Positions 1-63,306 of a stretch of DNA of 63,306 nucleotides are shown one piece after another. The notes below the pieces were generated by a model, which saw only the letters and a list, made by a program, of their open reading frames with translations, ran no database searches and had not been told where the DNA came from. The number at the start of each line of letters is the position of its first letter. The stretch's first letter is position 1. The translations under genes were made by a program, and so were the position numbers. The stretch comes from Actinomycetota bacterium (GTDB taxonomy: Bacteria > Actinomycetota > Acidimicrobiia > IMCC26256 > VFJJ01): contig VFJJ01000019.1 of the NCBI GenBank assembly GCA_009886115.1, positions 1 to 63,306 on the forward strand, in the 5' to 3' direction.

Positions 1-2
1 AG

Positions 3-110
3 ACCCGGGTGCCCTGGGTGGGCGAGCACACCGCCGAGATCCTCTCCGCCGACCTGGGCCTGTCGGCCGAGTCCATCGCGGCGTTGCGGGCTGACGGCGT
101 CGTGACCTGA
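3..110 (+). CDS. Family III CoA-transferase, C-terminal end only
   Basis: Only the last 35 codons are in the window. The readable tail (PWVGEHTAEIL, then LGLSAESIAALRADGVV) matches the C-terminus of CaiB/BaiF-type CoA-transferases, which move CoA between carboxylic acids and often end with such a helix. The catalytic Asp lies upstream, outside the window. The TGA stop is the first base triplet of the second copy of a 16-bp tandem repeat, so the duplication itself brings the stop into frame. A full family member is encoded at 36206-37426 on the other strand. The family call is an inference from about 20 residues. Confidence 0.7.
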   Translation, partial: TRVPWVGEHTAEILSADLGLSAESIAALRADGVVT

Positions 111-134
111 CGGCGTCGTGACCTGACAGCGTCG
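92..134 (+). repeat. 16-bp tandem repeat across a stop codon
   Basis: The unit TGACGGCGTCGTGACC occurs at 92-107 and 108-123, with a partial third copy from 124. The TGA of copy 1 is out of frame; that of copy 2 (108-110) is the stop of the CoA-transferase fragment. Confidence 0.85.
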
Positions 135-218
135 GGGCGTCGGCCCACCCGAGCGCTCCACTCGACCAACGGCCAGAACCCTGCTGCCAGCCCGCGACTC
201 CTGGCAGTTGGTCCTGAA

Positions 219-1100
219 CTATCCCGATGCGGGCACCGTGGCGGCGGCCGTCGCCGCGACGATGAAGTCGAGGACCACGGCCGTGGCGCCGCCGTCGACG
301 AGCAGGTCGATCCCGGTCACGAACGATGCGCCGTCGGAGCAGAGGAACTCGACGACCTTGGCGATCTCGTCGGCCGTCCCCATACGCCCCTTGCCCCCCG
401 AGCCCGGCGTGCACAACGGCGTGGAGTCGACCATGTGCGCCATGAGCGGCTGCTGCTCGTACTCCTGGCGACCCATCGGCGTGTCGATGATCCCCGGCGA
501 GAGGCTCACGATGCGAGCTCCCCGGGCGCCCCACGACGGCGCCGGCGTGACCGCCAGACGGTGCACACCTCGCTTCGACCAGCCATAGCCGTTGGCCTCC
601 ACCACGCCCTGACTGGCGGCCACCAACCGGTCCCAGAAGTCAGCGGCGCGGGGCTGGTCGAGGACGGCCTGGACCGCCGGGTTCGGTGCGCCCAGGAGGT
701 GCCCGGCCTGCGAGGCCACGAGCACCGCCGCCGTCGATTCGGTGACGAGCGGGTCGACCGCCTGGAGGAGGTCGGCGGTGGCGACCAGGTTCACGTCGAC
801 GATGCGGCGCCAGTCGGCCATGGTCGGTGAGAGCCCGGCCGCCAGCGCCAGGCCCCCGAGGGGGAGGTCGGCGGCCCGCAAGGCCTCGAGCACCGCCTGA
901 CGGGCGTCGTCCTGGGTGAGGTCACCAACGACCGGGCGCACGTCGGCTCCCGAAGCACGCAGGCCGTCGACGGTCGCCGCCAGCACCTCGGCGCGGGTGT
1001 CGACCGCCACCACGGGCCCATGCGCCGCGAAACGCCTCGTGATCGCGGCGCCCATGCCCCGTGCCGCCCCCGTGACCAGATGCACTCGTGTCGTCGTCAT
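219..1100 (-). CDS. Short-chain dehydrogenase/reductase (SDR)
   Basis: A 293-residue cytosolic NAD(P)-dependent oxidoreductase. The N-terminal Rossmann motif TGAARGMG lies near residues 10-17, the catalytic Ser is in VASQAG, and the Tyr-Lys pair is in YGWSK. The C-terminus carries the usual SDR end FVTGIDLLVDGG, followed by an Ala-rich tail longer than normal. Between the Ser and Tyr motifs there is a longer segment than in minimal SDRs (about 40 residues containing a WDRL helix), as in hydroxysteroid-dehydrogenase-like members. The ATG at 1098-1100 starts directly with TTTRVHLVTG. It lies downstream of the ThDP enzyme on the same strand and may be co-transcribed through the repeat-rich gap. 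The substrate cannot be told from sequence. Confidence 0.85.
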   Translation of the reverse strand: MTTTRVHLVTGAARGMGAAITRRFAAHGPVVAVDTRAEVLAATVDGLRASGADVRPVVGDLTQDDARQAVLEALRAADLPLGGLALAAGLSPTMADWRRIVDVNLVATADLLQAVDPLVTESTAAVLVASQAGHLLGAPNPAVQAVLDQPRAADFWDRLVAASQGVVEANGYGWSKRGVHRLAVTPAPSWGARGARIVSLSPGIIDTPMGRQEYEQQPLMAHMVDSTPLCTPGSGGKGRMGTADEIAKVVEFLCSDGASFVTGIDLLVDGGATAVVLDFIVAATAAATVPASG

Positions 1101-1124
1101 GGCTGCTCTCCTTCGTTCAGGCGT

Positions 1125-1198
1125 GTGCTTCAGGTGCTTCAGGGTGCTTCAGGGTGCTTCAGGGTGGGCATGGTGCTTCAGGGTGGGCATGGTGCTCA
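1125..1198 (-). repeat. TGA-anchored tandem repeats after the ThDP gene
   Basis: On the coding (minus) strand the stop codon of the ThDP gene begins a run of repeats: a 19-bp unit TGAAGCACCATGCCCACCC (first copy starts as TGAGCACC) twice, then the 10-bp unit TGAAGCACCC about three times. The array fills most of the gap before the SDR start. Confidence 0.85.
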
Positions 1199-2845
1199 GA
1201 ACGGGCTGGGGAGACGGTCCATGGGGACCTCGATCACCGTCGGGAGGCCGCCCGGGGCCGCGGCGTCGGCGATGGCTTCGCGCAGGAGCGGCTCGAGCTC
1301 GTCGATGCCGGTCACCGTCTCGCCCCGGGCGCCGAACGAGCGGGCGAACGCAGCGAAGTCGGGGTTGCGCAGCGCCGTCCCCAGCTCGCGGCCCTGGTAC
1401 TTCTCGCGCTGGTCGCGGTTGGAGTTCCCGTAGGCGTTGTCGTTGAAGATCACGGTGACGGTGTTGATGCCGTACTGGACGGCCGTCGCCAACTCGGTCG
1501 CCGCGAACAAGAACCCGCCGTCGCCGCTGATGGCCACGACCGGACGTTCGGGCACGGCGACCTTGGCCCCGATCGCGGTGGGGAACGCGAAGCCCAGCGT
1601 CCCCATGTACGACGACGCCAGGTAGGTGCGGGGCTCGTACACCGGGAAGTGCATGTGGCACATGTAGCCGATGGTCGTCGTGCACGGGACGACGACGGCA
1701 TCGTCGGGGATGGCCCGGCGCAACGACTCGACCATGTGGGCAGCTGGCCCGATGGCCCGGAGCTGCTCGCCCACCGAGGCCCGCATGGCCATGGTCTCGG
1801 CGGTTCGTGACGGCCGCCGCCGCGCACCCGCGCCAGCACCGGCACCGAGGGAATCGAGCGCGACGAGCAGGGCCTCGGAGCCGGCGCCGGCGTGGGCCAC
1901 GATCCCCACGGCCACCTTGGCGTGCTTGGCGATCTGGGTCGGGTCGGCGTCGAGATGCACGATCTGCTGGTTCGGCGCCGTTGCGAAGCCCTGGAAACGG
2001 GTGCCCACGGCCAGGATCACGTCGGCGTCGTCGATGACGGGGCGCAGGCGGCGGTTGACCCACATCGTGCCCACCGAGAGCGGATGACGGTCGTCGATGG
2101 CGCCCTTGCCCTCCCGGGTGGTGATCACCGGGGCCTGCAGCAACTCGGCGATCGCTGTGAGCGCGGCCGATGCCCCGCCGAGCATCGCTCCCCCGCCGGC
2201 CACGATCAGCGGACGGGCGGCACCGGCCAACAACGTCGCTGCCGCGGCAATGTGCTCGGGATCGCCGGCCGAGGGTTCGACGGGCTCGGGGTCGAGCAGC
2301 GTGATGTCGGCCTCGTCGATGAGCGTCTCGGGCGGGATCTCCACGTGAACGGGCCGGGGTCGCCCCGTGGCCATCTGCCGGAAGGCCTCGCGGACCGCGG
2401 CGGGGATCGCCGCCGGATCGAGCACCAGCTCGGCCCACTTCGTGATGGGGCGCACGATGTCGAGCTGGCCGTTGATGTCGTGCAGGCCCTCCAGATCGCG
2501 GTCGATCGCCGAGCGGGCCACCTGACCGGCGATCTGGAAGACGGGCGACGAGGTCGCGTAGGCCGTCGCCAGCCCGGTGGCCGCGTTGTAGACGCCGATG
2601 CCGGGCACGACCATCGAAACCCCCGGCTGGCCGCCCGCGCGCGCGTACCCGTCGGCCAGGTACGTGGTGCCCTGCTCGTGCCGGGTCGTGATGTAGCGGA
2701 TCTCGGGGATGTCGTAGAGCGCGTCGAGCGCGGCCATCAGCTGATCGCCGGGCAGGCCGAACAGGACCCGCACCCCTTCCCTGTACAGCTGACGGGCCAG
2801 GGCGTCCGCCCCTCGCATCATGGTCACGGCACGCTCCAAGCTCAA
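1196..2845 (-). CDS. Thiamine-diphosphate enzyme, acetolactate synthase/benzoylformate decarboxylase type
   Basis: A 549-residue three-domain ThDP enzyme. The N-terminal pyrimidine-binding domain has the catalytic Glu in RHEQGTTYLADGYAR (near residue 58). A central domain of the TPP_enzyme_M type follows, and the C-terminal PP domain has the ThDP/Mg motif GDGGF followed about 25 residues later by FNDNAYGN. It could condense or decarboxylate 2-oxo acids. No regulatory subunit gene is adjacent, so a catabolic or acetolactate synthase-like role is likelier than branched-chain amino acid synthesis. Near residues 333-340 an Ala-Gly repeat (GAGAGAGA) sits in the linker before the PP domain. It is divergent from the 2-hydroxyacid dehydrogenase at 2938, with about 90 bp between starts, which suggests related 2-oxo/2-hydroxy acid metabolism. 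Confidence 0.85.
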   Translation of the reverse strand: MSLERAVTMMRGADALARQLYREGVRVLFGLPGDQLMAALDALYDIPEIRYITTRHEQGTTYLADGYARAGGQPGVSMVVPGIGVYNAATGLATAYATSSPVFQIAGQVARSAIDRDLEGLHDINGQLDIVRPITKWAELVLDPAAIPAAVREAFRQMATGRPRPVHVEIPPETLIDEADITLLDPEPVEPSAGDPEHIAAAATLLAGAARPLIVAGGGAMLGGASAALTAIAELLQAPVITTREGKGAIDDRHPLSVGTMWVNRRLRPVIDDADVILAVGTRFQGFATAPNQQIVHLDADPTQIAKHAKVAVGIVAHAGAGSEALLVALDSLGAGAGAGARRRPSRTAETMAMRASVGEQLRAIGPAAHMVESLRRAIPDDAVVVPCTTTIGYMCHMHFPVYEPRTYLASSYMGTLGFAFPTAIGAKVAVPERPVVAISGDGGFLFAATELATAVQYGINTVTVIFNDNAYGNSNRDQREKYQGRELGTALRNPDFAAFARSFGARGETVTGIDELEPLLREAIADAAAPGGLPTVIEVPMDRLPSPF

Positions 2846-2937
2846 CGGGCGACAGCAGGCGGGTGCGCATCATCACACCCCCCGTGCGGCGAGGGCGACC
2901 CGTGCGCGAGCGGGGGACCATGCACCAGGATGGGGGG

Positions 2938-3996
2938 ATGACCACACGTGCTGACACACCGCTCGTCGTCGGCTTCCTGTATCCCCCGCCCCCGCAGGTC
3001 GACGTCGATCGATTCCTCGCCCGGGTCGGACCGACGCCGCGTCCCATCGAGGTGGTGCGCGGCTTCTACTTCGAAGATCACGGCCTGCGCACCACCAAGG
3101 CGACCGAACGCGATCCCTCCGCCCTGCGGCCCCTCGAACCCGAGCTCACGCCCGAGGTCGCCGGCGTCCTGGCCCGGTCCGAGGTGTTGCTCACGCTCGA
3201 CGTGCCGTGCGACCTCCCGAGCCTGGCTCCGAAGCTGCGCTGGATCCAGGCCGTGGGCGCGGGCACGAACCAGTTCGACATGGACGCACTCGGGAAGATG
3301 GGCGTGCGGCTCACGTCCTCGGCCGGTGTCGGCGCTCCGCCCATCGCCGAGTTCGTCATCGGGCGCATCCTCGAGGTGTGGAAGGACATCCGGGCCTTGG
3401 AGGAGCTGCAGCGGACCCGGCGTTGGGAGTTCACCCAGGGCCGGCTCCTCATGGGCTCCACCATCGGTATCGTGGGCCTCGGTGCCATCGGCAGCGAGAT
3501 CGCCAAGCGGGCCAGAGCCTTCGGGATGCACGTGCTCGCGACGCGGCGTTCGTTCCGTCCGGGCATGACCGCCGACAATGTCGACGAGCTGTTCGGCCCC
3601 GGACCCGACGGGCTGGGCGAGCTCCTCCGCCGCTGCGACGTGGTCGTGCTGTCGGCACCCGCGACGGCCGAGACCACCGACCTCATCGGCACCCCCGAGT
3701 TGCATGCCATGAAACCCGGTGCCGTGCTGGTGAACGTGGCCCGGGGTCCCCTCGTCGACGAGGGCGCGCTCATCGCTGCGCTGCATGACGGCCGTCTCGG
3801 AGCGGCCATCCTCGACGTCACCCGCACCGAGCCGCTCCCGTCCGACGACCCGCTGTGGGACGCCCCCCGCCTGTACCTGAGCCCCCACTGCTCCACGTCG
3901 CAGGACGGCTACAACGACCGCCTCCTCGACCTCTACGCCGACAACCTCGTGAAGTACCTGGCCAACGAACCCCTCAAGAACCTTGTCACAGGCTGA
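2938..3996 (+). CDS. D-isomer-specific 2-hydroxyacid dehydrogenase
   Basis: A 352-residue NAD-dependent dehydrogenase from the chosen ATG at 2938, which follows a purine-rich stretch (aggatgggggg). An upstream in-frame start at 2863 would add 25 poorly conserved residues. The NAD-binding motif GIVGLGAIGSEIAK lies in the middle, the substrate Arg in NVARGPLVDE, and the final His in LSPHCSTSQ. The normal catalytic Glu region reads TRTEPLPSDDPLW. It would interconvert 2-oxo and D-2-hydroxy acids in the cytosol. Its divergent neighbour is a ThDP 2-oxoacid enzyme. A perfect hairpin follows 20 bp after its stop. Confidence 0.88.
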   Translation: MTTRADTPLVVGFLYPPPPQVDVDRFLARVGPTPRPIEVVRGFYFEDHGLRTTKATERDPSALRPLEPELTPEVAGVLARSEVLLTLDVPCDLPSLAPKLRWIQAVGAGTNQFDMDALGKMGVRLTSSAGVGAPPIAEFVIGRILEVWKDIRALEELQRTRRWEFTQGRLLMGSTIGIVGLGAIGSEIAKRARAFGMHVLATRRSFRPGMTADNVDELFGPGPDGLGELLRRCDVVVLSAPATAETTDLIGTPELHAMKPGAVLVNVARGPLVDEGALIAALHDGRLGAAILDVTRTEPLPSDDPLWDAPRLYLSPHCSTSQDGYNDRLLDLYADNLVKYLANEPLKNLVTG

Positions 3997-4015
3997 CGGG
4001 GCTGCCCCCGTCCGT

Positions 4016-4060
4016 TCTGTGTGCAGAAATCGTCGCCTGGCGACGATTTCTGCACACAGA
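4016..4060. repeat. Palindromic hairpin repeat, copy A
   Basis: Two perfectly complementary 22-nt arms (4016-4037 and 4039-4060) around a single base. The core is CGTCGCC-N-GGCGACG with outer arms GTGCAGA/TCTGCAC. It lies between convergent genes (dehydrogenase stop 3996, hipA stop 4086), so it could act as a two-way terminator, but no T-tract follows. Related copies lie at 55729-55781 and 56761-56795. Confidence 0.9.
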
Positions 4061-4085
4061 TGGCGAGGCCGGGGGGGTGAGGCGG

Positions 4086-5339
4086 CTACCGCGCACTGCT
4101 GGCTTGGCGGCGGCGGTGCCGGAGCTCGGCGACGAGGTCGGCCGTCACCTTCTGGGGGAAGGGCAGGGCCCCGGCGCGCAGGTGCGCCTCGAGATCGGCC
4201 AGGCGTTCAACGAGATCGTCGAGCACCCTGACGGCGGCCCGTTCGGGCAGCCCGATCGTGGCGGCCAAGGCCAGGAGATGCCGTCGGGAGAGCCCGCGCG
4301 TTCGTCCCTGCCATGACAGCGCCAGGCTGGTGTCGCCGTAGGGCACCGTCGCCGGAAGGTCGTACGCCGGCGACACGCGCCATTCGCCGTCGCCCTGCAT
4401 CAGGATCGACAGGTTCTTGGCGTGCACGTCACCGTTGCCTGTGAGCCAGGCGAAGCACAGCTGCTGGTACAGGCTCCTCAGCGCGACGACTCGGGCCGGG
4501 CACCAGCGAGCGAGCGCGGTGACCACCTCCTCGGTGGTCACGTTGTACTTGTCAGCCGGCCATCGGCCCAGCACCTGGCAGGCGTCCTCGCACGCCAGCG
4601 CCTCGGTGCTGCCGTCGGCACGAGCAAGGCGATCGAAGCGGCGTATGAGCAGGCCAGGGCGCCTGTCGGCATCGTGCACGACGGTTGCCGAGGCGACGTC
4701 GAGGCGGCAGCGGCGGGCCTGGCTGAGGAAATAGGCCTCGTTCTCGACGACGTGGGGATACTCGGGCGGGTCGACCTTCAGGATGTACCGCTCGCCCGCC
4801 CGGCCGACCGGGACCGAGATCATCCGGGCCGAGGCCTTGTCCTGCACGCCGGGGAGCCCGACCCGGTCGATGACCCCGGCATCGGCCAGGACGTCGGCGA
4901 AGCGCAGCTCCGACCACTGCTCGGCCACCTGCACCAGGGCCTCGGCCGGGAGGGGCTGCTGACCGGCGGGCACCACCTGGACGTCACCGATCGCGTCACG
5001 CCCCACCGCCAGCAGCATCGTGAGCTCGTCGTCGGCGGAGGTCTTCAACGCCCGGTGCAGGCTCGAGAGCCTCCGTCCCTCGGGCAGCAGCCCGGCGAAG
5101 AACGGGGGGACCGCTCCGGCCGGGGTGCGGACGGGCCGATCGGTCAACGGCAGCGTCGTGGCCACCGCGGCAGTCGTGGCTGTCGCGTCTGTCGCCGCCT
5201 CGAGGTACTCGGCGTGATACGAGAACTCGACGCCGTCGACGTGGCGTCTGAGCACGCCGGCGAGGCGACCCGCCTTGTACACGTCGGCCGCGGCGACACT
5301 TCGCAGCGATTCCAACGACGTTGACTTCGCGGGTGTCAT
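4086..5339 (-). CDS. hipA: HipA-family serine/threonine kinase toxin
   Basis: A 417-residue HipA-like protein. The N-terminal HipA subdomain contains FFAGLLPEG (about 80-88). The kinase fold shows LPGVQDKAS (162-170, ATP-contacting Gln/Lys), ILKVDPP, the catalytic loop GNGDVHAKN (301-309, Asp304 and Asn309) and SPAYDLP (DFG equivalent, about 323-329). Known HipA kinases phosphorylate aminoacyl-tRNA synthetases or other targets and cause growth arrest when free of HipB. The ATG overlaps the hipB stop by 4 bases, so translation is coupled and follows antitoxin synthesis. All key residues are present, so the toxin looks intact. Confidence 0.9.
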   Translation of the reverse strand: MTPAKSTSLESLRSVAAADVYKAGRLAGVLRRHVDGVEFSYHAEYLEAATDATATTAAVATTLPLTDRPVRTPAGAVPPFFAGLLPEGRRLSSLHRALKTSADDELTMLLAVGRDAIGDVQVVPAGQQPLPAEALVQVAEQWSELRFADVLADAGVIDRVGLPGVQDKASARMISVPVGRAGERYILKVDPPEYPHVVENEAYFLSQARRCRLDVASATVVHDADRRPGLLIRRFDRLARADGSTEALACEDACQVLGRWPADKYNVTTEEVVTALARWCPARVVALRSLYQQLCFAWLTGNGDVHAKNLSILMQGDGEWRVSPAYDLPATVPYGDTSLALSWQGRTRGLSRRHLLALAATIGLPERAAVRVLDDLVERLADLEAHLRAGALPFPQKVTADLVAELRHRRRQASSAR

Positions 5340-5548
5340 GGCCGTCGAGGCTGCGCCGACAGCTCCAGGCCCAGCGCGTCGAGCACGGCCAGCACCTTGT
5401 CGAGCCGGACGGTGGCCTTGCCGGCTTCGAGAGCCCGGACGAAGCGCGGCGAGCAGCCGGCCAGGTCGGCCAGGCTGTCCTGGGTGAGCCGCAACGACTT
5501 ACGGCGATCTCGGACCTGTTGGCCGAGCGAGGTGAGCAGCGCTGGCAT
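5336..5548 (-). CDS. hipB: HipB-like XRE-family antitoxin
   Basis: A 70-residue helix-turn-helix protein: VRDRRKSLRLTQDSLADLAGCSPRFVRALEAGKATVRL is a textbook XRE domain. I start it at the ATG at 5546-5548, preceded by a strong AAGGGGG ribosome-binding site. The longer frame from 5632 would run through the operator palindromes. HipB proteins neutralise HipA and repress their own promoter. The palindromes just upstream (5567-5702) are the obvious binding sites. The stop overlaps hipA by 4 bases. Confidence 0.9.
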   Translation of the reverse strand: MPALLTSLGQQVRDRRKSLRLTQDSLADLAGCSPRFVRALEAGKATVRLDKVLAVLDALGLELSAQPRRP

Positions 5549-5566
5549 CGGTCCCCCTTCGTGAAG

Positions 5567-5702
5567 GGGCACGATCATGCCCTTTACGAGAGGATACCGC
5601 CTGGGATCACCGCGGCGTACCTCTTTCAGCACGATCGTGCCGTTCTTGGCACTGGGGACCTTGAATCGTCCCCACTACCTCGAAGAACGGCACGATCGTA
5701 CC
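5567..5702 (-). promoter_or_regulatory. Probable hipBA operator region with three palindromes
   Basis: Three related palindromes lie at almost even spacing: gggcacgatcatgccc (5567-5582), the perfect GCACGATCGTGC (5629-5640) and ggcacgatcgtacc (5689-5702), with centres about 60 bp apart. In addition ACGATCGTGCCGTTCTT at 5631-5647 is repeated in perfect inverted orientation at 5683-5699. Site 1 lies just upstream of the hipB ribosome-binding site. Binding of HipB dimers here is inferred from how HipBA modules are known to autoregulate. Confidence 0.75.
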
Positions 5703-5756
5703 TGTATCGCAACCTGCTGCAGTTGTCGACCTGGTCGTGTCGTCGGCGCCGGCTGC

Positions 5757-6545
5757 TCAGGCCCGGCGGCCGACAAGTACACCCTCCTCGTAGGTCCACA
5801 CCACCTCGAACGTCGCGTCGGTGCCGTCGAACAATCGGCGATGGCTGACAAGACGGCCGTCAGACACGGAGAATGGGGGTGTGCGGATCCATTGGTACAG
5901 TGAAACTTTCTCACCCACAATCAGCGAGTTGTCGGTCCAAACAATCTGCCATGTTCCCGAGTGTCGACTGATGACTGCGACCGCTTCGAACGAATACACC
6001 AGAAAGTCCGGGGTTCCATCCCCCGTCACGTCGGCGACCTCGATGGGCTGACTGGGGTCGATCTCAAGTCGGGCCTGCTCAGCGTTGTCGAGCGACACCT
6101 CGGCGACGGTCGACCATCCCGATCGGCCCGCGGACACGATTCGGACCACAGCCGCGTGGTCCCGCCCTGAAGGCTCGGCCCCTGGCTGCTGTCGGGCCAC
6201 GGCCGCGATCCAGGCACCCGGCCCGTCGGCCGCCACGCTCGAGCGGCTGACCACGTCAGCGACACCGGTAAGGTATCGAGCGAGGTCGGCCTCCCCAGGC
6301 AACTGAAGCGTATCGTCCCCTCGCTCCCCGACAGTCGCGCCGCTGGTAGCAGACGGGGCCGGCAAGCTCGTTGCTGGGGTTGCCGCCGGGGTCGGGCCCT
6401 GAGCAGCAATCTCCGCTGTCGACTCGCTGGCAACACTGGTTGCCTGACTCTCACCACATGACGTGACGACCGTCAGCATTGCGAGCACGATGAGGGCGAC
6501 GCTGCACAACCAACACCGACTGCGCTGGAACTTGATCGCCTTCAT
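5757..6545 (-). CDS. Putative lipoprotein with Ca-binding-like VCBS motif
   Basis: 262 residues. The N-terminus (KAIKFQRSR, hydrophobic core, then VVTSC) is a lipoprotein signal peptide with Cys near residue 30. A Ser/Thr/Ala/Pro-rich linker follows to about residue 75. Toward the C-terminus VADVTGDGTPDFLVYS has the DxxGDGxxD pattern of FG-GAP/VCBS calcium loops. It is probably anchored outside the membrane; the function is unknown. The start overlaps the stop of the upstream secreted protein by 4 bases, so the two form a translationally coupled pair. Base composition is noticeably less GC-rich than its neighbours. Confidence 0.6.
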   Translation of the reverse strand: MKAIKFQRSRCWLCSVALIVLAMLTVVTSCGESQATSVASESTAEIAAQGPTPAATPATSLPAPSATSGATVGERGDDTLQLPGEADLARYLTGVADVVSRSSVAADGPGAWIAAVARQQPGAEPSGRDHAAVVRIVSAGRSGWSTVAEVSLDNAEQARLEIDPSQPIEVADVTGDGTPDFLVYSFEAVAVISRHSGTWQIVWTDNSLIVGEKVSLYQWIRTPPFSVSDGRLVSHRRLFDGTDATFEVVWTYEEGVLVGRRA

Positions 6546-7087
6546 CCCCAGCCTCCCGTAGCTTTGAGTTCATTCCACGCTGCCAGCGGCCCATAAACGC
6601 CATACTTGGAATCGATACGTCGCATGGCCGTGTACTGCTGCCAGGTTTGCTTCCCGAGGATCCAACACCCACTCAAATAGCAATTGAGACCACCAGGTGC
6701 CGGTCCAATATATGTATTGGGCCATAGAGATATCATTTGGTACATCCCATAAAAGGGCCCGGCAGCATCGGCGTAGCTGTAGTTGTCTTCACGACAGGCC
6801 ATCAACGAGAGTGAGAGTGTTGGCGTGAAGGTGTCGCTCCACGTGTTCATGTACGGGTAGCTCGCGGCAAAGAAGTCGCCGGTAAACTGCAGCTCACCCA
6901 GCCACGTCGGAGGTTGGAGCGTCGACCAGTTGGCCTCACAGACCGCCACCGATTCCGCCGAAGCGGGCCGAGGAGTCAAGCCGAAGCTCGCGAGGCAGAC
7001 GGCGATGACAACGAGCATTCGGCGAGAGCGCCCACAGACTCTGCGCCTCGATCGTCGGGATCCGGATCGGATGTCGAAGCCTGACAT
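6542..7087 (-). CDS. Secreted lysozyme/Rpf-like protein (divergent)
   Basis: 181 residues from the ATG at 7085-7087, chosen because AGGGGAGGT lies 7 bases upstream and a signal peptide follows (basic RRSRRRVCGRSRR, hydrophobic MLVVIAVCLASFG, cleavage near PASAES). The mature part has an ACREDNYSYADAAGPFYGMYQM stretch resembling the catalytic Glu region and GxYQ motif of transglycosylase/resuscitation-promoting-factor folds, and ends WNELKATGGWG. I infer a possible peptidoglycan-active enzyme; similarity is weak. The segment 6590-6900 is AT-rich for this window, suggesting transfer. It is coupled to the lipoprotein gene at 5757-6545. Confidence 0.45.
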   Translation of the reverse strand: MSGFDIRSGSRRSRRRVCGRSRRMLVVIAVCLASFGLTPRPASAESVAVCEANWSTLQPPTWLGELQFTGDFFAASYPYMNTWSDTFTPTLSLSLMACREDNYSYADAAGPFYGMYQMISLWPNTYIGPAPGGLNCYLSGCWILGKQTWQQYTAMRRIDSKYGVYGPLAAWNELKATGGWG

Positions 7088-7279
7088 GAGACCTCCCCTG
7101 GGCAGCACCGGGTGACTTGTCCGTTGTCTGCAACGATACGGGTGCGGCTCTTCTGGAGTGACGTCGTTCTGGGTGTGAGTTCGGCCGGGTAGGGCGTCTG
7201 TTGCTGGGGGATACACCACTTCCGTGGCTGTTTCTGCTTTCCTGTCTGTAGTGAGTGCCAGCTACAGATAGGAGCTACG

Positions 7280-7591
7280 ATGTCGTGCATCGTGTCCCGG
7301 TCCCGACCAATGCTGCTGCGTGGCACTCTGACCACGTTCCGCCGCCGGTGCGGCAAGGCGACGTGCCGGTGCGCGACCGGCGAGCCCCACGAGAGCCCGG
7401 CGTTGACGTTCACCGAGTCGGGGCGGACCAAGACCGTCACCCTGGCGGCCAGCGAGGTGGCCGAGGTGACCGCGGCGTTGGCGGCCTACGAAGCGGCCCG
7501 AGCGGAGCTCGAAGCTGCCGCCCAGGCGGGCCTGGTCAAGCTACGCAACCGCCGCCAGGGAGGCTCGGGGTCCGAAGGCGGGCGTCGATGA
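7280..7591 (+). CDS. DUF6788 accessory protein of the ISKra4 element
   Basis: A 103-residue small protein. It has the RGTLTTFRRRCGKATCRCATGEPHESPAL pattern, with paired Cys in CGKATCRC, seen in the short ORF that precedes ISKra4-type transposases, followed by a helical Ala-rich segment. Its function is unknown. The stop overlaps the transposase ATG by 4 bases, implying coupled expression. A GGAG sits upstream of the ATG. Confidence 0.8.
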   Translation: MSCIVSRSRPMLLRGTLTTFRRRCGKATCRCATGEPHESPALTFTESGRTKTVTLAASEVAEVTAALAAYEAARAELEAAAQAGLVKLRNRRQGGSGSEGGRR

Positions 7592-9078
7592 GCGCGCCGG
7601 GCGACGCGTTCGGGGCGTCTCGAGAGTCGTTCGAGGATCTGCTCGCCTGGTTGGAGGGCACGGAGGCGGCGTCGTTGAGCCACGCGGAGCTGGAAGACCA
7701 GCTCGATCAGCGCGGCCGGGAGTTGCTGCGCCAGATGATGCAGGGGCAGCTGGATCTGCGGGCCATGCGCGAACAGCGGGCCGACGAGGTCGTCGATGTC
7801 GACGGCGTCGCGCACGGGGCGGTCGAGGCGGGTCATCATCGTCCACTGATGAGCATCTTCGGCCACGTCGAGGTCGAACGTCTCGCCTATCGCCACCGGG
7901 GCCACGCCAACCTCTATCCCGCCGACGGGCAGCTCAACCTGCCCGAAGAGCTCCACTCGCACGGGCTGCGCCGCCTCGCCGCGATCGAAGCGACCCGAGG
8001 CTCCTACGGCGACACGGTCGAAGCGATCATGCGGGCCACCGGCGTCGGGGTCGGGAAACGTCAAGTCGAGGAGCTCACCGCCCGAGCCGCGGTCGATGTC
8101 GACGAGTTCTACCAGGCGATCCTCCGCGAACCCTGCGACGACAAGGTCGTGCTGGTCATCTCCGTCGACGGCAAAGGCATCGTGATGCGACCCGACTCGC
8201 TCCGGCCCGCCACCCAGCGAGCATCCGCCCAGGCGACGACCAAGCTCGAAACTCGTCTCTCCAAAGGAGAGAAACGCAACCGGAAACGTATCGCCGAGGT
8301 CGGCGCGGTCTACGACATCGTCCCCGTCTCGCGCGGTCCCGCTGACATCTTGGCCTCCAACCACCACGACAACCCGCCACCATCACCCCGCGCCACCGGC
8401 AAATGGGTCACCGCCAGCGTCATCGACGACGCCATCACCGTGATCGGCCGGGTCTTCGACGAGGCCCAACGACGCGACCCCAACCATCAACGACGATGGA
8501 TAGCCCTCGTCGACGGGAACCGCCACCAGATCGACTGCATCGAAACCCAAGCCCAGCAACGGGAACTGAACATCACCATCCTGATCGATCTGATCCACGT
8601 CCTCGAGTACATCTGGGCAGCCGCCTGGTGTTTCTTCGCTGAAGGCGACACCACCGCCGAAGCATGGGTACACGACCGGGCCCTCTCCGTGCTCGAAGGC
8701 AACGCCCGTGACGTCGCCACCGGCATCAGACGACGAGCCACCACCACCCGGCTGAACAAGACCAAACGCACCAACGCCGACAGAGCCGCCACCTACCTGA
8801 CCAACAAGGCCGCCTACCTCGACTACCCGACCGCGCTCGCTGCCGGCTGGCCCATCGCTACCGGCGTGATCGAAGGAACCTGCCGATACCTTGTCAAGGA
8901 CAGAATGGACATCACCGGCGCCCGTTGGAGCGTCGAAGGCGCCGAAGCCATCCTCAAACTACGAGCCCTACGCGCCAACGGCGACCTCGACACCTACTGG
9001 CGATACCACCTCGACCACGAACGACAACGCATCCACGAAACCCGCTACGCCGACAGCGTTATCCCACTCGTCGCATAG
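7588..9078 (+). CDS. ISKra4-family transposase
   Basis: A 496-residue DDE-type transposase. Candidate acidic residues are Asp in VISVDGKGIVM, Asp in IALVDGNRHQIDC and Glu in GVIEGTCRYLVKDRM. The C-terminal block DITGARWSVEGAEAILKLRALRANGD is diagnostic of the family. The N-terminal part contains a helical DNA-binding segment. No frameshift or stop interrupts it, so the element could be active. The ATG at 7588 overlaps the accessory ORF; a longer in-frame start at 7255 would run through that ORF and is rejected. Confidence 0.9.
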   Translation: MSAPGDAFGASRESFEDLLAWLEGTEAASLSHAELEDQLDQRGRELLRQMMQGQLDLRAMREQRADEVVDVDGVAHGAVEAGHHRPLMSIFGHVEVERLAYRHRGHANLYPADGQLNLPEELHSHGLRRLAAIEATRGSYGDTVEAIMRATGVGVGKRQVEELTARAAVDVDEFYQAILREPCDDKVVLVISVDGKGIVMRPDSLRPATQRASAQATTKLETRLSKGEKRNRKRIAEVGAVYDIVPVSRGPADILASNHHDNPPPSPRATGKWVTASVIDDAITVIGRVFDEAQRRDPNHQRRWIALVDGNRHQIDCIETQAQQRELNITILIDLIHVLEYIWAAAWCFFAEGDTTAEAWVHDRALSVLEGNARDVATGIRRRATTTRLNKTKRTNADRAATYLTNKAAYLDYPTALAAGWPIATGVIEGTCRYLVKDRMDITGARWSVEGAEAILKLRALRANGDLDTYWRYHLDHERQRIHETRYADSVIPLVA

Positions 9079-9253
9079 TCACTCCACGGGAGCCGCACCC
9101 CAACGATACAGACCCCCCCCCATCCGTTGTCAAGACATTTCTCGTACGATGCACGCCTCGGCACCGAGCGTTGAACTACCGCCCTTGGTTGTTCGACCAT
9201 CCTGGACGATCACGCGGGGGCGACACAGCAGCCGGTCGTGTCAGGATGGGTCC

Positions 9254-10468
9254 ATGAACGAGATCCCGCGCATCATCTCGGTCGACGACCATGTGGTCGA
9301 GCCGCCCGACCTGTGGACGTCACGGCTCCCGGCGAAGTACGCCGACCGGGGGCCACGGATCGTGAGGGCCAAGGCCCGTATGGAGTTCCGGGGCGGCAAC
9401 CTCACGTTCACCAAGAGCGACACCGACGGCGAGTGGTGCGACTGGTGGCTCTACGACGACCTCGAGTACCCGTTCAACCGGCTGTCGGCCGCGATCGGCT
9501 TCGAAGGTCTCGACAGCTCGCCGGTCACCTTCGACGAGATCCGGCCGGGCTGCTGGATCCAGTCCGAGCGATTGAAGGACATGGACGCCAACCATGTCGA
9601 GGCCTCGATCTGCTTCCCCAACGTGCTCCCGCGCTTTTGCGGGCAGACCTTCGCCGAGCGGCCCGACAAGGAGCTCGCGCTCCTGTGCGTGCAGGCGTAC
9701 AACGACTGGATGATCGACGAGTGGTGCGCCGGTGAGGGCAAGGGCCGCTTGATCCCCCTCACCATCGTCCCCCTGTGGGACGCCCACCTCGCGGCCGCCG
9801 AGATCCACCGCTGCGCCGCCAAGGGCAGCTTTGCCGTGGCCTTCTCCGAGAACCCGTCGCCGCTCGGGCTGCCGTCGATGCACGACAAGGACCGCTTCTG
9901 GGACCCGTTTCTCCAGGCCTGCGACGACACCGGCACCGTCGTCAACATGCACATCGGATCGTCGTCGCGCATGCCGGCCACATCGCCCGACGCGCCGTTC
10001 GCCGTCAGCTCGGTGCTCACGTTCTCGAACGCCCAGGGCAGCCTGTGCGACTGGATCATCAGCGGCACCCTGAGCCGCTTCCCGGGAATCAAGATCGCCT
10101 ACTCCGAGGGACAGGCCGGATGGGTGCCGTACATCCTCGAACGGGCCGACAAGCTGTGGGAGGAGCGAGGCCGTGATACGAGCTTCGGCATCAACCTCCC
10201 GCATCCGCCGTCGACCTACGTGCCGGGCCGGGTGTACTTCTGCATCTTCGACGACGAAGTGGGTCTGGCCAACCGTGACCGGATCGGCATGAGCCAGCTC
10301 ACCTACGAGGTCGACTACCCCCACGCCGACAGCACCTTCCCGCACTCGAAGGAAACCGCGACGCGCATCGTCGAGAAGGCGGGCCTGACCGACGCCGAGA
10401 TCTACCGGTTCCTGCGCGGCAACGCCATCGACCTCTACGGCCTCGGGCGCTACGGCATCACGAAGTAG
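9254..10468 (+). CDS. Amidohydrolase_2 family metal-dependent hydrolase
   Basis: 404 residues from the ATG at 9254 (GGATGGG upstream). It begins IPRIISVDDHVVEPPDLW, the DxH version of the TIM-barrel metal motif. Family blocks follow: FDEIRPGCW, DMDANHVEASICFPN, YNDWMIDEWC, and NMHIGSSSRMP (metal-site His). The final EVDYPHADSTFP carries the Asp/His of the active site. Relatives include decarboxylases and hydrolases of aromatic or cyclic acids; the substrate is unknown. It is closely paralogous to the proteins at 44379-45668 and 56835-58064. It starts about 140 bp after the IS right end. Confidence 0.85.
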   Translation: MNEIPRIISVDDHVVEPPDLWTSRLPAKYADRGPRIVRAKARMEFRGGNLTFTKSDTDGEWCDWWLYDDLEYPFNRLSAAIGFEGLDSSPVTFDEIRPGCWIQSERLKDMDANHVEASICFPNVLPRFCGQTFAERPDKELALLCVQAYNDWMIDEWCAGEGKGRLIPLTIVPLWDAHLAAAEIHRCAAKGSFAVAFSENPSPLGLPSMHDKDRFWDPFLQACDDTGTVVNMHIGSSSRMPATSPDAPFAVSSVLTFSNAQGSLCDWIISGTLSRFPGIKIAYSEGQAGWVPYILERADKLWEERGRDTSFGINLPHPPSTYVPGRVYFCIFDDEVGLANRDRIGMSQLTYEVDYPHADSTFPHSKETATRIVEKAGLTDAEIYRFLRGNAIDLYGLGRYGITK

Positions 10469-10488
10469 CGAGGACCACCAGCGCGGCG

Positions 10489-10518
10489 CGCCGACACGCA
10501 GCCGCCGACACGCAGCCG
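10489..10518 (-). repeat. 15-bp tandem repeat after an amidohydrolase gene
   Basis: The unit gccgacacgcagcc is repeated twice between two convergent amidohydrolase genes, a few bases beyond the stop of the minus-strand gene (10526). Confidence 0.6.
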
Positions 10519-10525
10519 CCGAAGG

Positions 10526-11713
10526 TCAGGCCGGCCGCAGCGCGGTCAGCTCGCGGGTGTTGTCGCGCAGGATGAGCTGCTGCGCGGCGTCGTCGAGCTT
10601 CACCAGCTCGCTCACGTAGTCGAGCGGCTCGGGCATGCCTTCGATGTGGGGCCAGTCGGAACCGAAGATCACCCGCTCGGGACCCATCAGGCGGACGATC
10701 TCGTTGACATCGTCCTCCCAGAACGGGTTGATCCAGATGTTCTTGCGGAAGGTCTCGACCGGGTGCTCACGGAACCAGCCCGGCATCTTGTTCTCGAGCG
10801 ACGCCAGCTTCTTGAACAGGTAGGCCAGGAAGTCGGATCCGTTCTCGACCGAGGCGATGCGCACGTTCGGGAAGCGGTCGAACAGCTTGTCGCAGATCAT
10901 CGCGGCGAGCATGTCCTGGATGGGGCGCTCCATCGAGGTGAGCCCGACCGGGTTCGGCGCCGCCGGCTGGTTGCCGAAGCTGGCCGAGAAGCCGTCGCGG
11001 CCGTAGCCGTGGCTCGTGTAGCCCGAGTCGCCGGCGTGCACGACGACCGTGACCCCGGCCTCGTTCACCCGGGCCCAGAACGGGTCCCAGTACCCCCGTG
11101 AGACCGGCTGGGGACCGTCGACGGTCTGGGGGACGGCCACGCGCATCACGACGACCCGGGCCCCGTGATCGAGGGCCCAGTCGAGCTCACGCACAGCGGA
11201 GTCACGTTGGGCCATGGCGATGTAGGGGGCGCAGAAGATCCGGTCCTGGTAGGCGAAGCCCCAGTCCTCGAGGAGGTACTGGTTGAACGCCCGGAACGTG
11301 ATCGACACGGCCTCGGGATCGTGCTTGAGCAGCTCCTCGTAGAGGATCCCCAGCGTCGGGAACAGCCACATGGCCTCGAGGCCCTGCTCGTCCATCACCC
11401 GGAGGCGGGCGTCGCGGTCTCGGTACTCCGGGCGGATGGGTTCACGCTCCTTGAGGTACTCGACGGGCGAGAGCTTGCGCGGGTTGCCGCGGAAGTACTC
11501 GTGGAGCACGCCCGCCTTGGCGACCGGGTCGAAGGTGGGGTTCACGACCGCGTGGCTGACCCGTCCCCCGACGACGTGGTACTTCCGGCCACCGATCTCC
11601 GCCCACTGCACGCATCGCGGGCCGAGCTTGGGATCGAGGTGGCGGGTGAACGCGTCGATCGCCTCGTAGTAGTGGTTGTCGGCATCGAACGCCAAGTAGT
11701 CGAGCGCTGTCAT
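10526..11713 (-). CDS. Amidohydrolase_2 family hydrolase
   Basis: 395 residues from the ATG at 11711-11713, with GGAGGT eight bases upstream. It starts LDYLAFDADNHYYEAIDAFTRHLDP, the DxNHY form of the N-terminal metal motif. VVVHAGDSGYTSHGYG and MERPIQDMLAAMICDKLFDRFPNVRIASVENGSDF are typical of the family. The active-site end is FGSDWPHIEGMPEP. It belongs to a different subgroup from the 9254 gene, with which it is convergent. A cytosolic metal-dependent hydrolase or decarboxylase is expected; the substrate is unknown. Confidence 0.85.
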   Translation of the reverse strand: MTALDYLAFDADNHYYEAIDAFTRHLDPKLGPRCVQWAEIGGRKYHVVGGRVSHAVVNPTFDPVAKAGVLHEYFRGNPRKLSPVEYLKEREPIRPEYRDRDARLRVMDEQGLEAMWLFPTLGILYEELLKHDPEAVSITFRAFNQYLLEDWGFAYQDRIFCAPYIAMAQRDSAVRELDWALDHGARVVVMRVAVPQTVDGPQPVSRGYWDPFWARVNEAGVTVVVHAGDSGYTSHGYGRDGFSASFGNQPAAPNPVGLTSMERPIQDMLAAMICDKLFDRFPNVRIASVENGSDFLAYLFKKLASLENKMPGWFREHPVETFRKNIWINPFWEDDVNEIVRLMGPERVIFGSDWPHIEGMPEPLDYVSELVKLDDAAQQLILRDNTRELTALRPA

Positions 11714-11872
11714 CGTCGCACCTCCGGTGGCGGTGAAAGGCGGTGACCTGCACCGTACCCGGTCGCCGGAGACCCGTCCGAACGACGGCGCTCGGGCGAG
11801 AGCCGGGGCCCGTTCGTGCGAATCGACGCGACCGGGCTTTGGTCTGCCGGCCGCCGTGTCGATGGAGCGGGC

Positions 11873-12562
11873 GTGACGATGACCTCGCCGGCCTCCACGC
11901 GCGTCCACCGACCCACAGACCTCGACGGTCGACCGCTCCCGAGCCTCGGCGAGATGCTGCGCCACGCCCTGCCGGCGATCGTGGAGGGCTCGCTCGCCCC
12001 GTTTGCCGTGTTCGTGATCACGATGCAGGTCGCAGGCCTGTGGGCGGCCCTGGTGGCGGCGTTGGTGTGCGCCTATGGTACCTGCGCCTGGCGTCTCGCG
12101 ACGCGGCGGCGGGTCTCGGGGATGCTCATGGTCAGCATGTCGATGCTGACCATCAAGACCCTGGTCGCAGCCAGTACGGGAAGCCTCACGGTGTACTTCG
12201 TCCCGCCGGTCGTCACCGCCGCCGCCACGGCGCTGGTCTTCTTCGTCTCGGCAGGGATCGGACGACCCCTGGCATGGAAGATCGCCAACGACTTCTGGGA
12301 GATCCCCGACGAGGCAATCGACGATCCCCGGGTCCAGCGCCTGTTCGTCCGCATGTCGATGATGTTCGGCGCCGTCTACCTGGCCAAGGGCGCCCTGACG
12401 GCGTGGCTGCTGCTCAGCATGCCGGCCGAGGACTTCGTCTTCCTGCGTGGGCTGTGCACCCTGGCCATGATGGGCTCGTCGGCCGTGGTCGCGATGCTGT
12501 GGGCCCGAGTGGAGTTCACCCGGATGTCACTCGAGGATTCCCTGGTGACGGTACGTCCTTGA
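11873..12562 (+). CDS. VC0807/DUF3159-like multi-pass membrane protein
   Basis: About 229 residues from the GTG at 11873; an ATG at 11879 is equally possible, and GGAGCGG lies upstream. A soluble N-terminus (TRVHRPTDLDGRPLPSLGEML) is followed by some five to six hydrophobic segments (PFAVFVITMQVAGLWAALVAALV, TAAATALVFFVSAGIG, MFGAVYLAKGALTAWLLL, LAMMGSSAVVAMLW). The middle loop DFWEIPDEAIDDPRVQRLFVRMS resembles the intracellular-septation/VC0807-like families. Function is unknown. It is divergent from the amidohydrolase at 10526-11713 and convergent with the PHA operon. Confidence 0.6.
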   Translation: MTMTSPASTRVHRPTDLDGRPLPSLGEMLRHALPAIVEGSLAPFAVFVITMQVAGLWAALVAALVCAYGTCAWRLATRRRVSGMLMVSMSMLTIKTLVAASTGSLTVYFVPPVVTAAATALVFFVSAGIGRPLAWKIANDFWEIPDEAIDDPRVQRLFVRMSMMFGAVYLAKGALTAWLLLSMPAEDFVFLRGLCTLAMMGSSAVVAMLWARVEFTRMSLEDSLVTVRP

Positions 12563-12573
12563 GCCCGAAACGA

Positions 12574-12600
12574 CCCTGACCCCCAACCTGAGGGTCAGGG
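12574..12600. terminator. Bidirectional hairpin terminator
   Basis: CCCTGACCC (12574-12582) pairs perfectly with GGGTCAGGG (12592-12600) across a 9-nt loop, between convergent stops at 12562 and 12613. There is no T-run, as is common at high GC. Confidence 0.65.
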
Positions 12601-12612
12601 CAATCGGGCAGT

Positions 12613-13515
12613 TCAGGCCGGCACCGACCGGAGATGCCCGCGACCGCGTCGGGCCCGAGCCGTCTGCCCTGGAGCCTCGTCGAGGAACGAGTCGATGATC
12701 TCAGCCAGCGCCGCCCCGTCGTCGGCCAAGAGGAAGAGATGCCCTCCCTCGGGAACGACGAACAGGCGAGCGTCGGGGATCCGAGCCACGAGCACCTCGG
12801 AGTTCTCGATCGGGGCCGCCCGATCGCGCTCGCCGGCGATCACCAACGTGGTCTGCGTGATCTCGGGCAACCAGGCGAAGCTGGTGAACATCGCCATCGA
12901 GATTGCCTGGTACGAGTAACCGAGCGGGCTCGGCGGACGCTCCAGACGAGCTGCATCGGCCTCGCGATAGGTGTTGGAGGCCGGCTCGCCGAAGAGCCGC
13001 CGGCCCACGCGCTGGCCGAGCGGCGTGTAGTACCGGGCCGGGGTCAGCAGGGCGCCCAATGCCAACGGATGGGATTTCCAACCACCCCACCCCGCGGTAG
13101 CAGCGGCCAGCACGAGACGGCGGACACGGTGTGGCTCGCGCCGGGCCAACGCCTGAGCGGCCGCGCCACCGAAGGAATAGCCGAGCACGTCGACCTCGTC
13201 GATGCCGAGCACGTCGAGCGATGTCGCGATCATCCCGACGAGCCCCCCGATCGACACCGGGCTCGCCGGAGTCGACGATTCGCCGCAACCGGGAGCGTCG
13301 AACGCCAGGGTCGGCCGACCACCGAGCGCCCGGCGCAACGGACCCCACATCTCGATGTTCGCCCCGATCCCCCCGATCAGCAGGAGCGGACGACGGCCGT
13401 CGATGGAGCCGTGCAGCGACCAGCGCAGCCGCAACCCGTCGACCGACACGACCTCGGTGCTGTCGGCGCGAAACCGGCCCGAGGCCGTTGCCTGGGAGCG
13501 CGGCGTGGTCGTCAT
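12613..13515 (-). CDS. Alpha/beta hydrolase, probable intracellular PHA depolymerase
   Basis: 300 residues from the ATG at 13513-13515, which overlaps the phaC stop by 4 bases (longer frames are rejected). The oxyanion region is LLLIGGIGANIEMW, the nucleophile elbow GYSFGG (Ser114), the acid in IAGERDRAAP and the His in VVPEGGHLFLL. The GIGAN and GYSFGGAAAQ motifs and the location directly after a PHA synthase point to a medium-chain-length PhaZ-type depolymerase that mobilises stored polyester. An acylglycerol- or other esterase cannot be excluded. Confidence 0.75.
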   Translation of the reverse strand: MTTTPRSQATASGRFRADSTEVVSVDGLRLRWSLHGSIDGRRPLLLIGGIGANIEMWGPLRRALGGRPTLAFDAPGCGESSTPASPVSIGGLVGMIATSLDVLGIDEVDVLGYSFGGAAAQALARREPHRVRRLVLAAATAGWGGWKSHPLALGALLTPARYYTPLGQRVGRRLFGEPASNTYREADAARLERPPSPLGYSYQAISMAMFTSFAWLPEITQTTLVIAGERDRAAPIENSEVLVARIPDARLFVVPEGGHLFLLADDGAALAEIIDSFLDEAPGQTARARRGRGHLRSVPA

Positions 13516-15233
13516 CCGAACACGTAGGTACCGGGCGCGGCGCCCGACGCCGGGTACTTCCGATTCCCGATCGACGGGGGCTTGGTGAGCTTGCCCGAAT
13601 GCTCCTGGGCCCACACGACCCAGTCGTTCCACCACGTGTCGCTCTTTTGGGTCGCGCCTGCCAGCCAGTCGGCACCCTCGAGCGGCGTGTCGTCATTGGT
13701 CCACAAGCGGACCTTCGGTCCGGGCGGGTTCACGATCCCGGCGATGTGCCCGGCGGTCGAGAGCACGAAGCGCTTCTCGCCCGGGAAGAGCATCATCGAA
13801 CGGTACGCGCCCTGCCACGGGACGATGTGGTCGTCGACGGCCGACACGCAGTAGACGGGATTCGGGATCTTCGAGACGAAGAGCCGTTCGCCCGCCAGCT
13901 CGAGCTCGTCTCGAGCCAAGGCGTTCTTGACGTAGCACTCACGCAGATAGAACGTGTGCATCTTCGCCGGCATGCGGGTGCTGTCGTTGTTCCATGCCAG
14001 CAGGTCGAAGGCCGGGGGGCTCTGACCCATGAGCCAATTGTCGACGACGTAGCGGAAGATGAGGTCGTTGGCCCGGAGGAGATCGAACGTGCGGGCCATG
14101 TCCTTGGCTTCGAGATAGCCCTTGCCCTCCATGCGCTTCGAGAGACCGTCGACGGTCTTCTTGTCGGAGAAGACCTCGCCCAGGGTGCCCGGCTCGGTGA
14201 AGTCGGAGAGCGAGTTCAGGTACGTCGAGGTGTGCACGACATCGTCGCCGGTGGCCTGCAGGTAGCCGAGCAGGGCGGTGTTCAGCGTGCCGCCGAGGCA
14301 GATGTTCAGCGTGTTGACCTTGTCGGCACCGGTGATCGAGCGGATCACGTCGATGGCCGCCCGCGGCCCACGCAGCATGTAATCGTCGAAACCGGTATCA
14401 CGCATGGTGGAGTCAGGATTGCGGTACGACAGGGCGAAGACCGTGAGGCCGTGCTGGACCGCCCACTCGACCAGGCTCTTCTGCGGCGCCAGGTCCATGA
14501 TGTAGTACTTGTTGATCCACGGCGGGCAGAACAAGAACGGGATCTCGTGCACCTGCTCGGTCTGGGCGCTGTACTGGATCAGCTCGATGAGCTCGTTGCG
14601 GTACACCACCCGACCCGGCGTCGCCGCCATGTTCTCGCCCAACGTGAACGGGCTGGTGTCGACCTGGCGGGGCCAGCCGCCGTTGGTACGCATGTCTTCG
14701 GTCATGAGCCTCAAGCCCGCCACGACGCTCGTCCCTCCGGTGTCGAAAGCCTTGCGGAGCGCCGACGGGTTGGTGAGGAGGCTGTTCGTCGGCGCGAGCG
14801 CGTCGCACAGCAGCTTGGCGGCATAGGCGGCTTTCGAGCCGGCCGGCTCGTCGAGCTCGGCTGCGTCGACGAACTCTCGAACGAAGCCGACCGTCGCCAG
14901 ATGGGCCTGCAGGAGCCCGTGGAAGATCGCGTTGCCTTCCCATGCGGCGTCGGTGAACCGCTTGTCCTTCGGGTCGACGGTGAAGGGGCCCGGAGCCTTG
15001 CCCCCGAGCAGACGCTCCAGCGTGTTCAGACCCGCGGCCGAGAGCCCCACACCGAGCCGGCCGACGAGCGGGAGGGCCCGACGGGGTCGGCGGGCCGTGG
15101 CCACGACCGCGCTGCCGAGCGAGCGCACGAGCGACACGGGGTCGGCGCGATTGAGCGCGATCTCGGCGATTCCCAGCCGATCTTCGAGCGGCTCAGGGAA
15201 CTCCTCGATGGCCTCTGCCGTGGAAATGCTCAC
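13512..15233 (-). CDS. phaC: Class I poly(3-hydroxyalkanoate) synthase
   Basis: A 573-residue PhaC that polymerises (R)-3-hydroxyacyl-CoA at the granule surface. The catalytic triad is readable: Cys312 in NICLGG (the usual box is G-x-C-x-G-G; here the first Gly is Asn), Asp467/468 in [10 protein letters not shown] and His496 in [26 protein letters not shown] and the WWNDW C-terminal signature fit class I. It starts with GTG at 15231-15233, seven bases after AGGAGG. Order on this strand is phaB, phaC, depolymerase, with a 77-bp gap to phaB and a 4-base overlap downstream. Confidence 0.93.
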
Positions 15234-15310
15234 TGAAAGGCCTCCTGGCTACCCGGTCGCGACGCTCTACCTTGCCATCCGAGAGCAAGGCCCCTGGAAC
15301 CGGTCGCCGC

Positions 15311-16063
15311 TCACATCTCGAGTCCACCGTTCATCGACAGCACCGCACCCGTCATGTAGCCCGATCGCTCGTCGAGCAAGAAGCGCACGGCGTGGGCGAT
15401 CTCTTCGGGAGTTCCCAAGCGCCGCATGGGTATCTTCTCAAGGATCCCCTCGAGGACCGCGGGCGGGACACCGGCAACCATGTCGGTGTCGATGAAACCG
15501 GGAGTCACACAGTTCACGGTGATTCCCCGGCGAGCGGTCTCCAGCGCCAGGCTCTTGGTGAGCCCGAACAGTCCCGACTTCGACGCCGCATAGTTGGCCT
15601 GGCCGATGTTGCCGCTCTCACCGATCACCGAGCTGATGTTGACGATCCGGCCCGACCCCCGTTCGAGCATGTGATCGAGCACCGCCTTGATCATGTAGAA
15701 GGTGCCCGAGAGGTTGATGCGCAGCACGGCGTGCCAGTCGTCGATCGTCATCCGTCTGACGGTTCGGTCGACGGTGACGCCCGCGTTGTTCACCAGGTGG
15801 TCGATACGGCCCTGCTGGTCGAGGACCTCGTCGACCACACGCTGACACTCTTCGGGAACTCCGACGTTGCCCTGGTGGATCGACACCGAGCAGCCCTCGT
15901 GGCTGAGTCGCTCGACGAGCGCCTGCGCTGCTGTCTTGTCGCGGGAGTACCCCGCTGCCACGTGGATCCCGTCACGGGCCAGCGCAACGCTGATCGCCTC
16001 TCCGATTCCCCTGGCGCCTCCAGTCACGATGGCCACCTTGGGCGTGTCCCTGTTTCCTGCCAT
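15311..16063 (-). CDS. phaB: Acetoacetyl-CoA reductase (SDR)
   Basis: 250 residues from the ATG at 16061-16063 (GAGAGG upstream). Rossmann motif [14 protein letters not shown], Ser in NISSVIG, YAASK, and GFIDTDM are typical of FabG/PhaB enzymes. The position directly upstream of phaC indicates the NADPH-dependent step that makes (R)-3-hydroxybutyryl-CoA for polymer synthesis. The [23 protein letters not shown] block matches PhaB-type sequences, but FabG function is also possible. Confidence 0.85.
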
Positions 16064-16217
16064 ATCGCCTCTCTCGTTGCCTCTCTCGTCGCCGCTCGCC
16101 GCTCGCCGAAGCGGTCGATTCGAGTGTGCCACCGGTCACATCCGAGGACCAGCGCTCCAAGCGCTCCGCGTGCTCCCAGTGCTCCCCGTGCTTCACGGGG
16201 GCGGCACACTGTCGGGA

Positions 16218-16232
16218 GATCACCTGGTGATC
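16218..16232. promoter_or_regulatory. Operator-like palindrome between phaB and fumarase
   Basis: GATCACCTGGTGATC is a perfect inverted repeat of 7-bp arms around one base, in the 213-bp gap between divergent phaB (start 16063) and fumarase (start 16277). The rest of the gap is rich in imperfect gctcc/gtgctcc repeats. No regulator gene is nearby. Confidence 0.45.
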
Positions 16233-16276
16233 GCCGGGTGACCGCCACGTGCAGCCGCTCTCTCCGAGGTGGACCA

Positions 16277-17914
<1,638 letters not shown>

Positions 17915-18069
17915 CCGCTTCTCGGCGTCGGTATCGGCTTCGGCGGGCGGCCGGTGTCGACGGGCAGTGGTCGTGCGTTCGATCGCATCTGATCGATTCC
18001 ACGACCGCTCCCCCCGCTGGCCTACCCGATGGCCGCCAGTCCGCCGCCGTTTCTCGGTTCACCCCGGCG

Positions 18070-19167
18070 TCACAACAACACCGAGCGGCCGGCTTCCCAG
18101 CGGCGGAGCACGAGGTAACCGCCTTCGAGGGCGCCGCGCTTCCAGTTGCCGAAGCCCATGATCGTGCCGGGCTCACCGAGCGCGGCGGGGATCTGCTTGA
18201 CCCGTTCGAGACCGACGCGCATCCCGGCCGGCGAGACCTCCGAGGCGTGGACGAGCGCGTTGGCGACGAGGCGGGCCATGTCGAAGTGGCCGGGATGCGA
18301 CGGGCCGACGGTCTCGCGGCCGGCCAACGCCGCCAGCCGTTGGAGCTCGGGGTTGGCCTCGTGGACGGCATCGACGTAGGCCCAGCCCTCGAAGTCGGCC
18401 GTCCAATCGGGATGCACATACCCGAACATCAAGGCGGAGTTGGTGATGACGGGCCAGGGACGTCCCCGCATCGCAACACCCAAGCCCCGTGACGAGAGGC
18501 CCAACCCGAAGTAGACCACGGCATCGATTCCCGCGCCGTCCGCCCCGCCCGCGAGCGCGTCGAGCCGGGCGACGGCCTCGGCGCCATCATCGCCGCTGGC
18601 CGAGAGCGGCACCACGGCGACGAGCTCCAGCCCGTAGATGGCGGCGGCGTCGTGGAGGAACTCGTTGTACTCGCGCCCGATGATCGACTGCTCCTCGACG
18701 ACAACGATGCGGCGCGCGCCCCGTGCTACGAGGTGACGGGCGATCACGTAGGCCTCTTCTTCGAGCGAGCCGATCTGGTAGTGGAACATCCAGTCGCTGC
18801 GAGTGCGTTGCGAGCCCGACCAGTTCAGATGGGGCAGGCGCAGCTCGTCGGCCGCCGCGGTGCAGGCGATGGCATTGTCGGAGATGGCCGGACCGATCAC
18901 CGCCACCACACCCTGAGCGGCGAGCGAGCGCGACGCCTCAGCGCACACGTCAGGCTCACCCCGCGGGTAGCCGGCCGCCTCGTGGTACACCAGCTCGACA
19001 TCGTCGAGACGGGCGATCGCCGCGGCCATGTCGGGACGGTGCTCGGCCGCTCCGGCCCAGACCCGCCGGGTGTCGTCGAACCCCAGGCGGAACAGGGCCA
19101 GCATCTCGGCGCCCCCGTCGGCCTGGGCCAGCTCGTACAGGATCCCGATGCGGATGCTCACCGTCAT
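18070..19167 (-). CDS. Periplasmic-binding-fold protein (LivJ/UrtA/AmiC type) without signal peptide
   Basis: About 365 residues. It shows the type I solute-binding fold of branched-chain amino acid/urea/amide binding proteins: RIGILYELAQADGGAEML, VVAVIGPAISDNAIACTAAADELRLPHLNWSGS, then RIVVVEEQSIIGREYNEFL. No signal peptide or lipobox precedes it: the start is MTVSIRIGIL at 19167, and a GTG at 19161 fits the GGGAG better. An upstream extension would only add a repeat-encoded Arg-Pro tract. It may therefore work in the cytosol, as AmiC-type sensors do, or be mis-exported. No ABC permease or ATPase gene adjoins it. Confidence 0.65.
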   Translation of the reverse strand: MTVSIRIGILYELAQADGGAEMLALFRLGFDDTRRVWAGAAEHRPDMAAAIARLDDVELVYHEAAGYPRGEPDVCAEASRSLAAQGVVAVIGPAISDNAIACTAAADELRLPHLNWSGSQRTRSDWMFHYQIGSLEEEAYVIARHLVARGARRIVVVEEQSIIGREYNEFLHDAAAIYGLELVAVVPLSASGDDGAEAVARLDALAGGADGAGIDAVVYFGLGLSSRGLGVAMRGRPWPVITNSALMFGYVHPDWTADFEGWAYVDAVHEANPELQRLAALAGRETVGPSHPGHFDMARLVANALVHASEVSPAGMRVGLERVKQIPAALGEPGTIMGFGNWKRGALEGGYLVLRRWEAGRSVLL

Positions 19168-19173
19168 ACTCCC

Positions 19174-19203
19174 TCGTGGTCGTGGTCGTGGTCGTGGTCG
19201 TGG
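19174..19203. repeat. Hexanucleotide repeat (TCGTGG)5
   Basis: Five perfect copies directly upstream of the 18070-19167 gene start, covering where its promoter or leader should be. Copy number could affect expression. Confidence 0.85.
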
Positions 19204-19286
19204 CGTGGCGGGGCGGCAACCCTCGTTCTTTGTGTCCTCGGTCATCGCCGGCGCGGTCGTGGACGCAAAGAAGCGGGATCGTGCGC

Positions 19287-20078
19287 TCATCCATCGCTGG
19301 GCCAACACGGAGCGCGCTTCTCGACGAACGCCGCGATGCCCTCCTGCGCGTCGGCCGTCTGCGCGTTGTCGGCCATGATCCGCCGGGCGTAGGCGTAGGC
19401 GGAGACCTCGTCGAGCTCGACCTGGCGGTAGAAGGCTTCCTTGCCGATGCCCACGGTCTCTCCGCTCGCCGCCGTGATCGTCGCGACCAGATCGGCGACG
19501 GCGGCGTCGAGCTCGGGGACGGGCACGACCCGATTCACGAGGCCCCAGTCGGCAGCCGTGGCGGCCGAGATCGGGGTACCGGTCAGGAGCATCTCCAAGG
19601 CCCGCTTGCGGCCCACGGCTCGAGACAGCGCCACCATGGGCGTCGAGCAGAACAGGCCGATCTTCACGCCCGGCGTGGCGAAGGTGCTCCGATCGCTGGC
19701 GACCACGAGATCGCAGCTCGCCACGAGCTGGCAGCCAGCTGCGGTCGCGACCCCGTCGACCTTGGCGATCACCGGTTGGGGCACCCGGTGCATCGTCAGC
19801 ATCAGCTCGGTGCAGACCTCGAAGAGCCGGTCGTAGAAGCGATCGTCACGGCCGACCATCTCCTTCAGGTCGTGACCGGCCGAGAACGCCGGACCGCGCG
19901 CTTCGATGACGACCGTCCGCACGGTGCGATCGGGTCCCAGCCGGTCGAGCATGTCGATCAACGCCTGCATCGTCGCGAGTCCCAGGGCGTTGCGTCCCTT
20001 GGGGTTGTCGAGCACGACGACCGCCGTGGCGGCGTCGCGATGCACGGTCACCGACTCGGTCCCTGCTGGGTGCTCCAT
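19287..20078 (-). CDS. Enoyl-CoA hydratase/isomerase family protein (ECHDC3-like)
   Basis: 263 residues from the ATG at 20076-20078. Crotonase-fold marks: NPKGRNALGLATMQAL, the first oxyanion-hole segment FSAGHDLKEM, and GVATAAGCQLVASCDLVVASDRSTFATPGVKIGLFCSTPMVAL for the second. The active-site Glu positions of true hydratases are not obvious (GCQLVAS and CSTPM replace them), as in ECHDC3-type proteins, so hydratase activity is uncertain. It is cytosolic and probably acts on acyl-CoA. It is upstream of the solute-binding-like gene on the same strand. Confidence 0.82.
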   Translation of the reverse strand: MEHPAGTESVTVHRDAATAVVVLDNPKGRNALGLATMQALIDMLDRLGPDRTVRTVVIEARGPAFSAGHDLKEMVGRDDRFYDRLFEVCTELMLTMHRVPQPVIAKVDGVATAAGCQLVASCDLVVASDRSTFATPGVKIGLFCSTPMVALSRAVGRKRALEMLLTGTPISAATAADWGLVNRVVPVPELDAAVADLVATITAASGETVGIGKEAFYRQVELDEVSAYAYARRIMADNAQTADAQEGIAAFVEKRAPCWPSDG

Positions 20079-20228
20079 GAACGCGAACCGTAGCGGCCGC
20101 GGCGAGCGCAGCGCTCGGGCCGTCCCCGTCGGGCACTGCCATACTGGTCGAGCCACGATCGGCCCTCGCGCCTGCTCGTGGGACACATCGCCAGCGCTCA
20201 CAGCGATCAGCAACTCCGAGGAGCCCGC

Positions 20229-21236
20229 ATGTCCGAGTCACGGGTGAGGATCTCAGGGCCGATCCTCGCGGCGGCGATCGCGGTCGGTGTCGCCCTCGCT
20301 GCCGCGGCCTCGGGAGGACCCTCCGAGAGCTCTTCGGCCAGCCCCCTCGCCGCCGGAGCGGGCGCAATCGGCGCAGCGACCACGAACAGCCCCGGCGTGG
20401 TGGCTCCTGCCGCCGACGCGACGAGTGTCCCGGGCGAAGCCATGGCGCCCGGAGCGATCCCGAGCTCCGTCACGGTCGTGCACGACCCCGGTCCGCCGTC
20501 CGACGTGGCTGTCGCCCGCGGAGACGTCTCGGTCGCCGACGACGGGCATTCCCACGACACCGGCACCGGTGCCGGCACCGCGACGGGAACCGGTGGCGGC
20601 TCCTCGAGCGCAGCCGCGGCCCCTGGCGAGATCGTCAACCCCGATCACCTCGCCGAAGAGCAGCCCGACCAGCCGCTCTCGCGGTCTACACGCGACGCGC
20701 TCGCAGCTGAGCTCGTCGCAGCCCGCGAGGCCGCGCTGAAGTATCCGACGGTCGCCGACGCGGTGGCTGCCGGTTTCGTCCAGGCCGGCGAGTTCGCTCC
20801 CGGCGCCGGGGCCCACTACGTGCTCATCGGTGATCGACCGGCCGCGTTCGACCCGGCCGATCCCGACACGTACATCTACGACGGGATCAGCCCGGACTCG
20901 CGTCTCGTCGGGCTCATGTGGACATCGCTGGGCGACGGCGGAGCACCGGAGGGCTTCTCGGGGCCGAACGACCACTGGCACCGGCACGCCAACGTCTGCG
21001 TCATCTTCCAAGGCGACGAGATCACGGTGCCCTTCCCGGCCGACAGCGACATCACCCGGGAGATGTGCGACGAGGTCGATGGACGCTTCATGGAGACGAC
21101 GACGTGGATGGTCCACGCCTGGGTCGTGCCCTCATGGGACAGCCCAAAGGGCGTCTTCTCGCACGACAACCCCAACGTGCGCTGCGCCGACAACACCCTG
21201 GAAACGAACGAAGCCGGGTTCTGCGAAGGCAGCTGA
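20229..21236 (+). CDS. Exported protein with HWHRH motif and disordered N-terminal region
   Basis: 335 residues from the ATG at 20229 (CGAGGAG upstream). One hydrophobic N-terminal helix (GPILAAAIAVGVALAAAASG) acts as signal or anchor. Residues about 35-145 are low-complexity Ala/Gly/Ser/Pro with a GTGAGTATGTGGG repeat. The folded C-terminal domain (about 165-335) contains GAGAHYVLIGD, NDHWHRHANVCVIF and TTWMVHAWVVPSWDSPKGVFSHDNP, ending with a pair of Cys. The clustered His residues suggest a metal site. I do not recognise a named family. It stands alone, between a divergent enoyl-CoA hydratase gene and the convergent DUF35 gene. Confidence 0.6.
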   Translation: MSESRVRISGPILAAAIAVGVALAAAASGGPSESSSASPLAAGAGAIGAATTNSPGVVAPAADATSVPGEAMAPGAIPSSVTVVHDPGPPSDVAVARGDVSVADDGHSHDTGTGAGTATGTGGGSSSAAAAPGEIVNPDHLAEEQPDQPLSRSTRDALAAELVAAREAALKYPTVADAVAAGFVQAGEFAPGAGAHYVLIGDRPAAFDPADPDTYIYDGISPDSRLVGLMWTSLGDGGAPEGFSGPNDHWHRHANVCVIFQGDEITVPFPADSDITREMCDEVDGRFMETTTWMVHAWVVPSWDSPKGVFSHDNPNVRCADNTLETNEAGFCEGS

Positions 21237-21415
21237 GACCGGTCGTCGACTGCGCCCGAGCACCGGGGGTCGACCGCGTCCCGCCAGGGCGCCCGGACGC
21301 GACCCGTCGCAGAGGATCAGCAGGTGATCAGCAGGCCAGGCGTCGAGGGGCGACTGGTCGTCGTGGGGTGAGGTCAACGAGATCGAGCGTGCCTACAGCG
21401 TTGGCCGGGAGGTGC

Positions 21416-21895
21416 TCAGGGGGCCTCGTCGACGGGGCGGAACCGCAGCAACGTCATGCCGTCGGCACCGTGGTCGAACACCGGCTCGACGGCCATCCCG
21501 ACCCGGAGGCGCTCGAGCTCGGTGGTCACGAGCGTCGTGGAGATCCGGGCCCCCGCTGCCGACACGACGGTCGAGCCCTCGCCCGGGCCCTCGCCCGCAC
21601 CGATCTCGACGACGGCGATGATCTGCGGGACCTCGTCGTCGAACGGCGGGGCCGTGGGCTGCCAAGCGATCGCGAACGTGTACACGGTTCCCCGGCCCGA
21701 CACCTCGACCCAGTCGAGCGCGTCCGACAGGCACGAGACACAGCGCGACCTCGGGTAGTGGACCCACGATCCGCAGTCGCGGCAGTGCTGGAGGACGACC
21801 CGTTCGTCGCGCAGCGCGTCCCAGAACGGCTGCGACGTCGGCGTGGGCCGGGGGCGGGGCTTCACGATCGCCGTCGGCTGCCCGGTGATGGTCAT
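21416..21895 (-). CDS. DUF35 OB-fold/zinc-ribbon acyl-CoA-associated protein
   Basis: A 159-residue protein with an N-terminal rubredoxin-like zinc ribbon (CRDCGS ... RCVSC, about residues 38-55) and a C-terminal OB-fold, the DUF35 layout. Such proteins partner thiolase-like enzymes; in steroid side-chain breakdown the DUF35 partner of Ltp2 is needed for retro-aldol cleavage. The gene follows the thiolase at 21937-23145 by 41 bp on the same strand, so a two-subunit enzyme is likely. A Gly-Glu repeat (GAGEGPGEG) sits in the OB region. Confidence 0.85.
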   Translation of the reverse strand: MTITGQPTAIVKPRPRPTPTSQPFWDALRDERVVLQHCRDCGSWVHYPRSRCVSCLSDALDWVEVSGRGTVYTFAIAWQPTAPPFDDEVPQIIAVVEIGAGEGPGEGSTVVSAAGARISTTLVTTELERLRVGMAVEPVFDHGADGMTLLRFRPVDEAP

Positions 21896-21936
21896 CGCTC
21901 ACTCTTTTCGTTGGCGTGGCGGTATCGCGGCACCGC

Positions 21937-23145
21937 TCAGCCGCCCTGCACGATGAGCGCACCCTGCTCGCTCATGACCCCGCCGGTGCCCGACACGTAC
22001 GCGGTGTCGCACCCGCCGACCTGACGGTCACCGGCCTCACCTCGCACCTGGTGCACGGCTTCGACGACCTGCGACATGCCTCCTGCCCCGCCCGCTTGAC
22101 CGAAGCCGAGCTGGCCGCCATGGGTGTTGACCGGAAAGTCGCCCCTGTAGGTGAGTTCGTGGTCGCGCACGAAGGCCATGCCTTCGCCCTTGGCGCAGAA
22201 GCCCGAGTCCTCGATCGTGAGGAGCACGGTGATCGTGTAGCAGTCGTAGAGCTGCGCCACGTCGACATCGCTGCGGGCCACCCCGGCCATGGCAAAGGCC
22301 GACTCGGCGGCCGGACCGATCGGGGTGTGGAGCATGTCGGCGGTGTAGGTGGGCGTCTTGTGCGCCAGATGCTCGCCACAGCCGGTGACGAACACCGGGC
22401 GGTGCCGAGTGCGTCGAGCCACCTCCCGCGACGCCACCACGACCGCGGCTCCGCCCGACACCGGCATCACGATCTCCAGCAACCGCAAGGGATCGGCGAC
22501 CATCTTGGAGTTGAGCACGTCGTCGATCGTGACGGGCTTGCCGTGGAAGACGGCCTCCGGGTTGGCGCAGGCGTTGGTCCGCTGGTCGACGACGATCTTC
22601 GCCATGGCCCTCTCGTCGTAGCCGTAGAGCGCGCCGTAGCGCTGGGCGATCATGGCGTAGCCCGAGTTCTGGGCGATGTGCCCGTACGGCAGCTCGAACT
22701 CGGCCTGGGGCGAGCCCCACTCTGCGCTCGAAGCCCCGAACGCGTACTGACGCGCGATGAGCGGGTCGACGGCCCCGTCGGGCTGCGGCGGCGGGGGACG
22801 GCCTGCGATCGCCGCGACGACCACGTCGCACATCCCGAGCTCGATCGCCGCGGCAGCCCGCCAGACGGCCCCGACGGAGTTGGCACCGCCGAGATCGACG
22901 TGCTCGGCCAGGTTCACGCTCCAGCCGCAGTACTCGGCCACCGTCGCCGGGACGAAGTGCGGCGACTCCCGCAGCCGCGAGACGACGATCCCGTTGACGT
23001 CGCGGCTGGAGAGCCCGGCGTCGGCCAGGGCCAGCGCTGACAGGTCGGCCCACTGCTCGAGGTCGAACATGGGCCGCCCCGAGTACTTCCGTTCCGGTCT
23101 GTACTCGGCGATCCCGACGATCGCAGCCTCTCCCTTGAGCCCCAT
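21937..23145 (-). CDS. Thiolase-like / lipid-transfer-protein (Ltp2-type) enzyme
   Basis: About 402 residues from the ATG at 23143-23145; a GTG at 23163 is an alternative. Thiolase-fold marks: LALADAGLSSRDVNGIVV, MPVSGGAAVVVAS, VDVAQLYDCYTITVLLTIEDSGFC, and GDFPVNTHGGQLGFGQAGGAGGMSQVVEAVHQVRGEAG. The GxxNTHGG and C-terminal CDTAYVSGTGGVMSEQGALI are typical of Ltp/SCP-x thiolases that pair with DUF35. Role: C-C bond cleavage of a CoA thioester in lipid or steroid catabolism (inferred). Downstream is DUF35, upstream an MFS exporter. Confidence 0.85.
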   Translation of the reverse strand: MGLKGEAAIVGIAEYRPERKYSGRPMFDLEQWADLSALALADAGLSSRDVNGIVVSRLRESPHFVPATVAEYCGWSVNLAEHVDLGGANSVGAVWRAAAAIELGMCDVVVAAIAGRPPPPQPDGAVDPLIARQYAFGASSAEWGSPQAEFELPYGHIAQNSGYAMIAQRYGALYGYDERAMAKIVVDQRTNACANPEAVFHGKPVTIDDVLNSKMVADPLRLLEIVMPVSGGAAVVVASREVARRTRHRPVFVTGCGEHLAHKTPTYTADMLHTPIGPAAESAFAMAGVARSDVDVAQLYDCYTITVLLTIEDSGFCAKGEGMAFVRDHELTYRGDFPVNTHGGQLGFGQAGGAGGMSQVVEAVHQVRGEAGDRQVGGCDTAYVSGTGGVMSEQGALIVQGG

Positions 23146-23245
23146 CGCCTCGTTCCCCGTCACGCGTGGTCATCTCGCCCGGACCGGTCGGCACCCTGGT
23201 GCGACCGGACCTTCCGATGCAAGCCGCCGGCCCGCTGGGGGTCGT

Positions 23246-24676
23246 TCAGCCCGGCTCGACACGAGGCGAGATGGCCATCAGGACGGGTTCGGCCCCGCTC
23301 CGATCGGTCCGCCGCATGGGGCCGGTGGCTGCGATGGCCAGCCCGCACCCGAGCGCGAGGACGGCGAGCACCACCCACGCTAGTCGGAACTCGCGGATCG
23401 TCCCGGCATTCGACGCCCCGAGGATGGCGATGACCGTGGCCAACCCGATGGCATTGCCGACCTGGAGCGCCGTGCGATTCGCGGCGCTGGCCACGGAGAA
23501 GTCGATGCCCCGCACGCCTTGCACACACGCCATCGCGATCATCGGGTACGTGAGCGCCATACCCATCCCGATGAGCGCGGTGGCCGGTACGAACCGGGTG
23601 AGGAACGCCGCGTCACCGCCCTCGAGCACCGCAGCCTGGATCGCCACGCCCAGGCCGACGAGGACGGCGCCCGGAACGCCGACGCGTCGGACCCCGAACC
23701 TGTTCCCGAGCCGTCCCGTGACCGGCGACATGAGCATCGACGCCACGGCGATCGGCAACACGCCCAGCCCGGCCCGCACGACCGAGTATCCCCAGATGTT
23801 GACGAGGAACTGCACGTTGGCGAAGAGCATCGCTCCGGTGGCCGCGCCGTACACCGCAGCGGCGACCGTGCCCGCCCCCACCGACCTGATCTTCAACAAT
23901 GCCAAGGGAAGGATGGGCACCGGGTGGCGCCCGGCCCGCCACACGAACGCAGGCACCGTGATCGCGGCAGCGGCGAAGGCTCCGAGCACGCCGGCGCTGG
24001 CCCAACCCCAGGTCCGGCCCTGGACGATCCCGAGCGACAGGCTCGACAGACCGACGATGATGAGCGCCATGCCGGCCAGGTCGGGCCGGGCCGCCGTCTC
24101 GGCCGGACGATCGTCGGGGAGGGCGCGGCGTCCGGCCAACCAGGCGACGATGGCGAACAGCGGGCTCACGAGGAACGTGAGCCGCCAGCTCGACAACTCG
24201 ATGAGCACCGCCCCGAACGTGGGCCCGATCACGCCGCCCAGCGATGCAGTGGCCGAGAAGAATCCCAGCGCGCCAGCGCGACGCTCGAGCGGCGTCACGT
24301 GGAGCAGGAGCCCGAGCGCCGAGGGGGTGATGCACGCCGCACCCGTCCCCTGCACGACCCGTCCGGCGATGACGACCCAGAGCTCGGGGGCGGTGCCCAC
24401 CACGACCGAGCCGATCGAGAAGACCACGAGCCCGATCATGAAGACCCGGCGGCGCCCGATCCGGTCTGCGAACCGGCCCGCAGGCACGAGGGTGGCGCCG
24501 AACACGATCGTGTAGGTCGACAGCACCCAGCCCAGGTTCGTGAGCGACTGCTCGGGGAACGTTCGCCTGAGGTCGGGGAAGGCCACGTTCGACGAGGTGA
24601 GCGTGATCGAGACGACCATGTGACCGAGCGCGATGGCGATACGCACGAGGCGCTCCTGCCGCCGCTGATCCGTCAC
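23246..24676 (-). CDS. MFS transporter, DHA2 (EmrB/QacA) type
   Basis: 476 residues, about 14 hydrophobic helices. Motif A appears as GRFADRIGRRRVF after helix 2; GRVVQGTGAACITPSALGLL and the TLERRAGALGFFSATASLGGVIGPTFGA region are DHA2-like. A proton-driven drug or metabolite exporter in the membrane, or an uptake carrier for the cluster's substrate. It is first in an apparent minus-strand unit MFS-thiolase-DUF35 and is divergent from the P450 with a perfect palindrome between them. Confidence 0.88.
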   Translation of the reverse strand: MTDQRRQERLVRIAIALGHMVVSITLTSSNVAFPDLRRTFPEQSLTNLGWVLSTYTIVFGATLVPAGRFADRIGRRRVFMIGLVVFSIGSVVVGTAPELWVVIAGRVVQGTGAACITPSALGLLLHVTPLERRAGALGFFSATASLGGVIGPTFGAVLIELSSWRLTFLVSPLFAIVAWLAGRRALPDDRPAETAARPDLAGMALIIVGLSSLSLGIVQGRTWGWASAGVLGAFAAAAITVPAFVWRAGRHPVPILPLALLKIRSVGAGTVAAAVYGAATGAMLFANVQFLVNIWGYSVVRAGLGVLPIAVASMLMSPVTGRLGNRFGVRRVGVPGAVLVGLGVAIQAAVLEGGDAAFLTRFVPATALIGMGMALTYPMIAMACVQGVRGIDFSVASAANRTALQVGNAIGLATVIAILGASNAGTIREFRLAWVVLAVLALGCGLAIAATGPMRRTDRSGAEPVLMAISPRVEPG

Positions 24677-24766
24677 GTCACCCCCCTCCCTGGCCTCTCA
24701 CCGCTGCGTCACCGCCGAAACCCCGTCCCGTCACCGCCGGATCCCCACGACGGAACGCACGCTAAC

Positions 24767-24782
24767 CTGACGCCCGCGTCAG
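24767..24782. promoter_or_regulatory. TetR-type operator-like palindrome
   Basis: CTGACGC-CC-GCGTCAG, a perfect 16-bp inverted repeat in the 199-bp gap between divergent MFS (24676) and P450 (24876) genes. Its size and symmetry fit a TetR-family site controlling both directions. No TetR gene is in the window. Confidence 0.55.
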
Positions 24783-24875
24783 TCGAGGTGGCCGGGTCCA
24801 TGGGCATCCGACCAACAGCCGCAATGCGAACGACGGGCCGAGCATCGACAGGTCCACCAAACACAGGGAGCGATC

Positions 24876-26111
24876 ATGGCCTACGGAAGCCCCGGCGACA
24901 CAGCCCCGCTCGACGCGTCGAGCGATACCGCGATGGCTCTGGCCGCTGGCATCATGAGCGCCGAGTTCTCGAAGGAGCCCCAGGAGTACTTCCGGCGCAT
25001 GCGGGCCGAGGCGCCGGTCGTGAAGATCGGCACCATGGTCGTGCTGGCCCGGTGGGACGTGATCAATCAGGCCTTCCGCAACCCGGCCGTGTTCTCGTCG
25101 AACAAGGACGCAGTCGATCTGGGCAACGTCCGCCCGCTCATCCCGCTGCAGATCGACCCGCCGCAACACAAGAACTACCGGAAGCTCCTCGACCCGCTGT
25201 TCGCCCCCCGCGTGATGGCCGAGCTCGAGGCCGACGTCGCGAAGCTGGCCAACGAGCTCATCGACACGTTCATTGCCAACGGATCGTGCGACTTCAACAC
25301 CGATTTCGCCGTCCCGTTGCCCTGCACCGTGTTCATGCGCCTGCTCGGGCTCCCTTCCCAAGACCTGGCGCTCTTCTTGCGCTTCAAGGACGGCATCATC
25401 CGTCCCGGCGGCCACGACGCGTCGCTCGACCTCGACGCCCAGACCCGGATCCGGACCGAGATCGCGCAGGAGATGTACGCCTACTTCGAGAAGATCCTCG
25501 ACCAGCGCGAGATCGAGCGGCGCGACGACCTGCTCAGCAAGCTGCTCGACGCCGAGATCAACGAGGACGGCGATCGGGTTCGCCTCACGCGCGACCAGAT
25601 CCTCGACATCTGCTTCCTGCTCCTGATCGCCGGCCTCGACACCGTGACGGACTCGCTCGACTGCTTCTACGCCTACCTGGCGCAGCATCCCGAGCACCGT
25701 GAGCAGATCGTGGCCGACCCGGCGATCATCCCCTCGGCCATCGAGGAACTGCTTCGTTGGGAGTCGCCGGTCCCCGGCGTGGCCCGCATCGCCGTGGCCG
25801 ACACCGAGCTCGCCGGTTGCCCCATCCACACGGGCGACAAGATCTCCGTGCTCGTCGGCGCAGCCAACACCGACGAAACGCTCTTCCCCGACGGCTACAC
25901 CGTCGACCTCCTGCGCAACCCGAACCCCCACGTGGCCTTCGGCGGCGGCGTGCACCGCTGCCTCGGCTCGCACCTCGCCCGCCTCGAGCTCCGGGTCGCG
26001 ATGCGCGAGTGGCACCGCCGCATCCCCTCGTACTCGCTGGCCCCCGACACCGACCTCGAGTACACCCCCGCCCTCCGCCAGATCGAGTACCTCCCCCTCG
26101 TCTGGAGCTGA
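24876..26111 (+). CDS. Cytochrome P450
   Basis: A 411-residue soluble bacterial P450. The I-helix oxygen-activation motif is AGLDT (252-256), the K-helix ExxR is E291-R294 (EELLRWESPVPG), and the haem loop FGGGVHRCLGSH has the ligand Cys362. The ATG follows GGGAGCG. It needs ferredoxin and reductase encoded elsewhere. The Ltp-like thiolase, SDR and amidohydrolase around it suggest oxidation of a terpenoid, steroid or alicyclic substrate (inference). A strong hairpin follows the stop. Confidence 0.93.
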   Translation: MAYGSPGDTAPLDASSDTAMALAAGIMSAEFSKEPQEYFRRMRAEAPVVKIGTMVVLARWDVINQAFRNPAVFSSNKDAVDLGNVRPLIPLQIDPPQHKNYRKLLDPLFAPRVMAELEADVAKLANELIDTFIANGSCDFNTDFAVPLPCTVFMRLLGLPSQDLALFLRFKDGIIRPGGHDASLDLDAQTRIRTEIAQEMYAYFEKILDQREIERRDDLLSKLLDAEINEDGDRVRLTRDQILDICFLLLIAGLDTVTDSLDCFYAYLAQHPEHREQIVADPAIIPSAIEELLRWESPVPGVARIAVADTELAGCPIHTGDKISVLVGAANTDETLFPDGYTVDLLRNPNPHVAFGGGVHRCLGSHLARLELRVAMREWHRRIPSYSLAPDTDLEYTPALRQIEYLPLVWS

Positions 26112-26115
26112 GGTT

Positions 26116-26144
26116 CGGGAGCTGAGCACACCTGTCAGCTCCCG
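26116..26144 (+). terminator. Hairpin after the P450 gene
   Basis: CGGGAGCTGA (26116-26125) and TCAGCTCCCG (26135-26144) form a perfect 10-bp stem with a 9-nt loop, 5 bp after the P450 stop. It may terminate or attenuate before the SDR. Confidence 0.6.
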
Positions 26145-26257
26145 CGAGAACAGGCTGTCCCCAGGCTGCGGGCTGCGGGGGCCGCGGCGTAGTGTCCGGG
26201 CACTCCGACGACGCCGACGAGCGGCGTGCGTGCGGACACCAGAACGCGGGAGAGCCT

Positions 26258-27031
26258 GTGGGGCGCTACGACGGCAAGGTCGTGTTGGTGACGGGGGCCG
26301 CATCGGGGCTGGGCCGGGCGGTCGCGGTGCGCGTCGCTTCGGAAGGGGCCATGGTGCTCGGCGTCGATGTGAGTGCAGCCGGGCTGGCCGAGACGGCCGA
26401 CCTCGTGGCCAAGGCGTCCGTCGAGACCAGTGGCGGCACAGCCGAGATGAGACAGCACACCGGCGACGTTTCGCTGCCGGCGACCGGGCGGGATGCCGTC
26501 GCCGCCGCTGTGAGCGCGTTCGGGAAGCTCGACGTGCTCGTGAACTGCGCTGGATTGATCCGTTCGGCCCGTCTCGACGACGTGACCGAGGCCGATTGGG
26601 ATCTCCAGCTCAACGTGAACCTGAAGGGCACGTTCTTCATGTGCCAGGCCGCGATCCCGCACCTTCTCGCCTCGCACGGCAACGTGGTCAACGTGGCCTC
26701 GAACGCCGGTCTCATGGGCGTGAGCTACGCGGCCGCATACAACGCTTCGAAGTTCGGGGTCATCGGCATCACCAAGTCGTTGGCGATGGAGTTCATCAGG
26801 GAGCCCATCCGCATCAACGCCGTCGCGCCCGCCGGCATGGTCACCCCGCTCACGACCGGGTACGTGATGCCCCGTGATCCCGACTTCGAGCTCATGGCCC
26901 GCTACACGGGCTTCCGGGCCATGGCCCAGCCCGAGGAGGTCGCCGCGGTGATCGCCATGCTCGGCAGCGACGACGCCGCAAACGTGCACGGAGCCGTCTG
27001 GGCCGCCGACGGCGGCGTCACCGCCGGCTGA
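26258..27031 (+). CDS. SDR family oxidoreductase
   Basis: 257 residues from a GTG at 26258 (GGGAGAG upstream), starting GRYDGKVVLVTGAASGLGRAVAVR. Catalytic residues: Asn in VNCAGLI context, Ser in VASNAG, Tyr/Lys in YNASK. It ends with GAVWAADGGVTAG, a classical SDR tail. NAD(P)-dependent alcohol/ketone conversion is expected, perhaps of the alcohol made by the P450. It is followed after 61 bp by an amidohydrolase in the same direction. Confidence 0.88.
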   Translation: MGRYDGKVVLVTGAASGLGRAVAVRVASEGAMVLGVDVSAAGLAETADLVAKASVETSGGTAEMRQHTGDVSLPATGRDAVAAAVSAFGKLDVLVNCAGLIRSARLDDVTEADWDLQLNVNLKGTFFMCQAAIPHLLASHGNVVNVASNAGLMGVSYAAAYNASKFGVIGITKSLAMEFIREPIRINAVAPAGMVTPLTTGYVMPRDPDFELMARYTGFRAMAQPEEVAAVIAMLGSDDAANVHGAVWAADGGVTAG

Positions 27032-27092
27032 GCGCCGCGCACGACCGCCCCGACCGCCCCCGATCGCCCCCGAGCCGAAAGCGACAACGACC

Positions 27093-27998
27093 ATGGCCAT
27101 GCCCACCGACATCGGGATCGTCGACCTGGGGATCGGGTTCCCCTACCAGAGCGTCGAGGAGAAGAAGGCCGCCTACGACTTCTTCCGTCCGCTGCTGAAG
27201 GATGCGCAGAGCGTCGAGGAGTTCGAGTTCCCGGCGCAGTACATGTTCAAGGACGTACCCGATGTCGTGGCCCCCGATGTCGACCCGGTGGCCTGGGTGC
27301 TCGAGAAGATGGATGCCTTCGGGATCCGGGTCGCCAAGACCCACATGAGCCCCAAGGGCATCCGGGCCAAGGCCGAGCACCCCGACCGGTTCGTGCTCTC
27401 GATGGGCGTCGACCCCAACCTGGGCATGGACACGCTGCGGAAGATGGACCAGGCCAAGGCCGAGCACGACATCGTCGCCGTCACCTGCTTTCCCTGTGGC
27501 TGTTTCCCCCAGGTGGCCGTCGACGCCAAGTTGATGTACCCCATCTACATGAAATGCGTGGAACTCGACATCCCCATCTGTATCAATGGTGGCATCGTGG
27601 GTCCCCGCATGCCGAGCTGGCCCCAGGAAGTGATGCGATTCGACCAGGTGTGCTACGACTTCCCCGAGCTGAAGATCGTCATGATGCATGGGGCCGAGCC
27701 CTGGACAGCGCTGGCCGTCAAACTCATGCTCAAGTGGCCAGGCCTGCACTATATGACGAGCGCTTTCGCACCCAAGCACTACCCCAAGGACATCATCAAC
27801 TACGCGAATACCCGGGGCTCCGACAAGGTCATGTACTGCGGTTACTTCCCGGCGGGCCTGACCCTCGAGCGCCAGTTCAGCGACATGCCCAAGGTGCCCT
27901 TCAAGGACGAGGTGTGGCCCAAGTTCCTCCGCGAGAACGCGCTGCGCGTGTTCAAGATCGGCGAGGCCCTCGAACGGTCGGCCAAGAGCCGGGCCTGA
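27093..27998 (+). CDS. Divergent amidohydrolase_2 family protein, metal site degenerate
   Basis: 301 residues. It shares the barrel pattern of amidohydrolase_2 proteins (VLEKMDAFGIRVAKTHMSPKGIRAKAEHPDRFVLSMGVDPN, DIPICINGG, FPELKIVMMHGAEPW) but the N-terminal DxH/HxH motif is replaced by IVDLGIGFPY and the final DYPH by YCGYFPAGLTLE. The metal-dependent chemistry of its relatives may therefore be lost or changed. VTCFPCGCFPQ has three close Cys. It lies between the SDR and the DUF2889 gene, with 12 bp to the latter. Confidence 0.7.
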   Translation: MAMPTDIGIVDLGIGFPYQSVEEKKAAYDFFRPLLKDAQSVEEFEFPAQYMFKDVPDVVAPDVDPVAWVLEKMDAFGIRVAKTHMSPKGIRAKAEHPDRFVLSMGVDPNLGMDTLRKMDQAKAEHDIVAVTCFPCGCFPQVAVDAKLMYPIYMKCVELDIPICINGGIVGPRMPSWPQEVMRFDQVCYDFPELKIVMMHGAEPWTALAVKLMLKWPGLHYMTSAFAPKHYPKDIINYANTRGSDKVMYCGYFPAGLTLERQFSDMPKVPFKDEVWPKFLRENALRVFKIGEALERSAKSRA

Positions 27999-28010
27999 CA
28001 GCATGGCCTC

Positions 28011-29063
28011 GTGACCGCAGACACGACGTCCCCGCTCGGGTTTCCGCCGCCGCCGAAGCGCCCGTCGATCGAGGTACCCCAGCTCCCACCGGGGGCCGTC
28101 CGTCGGTGCACGGCGATCGACATGTCGTGGCCCGGGTCGGAGACGGTCGACGGCACGCCGGCCAAGCTGCTCCTCCAGGCCCGGGCCCGTGACGTGGTGT
28201 GCGACCGGGACGGGCATCTCCACCTGGTGGCCGAGGCTTCCCTCACCGGCTGGGTGAACGAGGCCGACCAGCTCGTCCGCCTCGACGTCACGCCAGACGA
28301 CGAGCGCGCCCACGGCCTCGTGGGCCGGTCGGTGCGCCAGGGGTTCCGGGCCGCGGCCGGGGCAGCCGTGCCCGATCGGCGCGACGAACCGCTCGGCCAG
28401 ATCCTCGATGACGTTCCCGTGGCCGTGCTCATCAGCGGCTTCGCGTGGATGGTCGCGCACGCGGCGGGCCGCGACCGCGTCGACCCCACGCAACGGCCCG
28501 ATGTACCGTCCAACGCAGCGTTGCTCAAGGCCGACATCTGCTCGGGCTGGCGTTCCGACGGCTCGATGATGGTCGGCCTGCGGACCAAGACCGGTATGCC
28601 GGTTCCCACCACGCCCCCGGTCCCGCCGTCCCCGCACGTCCAGGCTCCCCTGGCGGTGCTACCGCTGCTCCCCGTCCCGCCCGGGAGCATGCGCCGGTAT
28701 CGCCGCATCGACGTTCACCCCGGCGACCCGTTCCACGTCGAGGCCTGGTTCCGCGACAGTCATGTCCTGGCCGACGGCGTCGACGGTGGCCTCCACGAGT
28801 ACACCGTGCGCGGTGACTTCTCGGGGACGGGCGACGCGTGCACCGTGGGTTCGATGACCGCCACCGCGCACGTGCTGCCGCACAGCGAATGCCCGGCCGC
28901 GGCCGAGAACGTGGGCGATCTCGCCGGGCTGGCGGCGCGCGGGCTGCGCACCTCGGTGCTCGAGACGCTGAACGGGCTGCGCTGCTGCACCCACCTCAAC
29001 GACCTGTTGCGGTCGCTCGCCGCCGTCCCCCACCTCGCGACCGAACGCGCTGAACCCCGCTGA
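28011..29063 (+). CDS. DUF2889 protein, tandemly duplicated
   Basis: 350 residues from a GTG at 28011. The C-terminal half is a DUF2889 domain (HEYTVRGDFSG, CPAAAENVGDLAG, CTHLNDLLRSLAAVPHL). The N-terminal half looks like a diverged copy of the same fold (AVRRCTAIDMSW versus MRRYRRIDVHP; each followed by an acidic beta-rich stretch and a long helix). A Pro-rich linker (PVPTTPPVPPSP) joins them. DUF2889 proteins occur with lipid and aromatic catabolism genes; function is unknown. It ends the P450 operon. The stop arises in the second copy of a 10-bp repeat. Confidence 0.7.
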   Translation: MTADTTSPLGFPPPPKRPSIEVPQLPPGAVRRCTAIDMSWPGSETVDGTPAKLLLQARARDVVCDRDGHLHLVAEASLTGWVNEADQLVRLDVTPDDERAHGLVGRSVRQGFRAAAGAAVPDRRDEPLGQILDDVPVAVLISGFAWMVAHAAGRDRVDPTQRPDVPSNAALLKADICSGWRSDGSMMVGLRTKTGMPVPTTPPVPPSPHVQAPLAVLPLLPVPPGSMRRYRRIDVHPGDPFHVEAWFRDSHVLADGVDGGLHEYTVRGDFSGTGDACTVGSMTATAHVLPHSECPAAAENVGDLAGLAARGLRTSVLETLNGLRCCTHLNDLLRSLAAVPHLATERAEPR

Positions 29064-29161
29064 ACCCCGCTGAACCATCGGTGTACGTCGCGGTGCATCG
29101 TTGAACACCGCTGAGCATCAGCGAGCCCGGGTCCTCAGCGAGCCAGGTCCGTGAGCCAGGG
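29051..29161 (+). repeat. TGA-containing tandem repeat and degenerate tail
   Basis: TGAACCCCGC at 29051-29060 and 29061-29070, then TGAACC. The second copy supplies the DUF2889 stop (29061-29063). Up to 29161 the sequence continues as decayed repeats rich in gctgag/cagcgagcc. Confidence 0.7.
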
Positions 29162-29716
29162 TCAGTGAGCGTGATACTCGGTGTGGACGTGCTCGCCGAG
29201 GGCTTCCTGGAGCCGGCTGATCGTGAGGTTGTCGAGGTTCGCGTACACCAGCTCAGCGCCGGTGAAACGGTCAGCTTCGGCGACCAGCGCGTCGCGGTCG
29301 AGATTCTCGACGAGCAGAGCGACCGTTGCCGAGTTGGGTTGGACCGCTTGCTTGAACCAGTCGACCCACTCGTCGGTGATGCCGAGGTCGATGAGCTTGG
29401 CTGCTCCGGCCCCGGCTCCGGCTCCCACTGCGAGCCCGGCGATCCACCCCACGGGCCCGCCGAGAATGAGGCCGAACAGGCCGGCCCACAACGCCCCCGA
29501 CAGAGCCGTTCGACCGGGCTGCGGGTCGATGGTCTCGTGCACGTGCGTCGAGCCGTCCTGATCCTTGACCACGGTCACGGCATCCTTCAGCGTCAACTTG
29601 CCGTTGGCGGCAAGCCCCATCGCTGCGGTCAGAAATTCTTGGGCACGGAACCGGTCCGCGAAGGAGATGCCCACGAGGATCTGCGCCACGTTCTGTTCGT
29701 CACGGTGTTCGCTCAT
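29162..29716 (-). CDS. DUF1269 family membrane-associated protein
   Basis: 184 residues from the ATG at 29714-29716. N-terminal part ILVGISFADRFRAQEFLTAAMGL and LTLKDAVTVVKDQDG is the DUF1269 pattern. A Gly/Ala-rich hydrophobic hairpin (SGALWAGLFGLILGGPVGWIAGLAVGAGAGAGAAK) spans about residues 73-108. The C-terminus (STVALLVENLDRDALVAEADRFTGAELVYANLDN) is also typical. Such proteins are induced by stress in other bacteria; the exact role is unknown. It stands alone on this strand next to the P450 operon end. Confidence 0.8.
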   Translation of the reverse strand: MSEHRDEQNVAQILVGISFADRFRAQEFLTAAMGLAANGKLTLKDAVTVVKDQDGSTHVHETIDPQPGRTALSGALWAGLFGLILGGPVGWIAGLAVGAGAGAGAAKLIDLGITDEWVDWFKQAVQPNSATVALLVENLDRDALVAEADRFTGAELVYANLDNLTISRLQEALGEHVHTEYHAH

Positions 29717-29847
29717 GCTTCGAGTGTGACACGAGCGTGCAGCCGATACGCCTCGAGCGACTGATTTCTTCTTGTTGCTCGAACAAGAAGAACTCGCGCT
29801 GGACTCGCCTCGCACCACAGCCCGACTCCGCGGGCCCGGGCTGCGCA

Positions 29848-31218
29848 TCACAGGCCATAGAGCTCGACGGCGTTGGAGCCGAGGATGCGGACCTTCACCG
29901 CGTCGGTGAGCGCCGGGTAGCCGAAGCGCTCCTGGTACTCCTCGGAGATGGAGAAGGTGCGGAAGGCGTCGATCTGGGGCTGCGGCGAGCCGTACCAGAT
30001 CGAGTCGGTTCCCCACAGGATGCGGTCGGGTCCGAGGTTCACGAGCAGCTTGCCCAGGACGTGTGCCGCGGCATCGAGGTCGTGCGCCAGGTTGAACCAG
30101 GTGCTGCCGAGCTCGGCGTACACATTGGCGCCCGGGCCGATCCCCTCGGCCGCCAGCGAGCCGATCAAGCGGTCGACCCCGCGTTGCTCGCCGAGCGCAC
30201 GAGTCGGGTCGTACGGGCCCTCGGGTGAGGACGTCTCCCATCCCGAGTGGTAGACGACGATCCGAGCCTCGGGGTGGTCGCGCGCCGCCGGTCCGACGTC
30301 GACGGGGGAGGCTGCCGGGTCCTCGCCGCTCAGGCCCTTGTGCACGGCCACGATGGGCCGGTCGAGCTCGACGGCTCGGGCGAGCATCGCCGCCCCCCGT
30401 TCATCGTCGAGTCGGAAGGCGCCGGGTGCATGGGTGTAGGTCTTCCACGCGGCGACGGGATACGTGGCGGCGTCGTGGCTCATGGCGTCGAGCACGGCGG
30501 CGAGCTCACCGGTCGCCGGGAACACGGGCGCCTGCAGGAGGAGGCGCCGACCGCCACCTCCTGCGCCGGAGCCGGAGCCGGTCCCGGTGCCGGCCTCTGA
30601 GTCGGCCAGCGTCACGCGAGCCTGGTCCATGATGTCGAGCGCCAGGGCGCTGGTGCGGTCGGCGATGGGAAGCCCCGAGAGCACGCCGACATGCGTCTGG
30701 CTCTGGTCGAAGACGAGATCGAGGAACGCCTCGAGCGCGAAGCACGCGGCCACGCTCCCCCGGGGGCAATCGGCCTGCGGGAAACCGGCACCGAACCCGC
30801 CGTCGGCGTTGCGTTGCTCGTCGAGGAAGTGGAGCTGCACGTCGACGATCATCCCGCCCGGCAGCGGAGTATCGAGGACGGTCGTCGCGGCCTCGGGGTC
30901 GATCACCGTCGCCGCTGACGTGCTCGACGTGGTGCGCGAGGCGGGGGTATCGAAGGTCCCGCCCGGCGATGACGTGGGGAGCGTCGACGATCGGCCGTTG
31001 GTGGCCGCTCGCTCCTCGTTGGTGCAGGCGGCCAAGGCCGAGAGCACCGCAGCCGATGCCGCCGCCGAGCGGAGCACGTCGCGGCGCGACACCGCGCCAC
31101 GACGCACCAGCTCGTCGATCTCGATCCGGGCCCGGCGCAGGGCCTCGGCCACGACCGGCGTCAGGGGAACCGGTTCGTACTCGTCACTCGACCGCCGTCC
31201 GAACCCGAGCAGGCGCAC
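29848..31218 (-). CDS. Tat-exported amidohydrolase_2 lipoprotein
   Basis: 456 residues. A long N-terminal region is followed by SRRDVLRSAAASAAVLSALAAC (about 44-65), a twin-arginine signal with lipobox Cys, so the enzyme is probably folded before export and anchored outside. A Ser/Thr-rich linker precedes the barrel: DVQLHFLDEQ (metal-site start), WKTYTHAPGAFRLDD, VAVHKGL, VVYHSGWE and the final LWGTDSIWYGSPQPQ (Asp). A microsatellite-encoded insert GTGTGSGSGAGGGG lies near residue 215. An external metal-dependent hydrolase or decarboxylase is expected. The upstream ridA is 36 bp away on the same strand. Confidence 0.8.
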   Translation of the reverse strand: MRLLGFGRRSSDEYEPVPLTPVVAEALRRARIEIDELVRRGAVSRRDVLRSAAASAAVLSALAACTNEERAATNGRSSTLPTSSPGGTFDTPASRTTSSTSAATVIDPEAATTVLDTPLPGGMIVDVQLHFLDEQRNADGGFGAGFPQADCPRGSVAACFALEAFLDLVFDQSQTHVGVLSGLPIADRTSALALDIMDQARVTLADSEAGTGTGSGSGAGGGGRRLLLQAPVFPATGELAAVLDAMSHDAATYPVAAWKTYTHAPGAFRLDDERGAAMLARAVELDRPIVAVHKGLSGEDPAASPVDVGPAARDHPEARIVVYHSGWETSSPEGPYDPTRALGEQRGVDRLIGSLAAEGIGPGANVYAELGSTWFNLAHDLDAAAHVLGKLLVNLGPDRILWGTDSIWYGSPQPQIDAFRTFSISEEYQERFGYPALTDAVKVRILGSNAVELYGL

Positions 31219-31253
31219 CCGCTCATTGTTTCACCGTCTCGGTGACGGAGGGA

Positions 31254-31637
31254 TCAGGAAGCTGCGACGAGCGCGATCTCCATGCGCCATGCCGATTGGG
31301 CCAGGGCGGGGACCACGACCAGGGTCGACGAGGCCCGGTGCCCTCCGAGCGCCGAGTCGCGGGCGGCCATAACCGTCGTGAGGTCGTTGCCGGCCACGAC
31401 GTACGTGGTGATCGAGACGATGTCGGTCATGGCCATGGCGGCTTCCGCCACCAGCGCAGCGAGTGTCGCCCAGACCGTGGCCGCCTGCTCTGCCAGCGAC
31501 TCGGGCACCGTCCCGTCGGCTCGGACCGGCACGATGCCCGACGTGTGGAGGATCCTCGCCGGCTGCTCGCTCAGGACCGCGAGGGCGTACGCGGCCGCAG
31601 GAGCGGCGACACCGTCCGGTTGGAGGGCACGGTTCAT
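31254..31637 (-). CDS. RidA/YjgF family protein
   Basis: 127 residues from the ATG at 31635-31637 with GGGGG just upstream. SEQPARILHTSGIVPVRADGTVPESLAEQAATVWATLAALV and the closing RASSTLVVVPALAQSAWRMEIALVA follow the RidA pattern. The usual Arg of the deaminase site (xxRxxxxV) is replaced within HRASSTLVVV, where an Arg is retained one turn earlier. RidA proteins hydrolyse reactive enamine/imine intermediates. It sits between the thiolase at 31763 and the Tat amidohydrolase. Confidence 0.8.
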   Translation of the reverse strand: MNRALQPDGVAAPAAAYALAVLSEQPARILHTSGIVPVRADGTVPESLAEQAATVWATLAALVAEAAMAMTDIVSITTYVVAGNDLTTVMAARDSALGGHRASSTLVVVPALAQSAWRMEIALVAAS

Positions 31638-31762
31638 CCCCCGATCATGCCAGCTCCCGAATGCACGCCCGGTCCGCAGAGCGCCAACCCCTGCGAGCAC
31701 GGTCAGATGGACGTGGCACAGGACGTCGTTCTGAGCACTGCTCGATGGAGTTGGGGAGTGCG

Positions 31763-33295
31763 TCAGAGCACTGCGAAGTCGTGTCCGTCGACGGACACCG
31801 TGCGGCCACAAAGCTCAACGTGCGTCGCCTCCCCGGCCGAGACCGGGTCGTGGCACAGCGCGACCACCCGTTCGGTGGGCGAGACATCGATCACCGCGGC
31901 GATCGTCGCGGGTGTGAGGCCGTCGTACAACACCGTGTAGGTGGCCACCGTGCCCTCGCCGGCGTGCTCGCCGACGAGAGCTCGGACAGGTGTCGCGCCA
32001 GCAGCTTCGGCGGTGCAGTCGGCGAAGGCAAACCCGGGCTCGGCGTGCCGTCGATCAGTGCCGGCACTGGTCCCGGGCGAGAAAACAGCCGATCGTGCGC
32101 CTGATCCCGTCCCGAGGACGACGAATCCCTGCTTGGTGAGCATCCCGCTCACCGCGGTCACCAGCCCGTGCGCCCCGGGGCCGAGTGCCAAGAGCGCCTC
32201 GACCATCTTCACGGTGGCCTGCAGCACGAAGTTGTTGAGCGGCCCGCCGGCGAAGGTCATCCCGCCGGTGACGGTGAGCGCCCGGCTCCCGTCGTCGGGG
32301 AGGCCGAGGGCCCGGGCCTGTTGGCGAACCGCAGCGGGGAAGCAGCTGTAGATCTCGAAGAGGTCGACGTCTGCGAGTGAGAGACCCGCCAGTCCGAGCG
32401 CCCGTTGCCCGGCGATCTCGACCGCCGGGCAACGCCAGAGCTCGCCGCGGGCCGAGACCGGCACCATCTGGTTGGCCTCGGTCCCGGCTTTCACCCACAC
32501 CGCCGAACCCAGGTCGACACCAGCGTCACGAGCAGCCGCCAGCGAGCACAGCACCACCGCAGCCGCCTGATCGACGTTCCACTGCGAGTTGTGCCACTTC
32601 TGGTACGGGAAGGCCAGCGGACGGTTCTGCTGCGATGGCGTCGCGATCTCCAACGGCCCCATGGGCACGCGGTGCCACGCATCGGCGTTGCCCTGGGCCA
32701 CCAAGTTGAACGATGCCCACAACTGCGCGATCGAGGTGGCGTGCTCGGCGATCGCCTGGCCGTCGTGGGCCCGCATGGCGTTGTCGAGCATGGCGTAGTG
32801 CTGCACGGGCGCCACCAGGCCGCGGGCGATCTCGTACGGCGAGATGATGTCGGCGGCAGGCTCGAGTATCTCGTCGGGACGGGAATCGGGCTCGTCGGGG
32901 CCCTGTGCGGTCTCGGAGACGGCAACGCCGGTGATCGCCGATCGGAGCGCCCGGAAGCGGGCCTCGCCCCCGACGACCACGACCACCTCCGCCGTCCCGT
33001 CGGCGATGAGGGCCGCGGCCCGGTTCAGCAGGGTCGTCTGCAACACGCCGATCTCGCTGCGGACGGTCCGGGCCCGATCGGCGCCCACCCGGCGAGCCAC
33101 GAGCCGGCCGGCGTCGCGGTAGCCCCACATCCCGGTCGGGACCATGACGACATCGGCCCGACGCACCAAACTCGGGACCGACGCCGCGTCGACGGCCCGC
33201 GCCATGAGCTCGACGGCCTCGACGGCGGCCATCGGGTCGTCGAGACGCTGCATCACGGCGCCAGCGCCCCCGATGACGACACCCCGCTCGCTCAC
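31763..33295 (-). CDS. Thiolase-superfamily acyl-CoA acetyltransferase
   Basis: 510 residues, longer than typical thiolases because of a C-terminal domain of about 110 residues. Core marks: AAALIADGTAEVVVVVGGEARFRA, QNRPLAFPYQKWHNSQWNVDQAAAVVLCSLAAA, VDLFEIYSCFPAAVRQQARALGL, and TVTGGMTFAGGPLNNFVLQATVKMVEAL. The C-terminal part (TVATYTVLYDGLTPATIAAVIDVSP) looks like an OB/DUF35-type fold fused to the thiolase. It fits a catabolic C-C cleavage or transfer enzyme, not a canonical biosynthetic thiolase. First gene of a minus unit with ridA and the exported amidohydrolase. Confidence 0.82.
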   Translation of the reverse strand: MSERGVVIGGAGAVMQRLDDPMAAVEAVELMARAVDAASVPSLVRRADVVMVPTGMWGYRDAGRLVARRVGADRARTVRSEIGVLQTTLLNRAAALIADGTAEVVVVVGGEARFRALRSAITGVAVSETAQGPDEPDSRPDEILEPAADIISPYEIARGLVAPVQHYAMLDNAMRAHDGQAIAEHATSIAQLWASFNLVAQGNADAWHRVPMGPLEIATPSQQNRPLAFPYQKWHNSQWNVDQAAAVVLCSLAAARDAGVDLGSAVWVKAGTEANQMVPVSARGELWRCPAVEIAGQRALGLAGLSLADVDLFEIYSCFPAAVRQQARALGLPDDGSRALTVTGGMTFAGGPLNNFVLQATVKMVEALLALGPGAHGLVTAVSGMLTKQGFVVLGTGSGARSAVFSPGTSAGTDRRHAEPGFAFADCTAEAAGATPVRALVGEHAGEGTVATYTVLYDGLTPATIAAVIDVSPTERVVALCHDPVSAGEATHVELCGRTVSVDGHDFAVL

Positions 33296-33417
33296 CCGGA
33301 CAGCGTAGGCCGATGACCGGCGCCCGGACGGGAGCTACGACCCCGGTGCGGCGGCGGGACGCCGACCCTCCGACCGACGCCGGCCCGCGTGCAGCCGTCA
33401 CCTGAACTCGGACCCGC

Positions 33418-33897
33418 TCACTCCCCGGTCAGGTCGACGTGATAGGCCTCGTACACGAAGTCGGCACCGAGATGGCGGTGGCGGTGCAGGCGGGCGAGCA
33501 GGGAGACGAGGTGCGCGCCCCGAACAGGGGCCGCGGCGAGGGCGGTCTCGAGCAAGGTCGCGATCTCGCGATGGTCGTCGCGGATGCGCTCGGCGGCGCG
33601 CACCATGCGGGGTGCGTGCTCCACGGTCTCGGCCAGCAGCCCGTCGGGAGCCTCCGTTGCGCACACGTGCTGGTCGAACACCGCTTGCAAGGTAACGATG
33701 CAGCCGTGGATCGCCAGGTCGATCGTCGCATCGGCCGGTGACGACATGAGCGACTCCTCCAAGGCGACGATCGCCCGGTGGAGGCGGTCTCGACGTTGGC
33801 GGATCTCGACGACGGTCGTGGTGTCGACGACGGTCGTGGTGTCGACGGCGGTCGTGGTGTCGACGGCGAACTCGGAGCGCAGCAGATCTGACGGCAT
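33418..33897 (-). CDS. Small helical protein, possibly hemerythrin-like
   Basis: 159 residues from the ATG at 33895-33897 (GGGAG upstream). After a short start it carries three VDTTT repeats (VDTTTAVDTTTVVDTTTVV) encoded by an 18-bp tandem repeat at about 33813-33866. The rest is all-helical with His at regular places (IHGCIVTLQAVFDQH, DDHREIATLL, RLHRHRHLGADFVYEAYHVDLTGE), compatible with a four-helix hemerythrin-type bundle. I am unsure of the family. The gene is divergent from the MFS transporter at 34038. Confidence 0.5.
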   Translation of the reverse strand: MPSDLLRSEFAVDTTTAVDTTTVVDTTTVVEIRQRRDRLHRAIVALEESLMSSPADATIDLAIHGCIVTLQAVFDQHVCATEAPDGLLAETVEHAPRMVRAAERIRDDHREIATLLETALAAAPVRGAHLVSLLARLHRHRHLGADFVYEAYHVDLTGE

Positions 33898-34037
33898 GGG
33901 CCACTCCCGGTGAAGGCGTCCTGGCACCTTAGAACCATCGGTGAGACCGCGCAAGACCATCTTTCGCGCCGATGCGGTGGGCTTCGAGATGCGCTCGGCG
34001 TCGGTTGTGCGGGCACCGCGTGTGAAACTCCACACCA

Positions 34038-35339
34038 ATGTCCCGACTCGATCGGCGTTCAGGCACGTTCGCCGCGCTGGCCGTGGGCAACTACCGCTCG
34101 TACTTCTTCGGCGCGGCCGTTTCGCAGACCGGGTCGTGGATGCAGACGATCGCGCTGGGCTGGATGGTCGTGCGCCTCGGTGGCGGCGGTGTCGAGCTCG
34201 GGATCATGGCCGTCCTGCAGTTCAGCCCGGCTCTCGTCGGCGGCATGATCGGTGGCGTGATCGCCGACCGCTACGACCGGCGGCGGCTGCTCGTGGCGAC
34301 GCAGGCGGCTTTCGCCGGCGTCGCTGCGTCGCTGACGGTGCTCTCGGCCATGGGCGCCGCCCGCATGTGGAGCCTGGGGCTGTGTGCGTTCTGCGCGGGC
34401 TGCGTGATGACCGTCGACAACCCGACCCGCCACTCGCTGGCCATCGAGCTGGTCGGCCCGAAGCTGGTCGCCAACGCGCTGACGCTCAACAGCGTGGCGT
34501 TCAACGCAGCTCGGGTCGTGGGCCCGGCCATCGCCGGCGTGGTGATCGGAACCGTGGGCACGAGTTGGTGCTTCGGCATCAACGCCGTGTCGTTCGCAGC
34601 GGTGATCGTCCCACTGATGCGCGTCGATGTCACGAAGCTGTACCGACCCGAGCGAGCTGGCCCGGCCGGTACGGGGCGCATCCGCGACGGCCTCCGCTAC
34701 GCGCTCGAAACGCCCGAGGTTCGCGTCCCGCTGGTGATGATCGCCGTCGTCGGCACCCTGGCGTTCAACTGGAACGTGTCGGTCCTGCTACTCGCCCGGG
34801 CGCTCGACGGAGGGGCCGGGGCATACGGCGCGCTGATGACGGGCATGGGCGTCGGCGCAGTCACCGGTGGTCTCGTGGCGGCCGGGCGGGCGGCGTCCGA
34901 TCACCGCCGGTTGTGTCGAGCAGCCATCGCGCTCGGCGTGCTCCTGCTCGCCGCGTCATTGGCGCCCAACCTCCCCTTGGCCGTCGGGCTCCTCGCAGCG
35001 TCGGGCGTGGCCAACATCACGTTCGTCGCCACGGCCAACGCCCGCCTCCAGCTCGCGGCCCGTCCCGACATGCGCGGGCGGGTGATGGCCCTGTGGACCA
35101 TGGCCTTCGTCGGTTCCACGCCCATCGGCGGCATGCTGGCGGGCCTCGCCGGCGAGCTCATCGATCTCCGGGCCGGCCTGGCCATCGGCGGCATCGGCGC
35201 CGCCGCAGCCGGCATGGTCGCCCTGGCTGCCGACGCCAGCGACCGCCGAGATCGAGGCCCGGCGACCGATGACCGTCCCGTCAGGCTCAGGCCCGGACGA
35301 CGACGACGCGAGGTTGCACATCACGAACGAGAAGCGTGA
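34038..35339 (+). CDS. MFS transporter, EntS/MFS_3 type
   Basis: 433 residues with about 12 hydrophobic segments. SQTGSWMQTIALGWMVVRL in helix 1 and GVIADRYDRRRLLVATQ (motif A) are characteristic of the enterobactin-exporter-like MFS_3 family; DMRGRVMALWTMAFVGSTPIGG is its second-half signature. It is likely an exporter. The last 53 bp overlap the 3' end of vapC in the opposite direction, and the C-terminal DRRDRGPATDDRP tail is basic/acidic and soluble. A paralogue is encoded at 38878-40149. Confidence 0.86.
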   Translation: MSRLDRRSGTFAALAVGNYRSYFFGAAVSQTGSWMQTIALGWMVVRLGGGGVELGIMAVLQFSPALVGGMIGGVIADRYDRRRLLVATQAAFAGVAASLTVLSAMGAARMWSLGLCAFCAGCVMTVDNPTRHSLAIELVGPKLVANALTLNSVAFNAARVVGPAIAGVVIGTVGTSWCFGINAVSFAAVIVPLMRVDVTKLYRPERAGPAGTGRIRDGLRYALETPEVRVPLVMIAVVGTLAFNWNVSVLLLARALDGGAGAYGALMTGMGVGAVTGGLVAAGRAASDHRRLCRAAIALGVLLLAASLAPNLPLAVGLLAASGVANITFVATANARLQLAARPDMRGRVMALWTMAFVGSTPIGGMLAGLAGELIDLRAGLAIGGIGAAAAGMVALAADASDRRDRGPATDDRPVRLRPGRRRREVAHHEREA

Positions 35340-35673
35340 GATCATCCGGGTCGCTGGTGAGCACGACAGGGTTCGAGGAACGGGCGGCGAGCGCCGCAAC
35401 GACCGCATCGACCGCCGAGATCGAGGCGGCGCGACCGGTGGTTGAACGCAACGCTGCCGCATCCCGGGCGAGCTGTTCGGTCACCTCGCGGACCAGGCAC
35501 ATCCCCAGCATGTGGTTCGCATGGAAGTCACGGCGGTGGTCGCCTGTGAGCGCTTCGGTCAACACCACGGTCGGGACCTCCGGCGGCCACACCCCACGTC
35601 GTCGCAGCTCGCTCAGGCGGGCCCGATTCCCGGCCAGGGCGCTCACACCACCGCTGTCGAGGATCAGCGTCAT
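35287..35673 (-). CDS. vapC: PIN-domain ribonuclease toxin (VapC-like)
   Basis: 128 residues. PIN acidic residues: Asp in LILDSGG (6), Glu in TVVLTEAL, Asp in SAVDAVVAAL and Asp in TSDPDDL. VapC toxins cleave tRNA or rRNA when freed from VapB. The first bases overlap the vapB stop (ATGA), giving translational coupling. Its 3' end overlaps the convergent MFS gene by 53 bp. Confidence 0.88.
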   Translation of the reverse strand: MTLILDSGGVSALAGNRARLSELRRRGVWPPEVPTVVLTEALTGDHRRDFHANHMLGMCLVREVTEQLARDAAALRSTTGRAASISAVDAVVAALAARSSNPVVLTSDPDDLTLLVRDVQPRVVVVRA

Positions 35674-35936
35674 GCGCTGCGACGCCGACGTCGGGCGCTC
35701 GGCGGTTCTTTCGAAAGCACCTGCGAAACCCAGGTCGCTGCCGCGGCAGCCTCCTCGGCGGGAATCGGGCCGAGCTCGACCTCAAGCTCCGCGAGATACG
35801 TGTCGAGCGCGGAAACCTTGCCCAGCCGATCGAGCTCGTCGACGAGGGCCCCGGTCGCCACGCGCGACACGTTCAGGCCCTCCGCACGCGCCCGGGCGAT
35901 GACATCGTCAGGTACCGAGATGTTGACTCGCGCCAT
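35670..35936 (-). CDS. vapB: VapB-like antitoxin (ribbon-helix-helix)
   Basis: 88 residues from the ATG at 35934-35936. The start MARVNISVPDDVIARARAEGLNVSRVATGAL is a ribbon-helix-helix DNA-binding segment. The C-terminal half (LAELEVELGPIPAEEAAAAATWVSQVL) should wrap the PIN toxin. It very likely represses its own promoter in the gap upstream. A 4-base overlap with vapC. Confidence 0.85.
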   Translation of the reverse strand: MARVNISVPDDVIARARAEGLNVSRVATGALVDELDRLGKVSALDTYLAELEVELGPIPAEEAAAAATWVSQVLSKEPPSARRRRRSA

Positions 35937-36053
35937 ACGCACAGAATACACATCGGTCACTCGCGGGGAGCCGAGTTCTCCCCTGCCGTCTCCGGCATCG
36001 GGCAAGCGCAACGATCACGGAGGTGGTCCCGCCTGGGTTTTCTGCGACGACCC

Positions 36054-36078
36054 TGGCGCACGTTGCATGCCTGCGCCA
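36054..36078. terminator. Hairpin in the vapB upstream gap
   Basis: TGGCGCA (36054-36060) and TGCGCCA (36072-36078) form a perfect 7-bp stem with an 11-nt loop in the 269-bp non-coding gap 35937-36205. It could end the CoA-transferase transcript or be an operator. I see nothing else in the gap. Confidence 0.4.
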
Positions 36079-36205
36079 CGTCTGACGCGTCGGTGGCCCG
36101 ACCGAGGCTTTGGTCAGGCGACGACAGTGACAGCTGCGGGCAGGGTGGTCCCGGGGAGCGACGGCTCGAAACCGGGTCACGACACCACGGAGCGACACGG
36201 AGCCG

Positions 36206-37426
36206 CTACAGGATCGCGCCGCTGATCTTGTGCTCGATGATCTCGTCCATCGACAGGCCCAGCTCGGTGAGCACCTCATCGGTGTGCTCGCCGTGGCCGG
36301 GGGCGGGCCGGAGCGAGGACGGCGTCTCGTCGAACTGCACGGGGTTGGCGACCAGCCCGAGCGGCTTCGAAGCACCGGGGAGCTCGACGGGCAGCACGTA
36401 GCCGTTCGCCGCGACCTGCGGATCGTCGTGCACGTCGAGCGGCGTCTGGTACACCGCCCACACGCCCTTCACCGTCTCGAGGGCCTCACGCCACTGGGCC
36501 ACGGTCCGCTGCCCGAACACCTCGTCGAGCGTCTCGACACAGGCCCTGGCGTTCTCAGCCCGGGCCCGCGAGTCGACGAAGCGCGGATCGTCGATCAGCT
36601 CGGGACGGCCGATGTGCTGGCACAGGTCACCCCAGAAACGGTCGGATTCGAGCATCACCAGGCTGATGAAACGGCCGTCCTGGGTGCGGTACGTGTTGAC
36701 GATCGGGTTGGGCATGTCGCGCCGGTCGCGACCGCCACCGGCGGGCATGTCGAAGAGCTTGGCGGCCACGATGAACGGCGACATCGCCCACATCGCCGTG
36801 CCCAGCAAGGAGATGTCGACGATCTTGGCCTCGCCGGTGCGCTCACGGTGGAAGAGCGCCGCGGCGATCCCCCCGGCGATCGTCTGCGCCCCTTGGAGAT
36901 CGCCGAACGCCGGAGTCTGCATGATCGGCCACTCGCGGTCGCCCGGCGTCAGCTGCACGCCTGCCGTGCCCCGGGCCCAGTACGAGGCGCCGTCGTAGCC
37001 GCCCTTGCTTGCGTCGGGGCCACGGATGCCCTGGCCGGTCCCGCGGGCGTAGATGATCTTGGGGTTGCGGGCCCGGATGTGCTCGACGTCGATCTTGAGG
37101 CGGGAGCGGGGGCCGGGCAGGAAGTTCGTGAGGAACACGTCGGCCGTCTCGACGAGGCGGTACAGGAGCTCGCGACCGGCGTCGGTGCCCATGTCGATCC
37201 CCACGGAGCGCTTGCCCCGGTTGGGTTGCTCGATCATGAAGTTGGGTATGTCGGCGCCGCCGGGGACCAGCCCCGAGGTGATCAGACCCCGCTGTGGATC
37301 GCCGCTCTCGGGGTGCTCGATCTTGAGCACGTCGGCTCCCCAGTCGGCGAGCACGGCGCCGGCTGCTGGCACGAACGTCCACGACGCCACCTCGACCACC
37401 CGGATACCGCTCATCACGTCGCGCAT
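36206..37426 (-). CDS. Family III CoA-transferase (CaiB/BaiF)
   Basis: 406 residues from the ATG at 37424-37426, six bases after GAGGAG. GIRVVEVASWTFVPAAGAVLADWGADVLKIEHPESGDPQRG is the family N-terminus. The catalytic Asp is in KIVDISLLGTAMW. GRSVGIDM-like NRGKRSVGIDMGTDAGR and the C-terminal APGHGEHTDEVLTELGLS are also standard. It transfers CoA from a donor thioester to a carboxylic acid in the cytosol. It follows the GrdB/PrdB-like gene by 65 bp on the same strand and may form a two-gene unit with it. Confidence 0.9.
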   Translation of the reverse strand: MRDVMSGIRVVEVASWTFVPAAGAVLADWGADVLKIEHPESGDPQRGLITSGLVPGGADIPNFMIEQPNRGKRSVGIDMGTDAGRELLYRLVETADVFLTNFLPGPRSRLKIDVEHIRARNPKIIYARGTGQGIRGPDASKGGYDGASYWARGTAGVQLTPGDREWPIMQTPAFGDLQGAQTIAGGIAAALFHRERTGEAKIVDISLLGTAMWAMSPFIVAAKLFDMPAGGGRDRRDMPNPIVNTYRTQDGRFISLVMLESDRFWGDLCQHIGRPELIDDPRFVDSRARAENARACVETLDEVFGQRTVAQWREALETVKGVWAVYQTPLDVHDDPQVAANGYVLPVELPGASKPLGLVANPVQFDETPSSLRPAPGHGEHTDEVLTELGLSMDEIIEHKISGAIL

Positions 37427-37491
37427 CGTCAACTCCTCGTCGGGCCGGCTCAGGCGTCAACGTAGGCGATCACGCATGCCGTCGTCATGGA

Positions 37492-38742
37492 TCAACCCGA
37501 TCCCGTGCCCGCGCGCAGATGGTCGTGGCGGCTCATCGGCAGCAGGTAGAACCACAGCGGATGGGGCGCGCCGCCGGCCTTCATGGCGGTCTGCGCGCGC
37601 TTCATGACCCGGCCGGCCTCGGTCTGGTCGACGTACCAGCCCTCGGTCTGACGGGCTGCGGGCACGTGAGCGACGAGTGACAGCGCAGCCTCCTCGTAGA
37701 ACGCCCTGATGTCGGCGGCACACGAGATCGGATCACCCGGGATCGCCGCCTCCTTCCACGCCAGCCCGTCGGCCACGGCAGCGAACCTCCCGAGCGCGTC
37801 GGGGACCTGCTCGGCCGTGAGCACCTTGCCCAGCGACGTGCGACCGGTGCGCTCGAAGGTCCGCCGATACGCGGCCAGCAGTCCTCGGGCCTCGTCGACC
37901 GCCGCTGGCACCCCGGCATCGAAGCGAGGCGGGAGCGGGCACGACAGGGCCTCGTCGGCCTCGGCGACGATGATGTCGGGGAAGTGAGCGAGCACCGGGA
38001 TCTCGTCGGCCGGGGTGGCCAACAGCGCGAACGCCGCCGCCAGCACGCCGTGCTGGTACTCGGGATCAAGGGGACGGCCCAGCGGGCGGCCCAGCGGGAA
38101 CTCGCAGTAGAGCGCTCGCGGGGCCCGCATACGTCGGGCCTGACCGAGCACCGATGCCAACGCCACCGTCGCGATCCCGGCGGCCTCGAAGATCTGTGCG
38201 AGCACACCCACGGTGCGCGTGCACAGCGGTCAGACGGGGGTGAGCAGGACGACGTCGACCTCGTCGTCGATGAGCAGCTGCGCGGCGGCCGGGCCGGTGT
38301 CGAGGCGCATGGTCGAGAGCTCGTGATCGAGTTGGGCGCCCATGAACGAGATGTGCCGCGGAGCCACCGAGCCGATCACGCCGCGACCCGCCAGCTCATG
38401 GAGACGATCGATCGGGAACACCACGTTGGCGTCGGCCATGAAGCCGCTGCGATCGAAGTTGGGCGACATGTGGCCCAGGCCCAAGCCCGACATGTGGCCC
38501 AAGCCCGAGCCCGAGCCGCCGTCGATGGTCGTGGGGAGCGGGTCGGCGATCACGGTGAACGACTGATCGCCGGCCATCCAGCGCAGCGAGCCGTCGGTAC
38601 GGAGCCCGGCCGTGGTGACGATCGCCACGCGGGCCTCGGCCAAGGGCTTCGGCGCGGTGTACGCCACCGTCGGGAACTCGTAGACGGCGAGACCGTCGAC
38701 CGCCGCTCGAACCTTTGCGTCGCCACCGTGATCGTCGCCCAT
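37492..38742 (-). CDS. GrdB/PrdB-like reductase, probable selenoprotein (Sec171 at in-frame TGA)
   Basis: Read through the TGA at 38230-38232 this is one 416-residue protein (ATG 38740-38742, GGGGAGG upstream). The N-part has the GrdB/PrdB blocks ARVAIVTTAGL, HMSPNFDRSGFMADANVVFPIDRL and GVIGSVAPRHISFMG. Around the TGA it reads LLTPV-U-PLC-TRTVGVLAQIFEAAGIATV, so the TGA falls at the U of a UxxC redox motif (Sec171, Cys174). The downstream part continues in the same frame to a normal stop and has no ribosome-binding site of its own. A SECIS-like hairpin follows the TGA. A low-complexity insert GGSGSGLGHMSGLGLGHMS lies at 75-93. Relatives reductively cleave glycine, betaine, sarcosine or proline in clostridia; here the substrate is unknown. 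The alternative is a nonsense-mutated pseudogene. Confidence 0.78.
38194..38232 (-). promoter_or_regulatory. Candidate bacterial SECIS element after the TGA
   Basis: Directly after the TGA (38230-38232) the transcript can fold as CUGUGC/GCACAG (38221-38226 with 38194-38199), a 2x2 internal loop, then GCGCACC/GGUGUGC (38212-38218 with 38202-38208; one G-U) with apical GUG at 38209-38211. The apical loop begins 18 nt after the UGA and contains the GU expected of SelB-binding hairpins. Confidence 0.6.
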
Positions 38743-40112
38743 GGGGCCTCCCCGCCGAGGGTCGAGGCTATCGCTCGCGGGCCTGAGAGAATGGGGTCGT
38801 GACATGCCGGCGCTGGTGCCATCCCGAGTGCTGATTCCCGCGCTGGCTCCCGTCTCCACACGGGCCCCGAGCCGGACATGATCGTCCCCCGGTCGTTTCG
38901 CGTGCTGCGCCACCGGGACTTCGCGCTCGTCCAGGTGGGCAACGCCGTGTCGAACCTGGGGACGTGGATGCAGTACGTGGGTCTGGGCTGGGCGACCCGC
39001 GAGCTCACCGACTCGACGCTCGTGCTCGGTCTGGCCTTTGCGTCGCAGTTCACCCCGTTCCTGTTCGTGACCCCCATCGCCGGCGTCGTCGCCGATCGGT
39101 ACGACCGGCGCCGCGTCGTCCTCGCCATGAACCTCTTCATGGCCGTCCCCCCGATCGTGATCGGGCTCATGGTCGCCCGTGGGACGATCACCGTGGCCTG
39201 GCTGCTCGTGCTCAGCCTGATCCTGGGGACGGCCAACGCCATGGCCGCCCCGGCCTCGCAGGCGGTGGTGCCCGCGCTGGTCCCGGCGGCGGAGCTTCCG
39301 CAGGCGGTCGGGTTCCAGACGACGGCCATGAACCTGGCTCGCATCGCCGGACCCTCGGTCGGAGGGGTGGCGATCGGAGCGTGGGGCCTCGACTGGGCCT
39401 TCTACCTCAACGGGCTCAGCTTCCTGGCCGTCGTGGTGGCCTGGGCCGCTGTACGTCCCGAGGGGACGCGCGCCACGGGCGTCGCCGCGGAACCCTTCCT
39501 CTCCAGCCTCCGCCGGGGCGCGGCCTACGCCCGCAGCGAGACGGTGATCCGCCGGCTGGTGATGCTGTCCGGCGTGCTGGCGCTGTTTCCATACCATGCG
39601 GCGCTGATGCCGGTGATCGCTCGGGACGTGCTCGACGGGGGCGTCTCGGCGTACGGCATGCTGTCGTCGGCCACCGGTTTCGGTGCCGTCGTCGGGGCCT
39701 TCATCGCCACCGAGATCAACACCGATCGTCAGCGACGGTTGACGATCACCAACGGCGCCATGGCCGCTGGCCTGGCCATCGTGGCCTTGTCGTTCTCGCG
39801 CAACCTCACGCTCTCGGTGTGTTGCCTCGCGGTGTTCGGGCTGGGATTCTTCTCGTTCATGGCCCCGTCGACGACGGTGATCATGATGATGACGCCTGAC
39901 GGGTACCGCGGTCGCGTCCTGGGCCTGTTCACGATGGTCAACACCGGCGGCGTACCGATCGCAGCCGTGACCGGTGGCCTGCTCAGCGCCTGGCTCGGCC
40001 CGACGACGACCGTGCTGATCGGAGGGACCGCCATGGCGTCCTTCGCGATCTGGTTCGCCGCCTCCCGGTCACTCCGGCTGCTCGGAGCGCCAAGCCCGCC
40101 GGGCGAGGCCGA

Positions 40113-41066
<954 letters not shown>

Positions 41067-41073
41067 GGTCGTC

Positions 41074-44000
41074 CTACTCGCTCATGGCTTCGGAGGAGAG
41101 CGCGAAGACCTCGCGCAGCTCGGAGGTCGACAACTCGGTGAGCCACGACTCGCCCGTGCCCACGATGCGATCGGCCAAGGCCCGCTTGCGCTCGATCATG
41201 GCGTCGATGCGCTCCTCGAGCGTCCCGACGCAGATCAGCTTGCGCACCTGCACGTTACGGACCTGGCCGATGCGGAACGCCCGGTCGGTGGCCTGCTCCT
41301 CGACCGCGGGGTTCCACCACCGGTCGAAGTGGATCACGTGGTTGGCTGCGGTGAGGTTCAAGCCGGTGCCTCCAGCCTTGAGCGAGAGCAGGAAGATCGA
41401 CGGGCCGCCCGGCGCTTGGAACCGCTCGACCATCGTGTCACGGTGCTTCTTCGGAACGCCGCCGTGCAACCACAAGGCCTCGACGCCCAGGCGCTCCTGG
41501 AGGTGCGGTCGCAGCAGCTCGCCCATCTCCGCGTACTGCGTGAACACGAGAGCCCGGTCTCCCTCGGCCACGACCTCTTCGAGCGTCTCGACGAGACGTT
41601 CGAGCTTGCCCGAACGGCCATCGAGGCGTGAGTGGTCACCGAGCAGGTGAGCCGGGTGGTTGCACACCTGCTTGAGCTTGAGCATGGTCACGAGCACCAG
41701 ACCCTTGCGGGCCATGCCATCGCGCTCGTCGAGACGATCCATGGCATCGTCGACGATCGCTTGGTAGAGCGACGCCTGCTCGGCCGTCAGGTTGCAGAAC
41801 ACCTTCATCTCGATCTTCTCGGGCAGATCGTCGATCACCGTCTTGTCGGTCTTCAGACGGCGTAGCACCAGCGGACGGGTGACCTGCCGGAGCCGCTCAG
41901 CGGCCTCTTCATCGCCCTGGCGCTCGATGGGGATCGCGAAACGCTCGCGAAAGCGCGCCTGCGCGCCCAGGAGCCCGGGGTTCAGGAACTCCATGATCGA
42001 CCACAACTCCTGCAGCCGATTCTCGACCGGCGTGCCGGTGAGGGCCACACGATGCTGCGCCACCAACGATCGGACCGCCTTCGACTGGCGAGCCGCCGGG
42101 TTCTTCACGTTCTGGGCCTCGTCGAGCACGATCCGCCGCCAGCTCACGGTCGCCAGACCGGCGTGGTCGCGCACGACGAGGGGGTAGGTCGTGAGCACCA
42201 GATCAGCGTCGAGGACGGCCGCGGTGAACGTGGCCCCACGCAACCGTTGGGCGCCGTGGTGTACGAGCACCCGCAAGCCCGGAGCGAAGCGTTGCGCCTC
42301 CCGTTGCCAGTTGCCGACCACCGACATCGGGCACACGACCAGCGTGGGTCCCGTCGCCGCCGGGTTCAGCGGCTCGGGCGTCGTGGACGGAGTCGACTCC
42401 GCCGTTGGCGCAGACCGGGCGACGGATCGGGCCCGGGTCTTGGGTCGGGCGGGAGCCAGCAACGCCACGGCGGTCAGCTCGGGGCGTGGCGCTTCCTGCT
42501 CGGCCACCAGCAAGGCCAGGAGCTGCGCGGTCTTGCCCAGACCCATGTCGTCGGCGAGGCACGCTCCCACCCCGAGGACGGCGAGGAAGCGCAACCAGGC
42601 CAGACCCCGCTCCTGATAGGGCCGGAGCGTCCCGCAGAACCCGGCGGGCGCCGTGCCGAGCTCGATCCTGCGCTCAGCGCTCCCGTCGAGGAGATCACCC
42701 AGCCAGCCGTCAGCCGCGACGCCGACCACGTTGAGCCCGGTCTCCGACGGCCGAACACCCAGTGCGGCCTGCAGGGCATCGGTGACCGACATCGCACCGT
42801 CGAAGCCTTCGCGCTCGTCGCCCGCCGGGATCGCGGCATCGATCTTGGCCCGCTTGCGCAGGAAGCGCAGCGCTGCGTCGACATCGCGCTGGTCGACGAT
42901 CGTCCACCGGCCCTTGACCCGTACGAGCGGCTGCTTGAGCCGGGCCATCTCGGCCAACTCCTCGGCGTCGAGCGAGTCGTCGCCCAGCGCGATCTCCCAG
43001 CGATAGCGCACCAGGCCGGCGAGACCGAGCTCGCCTCCTGTCACCCCGCCCGTCGGGCTCGGGGTCGAGAGCCGGAGACGGGCCCCCAGCCGACGCTTCG
43101 ACTCCCGCCACCACGGCGGAACCAGCGCTGCGACGCCGATGGTGTCGAGCAGCGAAGCACCATCCTGGAGGAAGTGCAGCGCGGCAGCACCGTCGAGCTC
43201 GAGCGGGGCCGGACGGGCGCCGGCGAGCATCCGCTCCAGCGGCGGGTACAACCGGGCGGCGCGAGCGAGCTGTTCGAGCAGCCGCTCCTCGGGAAAGGGG
43301 TCACGGCGCGCGAGCAGGTCGCGCGCCGGAGACCCGTCCCAGAGCTCTGCGGCCGGCACCAAGAGCGAAGGCTCGGCGACATCCTGCAGGAGCGCTTCGA
43401 GGCGGAAACCGCCGGGGTCAAGCGTTGCCGCAACGACATCGCCAACGCCGGCCTCGGACTCGGGCTCGATCTCGGCGAGCCGGAGGCACAGTCGAAGATC
43501 GGCGACGCCCACGTCGGCACTGGCGTGCCAATCTTCGAGCACCGAAACCAGCGCGTTCAGGTCGTCGTCGCTGGCCTGGCGCACCCGCCCGTCAGGCGTG
43601 GTCAACGCTGCGAGCCAGGCTTCGGTCGCGCTCCGGCGGCCCCTCCGGGCCACCACGACGGGGAACGACGACAGCGTCTCACGCACCGAGATGTCGGCGA
43701 TGGCGTCGACGATCTCGCGCACGACGGTCGTGGCATCGGTGCGCCCCGGCGACTCGCACATGACCGAACCGGGCAGCGACTCGGCCAGCGCCAACGCCGA
43801 CTGGAGGGCGGCCGGGGTGGGCACGGCACGCCAGCGTGCTCTCCAGCCGTCGTCGACCTTCACCAAGGCCGGCAGCACGCGACCTCCCCGCGCCAGCTCG
43901 ACAGCCAGCTCGACCACCTGAGCGATGGCGGTCACCGACTCGCCGATCGCCACGCCCGCGCTGGCGTGCAGATCGCCGAGCACGTCGATCGCCACACCCG

Positions 44001-44376
44001 TGCGCACGATCAGCGCCGGGACCGACCACTCGCGTCGCCGCGCCCGACCGACAGGCAGCGGGGCATCCCAGAGCTGGTGTGAAGCGTCGGGCCGGTCACC
44101 GTGGCTCGGCAACGAGAGCACGAGCGTCGTCGCGGTCGTGCCGACTGTTCCCAGATGCTCACGCAACCTGGCGGTCTCGGCTGTGAACGGGTGGCGGGGC
44201 GCGTCGGGGGCACCGGTCACGCCGGCATCGGCATCGGCATCGGCGCCGACGCCGACGCCGGTGTCGGCGCCGACGTGAGCACCCGGGTGGGCGTCGTCGT
44301 GTGCGTCCGGCGGAACAGACTCGGCCCAGATGGCGAGCGCGCCGGGACGCGCCCACAGCCCATGCAACACCAGCAT
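41074..44376 (-). CDS. SNF2/RapA-like DEAD-box helicase
   Basis: About 1100 residues from the ATG at 44374-44376 (longer frames run into the neighbouring gene). A long N-terminal region of a bacterial SNF2_N-associated type contains the acidic/Gly repeat GADTGVGVGADADADAG near residue 40. Helicase motifs: I in DDMGLGKTAQ, II in LDEAQNVKN, III in ALTGTPVENRLQELWSIMEFLNPG, V in GGTGLNLTAANHVIHFDRWWNP and VI in ATDRAFRIGQ. A nucleic-acid translocase. The SWIM gene follows after 7 bp. Its start is 2 bp from the stop of the upstream amidohydrolase. Confidence 0.93.
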   Translation of the reverse strand: MLVLHGLWARPGALAIWAESVPPDAHDDAHPGAHVGADTGVGVGADADADAGVTGAPDAPRHPFTAETARLREHLGTVGTTATTLVLSLPSHGDRPDASHQLWDAPLPVGRARRREWSVPALIVRTGVAIDVLGDLHASAGVAIGESVTAIAQVVELAVELARGGRVLPALVKVDDGWRARWRAVPTPAALQSALALAESLPGSVMCESPGRTDATTVVREIVDAIADISVRETLSSFPVVVARRGRRSATEAWLAALTTPDGRVRQASDDDLNALVSVLEDWHASADVGVADLRLCLRLAEIEPESEAGVGDVVAATLDPGGFRLEALLQDVAEPSLLVPAAELWDGSPARDLLARRDPFPEERLLEQLARAARLYPPLERMLAGARPAPLELDGAAALHFLQDGASLLDTIGVAALVPPWWRESKRRLGARLRLSTPSPTGGVTGGELGLAGLVRYRWEIALGDDSLDAEELAEMARLKQPLVRVKGRWTIVDQRDVDAALRFLRKRAKIDAAIPAGDEREGFDGAMSVTDALQAALGVRPSETGLNVVGVAADGWLGDLLDGSAERRIELGTAPAGFCGTLRPYQERGLAWLRFLAVLGVGACLADDMGLGKTAQLLALLVAEQEAPRPELTAVALLAPARPKTRARSVARSAPTAESTPSTTPEPLNPAATGPTLVVCPMSVVGNWQREAQRFAPGLRVLVHHGAQRLRGATFTAAVLDADLVLTTYPLVVRDHAGLATVSWRRIVLDEAQNVKNPAARQSKAVRSLVAQHRVALTGTPVENRLQELWSIMEFLNPGLLGAQARFRERFAIPIERQGDEEAAERLRQVTRPLVLRRLKTDKTVIDDLPEKIEMKVFCNLTAEQASLYQAIVDDAMDRLDERDGMARKGLVLVTMLKLKQVCNHPAHLLGDHSRLDGRSGKLERLVETLEEVVAEGDRALVFTQYAEMGELLRPHLQERLGVEALWLHGGVPKKHRDTMVERFQAPGGPSIFLLSLKAGGTGLNLTAANHVIHFDRWWNPAVEEQATDRAFRIGQVRNVQVRKLICVGTLEERIDAMIERKRALADRIVGTGESWLTELSTSELREVFALSSEAMSE

Positions 44377-44378
44377 CG

Positions 44379-45668
44379 TCAGCGCGGACCCACCCCGGCC
44401 GCAGCCCTCGTGATCTGGCGCCAGGCATCGAGATCGGAAGCGTCGGAACGACGCCCGACCCGGGTCACCGTGTCGACGTCGGTGGCCTCGGCCCGCAGCG
44501 CGGCCGACGTGCACCGCTCCTTGGGACGGGTGGCGAACGGGTCGAAGTGATAGTGGCGCATGGCGTTCTCGTGGGTGATCTTGTTCACCACGTCATCGGG
44601 GACACCTTCGAACAACACCGCCAAGCTCTCGGGGCCGTTGGGCCACGAGGAATCGGAGTGGGGGTAGTCGGACTCCCAGCAGAGGTTGTCGATGTTGAAC
44701 TCGTCGAGCAGCTTCACCCCGACCCGATCGTCGATGAAGCAGCAGAGGATGCGATCACGGAAGAGCTCGGACGGGGTCATGCCGTTGAGGAGCTCGGCGC
44801 CGATCCAGGCATTGTGACGGCGATAGACGTGCTCGGCTCTCTGCAAGAAATACGGGATCCATCCCACATCGCCTTCGGTCAATGAGAAGCGCAACGTTGG
44901 GAACCTCGTCCAGAATTCAGCCCAGATAAGGTCGGCCATCGTGTAGATAGACATGCTTGACGAGATAGCCATGGGAACACTCAGTGGAGCATCGGGAGTG
45001 GTCATCGCTCCCTTTGACGACGACCCCACGTGGCAGCACAGCACCGTCTCGGTGTCGACACACGCAGCGAAGAGGGGGTCCCATTCGCCGCTGTGGATCG
45101 ACGGCGCTCCGATGGCCGACGGGTTCTCGGAGAACGTGACCGCATGGCAGCCCTTGGCCGCGAGGCGGCGGACCTCCTTGGCCGCCTCTTCGACGTCGAA
45201 GTACGGCAGCACTCCACAGGGGATGAACCGATCGGGATGGGCGCCGCACCACTCGTCGACGTGCCAGTCGTTGTACGCCTTGACCATGACGAGGTTGACG
45301 TCGCGATCGGGGCCCTGGTTGAGCACCTGGCCGGTGAAGCCGGGCCAGTTCGGGAAGTTCAACCCGGCCAGGACCCCACCGGCCGACATGTCGCGCACCC
45401 GCTCGTGAACGTCGTAGCACCCCGGGCGCATCTCGTCGTACCGGTTCGGGTTGACGTTGAAGAACTCGGGCGGCTTCCCGGCCACGGCGTTCAGCCCGAG
45501 GTTGCGGCCCTTCAGCTCGCCGTACCACCACTGCTGGTAACCATGCTCGTCGGTCTCGACGCGGGGTGCCCGGTCGCGGTAGCGCTCGGGCACGTGGGCG
45601 TGGAACATCTCGGCCGGTTCGGCGATGTGATCGTCGACCGAGACGAGGATCATGTCGTCGGCGTTCAT
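44379..45668 (-). CDS. Amidohydrolase_2 family hydrolase
   Basis: 429 residues. Metal motif SVDDHIAEPAEMF, then YDEMRPGCYDVHERVRDM, AYNDWHVDEWCG, ENPSAIGAPSIHSGEWDPLFAACVDTETVLCCHVGSSS and WESDYPHSDSSWPNGP, all shared with the paralogues at 9254 and 56835. The C-terminal 50 residues (FATRPKERCTSAALRAEATDVDTVTRVGRR) are extra and probably disordered. The start overlaps the stop of the acyl-CoA ligase by 4 bases, suggesting that ligase and hydrolase act on the same acid or its CoA ester. Confidence 0.86.
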   Translation of the reverse strand: MNADDMILVSVDDHIAEPAEMFHAHVPERYRDRAPRVETDEHGYQQWWYGELKGRNLGLNAVAGKPPEFFNVNPNRYDEMRPGCYDVHERVRDMSAGGVLAGLNFPNWPGFTGQVLNQGPDRDVNLVMVKAYNDWHVDEWCGAHPDRFIPCGVLPYFDVEEAAKEVRRLAAKGCHAVTFSENPSAIGAPSIHSGEWDPLFAACVDTETVLCCHVGSSSKGAMTTPDAPLSVPMAISSSMSIYTMADLIWAEFWTRFPTLRFSLTEGDVGWIPYFLQRAEHVYRRHNAWIGAELLNGMTPSELFRDRILCCFIDDRVGVKLLDEFNIDNLCWESDYPHSDSSWPNGPESLAVLFEGVPDDVVNKITHENAMRHYHFDPFATRPKERCTSAALRAEATDVDTVTRVGRRSDASDLDAWRQITRAAAGVGPR

Positions 45669-47305
45669 GGGTGTCCCTCCCTGTCCCAGGTGTCGGCGCT
45701 GAGGCCGCGGGCTCGGATCTCGTGCTTCTTGACCCGCATCGAGGTCTCGTTCCGGGGGAAGTCGTCGACGACCTCGACGTAGCGGGGGATCATGAACCGG
45801 GGCATCCTCGGTTCGAGGAACTCGATGAGCTGGGCCGGCTCGAATGTTGCCCGATCCTTGACGATGACCATCACGAACACGTCGTCTTCACCATATTGTG
45901 CCGGCATCCCGACCGCGGCAACATCGGATACAGCCGGATACTCGAGCAGGAAGTTCTCGACCTCGAAGCTCGAGATGTTCTCGCCTCGACGACGAATAGC
46001 GTCGTTCATTCTGTCGACGTAGTAGTAATATCCGTCATCGTCGACCTTGAAAGCATCACCCGTGTGGAACCAGCCGTTGCGCCACGCGGCGACGGTCTTC
46101 TCGGGCATCTTGTAGTAGCCCACGTTCAACGCCCAGGCCTCGGCCGAACGCACCAGCAGCTCGCCCACCTCGCCCACGGCGACGGGCTCGTCGAACTCGT
46201 CGGCCACGCGGCACTCGGTGAAGGGGTAGTCGAGCCGGGGCCGGCCGCAGTTGGCCCAGGGCCCGTGGGTCCACCCGACGGTGGCCACGGGAGCGCCGAT
46301 CTCGGTCTGGCCGTAGCACGTGCCGACCTCGACGCCGAAGCGGCGCTTGAAGTCGTCGATCTCAGGGATCATCGGACCGAGGAGGATGCAGCGCAGCGGG
46401 TTGTCGGCGTCGTCGGGCTGTTCGGGCTGAGCGTGCAGCAAAGCCGTCATCGGCCCGACCGTGGTGGCGACCTTGCAGTCGAAGGCCCGGACGTCGGCGA
46501 GGAAGTGCGCCACGCTGAAGCGATCGCGCATCACGAACCGTCCGCCTCGCGCCATGCAGGAGTTGAACGCCGACTTGCCGCTGTTGTGGAACATGGCGAA
46601 CGCGCAATACAGCCCGTCCCCCGGCGCCAGGGCGTCGGCCGGTACCCACGACCACATCTGGTAGATGATCGCCCACGGGCACAGCACGCCCTTGGACGGT
46701 CCGGTCGTGCCCGAGGTGAAGAGGATCGCTGCGATGTCGCGGTACTCCGGGCCGGCTCCCGACTCGACGAGGTCGTACGCCGGCTCGACCCCGTCGAGGA
46801 ACTCCGCCTCGGTGACGCAACGGAACGGGAGCTCGCCCGCGCCGGCGGGAAGCTCCGACACCTGTTCGTTCGCCTGGCCGCTGACCACCACGACCGTCCG
46901 CAGCGTGGGGAGCTCGGTCGCGATCTCCCGGAGCCGATCGAAGCACTCGACGCCGATCACCAGGGTCGTGACGTCGGCGTAGTCGAGGGTGTACTGGAGC
47001 ATGCGCCCCACGTAGGCCGGATTGAGCGGCACCTCGACGGCCCGGGTCCAGGCGAGGCCGATCCACGCCAGTGGCACCTTCAGCCCGTGCGGGATCATCG
47101 TGCCGACGTGCTCGCCGGGGCCGACGCCGAGCCGTTGGTACGCCGCCGCCCAGCGCAGCACCTCACGATGCAGCTCTTCGTAGGTGAACTGCTCACCGTC
47201 GACGTGCGCCAGCGCGATCGTGCCGGGAGTCTCGTCGGCCCACCGGGCGATGGCGTGCGGTGCGAGGAAACGGCGCTCGAGCATGATGCGAGCCTGCCAC
47301 GCCAT
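45665..47305 (-). CDS. AMP-dependent acyl-CoA synthetase/ligase
   Basis: 546 residues of the adenylate-forming family. The P-loop-like motif is ILFTSGTTGPSKGVLC, A5 is GTCYGQTEIG, and A7/A8 NGWFHTGDAFKVDDDGYYYYVDR. In A10 the usual catalytic Lys region reads ETSMRVKKHEIR, with Arg at the normal Lys place, a variant that occurs in CaiC-like enzymes. It would activate a carboxylic acid to its CoA ester at the expense of ATP. The start is at 47305; an ATG at 47284 (MLERRFL) is possible. A palindrome sits 20 bp upstream. The stop overlaps the amidohydrolase start. Confidence 0.88.
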   Translation of the reverse strand: MAWQARIMLERRFLAPHAIARWADETPGTIALAHVDGEQFTYEELHREVLRWAAAYQRLGVGPGEHVGTMIPHGLKVPLAWIGLAWTRAVEVPLNPAYVGRMLQYTLDYADVTTLVIGVECFDRLREIATELPTLRTVVVVSGQANEQVSELPAGAGELPFRCVTEAEFLDGVEPAYDLVESGAGPEYRDIAAILFTSGTTGPSKGVLCPWAIIYQMWSWVPADALAPGDGLYCAFAMFHNSGKSAFNSCMARGGRFVMRDRFSVAHFLADVRAFDCKVATTVGPMTALLHAQPEQPDDADNPLRCILLGPMIPEIDDFKRRFGVEVGTCYGQTEIGAPVATVGWTHGPWANCGRPRLDYPFTECRVADEFDEPVAVGEVGELLVRSAEAWALNVGYYKMPEKTVAAWRNGWFHTGDAFKVDDDGYYYYVDRMNDAIRRRGENISSFEVENFLLEYPAVSDVAAVGMPAQYGEDDVFVMVIVKDRATFEPAQLIEFLEPRMPRFMIPRYVEVVDDFPRNETSMRVKKHEIRARGLSADTWDREGHP

Positions 47306-47324
47306 GAGGCGCTGCTGCCGGACG

Positions 47325-47336
47325 GTGACCGGTCAC
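47325..47336. promoter_or_regulatory. Operator-like palindrome upstream of the acyl-CoA ligase
   Basis: GTGACCGGTCAC, a perfect 12-bp palindrome 20 bp before the ligase start, in the 178-bp gap shared with the divergent NADAR gene. It may be a regulator site; no regulator gene is adjacent. Confidence 0.4.
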
Positions 47337-47483
47337 ACGTCCCATTCGTGAGCGCGCCCGCCACCGAGCACGGGGATTCGTCCGAGGTCATGGTGTACGG
47401 TCGGAAGGAGATGACCCTCGACCTGCCAGACTGGCCGGATACGGCATGCAACTGGGCGCCGTCGGGCAGCCAAGGAGCGCCGA

Positions 47484-48041
47484 ATGAACGCCGATGAACG
47501 ACTGATCTCGATACGCGAGGGCGAGACCCGAGGCGATCGCCAGACGTACCTCTTCTTCTGGGGACATCAGCCGACGCCGTCGGGCCAGCTCGGGCCGTCG
47601 TGCCTGAGCCAGTGGTGGGAGTCACCGTTCCTGGTCGACGGGGTCAAGTACCAGACCGCCGAGCACTGGATGATGGCAGCCAAGGCCCGCCTCTTCGAGG
47701 ACGAGACCGCACTGGCTCGCATCCTGGCGTCGTTCGACCCCCACACGGCCAAGGCTGCCGGGCGCGCCGTGAAGGGCTTCGACGACGCGACCTGGGCCGC
47801 GCAGCGCCAGGCTGTGGTGATCGAGGGCAACCTCGCCAAGTTCGCCCAGCACGACGACCTGGGGGCCTTCCTCCTCGGCACCGGCGATCGTGTGCTCGCC
47901 GAAGCCAGCCCCGACGATCGCATCTGGGGCATCGGCCTGGCGTCGAACAACACCTACGCCCGTCGACCGCTCAAGTGGCCGGGCAAGAACCTCCTGGGCT
48001 TCGCGCTCATGGAAGTACGCGATCGTCTGCGAGCCGACTGA
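47484..48041 (+). CDS. NADAR (YbiA/DUF1768) family protein
   Basis: 185 residues. TYLFFWGH, LSQWWESPFLVDGVKYQTAEHWMMAAKARLF and the C-terminal DRIWGIGLASNNTYARRPLKWPGKNLLGFALMEVRDRL are diagnostic of NADAR domains. Family members act as N-glycosidases or ADP-ribosyl hydrolases on riboflavin intermediates or ADP-ribosylated nucleic acid. GCCAAGGAG precedes the ATG at 47484. No ADP-ribosyltransferase is next to it; the truncated DUF2461 gene follows by 25 bp. Confidence 0.9.
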   Translation: MNADERLISIREGETRGDRQTYLFFWGHQPTPSGQLGPSCLSQWWESPFLVDGVKYQTAEHWMMAAKARLFEDETALARILASFDPHTAKAAGRAVKGFDDATWAAQRQAVVIEGNLAKFAQHDDLGAFLLGTGDRVLAEASPDDRIWGIGLASNNTYARRPLKWPGKNLLGFALMEVRDRLRAD

Positions 48042-48066
48042 GCCTGCCTGGCTCGAGGTGTCCACC

Positions 48067-48369
48067 GTGGCTTTTCGGGGATGGCCGACCGCTGCGCTCG
48101 AGTTCTACGACGGCCTCGAGATCGACAACTCCCGCGAGTACTGGCTGGCGCACAAGCCCGTGTACCAGGCGTCGGTGCTCGGGCCGATGGACGACCTCCT
48201 GGCTGAGCTGGCCCCGGAGTTCGGTGAGGGACGGGTCTTCCGCCCGAACCGCGACGTGCGCTTCAGCGCCGACACGTCGCCCTACAAGACCGCCATCGGG
48301 GCGATGGTCGGCGACTCGGGCTACGTGCAGTTCTCAGCCGAGGGTATGGCCGTCGGGTGCGGGTACTAC
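48067..48369 (+). pseudogene. DUF2461 (TIGR02453) gene, 3' half missing
   Basis: From a GTG at 48067 the frame encodes AFRGWPTAALEFYDGLEIDNSREYWLAHKPVYQ, FRPNRDVRFSADTSPYKTAIGAMVG and YVQFSAEGMAVGCGYY, the first half of a DUF2461 protein. After GYY the family continues with a conserved helical half of about 100 residues, but here the frame turns into unrelated sequence and then runs out of frame through the sulfotransferase gene to 48759. The break at about 48369 looks like a deletion or recombination junction. The product, if made, is probably non-functional. Confidence 0.75.
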
Positions 48370-48411
48370 GTGCCGTTTTGCTCACGCAGAGTAACCAACC
48401 CGTGCCTCAGC

Positions 48412-48430
48412 GCACCCGCCAGGCGGGTGC
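48412..48430. terminator. Hairpin after the DUF2461 remnant
   Basis: GCACCCGCC-A-GGCGGGTGC, a perfect 9-bp stem with a single-base loop, in the 128-bp gap between the broken DUF2461 gene and the sulfotransferase start. Confidence 0.5.
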
Positions 48431-48496
48431 ACTTGCGCCGTTCCCCGTGGCTCGAGGAGTGCGCACAGCCCAACAAAGCGTCAGAATCGCTGCCTG

Positions 48497-49819
48497 ATGA
48501 CCGACAACGTGAAGTCAACCACCACGGGTTCCCGTGGCTCACCCGTACGAATCGACGACCTCGCCGCGCCGCGCTTCACGCCCGAGATCGTGGCACTGAT
48601 GGCGGCTGCGGTCGAGGCTTCCGGTCCGATCTCGTTCACGGAGGCGGCGGTCTTCGCTGCGGTCGAGCACCAGACCGGGCTGTCGATCGAGCACGATGCC
48701 ATCGGCGGCTTCGGAGACGACGATCGTTTCCTCACGCCGCTGCGCATCCTCCTGGGTGACCTCGACGAGCATGCACCCCTCTCGGCGTTCGGCCGGGTCA
48801 ACGTGTTCGCGACGATCGTCACCTGGCTCTCGAAGCGGGCGCAGTTCGGCGCGCTGCTGCGCGAGCACCCCGAGATCCACGACGTGGAGCTGGCGCCGCC
48901 GATCGTCATCTGCGGCCAGCCGCGCACGGGCACGACGCACCTCCACAACCTGATCTCGGCCGATCCGGCCATGCGCTCGCTCCCCTACTGGGAGTCGAAC
49001 GAGCCGGTGCTCTCGAGCGCCGACGCGGCCGAGGTGGCGGCGGGCCGTCCCGATCCTCGGCGGGCTCGCACAGCCGAAGGGCTGTGGTTTCTCAACGCCG
49101 CCATGCCCCTGTTCCAACGCATGCACGAGATGACCACCGACCACGTGCACGAGGAGATCGACCTGCTCGGCTCCGACGTGTCGACACAGCTCGTCGAGAC
49201 GATCGCCGATCTTCCGTCATACCAGGCCTGGTACATGGCCACCGACCAGCGACCGTCGTACCGCTATCTCACGACGTTGCTCAAGGCACTGCAGTGGCAG
49301 CGGCCCGCGGGGCTGCGCTGGATCCTCAAGTCGCCACAGCACATCGAGCGGTTCCCGGCGTTGGTCGACGTGTTCCCGGGTGCCACGTTCGTGGTCACGC
49401 ACCGCGATCCGGTGGCGGTCACCGCTTCGGTGTGCACCATGCTCTCGTACACGGCCCGGCTACGGCTCGATCCGTGCGACCCGGTCGACATCAGCCGGTA
49501 CTGGTCGCAGCGCATGGAGGACATGAACCGGTCCTGCGTGCGCGATCGTGAGGTCCTCCCGACCGAACGTTCGATCGACGTGCTCTTCCACGAGTTCATG
49601 GCCGACGACCTCGCCATGGTCGAACGCATCTACGACATCGCCGGCCAGCCGATGACCGAGCACGCCCGCACGGCCATGCGTCGTTTCGTCGTCGAGCATC
49701 CGCGGGGCCGCCACGGCGCCATCCAGTACGACCTGGCCCAACTCGGCCTCGATGCCGGCGAGCTCCGGAGCCGGAACGCCTTCTACGAGGAGCGCTTCCC
49801 CGTCGCCCGAGAGTGGTGA
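48497..49819 (+). CDS. Sulfotransferase family protein (Sulfotransfer_3)
   Basis: 440 residues. The 5'-phosphosulfate loop is ICGQPRTGTTHLHNLI (about 136-151) and the 3'-phosphate segment is FVVTHRDPVAVTASVCTM. The N-terminal 110 residues form the helical region seen in actinobacterial Stf-like proteins; YWSQRMEDMNRSCVRDR is a further family block. It would transfer sulfate from PAPS to an unknown lipid or small molecule. It is not in an obvious operon: the upstream neighbour is a broken gene, and the next gene is convergent. Confidence 0.87.
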   Translation: MTDNVKSTTTGSRGSPVRIDDLAAPRFTPEIVALMAAAVEASGPISFTEAAVFAAVEHQTGLSIEHDAIGGFGDDDRFLTPLRILLGDLDEHAPLSAFGRVNVFATIVTWLSKRAQFGALLREHPEIHDVELAPPIVICGQPRTGTTHLHNLISADPAMRSLPYWESNEPVLSSADAAEVAAGRPDPRRARTAEGLWFLNAAMPLFQRMHEMTTDHVHEEIDLLGSDVSTQLVETIADLPSYQAWYMATDQRPSYRYLTTLLKALQWQRPAGLRWILKSPQHIERFPALVDVFPGATFVVTHRDPVAVTASVCTMLSYTARLRLDPCDPVDISRYWSQRMEDMNRSCVRDREVLPTERSIDVLFHEFMADDLAMVERIYDIAGQPMTEHARTAMRRFVVEHPRGRHGAIQYDLAQLGLDAGELRSRNAFYEERFPVAREW

Positions 49820-49843
49820 GCCCGCCCGGTCCGAGCGCAGCGT

Positions 49844-50683
49844 CTACGGGACGCGGCCGGCGCCGGAGCCAGGGTGGATGGGCGGACGGTCGGGCCCGGG
49901 CGGGCCGGCGAATGCCTGCGCCAGCGTCAGCGAACGCCGGGCCTCAGCGCCGCGGGCGACGAGCGTCGTGTCATCGAGATGGCGGCGGCGTGTGACGATC
50001 AGCGCGAAGTCGAGTGCCGGACCCGAGACCGACTGCACCGACTCGCCCCCGGGGCCGTCGACGGTCGCCGCGTCGGGCCCCCACGTCCAGGTCTCGCCAC
50101 TCGGGCCGGTGAGCACCACACGGAGCGCGATGTCGGGGACGTCGAGCCCGCGGACCCGGTAGCCGTTGGCGAAGGCCCGCACACCGATCTCGCAGACGTG
50201 GCGGATGCGGGCCGTGGCCGGGCGGTCGATCCCGAGGGCGTCGACGATGTCCTGGCCGTGGGCCCAGGTCTCCATGATGCGAGCGGTCACAGCCGAAGCC
50301 ACGCTCATGGCCGGGCCGAACCAAGGCACCCGAACCGTGGGATCGCCGGCCGCGATCGCGTCGAGGAACAGCCCGCTCTCGTCTCGCCACCACGCGCCCA
50401 TCCCGGCACCATCGAGCCGAGCGGAACGGCTCGTCATCTCGGCGAGGAACCCCGTGCGGTCGAGGGCGTGCTGCGCGCGCATCTCGTCGAACGCGCCCGG
50501 GTCGACGATCGCCACCCGCATGAGGCCGTCGATGGCGGCCAGATGGGCCACCTGGTCGCGCACCGTCCAGCCCGGCGACGGTGTCGGCGCGTCCCACGCC
50601 GGCTCGGGCAGCGGATCGAGCACCGCCAGGAGGGCATCGCGCTCGGCCACGAGGTCGGCGCACAGCGAGCTGAGATCAACCAC
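49844..50683 (-). CDS. TIGR03084-like metal-binding protein (DinB/maleylpyruvate isomerase fold)
   Basis: 279 residues. An N-terminal helical bundle with candidate metal His in VRDQVAHLAAIDG and METWAHGQDIVDAL, typical of the mycothiol-dependent maleylpyruvate isomerase/DinB fold, and the C-terminal sterol-carrier-like half with WTWGPDAATVDGPGGESVQSVSGPALDFALIVTRRRHLDDT, which is the TIGR03084 pattern. The role is unknown; some relatives are mycothiol-dependent enzymes. It stands alone, convergent with the sulfotransferase. Upstream, 50690-50740 is a run of imperfect ggtcggtcggt repeats. Confidence 0.82.
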   Translation of the reverse strand: MVDLSSLCADLVAERDALLAVLDPLPEPAWDAPTPSPGWTVRDQVAHLAAIDGLMRVAIVDPGAFDEMRAQHALDRTGFLAEMTSRSARLDGAGMGAWWRDESGLFLDAIAAGDPTVRVPWFGPAMSVASAVTARIMETWAHGQDIVDALGIDRPATARIRHVCEIGVRAFANGYRVRGLDVPDIALRVVLTGPSGETWTWGPDAATVDGPGGESVQSVSGPALDFALIVTRRRHLDDTTLVARGAEARRSLTLAQAFAGPPGPDRPPIHPGSGAGRVP

Positions 50684-50782
50684 GGAGGAATCCTGCCCGG
50701 TCGGTCGGTCGGTTTGATCGGTCGGTCGGTCACGTTCCGGGTCGTCCGCCCCCCGGGTCGGTCACACGCCAGGCGGTCGGTC

Positions 50783-50844
50783 GGGGGACGTCAGGTCTCG
50801 GGGGACGTCAGGTCTCGGGGGACGTCAGGTCTCGGGGGACGTCA
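50783..50844 (-). repeat. 17-bp TGA-anchored tandem repeat at a stop codon
   Basis: On the minus strand TGACGTCCCCCGAGACC is repeated about 3.6 times. The first TGA is the stop of the gene at 50842-52182. Confidence 0.9.
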
Positions 50845-52182
50845 CATGCCAGGGAAGGGTATGGGGGCCATCGCCCGCCGCCGCAAGGCTTCCAGCGCGA
50901 CCACTCGGCCGGCCCCGGTGAGGCGTAGCGAGGCGTTGGGCCAGGCGTGGTCGGTCTCGAGCAGTCCCAGAGCGATGAGGAGGTCCTTCAGGTTGGCGAC
51001 GGTCCAGCGCACCGCGTCGAGGTCGGGGGGCTCGCCGTCGACCTGATCGCGCCAGCCCTCCTCGGCGGCGACGATCCGGATCGGCTCGAGCGCGGCGTCC
51101 TCGGTCATCTCGTCACCTGCCGACAAGACGGCGAGGAAGAGCTCGCCGGTCGTTGCCGCGAACCCGGGCTCGCCGAACAAGGCCCCCGCCACGGAACGCC
51201 AGAGCGCTTCGGGATCGTCGAGGAGCGTGCGTCCCTTGGCCGTGAGCACGAGGGTGCGTCCCGAGCGCCTGACCAACCGCATCTGCTGGAGCAGCTCCCT
51301 GACCCGTTGGAGGTCGAAGAGGTCGTCCTCGGTTCGCGGCGGTCCACGGGTGTCGGCCACCCACCAGGCGAACTCGACCGCAGCCTCTTGAACCAACGCC
51401 CGGTTGAGGTTTCCGGTCTGGGTGAGCGTGAGGCCGTCGGCGGCTCGGGCGAGCAGCCACGTCACCGGCACGACGATGTTGCCGACCCCGTCGGGAACGA
51501 CGACGGGCTCGGGGAGCCGCCCGACGACCGGCGCAAGGAGATCGCGGCGCAACTCCGAGCCCCGGCCGTCGAGCCAGTGCTCGGCGCGCTCGGCCAGCAC
51601 GGCGACGCGCCACGATCGTCCGCCCAGGGTGATCTGGCTCGCGTCGATGAACGCCTCGGCGATGGCCACCTGACGGGTCTTCCAACCCCGGGCACCATGC
51701 ACGATGTCGCCGGCGGCGATGGCCAGCTCCAGCATCGCCGACGTGGCCGAGAAGGCCGCCGATTCGACCTCGCCCACGAGCGGACCCCACACGAAGTCGT
51801 CGAGGTCGGGCGGCACCACACCCGAAGCCTCGACGGCCTTGCGGAACGCGGCCACGCCGCTGGCGTGATCGACCTCGTAGGCGTCGAGCACGGCCACCGT
51901 CGTCGAGGAACGGCAGATCGCGGCGTAGCGCCCCAGGTCGAGCAGGTCGAACAGACGGGCCAGCGCGACGGCCATCCGCCCATGGTGGGCGCGATCGGTC
52001 AGGACCTTGACGGGGAGCTCGTACCAGAGCAGCTCTTGGAGCGACTGCTGGTCGGCTGCTTCGGGACCCGCCCCGAAGAGCAGGATGTCGATGAGCACCC
52101 GGGCGTCCTGGGCTGCCACCGGGTCGAGCTCCCGGAGCTTCGCCAGAGCCTGAGCCACCAGGGGGTCAAGGGTGTCGACCAT
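50842..52182 (-). CDS. Conserved hypothetical with C-terminal winged-helix-like domain
   Basis: 446 residues from the ATG at 52180-52182; a longer frame to 52239 is rejected. I do not recognise a named family. It is all helix-rich. VLAERAEHWLDGRGSELRRDLLAPVV and VPVTWLLARAADG mark the middle. The segment DLQRVRELLQQMRLVRRSGRTLVLTAKGRTLLDDPEALWRSVAGALF (about 298-344) looks like a winged helix with the LTxKGRxLLxDP pattern seen in pRiA4b-ORF3-type proteins of actinobacteria. A second such segment may lie near the C-terminus (WTVANLKDLLIALGLLE). It is a single gene, divergent from the acyl-CoA dehydrogenase. Confidence 0.6.
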   Translation of the reverse strand: MVDTLDPLVAQALAKLRELDPVAAQDARVLIDILLFGAGPEAADQQSLQELLWYELPVKVLTDRAHHGRMAVALARLFDLLDLGRYAAICRSSTTVAVLDAYEVDHASGVAAFRKAVEASGVVPPDLDDFVWGPLVGEVESAAFSATSAMLELAIAAGDIVHGARGWKTRQVAIAEAFIDASQITLGGRSWRVAVLAERAEHWLDGRGSELRRDLLAPVVGRLPEPVVVPDGVGNIVVPVTWLLARAADGLTLTQTGNLNRALVQEAAVEFAWWVADTRGPPRTEDDLFDLQRVRELLQQMRLVRRSGRTLVLTAKGRTLLDDPEALWRSVAGALFGEPGFAATTGELFLAVLSAGDEMTEDAALEPIRIVAAEEGWRDQVDGEPPDLDAVRWTVANLKDLLIALGLLETDHAWPNASLRLTGAGRVVALEALRRRAMAPIPFPGM

Positions 52183-52311
52183 CGCCCCTAGTCTGACCCC
52201 GACGCTGGGCTCGGCCCGGCTCCGCCGACTCGACACCATGCTTCGGCAGACGGAACAGTTGGCGGGAAACGCCGCGCGGCCGCGGGGCGCACCACCTTCG
52301 AGGAGCGTTCT

Positions 52312-53559
52312 GTGGCGACGATCGACGTCTCAGGTGACACCGTCAGCGACGACCTCGTCGCCGACGTCCAGGCCCGGGTCGCCCGGCTGATCGCCGACAA
52401 CGCAGCCGCGGACGCCGACGAGAGGACGTTCCTCGGAGCCCAGTTCGACGCGGGCCTGGCCCGTATCCAGAACCGGATCGGCGACGGCGGTCTCGGCCTC
52501 CCAGCCAGGCTCCAAGAGCACGTCGACGAGGCGCTCGAAGCGGTCGGCCGGCGGTACCCGTGGCTGCGCAACCCCATGGGGATCGGCATGGTGGGTCCGG
52601 CGATCGCCGCGCACGGCACGGCCGAGCAGCGCCAGCTCCTCCGGGCTGCGTTCACCGCCGAGGAGATCTGGTGCCAGCTCTTCAGCGAGCCCGGTGCCGG
52701 CTCCGACGTCGCGACGCTGGCCACGACGGCCGTGCGCGACGGCGACGAGTGGATCATCAACGGCCAGAAGGTCTGGACATCGCTGGCGCATCGAGCCAAG
52801 CGGGGGCTCCTGATCGCCCGGACCGACCCCGACGTGCCCAAGCACGTGGGCATCACGGCGTTCATCGTCGACATGCACGCGCCTGGGGTCGAGATCAGGC
52901 CGTTGCGCCAGATGAGCGGCGGCGCCGAGTTCAACGAGGTGTTCTTCACCGATGTTCGGGTGCCCGACGCCAACCGGGTCGATGCCGAGGGCAAGGGCTG
53001 GACGGTCGCCGTCACCACGCTGATGAACGAGCGGGTGTCGATCGGGGGCGTGGTCGAACCCCGCAACAGCGGTCCGATCGGGCTGGCCCTCAAGGTGTGG
53101 GAGACCTACCTCGCCGGCGTCGGAGCCGGCGGCGGCGGTGTCGCCGGGCAGGTCGGCGGCGACGGGCGCGGCGACGCTCGGCGCGACGAGCTGATGAAGC
53201 TCTGGGTCGAGGCCGAGGTGTTGCGTCTCGGCAACATCCGGGCCCAGGCCCGCCGCGAGCTCGGCACCCCCGGGCCCGAGGGTTCGGTGCTCAAGCTCGG
53301 CGGAGCGCTCCTCTCGCAGCGCATCGCCCACTTCACCGTCTCGGCCATGGGCCCAGCCGCGTTGCTGCACGACGGCTACGCCCTCGGGCGCCAGGACGGG
53401 GATCCGGTCTCGTCCTTCCTGGGCGCGCAGGCCAGCACGATCGCCGGGGGAACCTCCGAGGTGATGCGCAACATCCTGGGCGAGCGGGTGCTGGGGCTCC
53501 CAGGAGAACCCCGGGTCGATCGCGACGTGGCGTGGAGCGCGATCCCGAAAGGGGTGTGA
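52312..53559 (+). CDS. Acyl-CoA dehydrogenase
   Basis: 415 residues from a GTG at 52312 (GAGGAG upstream). FAD/substrate motifs: CQLFSEPGAGSDVATLATTAVRDGDEWIINGQKVWTS, FFTDVRVPDANRV, and the C-terminal QASTIAGGTSEVMRNILGERVLGLP. The usual catalytic Glu position is not clear in this subgroup; GGTSEV is the C-terminal FAD end. A Gly-rich insert (VGAGGGGVAGQVGGDGRGDAR, about 266-286) is repeat-encoded. It would oxidise an acyl-CoA in beta-oxidation or steroid-ring degradation. It heads an operon with the dioxygenase and the unknown protein downstream. Confidence 0.9.
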   Translation: MATIDVSGDTVSDDLVADVQARVARLIADNAAADADERTFLGAQFDAGLARIQNRIGDGGLGLPARLQEHVDEALEAVGRRYPWLRNPMGIGMVGPAIAAHGTAEQRQLLRAAFTAEEIWCQLFSEPGAGSDVATLATTAVRDGDEWIINGQKVWTSLAHRAKRGLLIARTDPDVPKHVGITAFIVDMHAPGVEIRPLRQMSGGAEFNEVFFTDVRVPDANRVDAEGKGWTVAVTTLMNERVSIGGVVEPRNSGPIGLALKVWETYLAGVGAGGGGVAGQVGGDGRGDARRDELMKLWVEAEVLRLGNIRAQARRELGTPGPEGSVLKLGGALLSQRIAHFTVSAMGPAALLHDGYALGRQDGDPVSSFLGAQASTIAGGTSEVMRNILGERVLGLPGEPRVDRDVAWSAIPKGV

Positions 53560-53565
53560 GCCCCG

Positions 53566-54564
53566 ATGGCCCCGTCGGCGTCTCGCTCGGGCGCGTCAGG
53601 CGCGGCGGGCGGCGCGTCAGCCCCGTCGGGCGCGGCGGGCGCGGCGGGCGCGGCGGGCGCGGCGGCAGCTCGGTCGGGACGGCTGGCCCAGGTCAGCTCC
53701 GGGGCATCGGGTTGGGTCGAGGATGCCTCGGCCGCAATCGAGCGCGACGGCTGCGTGATCGTCAACGACGTGATCGACGCCGAGACGTGCGACGACCTCG
53801 TCGCCGAGATCGAGCGGGCCGAGCGCGAGCACGAAATCGGCGAAGGCACCAACGACTTCGAGGGCTTCCACACGCGGCGCATCTTCAACGTGTTGGCCAA
53901 GGCGCCGCTGCTCGCGATGGCACCAGTCCATCCCTCGCTGCTCCCTGTCGTGGAAGCCGTGCTCGACCCGGGATTGTTGCTCTCGGGCATGACGGCCATC
54001 ACCATCGGTCCCGGCGAGACGCCCCAGCTGCTGCATTCCGACGACGGCATGATCACCCTGGCCCGTCCGCACCCGGCGACGATGGTCACGACGATGTGGG
54101 CGCTCACCGACTTCACCGCGGCCAGCGGCGCCACCCTGGTCGTGCCCGGCTCGCACCGGTTCCCGGGCCAACCCAAGCCCGGCGAGCACCACGACACGGT
54201 CGCCGTCGAGATGGCGCGAGGGAGTGCCCTCGTGCTCCACGCGAGCCTCTGGCACGGCGGCGGCGCCAACACCAGCGATCACCGACGCTTCGGCCTCTCG
54301 GTGCAGTACGTGGCCGGATGGTGCCGACAGCAGCAGAACCTCATGCTGGGCCTCGACCGCACGACCGTGGCCGGCTTCCCACGCCGGCTGCAGGAGCTCA
54401 TCGGCTACTCGATCTACCGGGCCGTCATGGGCCACGTCGACCGCCGCCACCCCTCATTCCTGCTCGGCGACGAGCAGCCGCTGGCCATGGTCTGGGACAA
54501 GCTGGGCGGCGTCGGTCGGGGCGAGGCACCCGGCTCGCTTCCGGGCTCCGGGGAACACCGATAG
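53566..54564 (+). CDS. Phytanoyl-CoA dioxygenase (PhyH) family protein
   Basis: 332 residues, 6 bp after the acyl-CoA dehydrogenase. An N-terminal stretch of about 35 Ala/Gly/Ser residues comes from 9-bp repeats of the ggcgcggcg type (about 53600-53665), so the true start could be later. Fe(II) ligands: His/Asp in LLHSDDG and His in ASLWHGGGAN; the 2-oxoglutarate Arg in HRRFGLSVQY. GSHRFPGQPKPG is typical. It would hydroxylate a lipid- or acyl-type substrate using O2 and 2-oxoglutarate. Confidence 0.87.
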   Translation: MAPSASRSGASGAAGGASAPSGAAGAAGAAGAAAARSGRLAQVSSGASGWVEDASAAIERDGCVIVNDVIDAETCDDLVAEIERAEREHEIGEGTNDFEGFHTRRIFNVLAKAPLLAMAPVHPSLLPVVEAVLDPGLLLSGMTAITIGPGETPQLLHSDDGMITLARPHPATMVTTMWALTDFTAASGATLVVPGSHRFPGQPKPGEHHDTVAVEMARGSALVLHASLWHGGGANTSDHRRFGLSVQYVAGWCRQQQNLMLGLDRTTVAGFPRRLQELIGYSIYRAVMGHVDRRHPSFLLGDEQPLAMVWDKLGGVGRGEAPGSLPGSGEHR

Positions 54565-54574
54565 TCTCGGCCGC

Positions 54575-55702
54575 ATGCTCAGTCGATTCGACGACTATCC
54601 GATCCATCAGGTCCCGATCCCCATCGCCCACACGGGATCGGCCGATCGCAACCACTACGACCGCTACTTCTTCAACGGCTACCTGCCCGAGGGCGAGATC
54701 TTCTTCGGTGGGGCGATGGGCCTGTACCCCAACCGCCACGTGATCGACGGGGCCTTCAGCATCATCCGTGACGGTCGCCAGAAGAACGTCTACGCATCCG
54801 GCAGAGCGCCGGTCGAGCGCAGCCACACCCAGGTGGGGCCGATCCGGGTCGAGGTCGTCGAGCCCATGGAGCGCATCCGGCTCATCGTCGAAGGCGCCGA
54901 GCACGGCGTCGAGGCCGACGTGACCTTCGAGGCCCGGGCCGTGGCCGTCGAAGAAGAGCGCCAGGTCCGCAACTTCGCCAACGTGCAGGTGATGGACGTC
55001 ACCCGCTTCACCCAGAACGGCTCATGGTCGGGCTGGGTGGCGATCGACGGTGTGCAGCACACGATCGACCCTCGAGTGGCCCGCGGCACACGCGACCGGT
55101 CGTGGGGCATCAGGCCCGTCGGCGAGCCGCCTGGGGGCGCTCCGGCGTCGATGGGGAACCAGATCTTCTGGCTCTGGGCCCCGCTCAACTTCGACGATCG
55201 CTGCACCTACATCGCGTTGTTCGACGACGCCGAGGGCACGAAGTACTACCAGCACTCGCTGATCGCGCCCGTCCGCCAATCGGCCACCGACCCCACGATC
55301 GACCCCGGTGGCATCGCCAAGCTGATGCGCAACACCGACTTCACGATCGACTGGGAACCGGGCACCCGGCGGGCACGAGCGGCCACGATGACGCTGCAAC
55401 CGTACGGCTCCGAGGCGCCGCATCACCTCACCTTCGAGGTGCTCTACACGTTCCAGATGTGCGGCATCGGCTACTCGCACCCCCACTGGTCGCACGGCAC
55501 GTGGCACGGCGACCTCGAGGTCGGCGGCTCCGAATGGAAGCTGGCCGACGTCGACCCGATGGAGCGCCACAACCTGCACATCCAGAACATGTGCCGGGTC
55601 ACGATCGACGGCCAGCCCGGCTGGGGCATCCTCGAGCAGATCGCCGTCGGTCCCCACGGCCCCACCGGTCTCACCGGCATCCTCGACCCCGCCACCGGCT
55701 GA
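54575..55702 (+). CDS. Conserved protein of unknown function, possibly lipocalin-like
   Basis: 375 residues from the ATG at 54575. It is beta-rich: FDDYPIHQVPIPIAHTGSADRNHYDRYFFNGYLPEGEIFFGGAMGLYPNRHVIDGAFSIIRDG resembles the start of diene-hydratase/CrtC-like double-lipocalin proteins, followed by VEVVEPMERIRLIVEG and a C-terminal HPHWSHGTWHGDLEVGGSEW cluster rich in His and Trp. I cannot assign a function. It follows the PhyH gene by 10 bp and is the last gene of the operon; a CCCCA repeat starts right after its stop. Confidence 0.6.
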   Translation: MLSRFDDYPIHQVPIPIAHTGSADRNHYDRYFFNGYLPEGEIFFGGAMGLYPNRHVIDGAFSIIRDGRQKNVYASGRAPVERSHTQVGPIRVEVVEPMERIRLIVEGAEHGVEADVTFEARAVAVEEERQVRNFANVQVMDVTRFTQNGSWSGWVAIDGVQHTIDPRVARGTRDRSWGIRPVGEPPGGAPASMGNQIFWLWAPLNFDDRCTYIALFDDAEGTKYYQHSLIAPVRQSATDPTIDPGGIAKLMRNTDFTIDWEPGTRRARAATMTLQPYGSEAPHHLTFEVLYTFQMCGIGYSHPHWSHGTWHGDLEVGGSEWKLADVDPMERHNLHIQNMCRVTIDGQPGWGILEQIAVGPHGPTGLTGILDPATG

Positions 55703-55703
55703 G

Positions 55704-55781
55704 CCCCACCCCACCCCACCCCACCCCACCCAAATTTGTGCAGTTTGCGTCGCCGGGCGACGCTGCTTGCACAAATTTGGG
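55704..55781. repeat. (CCCCA)n tract followed by palindromic hairpin repeat, copy B
   Basis: 55704-55729 is a CCCCA pentamer repeated about five times. 55729-55781 is a hairpin: outer arms CCAAATTTGTGCA and its complement, a 4-nt mismatch, then GCGTCGCC-G-GGCGACGC in the centre (55747-55763). It is related to copies A (4016) and C (56761) and lies 50 bp before the AbiEi-nuclease gene. Confidence 0.88.
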
Positions 55782-55832
55782 CGGGATTCGGACACTGGCG
55801 AGACTGTCACACCCCTGTGGTGACATAGGGGC

Positions 55833-56741
55833 ATGCGAGATCCGGCTGTCCACGTCATCGCCGACCGCCAACTGGGCCTGGTCACCCGCCACCAGGCCCG
55901 CAACGCGGGACTGCATCCGAGAACGATCGACCGTCGGTGCCAGGCCGGCATGTGGGAACGGGTGCTTCCCGGGGTGTACCGCATCGTCGGGGCAGCCACG
56001 TCGTGGGACCAGCGAGTCAAGGCCGCCGAGCTGGCATCCAGGGGCGTCACGTCGCACCGGGCCGCGGCCCAGATCTGGAATCTGCAGGGCATCAACACAG
56101 GCGGGCCCGAGGTGACCGTCGGCTACCGGTCGAGCGCACGGCTCGAGCGGGTCACGGTCCATCGCAGCGCCGACCTGGTCGAAGCGCACGTCACCGAGCG
56201 ACGCGGCCATCGCGTCACCGTGCCCTGGCGGACACTGGTCGATCTCGGCGCCGTCGTTCGCCCCCACCTCGTCGAGGTCGCGCTCCACGGCGCCTTGCGC
56301 CACAAGCTCGTCACGCTCGATCAGCTGATCGTCGAACGAGCGGGCATCGCCCGGCGGGGCCGCGACGGCGTGGGCGTGATGCGACTCGTGCTCGAACTCC
56401 AGGAAGGCACGCCGCCCCAGCTCGTGTTCGAGTCACAGTTCCTCCAGCTCTGCCGACACCTCGAACTGCCGACACCATCGCGTCAGGTCGCTGTACGCGA
56501 CCCCAGCGGAGTCACGATCCATCTCGACTTCGCCTGGCCGTCGGTCAAGGTCGCAGTCGAGGCGGTCGGATGGGAATGGCACAGCGGCCGCCTGGCCTTC
56601 GAGGACGACGCCCGCCGTGATGCCATCTGCGCCAGCCAGGGCTGGACGGTCGTCCCGGTCACCTGGCGCCAGTTGAACGACGAAACCGACTGGCTCGCCC
56701 GACGGCTGAGGATGGCTATCGAATATCGGCGCTCCGCATGA
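55833..56741 (+). CDS. AbiEi-type winged helix fused to DUF559-like nuclease domain
   Basis: 302 residues from the ATG at 55833 (AGGGGC upstream). The N-terminus (LGLVTRHQARNAGLHPRTIDRRCQAGMWERVLPGVYRI) is the winged-helix of type IV AbiEi antitoxin proteins. The C-terminus has the restriction-endonuclease-like pattern of DUF559/Vsr relatives: FESQFLQL, HLDFAWP (Asp), VAVEAVGWEWH (Glu) and RRDAICASQGWTVVPVTWRQL. So a DNA-binding domain is joined to a candidate PD-(D/E)XK nuclease. No AbiEii toxin gene adjoins it. Hairpin copies B and C flank it on both sides. Confidence 0.8.
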   Translation: MRDPAVHVIADRQLGLVTRHQARNAGLHPRTIDRRCQAGMWERVLPGVYRIVGAATSWDQRVKAAELASRGVTSHRAAAQIWNLQGINTGGPEVTVGYRSSARLERVTVHRSADLVEAHVTERRGHRVTVPWRTLVDLGAVVRPHLVEVALHGALRHKLVTLDQLIVERAGIARRGRDGVGVMRLVLELQEGTPPQLVFESQFLQLCRHLELPTPSRQVAVRDPSGVTIHLDFAWPSVKVAVEAVGWEWHSGRLAFEDDARRDAICASQGWTVVPVTWRQLNDETDWLARRLRMAIEYRRSA

Positions 56742-56760
56742 CCGATTCCCTGCGATCTCC

Positions 56761-56795
56761 GTGCAGATTGCGTCGCCCCGCGACGCAATCTGCAC
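56761..56795. repeat. Palindromic hairpin repeat, copy C
   Basis: GTGCAGATTGCGTCGC (56761-56776) and its exact complement (56780-56795) around CCC. It is followed by AAATTTC and a G-run. It starts 20 bp after the AbiEi-nuclease stop and is convergent-intergenic with the amidohydrolase at 56835. It shares GTGCAGA...CGTCGC with copy A and TGCACAAATTT with copy B. Confidence 0.9.
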
Positions 56796-56810
56796 AAATT
56801 TCGGGGGGGG

Positions 56811-56850
56811 TCAGCCCGTCAGCCCGTCAGCCCGTCAGCCCGTCAGCCCG
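56811..56850 (-). repeat. 8-bp tandem repeat across a stop codon
   Basis: Five perfect copies of tcagcccg, read TGACGGGC on the minus strand. The amidohydrolase stop (56835-56837) is the TGA of the second copy reached by the frame; further TGAs follow every 8 bp. Confidence 0.9.
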
Positions 56851-58064
56851 AGCATGGCCCGGGCGTTGCCGCGCACGATCTTCTCGAGCTCGACGGGCGA
56901 CAGGCGCTCGGCGAAGGCGGCCACCATGGCGCCCGAGTGCGGCCAGGTGGAATCCTGGTGGGGGTAGTCGGTCTCGAAGGTGATCTGGTCGATGCCGATG
57001 GCGTCACGGGCCGAGAGGCCGAAGTCGTCGTCGAAGAAACACCCGAAGACGCGCCCCTTGGCATAGGTGCTCGGCGGCTCGACGATCGCCGGATCGAGGT
57101 CGATCCAGCCCCGGCTCTTCTTGAAGATGTTGTCGCAGCGCTCGAGCAGGAAGGGCATCCAACCGATCTGGCCTTCGGAGTACGCCAGCTTCAGGTTCGG
57201 GTAGCGGGCCAGTGCACCCGACATGAGCCAGTCGGCCATCGACACCTGCGCGTTCATGAACGTGAGCGCCACGCCGACGCCCGGCGGGGCATCGGCCGAC
57301 GATGTGGGCATGCGTGAGCCCGACCCGATGTGCATGCACACCACGGTTCCCGTCTCGTCGCACGCTTCGAGGAACGGGTTCCAGTGGCCATCACGGGCAT
57401 GGATCGACGGCAGCCCGAGGTACGACGGGAGCTCGGTGAACGCCACGGCCCGAGCACCCCGAGCGGCGTTCCTGCGCACCTCGGCGGCCGCGGCGACCGG
57501 GTCCCACAACGGCACAAGGCACAGCGGCAGCAGACGGCCGCCCGACTCGCCGCACCACTCCTCGATCATCCAGTCGTTGTTGGCCTCGACACAGGCATGG
57601 GCCAGCTCCCGGTCCTTGGCCTCGAGGAACGTCTGCCCGCAAAACCTTGGGAACGTTGGAAAGCACAGCGACGCCTCGGTGTGGTTGGCGTCCATGTCGG
57701 CCAGTCGGGCCTTCACATCGAAGCAACCCGGGCGCATCTCGTCGAAGGCGATGGGGTCGGTGGTGAGCGACTCGGGCGGGAACCCTGCGCAGGCCATCAC
57801 CTGCGGGATGGGCCGAACGAGGTCTTCGTAGACCCACACGTCGGTCGTGAAGCCCTCGGTAGCTGGGGCGAAGCGCACGGTCCCCGCGTCGTAGGTCTTG
57901 GCGACGGTCATCCGCTCGACCCGGGGGCCCTGCTCCCGAAAGCGCTCGGGCAGCCAGCGCTGCCACACGTGCGAGGGCTCGACCACGTGGTCGTCGACCG
58001 ACACGATGCGCGGCAGGCCGTCGAGCCAGCCGGCGACTCCCTGGTTCAAGTCGGTGAGCGTCAC
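56835..58064 (-). CDS. Amidohydrolase_2 family hydrolase
   Basis: 409 residues from a GTG at 58062-58064 (GGGAG 9 bases upstream). PRIVSVDDHVVEPSHVW, FDEMRPGCFDVKARLADMDANHTEASLCFPTFPRFCGQTF, NNDWMIEEWCG, CMHIGSGSRMP and FETDYPHQDSTWPHSG match the paralogue at 9254-10468 almost block for block. FDDDFGLSARDAIGIDQITFETDY precedes the final Asp/His pair. It starts 20 bp after the stop of the upstream D-aminoacylase-like gene, so the two are likely co-transcribed. The substrate is unknown. The C-terminal residues LTG and stop come from the 8-bp repeat. Confidence 0.88.
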   Translation of the reverse strand: MTLTDLNQGVAGWLDGLPRIVSVDDHVVEPSHVWQRWLPERFREQGPRVERMTVAKTYDAGTVRFAPATEGFTTDVWVYEDLVRPIPQVMACAGFPPESLTTDPIAFDEMRPGCFDVKARLADMDANHTEASLCFPTFPRFCGQTFLEAKDRELAHACVEANNDWMIEEWCGESGGRLLPLCLVPLWDPVAAAAEVRRNAARGARAVAFTELPSYLGLPSIHARDGHWNPFLEACDETGTVVCMHIGSGSRMPTSSADAPPGVGVALTFMNAQVSMADWLMSGALARYPNLKLAYSEGQIGWMPFLLERCDNIFKKSRGWIDLDPAIVEPPSTYAKGRVFGCFFDDDFGLSARDAIGIDQITFETDYPHQDSTWPHSGAMVAAFAERLSPVELEKIVRGNARAMLGLTG

Positions 58065-58084
58065 GTGAGTTTCTCCCTGGAGGC

Positions 58085-59809
58085 TTACAGCGAAACGGGG
58101 ACGGTGTCGCGGCCGGACCTGAGCACGGTGCCGGGGAGGTCGCCGGTCAGACCGCCGTCGACGACGATCTCGACGCCGTTCACCAGCACGCGCTCGACAC
58201 CCTGGGCTCCACCGGTCAAACGCCACGCCCCGCCGGGGAGGTCGTGGCTCACCTCGACGGGAGCCGGCCCGACGGTGTCGAGGTCGAAGAGCACGAGATC
58301 GGCACACCAGCCGGGCGTGATGCGGCCCCGGCCCCGCAGGCCGTAGAGCCGCGCGGGCACGTCGGTCACGAGGTGAACCGCCTCCTCCAAGCTGATGAGC
58401 TGCTTGGCACGGACGGCCTTGGCCAGGAACGCCGTGTGACAGTTGAAGGTCTGCATCTGATCGAGGTGCGCGCCGGCGTCGGAGCCCCCGATGATGACCC
58501 GCGGGTCGCGCCACAGCCGGGCCCGTTCCTCCCAGGCCTCGGGCACGTCGTCGGTGTTGGGCGGCTGGATGCCGGTCCGCAGGCCGTCGTCGAGCGCCAG
58601 GTCGAAGAGCGCGTCGATCGGACGGCACCCGCGTTCGCCGGCGATGTCGCCGATCGAACGGCCGACCTGCGACTGGAGGTGAGGGGAGGAAACATCGACG
58701 ATCGTGCTCTCGGCCAAGCGGGACATGGTGAAATGGGGTGACGCCTCGGCGCCGGCGAGCATCCGGGCCCGCACCTCGGGATCGGCCAGCGCCTCGCGCT
58801 TGCGCTCGTATGGCAGGTGCATGATCTCGGTCCAGCCGGCGATGAGGTCGTAGGTGAACCCAGTGAGAAGGTTGAGCCGCTGGCGCATGATGTCGGGCAG
58901 GCACAACGCCAACACCCGTCCGCCCAGCGCGGCCGCATGGTCGGAAGCCGCCAGCTTCGACGCTCGGTTCGCGGCCTCGGCCTCGCCCGGCCGCACGCCC
59001 AGAAGGTTCCAGTTCAAGGGGCGACGGGCGGCGAGCGACATGCGGGCCATGAGCTCGCACACCTCGGGGCTGAACCTGGGCTCGACCGTGGGGATGAACT
59101 CGATCGCCGTGCCCGCGCTCTCGGCGACCGCTCCACACAGGGCGAGGAGCTCCTCGTCGGTCGCCCAGCGCGATGGGACGGGCTGGCCGTTCGAGTCGTA
59201 GTGCGCGCTGGCCTTGGTGGAAGAGAACCCGAGCGCCCCTTCATCGAGCGATCTCCGCAGCAGCGCGACCATGGCGGCGATCTGCCCGGGGGTCGCCTCC
59301 TCGCCGACGGCCGCTTCTCCCATCACGCAGCGGCGGATGGTGCTGTGGCCGGCGAGGAACCCGGCGTTGACGCCGAGCCTGCCTTCCAGACGGTCGAGGT
59401 ACGAGCCGAAGCTGTCCCATTTCCAGTCGAGCCCGGCCTGCAATGCCGAGATCGGGATGCCCTCGACCCGCGACAGCATGTTGGCGATGTACTCGGGCAC
59501 TCCAGGAGCGATCGGCGCGATGGTGAAGCCGCAGTTCCCGGCAAGCACCGTGGTGACCCCGTGCAGGCTCGACGGGCTGCACGCCGGGTCCCACATCACC
59601 TGAGCGTCGTAATGCGTGTGCACGTCGACGAAACCCGGTGCCACGACGAGACCGCTCGCGTCGACGGTGCGGATGGCCGAGTCGGCATGGGCGCCGTCGT
59701 GGGCGCCGATCGAGACGATTCGGCCACCGCGGACACCGATGTCGGTCTGGCGGGCCGCGGCCCCCGTCCCGTCGACAACCGTCCCACCGGTGATCAGCAG
59801 ATCGAGCAC
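58085..59809 (-). CDS. D-aminoacylase/N-acyl-D-amino-acid deacylase family amidohydrolase
   Basis: 574 residues from a GTG at 59807-59809, preceded by GGGGAGGG. It starts [30 protein letters not shown], the usual amidohydrolase_3 start. The metal motif is [17 protein letters not shown]; the metal-ligand Cys of D-aminoacylases appears in [11 protein letters not shown]. Later ligands include His in SPHFTMSR context and Asp in [14 protein letters not shown]. It hydrolyses an N-acyl or cyclic amide bond, with the exact substrate unknown. It is followed by the amidohydrolase_2 gene and is divergent from urease. Confidence 0.87.
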
Positions 59810-59914
59810 GGGCCCTCCCCGGTCGTGGGATCTCGAAGCGACCCTACCCGTGCCGCCGCAAACCACGCCCACGACGTTCCCCACCGCCCGAGCAAGGTCA
59901 CAACGACGTCAAGT

Positions 59915-59936
59915 GCCGTGGGCTACAGACCACGGC
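59915..59936. promoter_or_regulatory. Inverted repeat in the urease upstream region
   Basis: GCCGTGG-(8 nt)-CCACGGC in the 230-bp gap between the divergent deacylase (59809) and ureA (60040). It may be an operator or a leader hairpin of the urease operon. I see nothing else in this gap. Confidence 0.4.
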
Positions 59937-60039
59937 TCGCATTCGGACGTCGCCAGACCGAGGCGTCCAACCCTGTCACGCATCGCCGGCGCAAACCGCT
60001 GCGAAGCGCTTGAGCGGAGCGGTCGGTACGATCCGCACC

Positions 60040-60342
60040 GTGCAGCTCACGCCTCGCGAGGTCGACAAGCTGATGGTGTCGCTCGCCGCCATGGTGGCCC
60101 GCGACCGGAAGGCCCGGGGGGTGCGGCTCAACCATCCCGAGGCGATCGCTATCTTGTCGTCGTTCGTGCTCGAGGGCGCCCGTGACGGACGGACGGTGGT
60201 CGATCTCATGGAGGCCGGACGTCATGTCCTCGGTCGCGCCGACGTGATGGAGGGCGTGCCCGAGATGATCCACGAGGTCCAGGTGGAGGCCACGTTCCCC
60301 GACGGGTCCAAGCTGGTGACCCTGCACCAGCCGATCCCGTGA
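60040..60342 (+). CDS. ureA: Urease gamma subunit
   Basis: 100 residues, the standard length, from a GTG at 60040 giving [40 protein letters not shown] ten codons upstream is possible but would add a non-conserved tail. [16 protein letters not shown] and the end [19 protein letters not shown] are family-specific. It is part of the cytosolic nickel urease that hydrolyses urea to ammonia and CO2. The stop overlaps ureB by 4 bases. Confidence 0.95.
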
Positions 60343-60782
60343 GCCTGAGCGCGAGGTCGAGCGAGCACCACGGCGGCGCGGGCGCAGTCCCGGGTGCCGT
60401 CGTGGCGGCCGAGGGCGACATCGAGCTCAACCCGGGCCGGGATCGGGTGACGGTCCACGTCGAGAACACCGGCGACCGGCCCGTGCAGGTGGGCTCGCAC
60501 TTCCACTTCGCCGACGTGAACGCGTCGCTGGCCTTCGACCGCAGCGCGGCGACGGGCTTCCGGCTCGACGTGCCCGCGGGCACCGGCGTGCGCTTCGAGC
60601 CCGGCGTCGAGCGCGACGTCACGCTCGTGCGTCTCGCCGGGGCCCGGGTCGTGCCCGGGCTGCAGATCCGCCGAGGGCATGGCGGCGGCGCGACCGACCC
60701 CGGCGCGACCGACCCCGGCGGGCAGATCCGCCGAGGGCACGGCGGCGGCGCGACCGGCGCCGTGGGGACGTCCGACCGATGA
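60339..60782 (+). CDS. ureB: Urease beta subunit with repeat-derived C-terminal extension
   Basis: 147 residues from a GTG overlapping ureA. Core: [72 protein letters not shown]. The domain normally ends near VVPGLQ (about 109). The remaining 38 residues come from a 60-bp DNA repeat (60662-60696 against 60722-60756, one mismatch) with an internal 15-bp repeat, giving [11 protein letters not shown] twice. The stop overlaps ureC by 4 bases. Confidence 0.93.
60662..60756 (+). repeat. Direct repeat inside ureB
   Basis: A 35-bp segment repeats at a 60-bp period (one mismatch), and within the spacer gcgaccgaccccgg repeats at a 15-bp period. All periods are multiples of three, so the frame is kept. 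Confidence 0.88.
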
Positions 60783-62497
60783 GGATCTCGCGAGCGCGCT
60801 ATGCGGCGCTGTACGGGCCGACGGTCGGCGATCGGGTGCGGCTGGCCGACACCGATCTGTGGATCAGCCCCACCGAAGATCGCAGCGGCACCGGCGCCGC
60901 CGGAGGGCCCGGCGACGAGGCGGTGTTCGGCGGCGGGAAGGTGATCCGCGAATCGATGGGCCAGGCGACCACGAGCACGGTCGATCTGGTGATCACCGGC
61001 GCGCTGGTGCTCGACCACTGGGGCGTCGTGAAGGCCGACATCGGCGTGCGCGCCGGGCGGATCGTCGCTCTGGGCAAGGCCGGCAACCCCGACGTGATGG
61101 ACGGCGTGCACCCCGATCTCGTCATCGGCCCGTCGACCGAGATCATCGCCGGGGAGGGGCTGATCGTGACCGCGGGCGGCGTCGACTGCCACGTGCACCT
61201 CATCTGCCCGCAGGTTCTCGACACCGCGCTGGCGTCGGGGATCACCACGGTGATCGGGGGCGGAACCGGCCCCGCCGAAGGCACCAAGGCCACCACGGTC
61301 ACGCCCGGTGCCTGGTACCTCGCTCGCATGCTCGAGGCCCTCGATGGCTGGCCGGTCAACGTGGCCTTGCTGGGCAAGGGCAACACGGTCTCGCAGACCG
61401 AGCTCGACGCTCAGCTGCGCGGTGGGGCGGCTGGTTTCAAGCTCCACGAGGACTGGGGGACGACGCCCGCGGCGATCGACGCCTGTCTCACCGCCGCCGA
61501 CCGCTCGGGCGTGCAGGTGGCCATCCACACCGACACGTTGAACGAGGCCGGCTTCGTCGCCGACACCCTGGCGGCCATCGCCGGGCGGTCGATCCACACG
61601 TACCACACCGAGGGAGCGGGAGGCGGCCATGCCCCCGACATCATCACCATCGCCTCGCACCCCAACGTGTTGCCGTCGTCCACCAACCCCACTCGGCCCC
61701 ACACCGTCAACACCCTCGCCGAGCATCTCGACATGCTCATGGTGTGCCATCACCTCAACCCGCAGATCCCCGAGGACCTGGCCTTCGCCGAGAGCCGCAT
61801 CCGCCCGTCGACGATCGCTGCCGAGGACCTGCTGCACGACCTCGGGGCCATCTCGATCATCGGGTCCGACTCGCAGGCCATGGGACGCATCGGCGAGGTG
61901 TGGACGCGGACCTTCCAGACGGCCCACGTGATGGCCCGCCGATTCGGCGCGCTGGCCGGTGAGCCGGTGGCCGGGGCCGACAACCTCCGGGCCCGGCGGT
62001 ACGTGGCCAAGACGACGATCTGCCCCGCGGTGGCCCACGGCCTCGACGGCGAGGTCGGTTCGGTCGAGCCCGGCAAGTTGGCCGACCTCGTCGTGTGGGA
62101 CCCGGCTTTCTTCGGCGTGAAGCCCAAGCTGGTCATCAAGTCGGGGATGATCGCCTGGGCCGCCATGGGTGACGCCAACGCGTCGATCCCAACGCCGCAG
62201 CCCGTCCTGGCCCGCCCCATGTTCGGTGCTGCGGCCTCCGTCGCACCCGAGCTTTCGGTGGCCTGGGTCGCGCCGCTCGCGCTCGACGACGGGTTGGCCG
62301 ATCGGATCGCGGTGCGCCGCCGACTCCTGCCGGTGCGCGACACCCGTCGGCTGAGCAAGACCGACCTGCCCGAGAACACGGCCATGCCTCACATCGAGGT
62401 CGAGCCCTCGACGTTCGCCGTGCGCATCGACGGCGAGCTCGTGGTCGAGGACCCCGTGGCCGAGCTGCCCATGGCCCAGCGCTACTTCCTCTTCTGA
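60779..62497 (+). CDS. ureC: Urease alpha (catalytic) subunit
   Basis: 572 residues, normal length. Nickel-site residues are all present: His138 and His140 (DCHVHLICP), carbamylated Lys221 (GFKLHEDWG), His250 (AIHTDTLNE), His276 ([13 protein letters not shown]), Asp364 (GSDSQAMGR), and the flap acid/base His324 in [10 protein letters not shown]. The flap Cys is present as MVCHH. The enzyme should be active if the accessory genes are complete. It overlaps ureB by 4 bases, and ureF starts 2 bases after its stop. Confidence 0.97.
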
Positions 62498-62498
62498 G

Positions 62499-63212
62499 AT
62501 GGTCGAGCGAGCCGCACTCCCGCCCCTCTCGCCGTTGCCGTTGCTGGGCTTGCTGCTCGGTGACGGGCGCTGGCCCGGCGGCGGCTACGCCCACTCGGGA
62601 GGCCTCGAAGCCGCGGTCGCCGACGGCTCGGTGCGCGACATCACCGACCTGGAGGCGTTCGCGACCGGGCGGCTTGCGACGAGCGGCCCCCTCGACGCCT
62701 GGCTCGCGGTGGCAGCCTGCCGGAGCTGCTCCCCCGGCGCCCCTGCTGGCGTCGCTGCTCCCGCTGCTCCCGCCGGGCTCGACGCTCTGGCCGGGCTCGA
62801 CGAGATCGCGGATGCGTCGACGCCCGTCCCGGCGCTGCGGGCGACGTCGCGTGCGCTGGGCCGAGGGCTGCGCCGATCGGCCACCGCCATGTGGCCGGCC
62901 CTGGCCGTGTATGGCGGCGAGCACCATGCCGTCGTGATCGGCGCCGTCGCGGCACTCACCGGGTTGGGGCCGGCCGCGGCCGGGTCACTCGCCGTGCACT
63001 CGCTCGTGACCGGCGTTCTCATCGCCGCGCCGAAGCTGCTCGCCGTCGACACGGTCGACGCGCTTGCGATAGCGGTACGGCTCGCCCCGTTCGCCGAGAC
63101 GATCGTGGCCGAGGCGCTGACCTGTACCGAAGCACCGATCCGCTCGGCGCCCCTGCACGACGCCCGTTCCGACCGCCACTCTCGCCAGGAGATGCGCCTG
63201 TATGCCTCGTGA
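62499..63212 (+). CDS. ureF: Urease accessory protein UreF
   Basis: 237 residues. LLLGDGRWPGGGYAHSGGLEAAVADGSV is the UreF N-terminus; SLAVHSLVTGVLIAAPKLLAVDTVDA and the C-terminal RSDRHSRQEMRLYAS (SxxHExxxxRLF-like) complete it. UreF with UreG and UreD/H inserts nickel. An Ala/Gly/Pro insert (PGAPAGVAAPAAPAGLDALAGLD) around residues 78-103 replaces a normally tight helix. The stop TGA (63210-63212) lies inside ureG and begins a 15-bp repeat. Confidence 0.9.
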   Translation: MVERAALPPLSPLPLLGLLLGDGRWPGGGYAHSGGLEAAVADGSVRDITDLEAFATGRLATSGPLDAWLAVAACRSCSPGAPAGVAAPAAPAGLDALAGLDEIADASTPVPALRATSRALGRGLRRSATAMWPALAVYGGEHHAVVIGAVAALTGLGPAAAGSLAVHSLVTGVLIAAPKLLAVDTVDALAIAVRLAPFAETIVAEALTCTEAPIRSAPLHDARSDRHSRQEMRLYAS

Positions 63213-63306
63213 AACCCCGTCCCGTGAAACCCCGTCCCGTGACACCCGGGCGTTGCGCGTGGGCATCGGCGGCCCGGTCGGCTCGGGCAAGACGGCGCTC
63301 GTGGCG
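63202..63306 (+). CDS. ureG: Urease accessory GTPase UreG, N-terminal part
   Basis: The first 35 codons, cut by the window edge. After an N-terminus made of a 15-bp repeat (PRETPSRETPSRDT) it reads ALRVGIGGPVGSGKTALVA, the UreG P-loop. AGGAGA lies upstream. It overlaps ureF by 11 bases. UreG supplies the GTP-dependent step of urease nickel loading. ureD and ureE are not seen and may follow. Confidence 0.93.
   Translation, partial: MPRETPSRETPSRDTRALRVGIGGPVGSGKTALVA
63210..63250 (+). repeat. 15-bp TGA-anchored repeat at the ureF stop / ureG start
   Basis: TGAAACCCCGTCCCG at 63210-63224 and 63225-63239, then TGACACCCGGG. The first TGA is the ureF stop; in the ureG frame the repeat codes for (RETPS)2. 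Confidence 0.9.

Follow-up and report, generated by a model that had tools for sequence, protein, structure and literature searches.

Comparison with homologues very strongly supports the decoding of an in-frame UGA, at positions 38232-38230, as selenocysteine (Sec) in a minus-strand gene of the 63,306-nt stretch of Actinomycetota DNA analyzed in this study (contig VFJJ01000019.1, hereafter the window). In all likelihood, this is a working selenoprotein gene in which a bacterial SECIS element directs the insertion of Sec171 into a two-domain protein of the PrdB/GrdB superfamily, and the protein is probably not a D-proline or glycine reductase. SelB and tRNA-Sec would decode the UGA as Sec under the direction of a hairpin located just downstream.

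An in-frame TGA conserved among homologues

The gene (37492-38742, minus strand) encodes 416 amino acids between ATG 38742 and a terminal TGA at 37494-37492, and a probable ribosome-binding site read directly from the sequence (GGGGAGG, 38747-38753, minus strand) lies 4 nt upstream of the start codon. The internal TGA (38230-38232) corresponds to residue 171 in the motif TPV-U-PLC-TRTV, where it forms the U of a UxxC pair with Cys174 (38221-38223), a residue that does not vary among the 30 aligned proteins, even in those with Ala at the Sec position. Direct reading of the minus strand agrees with the original prediction that two ORFs in a single frame are split by this TGA alone; the gene coordinates given there also stand, with the strand, which had been left unstated, now assigned. 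Of the two pieces, described as about 170 and 239 codons long, the first does contain 170 codons 5' of the TGA, while the second has 239 codons as listed from GTG 38211 but 245 when counted from the TGA. Any gene caller that takes every TGA as a stop splits the protein, and such genes are therefore easily missed or mis-annotated.

Homologues were drawn from a sample of the phylum, from relatives, and from two proteobacterial genomes. The same codon is TGA in 23 further full-length homologues from many families (48-57% identical to the window protein) and in three distant homologues (32-34% identical). Examination of this column, which had been proposed as a check, thus found U in the homologues, C in one, and A in two: with the window gene included, TGA is present in 24 full-length and three distant genes, while a single gene (L029) has Cys, encoded by TGC, and two genes (L086 and L087) have Ala. 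The distribution of the long form is patchy, spanning many families of one phylum and a proteobacterium.

The two Ala forms, found in genomes G444 and G448, are close relatives in which Ala replaces Sec, Cys174 is kept, and the hairpin has been lost. The combination of Ala at the Sec position with a retained Cys174 suggests either that Sec is dispensable for whatever keeps these two genes or that their role has changed. An additional homologue (L088, G492:C1) is reduced to residues 210-405, with the Sec-containing upstream half missing from the adjacent DNA, and is possibly a broken or recombined copy. The window protein itself has, at about residues 68-92, an insertion of approximately 15 residues in which the unit GLGHMS recurs, encoded at 38470-38540, where the DNA contains short tandem copies (GACATGTGGCCCA); in that form, the insertion is absent from all 29 aligned relatives.

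Hairpin and selenocysteine machinery

A bacterial SECIS-like hairpin occupies positions 38194-38229 on the minus strand. Its outer stem pairs 38221-38226 with 38194-38199 (+4 to +9 with +31 to +36 relative to the TGA), its upper stem pairs 38212-38218 with 38202-38208 (+12 to +18 with +22 to +28), and its apical loop is a GUG at 38209-38211 (+19 to +21). The minimum free energy (MFE) of the hairpin is -21.0 kcal/mol (z = -3.2 compared to synonymous codon shuffles). As PMC13188914 quotes it, the bacterial SECIS model calls for a loop of 3-9 nt with a G in loop positions 1-2, an upper stem of 4-16 bp, a distance of 16-37 nt from the UGA, and an MFE of -7.5 or lower. The window hairpin agrees with this model on every point, with its 3-nt GUG loop, 7 bp, 18 nt, and -21.0 kcal/mol, and the expectation that a hairpin beginning 3 nt past the TGA with an apical GUG 18 nt downstream would resemble a bacterial SECIS element was borne out. 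When a SECIS element was sought in the window with Rfam, no match reached gathering level.

Across the 27 long-form Sec genes (the window gene, 23 relatives, and three distant homologues), 160 of the 162 cells defined by six upper-stem pairs are paired. Codon shuffles gave a mean of 89.0 (sd 5.2), and no shuffle out of 1000 reached the observed count. Among the three non-Sec genes, 8 of 18 cells are paired, which is close to the shuffle level of 9.5. The pair +15:+25 alternates between C-G and U-A, with five double compensatory changes on the tree, at least four of which are forced by well supported branches, while the outer stem is not conserved across homologues. Short PrdB-like genes carry a hairpin at the same place with quite different stem sequences, and 129 of their 150 stem cells are paired compared to 85.4 (sd 4.7) in shuffles. 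Judged from these alignments, the hairpin is evolving as RNA.

The source genome, a draft of 224 contigs that is 95.6% complete, contains the components needed to read such a codon. A search for selA, selB, selC, and selD, which the original prediction had suggested, recovered selA, selB, and selD together with tRNA-Sec(UCA), the latter at 66.2 bits and also by ARAGORN; selB scores above its cut-off and is adjoined by selA, both on contig C73, while selD is located on contig C57. Among the other Sec-form genomes tested, 19 of 22 contain a tRNA-Sec. The three in which it was not detected are drafts of 140-370 contigs; selA is present in two of them, and the third is 70% complete. A tRNA-Sec is also present in the genome with the Cys form (L029), whereas neither tRNA-Sec nor selA was found in the two Ala-form genomes (64% and 80% complete).

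These observations bear on two other readings of the TGA. The first, a nonsense-mutated pseudogene or a sequencing error at 38230-38232, would fit a stop codon that interrupts the frame in a draft assembly, but it does not account for the recurrence of the same TGA in 26 homologues, many families among them, for a stem conserved through repeated compensatory changes, or for the Sec machinery in the genome. Because the codon is conserved and the hairpin covaries, this reading is in effect refuted, and its probability is considered negligible. Each of the refuting conditions named in the original prediction was examined, and all of the outcomes favor a selenoprotein. The second would explain a conserved gene with an in-frame TGA by a code in which TGA specifies Trp or by programmed readthrough. 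It is equally hard to credit, since the gene's own terminator is TGA, tRNA-Sec and selA, selB, and selD are all encoded in the genome, and the non-Sec forms substitute Cys or Ala and lose the hairpin. Decoding as Sec is taken as established on comparative grounds.

Domain architecture and phylogeny

The predicted protein comprises two domains. The first, a Rossmann-like domain of the PrdB/GrdB type, extends over about residues 20-250 (37993-38685, minus strand; model pLDDT 90) and is matched by TIGR04483 and PF07355. TIGR04483 is the best NCBIfam family (E 7e-31), with a score of 107.5 bits that falls below the 300-bit equivalog cut-off. The match to PF07355 (GRDB superfamily) narrowly exceeds gathering (23.5 bits versus 22) and covers only profile positions 276-345 of 347, and TIGR01918 (selenoprotein B) scores 34.8 bits, below its cut-off of 65.45. 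The long forms have 71 columns with conservation of 90% or more, and two annotated PrdB proteins both carry the same residue in 42 of them; the columns in common include Sec, Cys174, H91, D97, D104, R113, H130, E186, R209, and Q230.

The second domain is helical and spans about residues 268-405 (37528-37941, minus strand; model pLDDT 93), with a Cys that is nearly invariant in the alignment, Cys268 (37939-37941, minus strand), at its start. No NCBIfam family reaches this domain of approximately 140 residues, and the single Pfam match to the protein is confined to residues 96-168. A sequence profile search of the PDB with the window protein returned nothing significant. Fold searches with the whole model gave generic Rossmann-like matches, the best being VIA (Z 7.3, 141 residues, rmsd 3.9). 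With the C-terminal domain alone, the best match had a Z of 3.5 over 77 residues (rmsd 3.5), indicating that no solved structure resembles it well, and Foldseek returned no match below an E of 3, although the absence of a match is no proof of a new fold. A stand-alone 86-aa protein that matches only this domain (about 43% identical) is encoded elsewhere in the same genome (L060:3174-3434, contig C143), where its gene adjoins that of an Rv2258c-like methyltransferase; a survey of 296 genomes from the phylum turned up no second free-standing copy.

In the phylogenetic tree, the 27 rows of the long clade (24 Sec, one Cys, and two Ala) are grouped by a branch supported at 100/99. The three distant two-domain forms lie beside the long clade, while the short forms and true PrdB are found across the branch.

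Relationship to known selenoproteins

PrdB (TIGR04483; e.g., Terrisporobacter pTPHSE2 and Peptoclostridium acidaminophilum) shares the catalytic domain and the UxxC position with the window protein and is likewise Sec-encoded. The window protein differs in being only about 33% identical over half of the query, in adding the C-terminal helical domain, and in having no PrdA partner that could be found. Short PrdB-like selenoproteins of the same phylum (e.g., L030-L050) have the same motif and hairpin position but lack the C-terminal domain. In the case of GrdB/GrdF/GrdH selenoprotein B (PF07355, TIGR01917/01918), it is the Sec-containing C-terminal part of GrdB that aligns; however, the window protein stays below the TIGR01918 cut-off and matches only 70 of 347 Pfam positions.

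Selenoproteins of the PrdB type with a UxxC motif have been known from sea water since 2005 and are among the most abundant selenoproteins in sea-water metagenomes, with 42 in the Sargasso Sea (PMC1088965) and 235 in the Global Ocean Sampling (GOS) data (PMC2398784). These marine proteins are Sec-containing and PrdB-like, as is the window protein, and were named "proline reductase PrdB" by homology (PMC1088965, PMC2398784). The suggestion in the original prediction of an "undescribed" reductive step is therefore too strong for the family. In contrast, the two-domain form, the apparent lack of a PrdA partner, and the members with Ala were not found described in the literature available, and no PrdB appears among the fusions described in the selenoprotein surveys consulted. 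A literature search combining Acidimicrobi with selenoprotein and selenocysteine returned no papers. Retention of selenoproteins is rare among aerobic bacteria, according to a 2026 review (PMC13188914); here, strong purifying selection on the SECIS accompanies the retention of a selenoprotein in many families of one phylum and in a proteobacterium, and most of these hosts have a heme-copper oxidase.

Function

The original prediction described the protein as a GrdB/PrdB-like reductase. The UxxC selenoprotein, the GrdB/PrdB-type domain, and the bacterial SECIS were upheld, while a glycine- or proline-type reductase was not, given that no PrdA/GrdE partner was found in the 18 genomes searched, that the score is far below the cut-off, and that the protein has an extra domain. 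In D-proline reductase, a pyruvoyl group on PrdA acts together with the Sec of PrdB (Kabisch et al. 1999, cited in PMC1088965). A family search for a pyruvoyl subunit with PF09338 returned nothing, but it did not match any control genome either; it was replaced by a search with a PrdA sequence for which a positive control was available. This search found no PrdA relative in any of 18 genomes (the source genome and 17 others with PrdB-like genes) and recovered the control record, with the qualification that a very diverged pyruvoyl partner could escape a search based on one sequence. A heme-copper oxidase is encoded in 16 of the 17 genomes tested, including the source genome.

Without a detectable subunit to supply the pyruvoyl group, and with a heme-copper oxidase in most genomes, it is unlikely on these genomic grounds that the long-clade protein is a D-proline or glycine reductase, and the apparent lack of a PrdA partner argues that the label "proline reductase" is wrong for at least the long clade. 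A genuine subunit B of D-proline or glycine/betaine/sarcosine reductase, as in anaerobic clostridia, might be expected from TIGR04483 being the best family and from the conserved columns, Sec and Cys174 among them, that it has in common with true PrdB. It is nevertheless very improbable, given the wide shortfall from the equivalog cut-off, the additional domain, the lack of a prd-like gene cluster, and the PrdA and oxidase results.

In the mechanism proposed here, a single chain contains both domains, and the reactive pair would be Sec171-x-x-Cys174 of the PrdB-like one. The Sec selenolate may attack an electrophilic or oxidized small molecule lodged between the domains, after which Cys174, perhaps aided by Cys268, would resolve the selenium adduct to a selenenyl sulfide that a cellular thiol system could re-reduce. 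Since the gene usually stands alone and the helical domain is part of the same chain, the long-form enzyme is probably self-contained.

It is quite possible, without being the favored reading, that the protein is not a catabolic enzyme but resembles thioredoxin in serving general redox or detoxification purposes, reducing peroxides, disulfides, or electrophiles. The UxxC motif, the frequent presence of a heme-copper oxidase, a stand-alone gene with no operon common to the clade, and the patchy distribution are all consistent with such a role; on the other hand, the conserved PrdB-type residues that surround the motif (H91, D97, D104, R113, H130, E186, R209, and Q230) look like a substrate pocket and not like a redox motif alone, and a CoA-transferase gene lies directly downstream here and in two other genomes (see below). 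A more specific proposal is considered rather unlikely: that the long-clade proteins are self-contained selenoenzymes of aerobes that need no pyruvoyl group, with the helical domain replacing the substrate-activating subunit and Sec driving reductive bond cleavage. If this were true, the cleavage would take place within oxidative catabolism and would be a reaction for which no enzyme of the superfamily is known.

Gene neighborhood

A family III CoA-transferase gene (36206-37432, minus strand; PF02515, 302.6 bits) begins 59 nt downstream of the Sec gene and is a possible operon partner. Of the neighbors named in the original prediction, this CoA-transferase is indeed directly adjacent, whereas the P450 (24876-26108) and the amidohydrolases (29851-31218 and 44382-45668) are located 6-12 kb away. 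Comparison of the loci found no neighbor common to the long clade. Family III CoA-transferases occur near seven loci. A CoA-transferase gene is also directly downstream in G431 and G404, but the proteins are only about 30% identical to that of the window; the CoA-transferase in the window looks orthologous (55%) to the copies in the two Ala-form genomes and to no others. In these two genomes, a 45% identical amidohydrolase is found, together with the CoA-transferase, within a few kb of the gene. The adjacent CoA-transferase and nearby acyl-CoA genes hint at an oxidative or acyl-CoA catabolic setting.

Metallo-beta-lactamase-fold genes were observed beside the Sec gene at six loci (L108, L109, L114, L115, L118, and L120) from two families (f84 and f85) of one order; these genes are 55-86% identical between loci. 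Another metallo-beta-lactamase/ODP-like gene (L065:7412-8758 and L067:6072-7325) abuts a short PrdB-like selenoprotein gene on its upstream side. These genes were considered as a clue to a shared operon, which was rejected; the f84/f85 type and the L065/L067 type are unrelated by BLASTP. Elsewhere in the window, an Rfam match to the 5'-ureB sRNA (RF02514, 72 bits; 60930-61224, minus strand) runs antisense to the urease alpha gene (60779-62494, plus strand), within whose bounds it falls, and may merely reflect conserved urease coding sequence.
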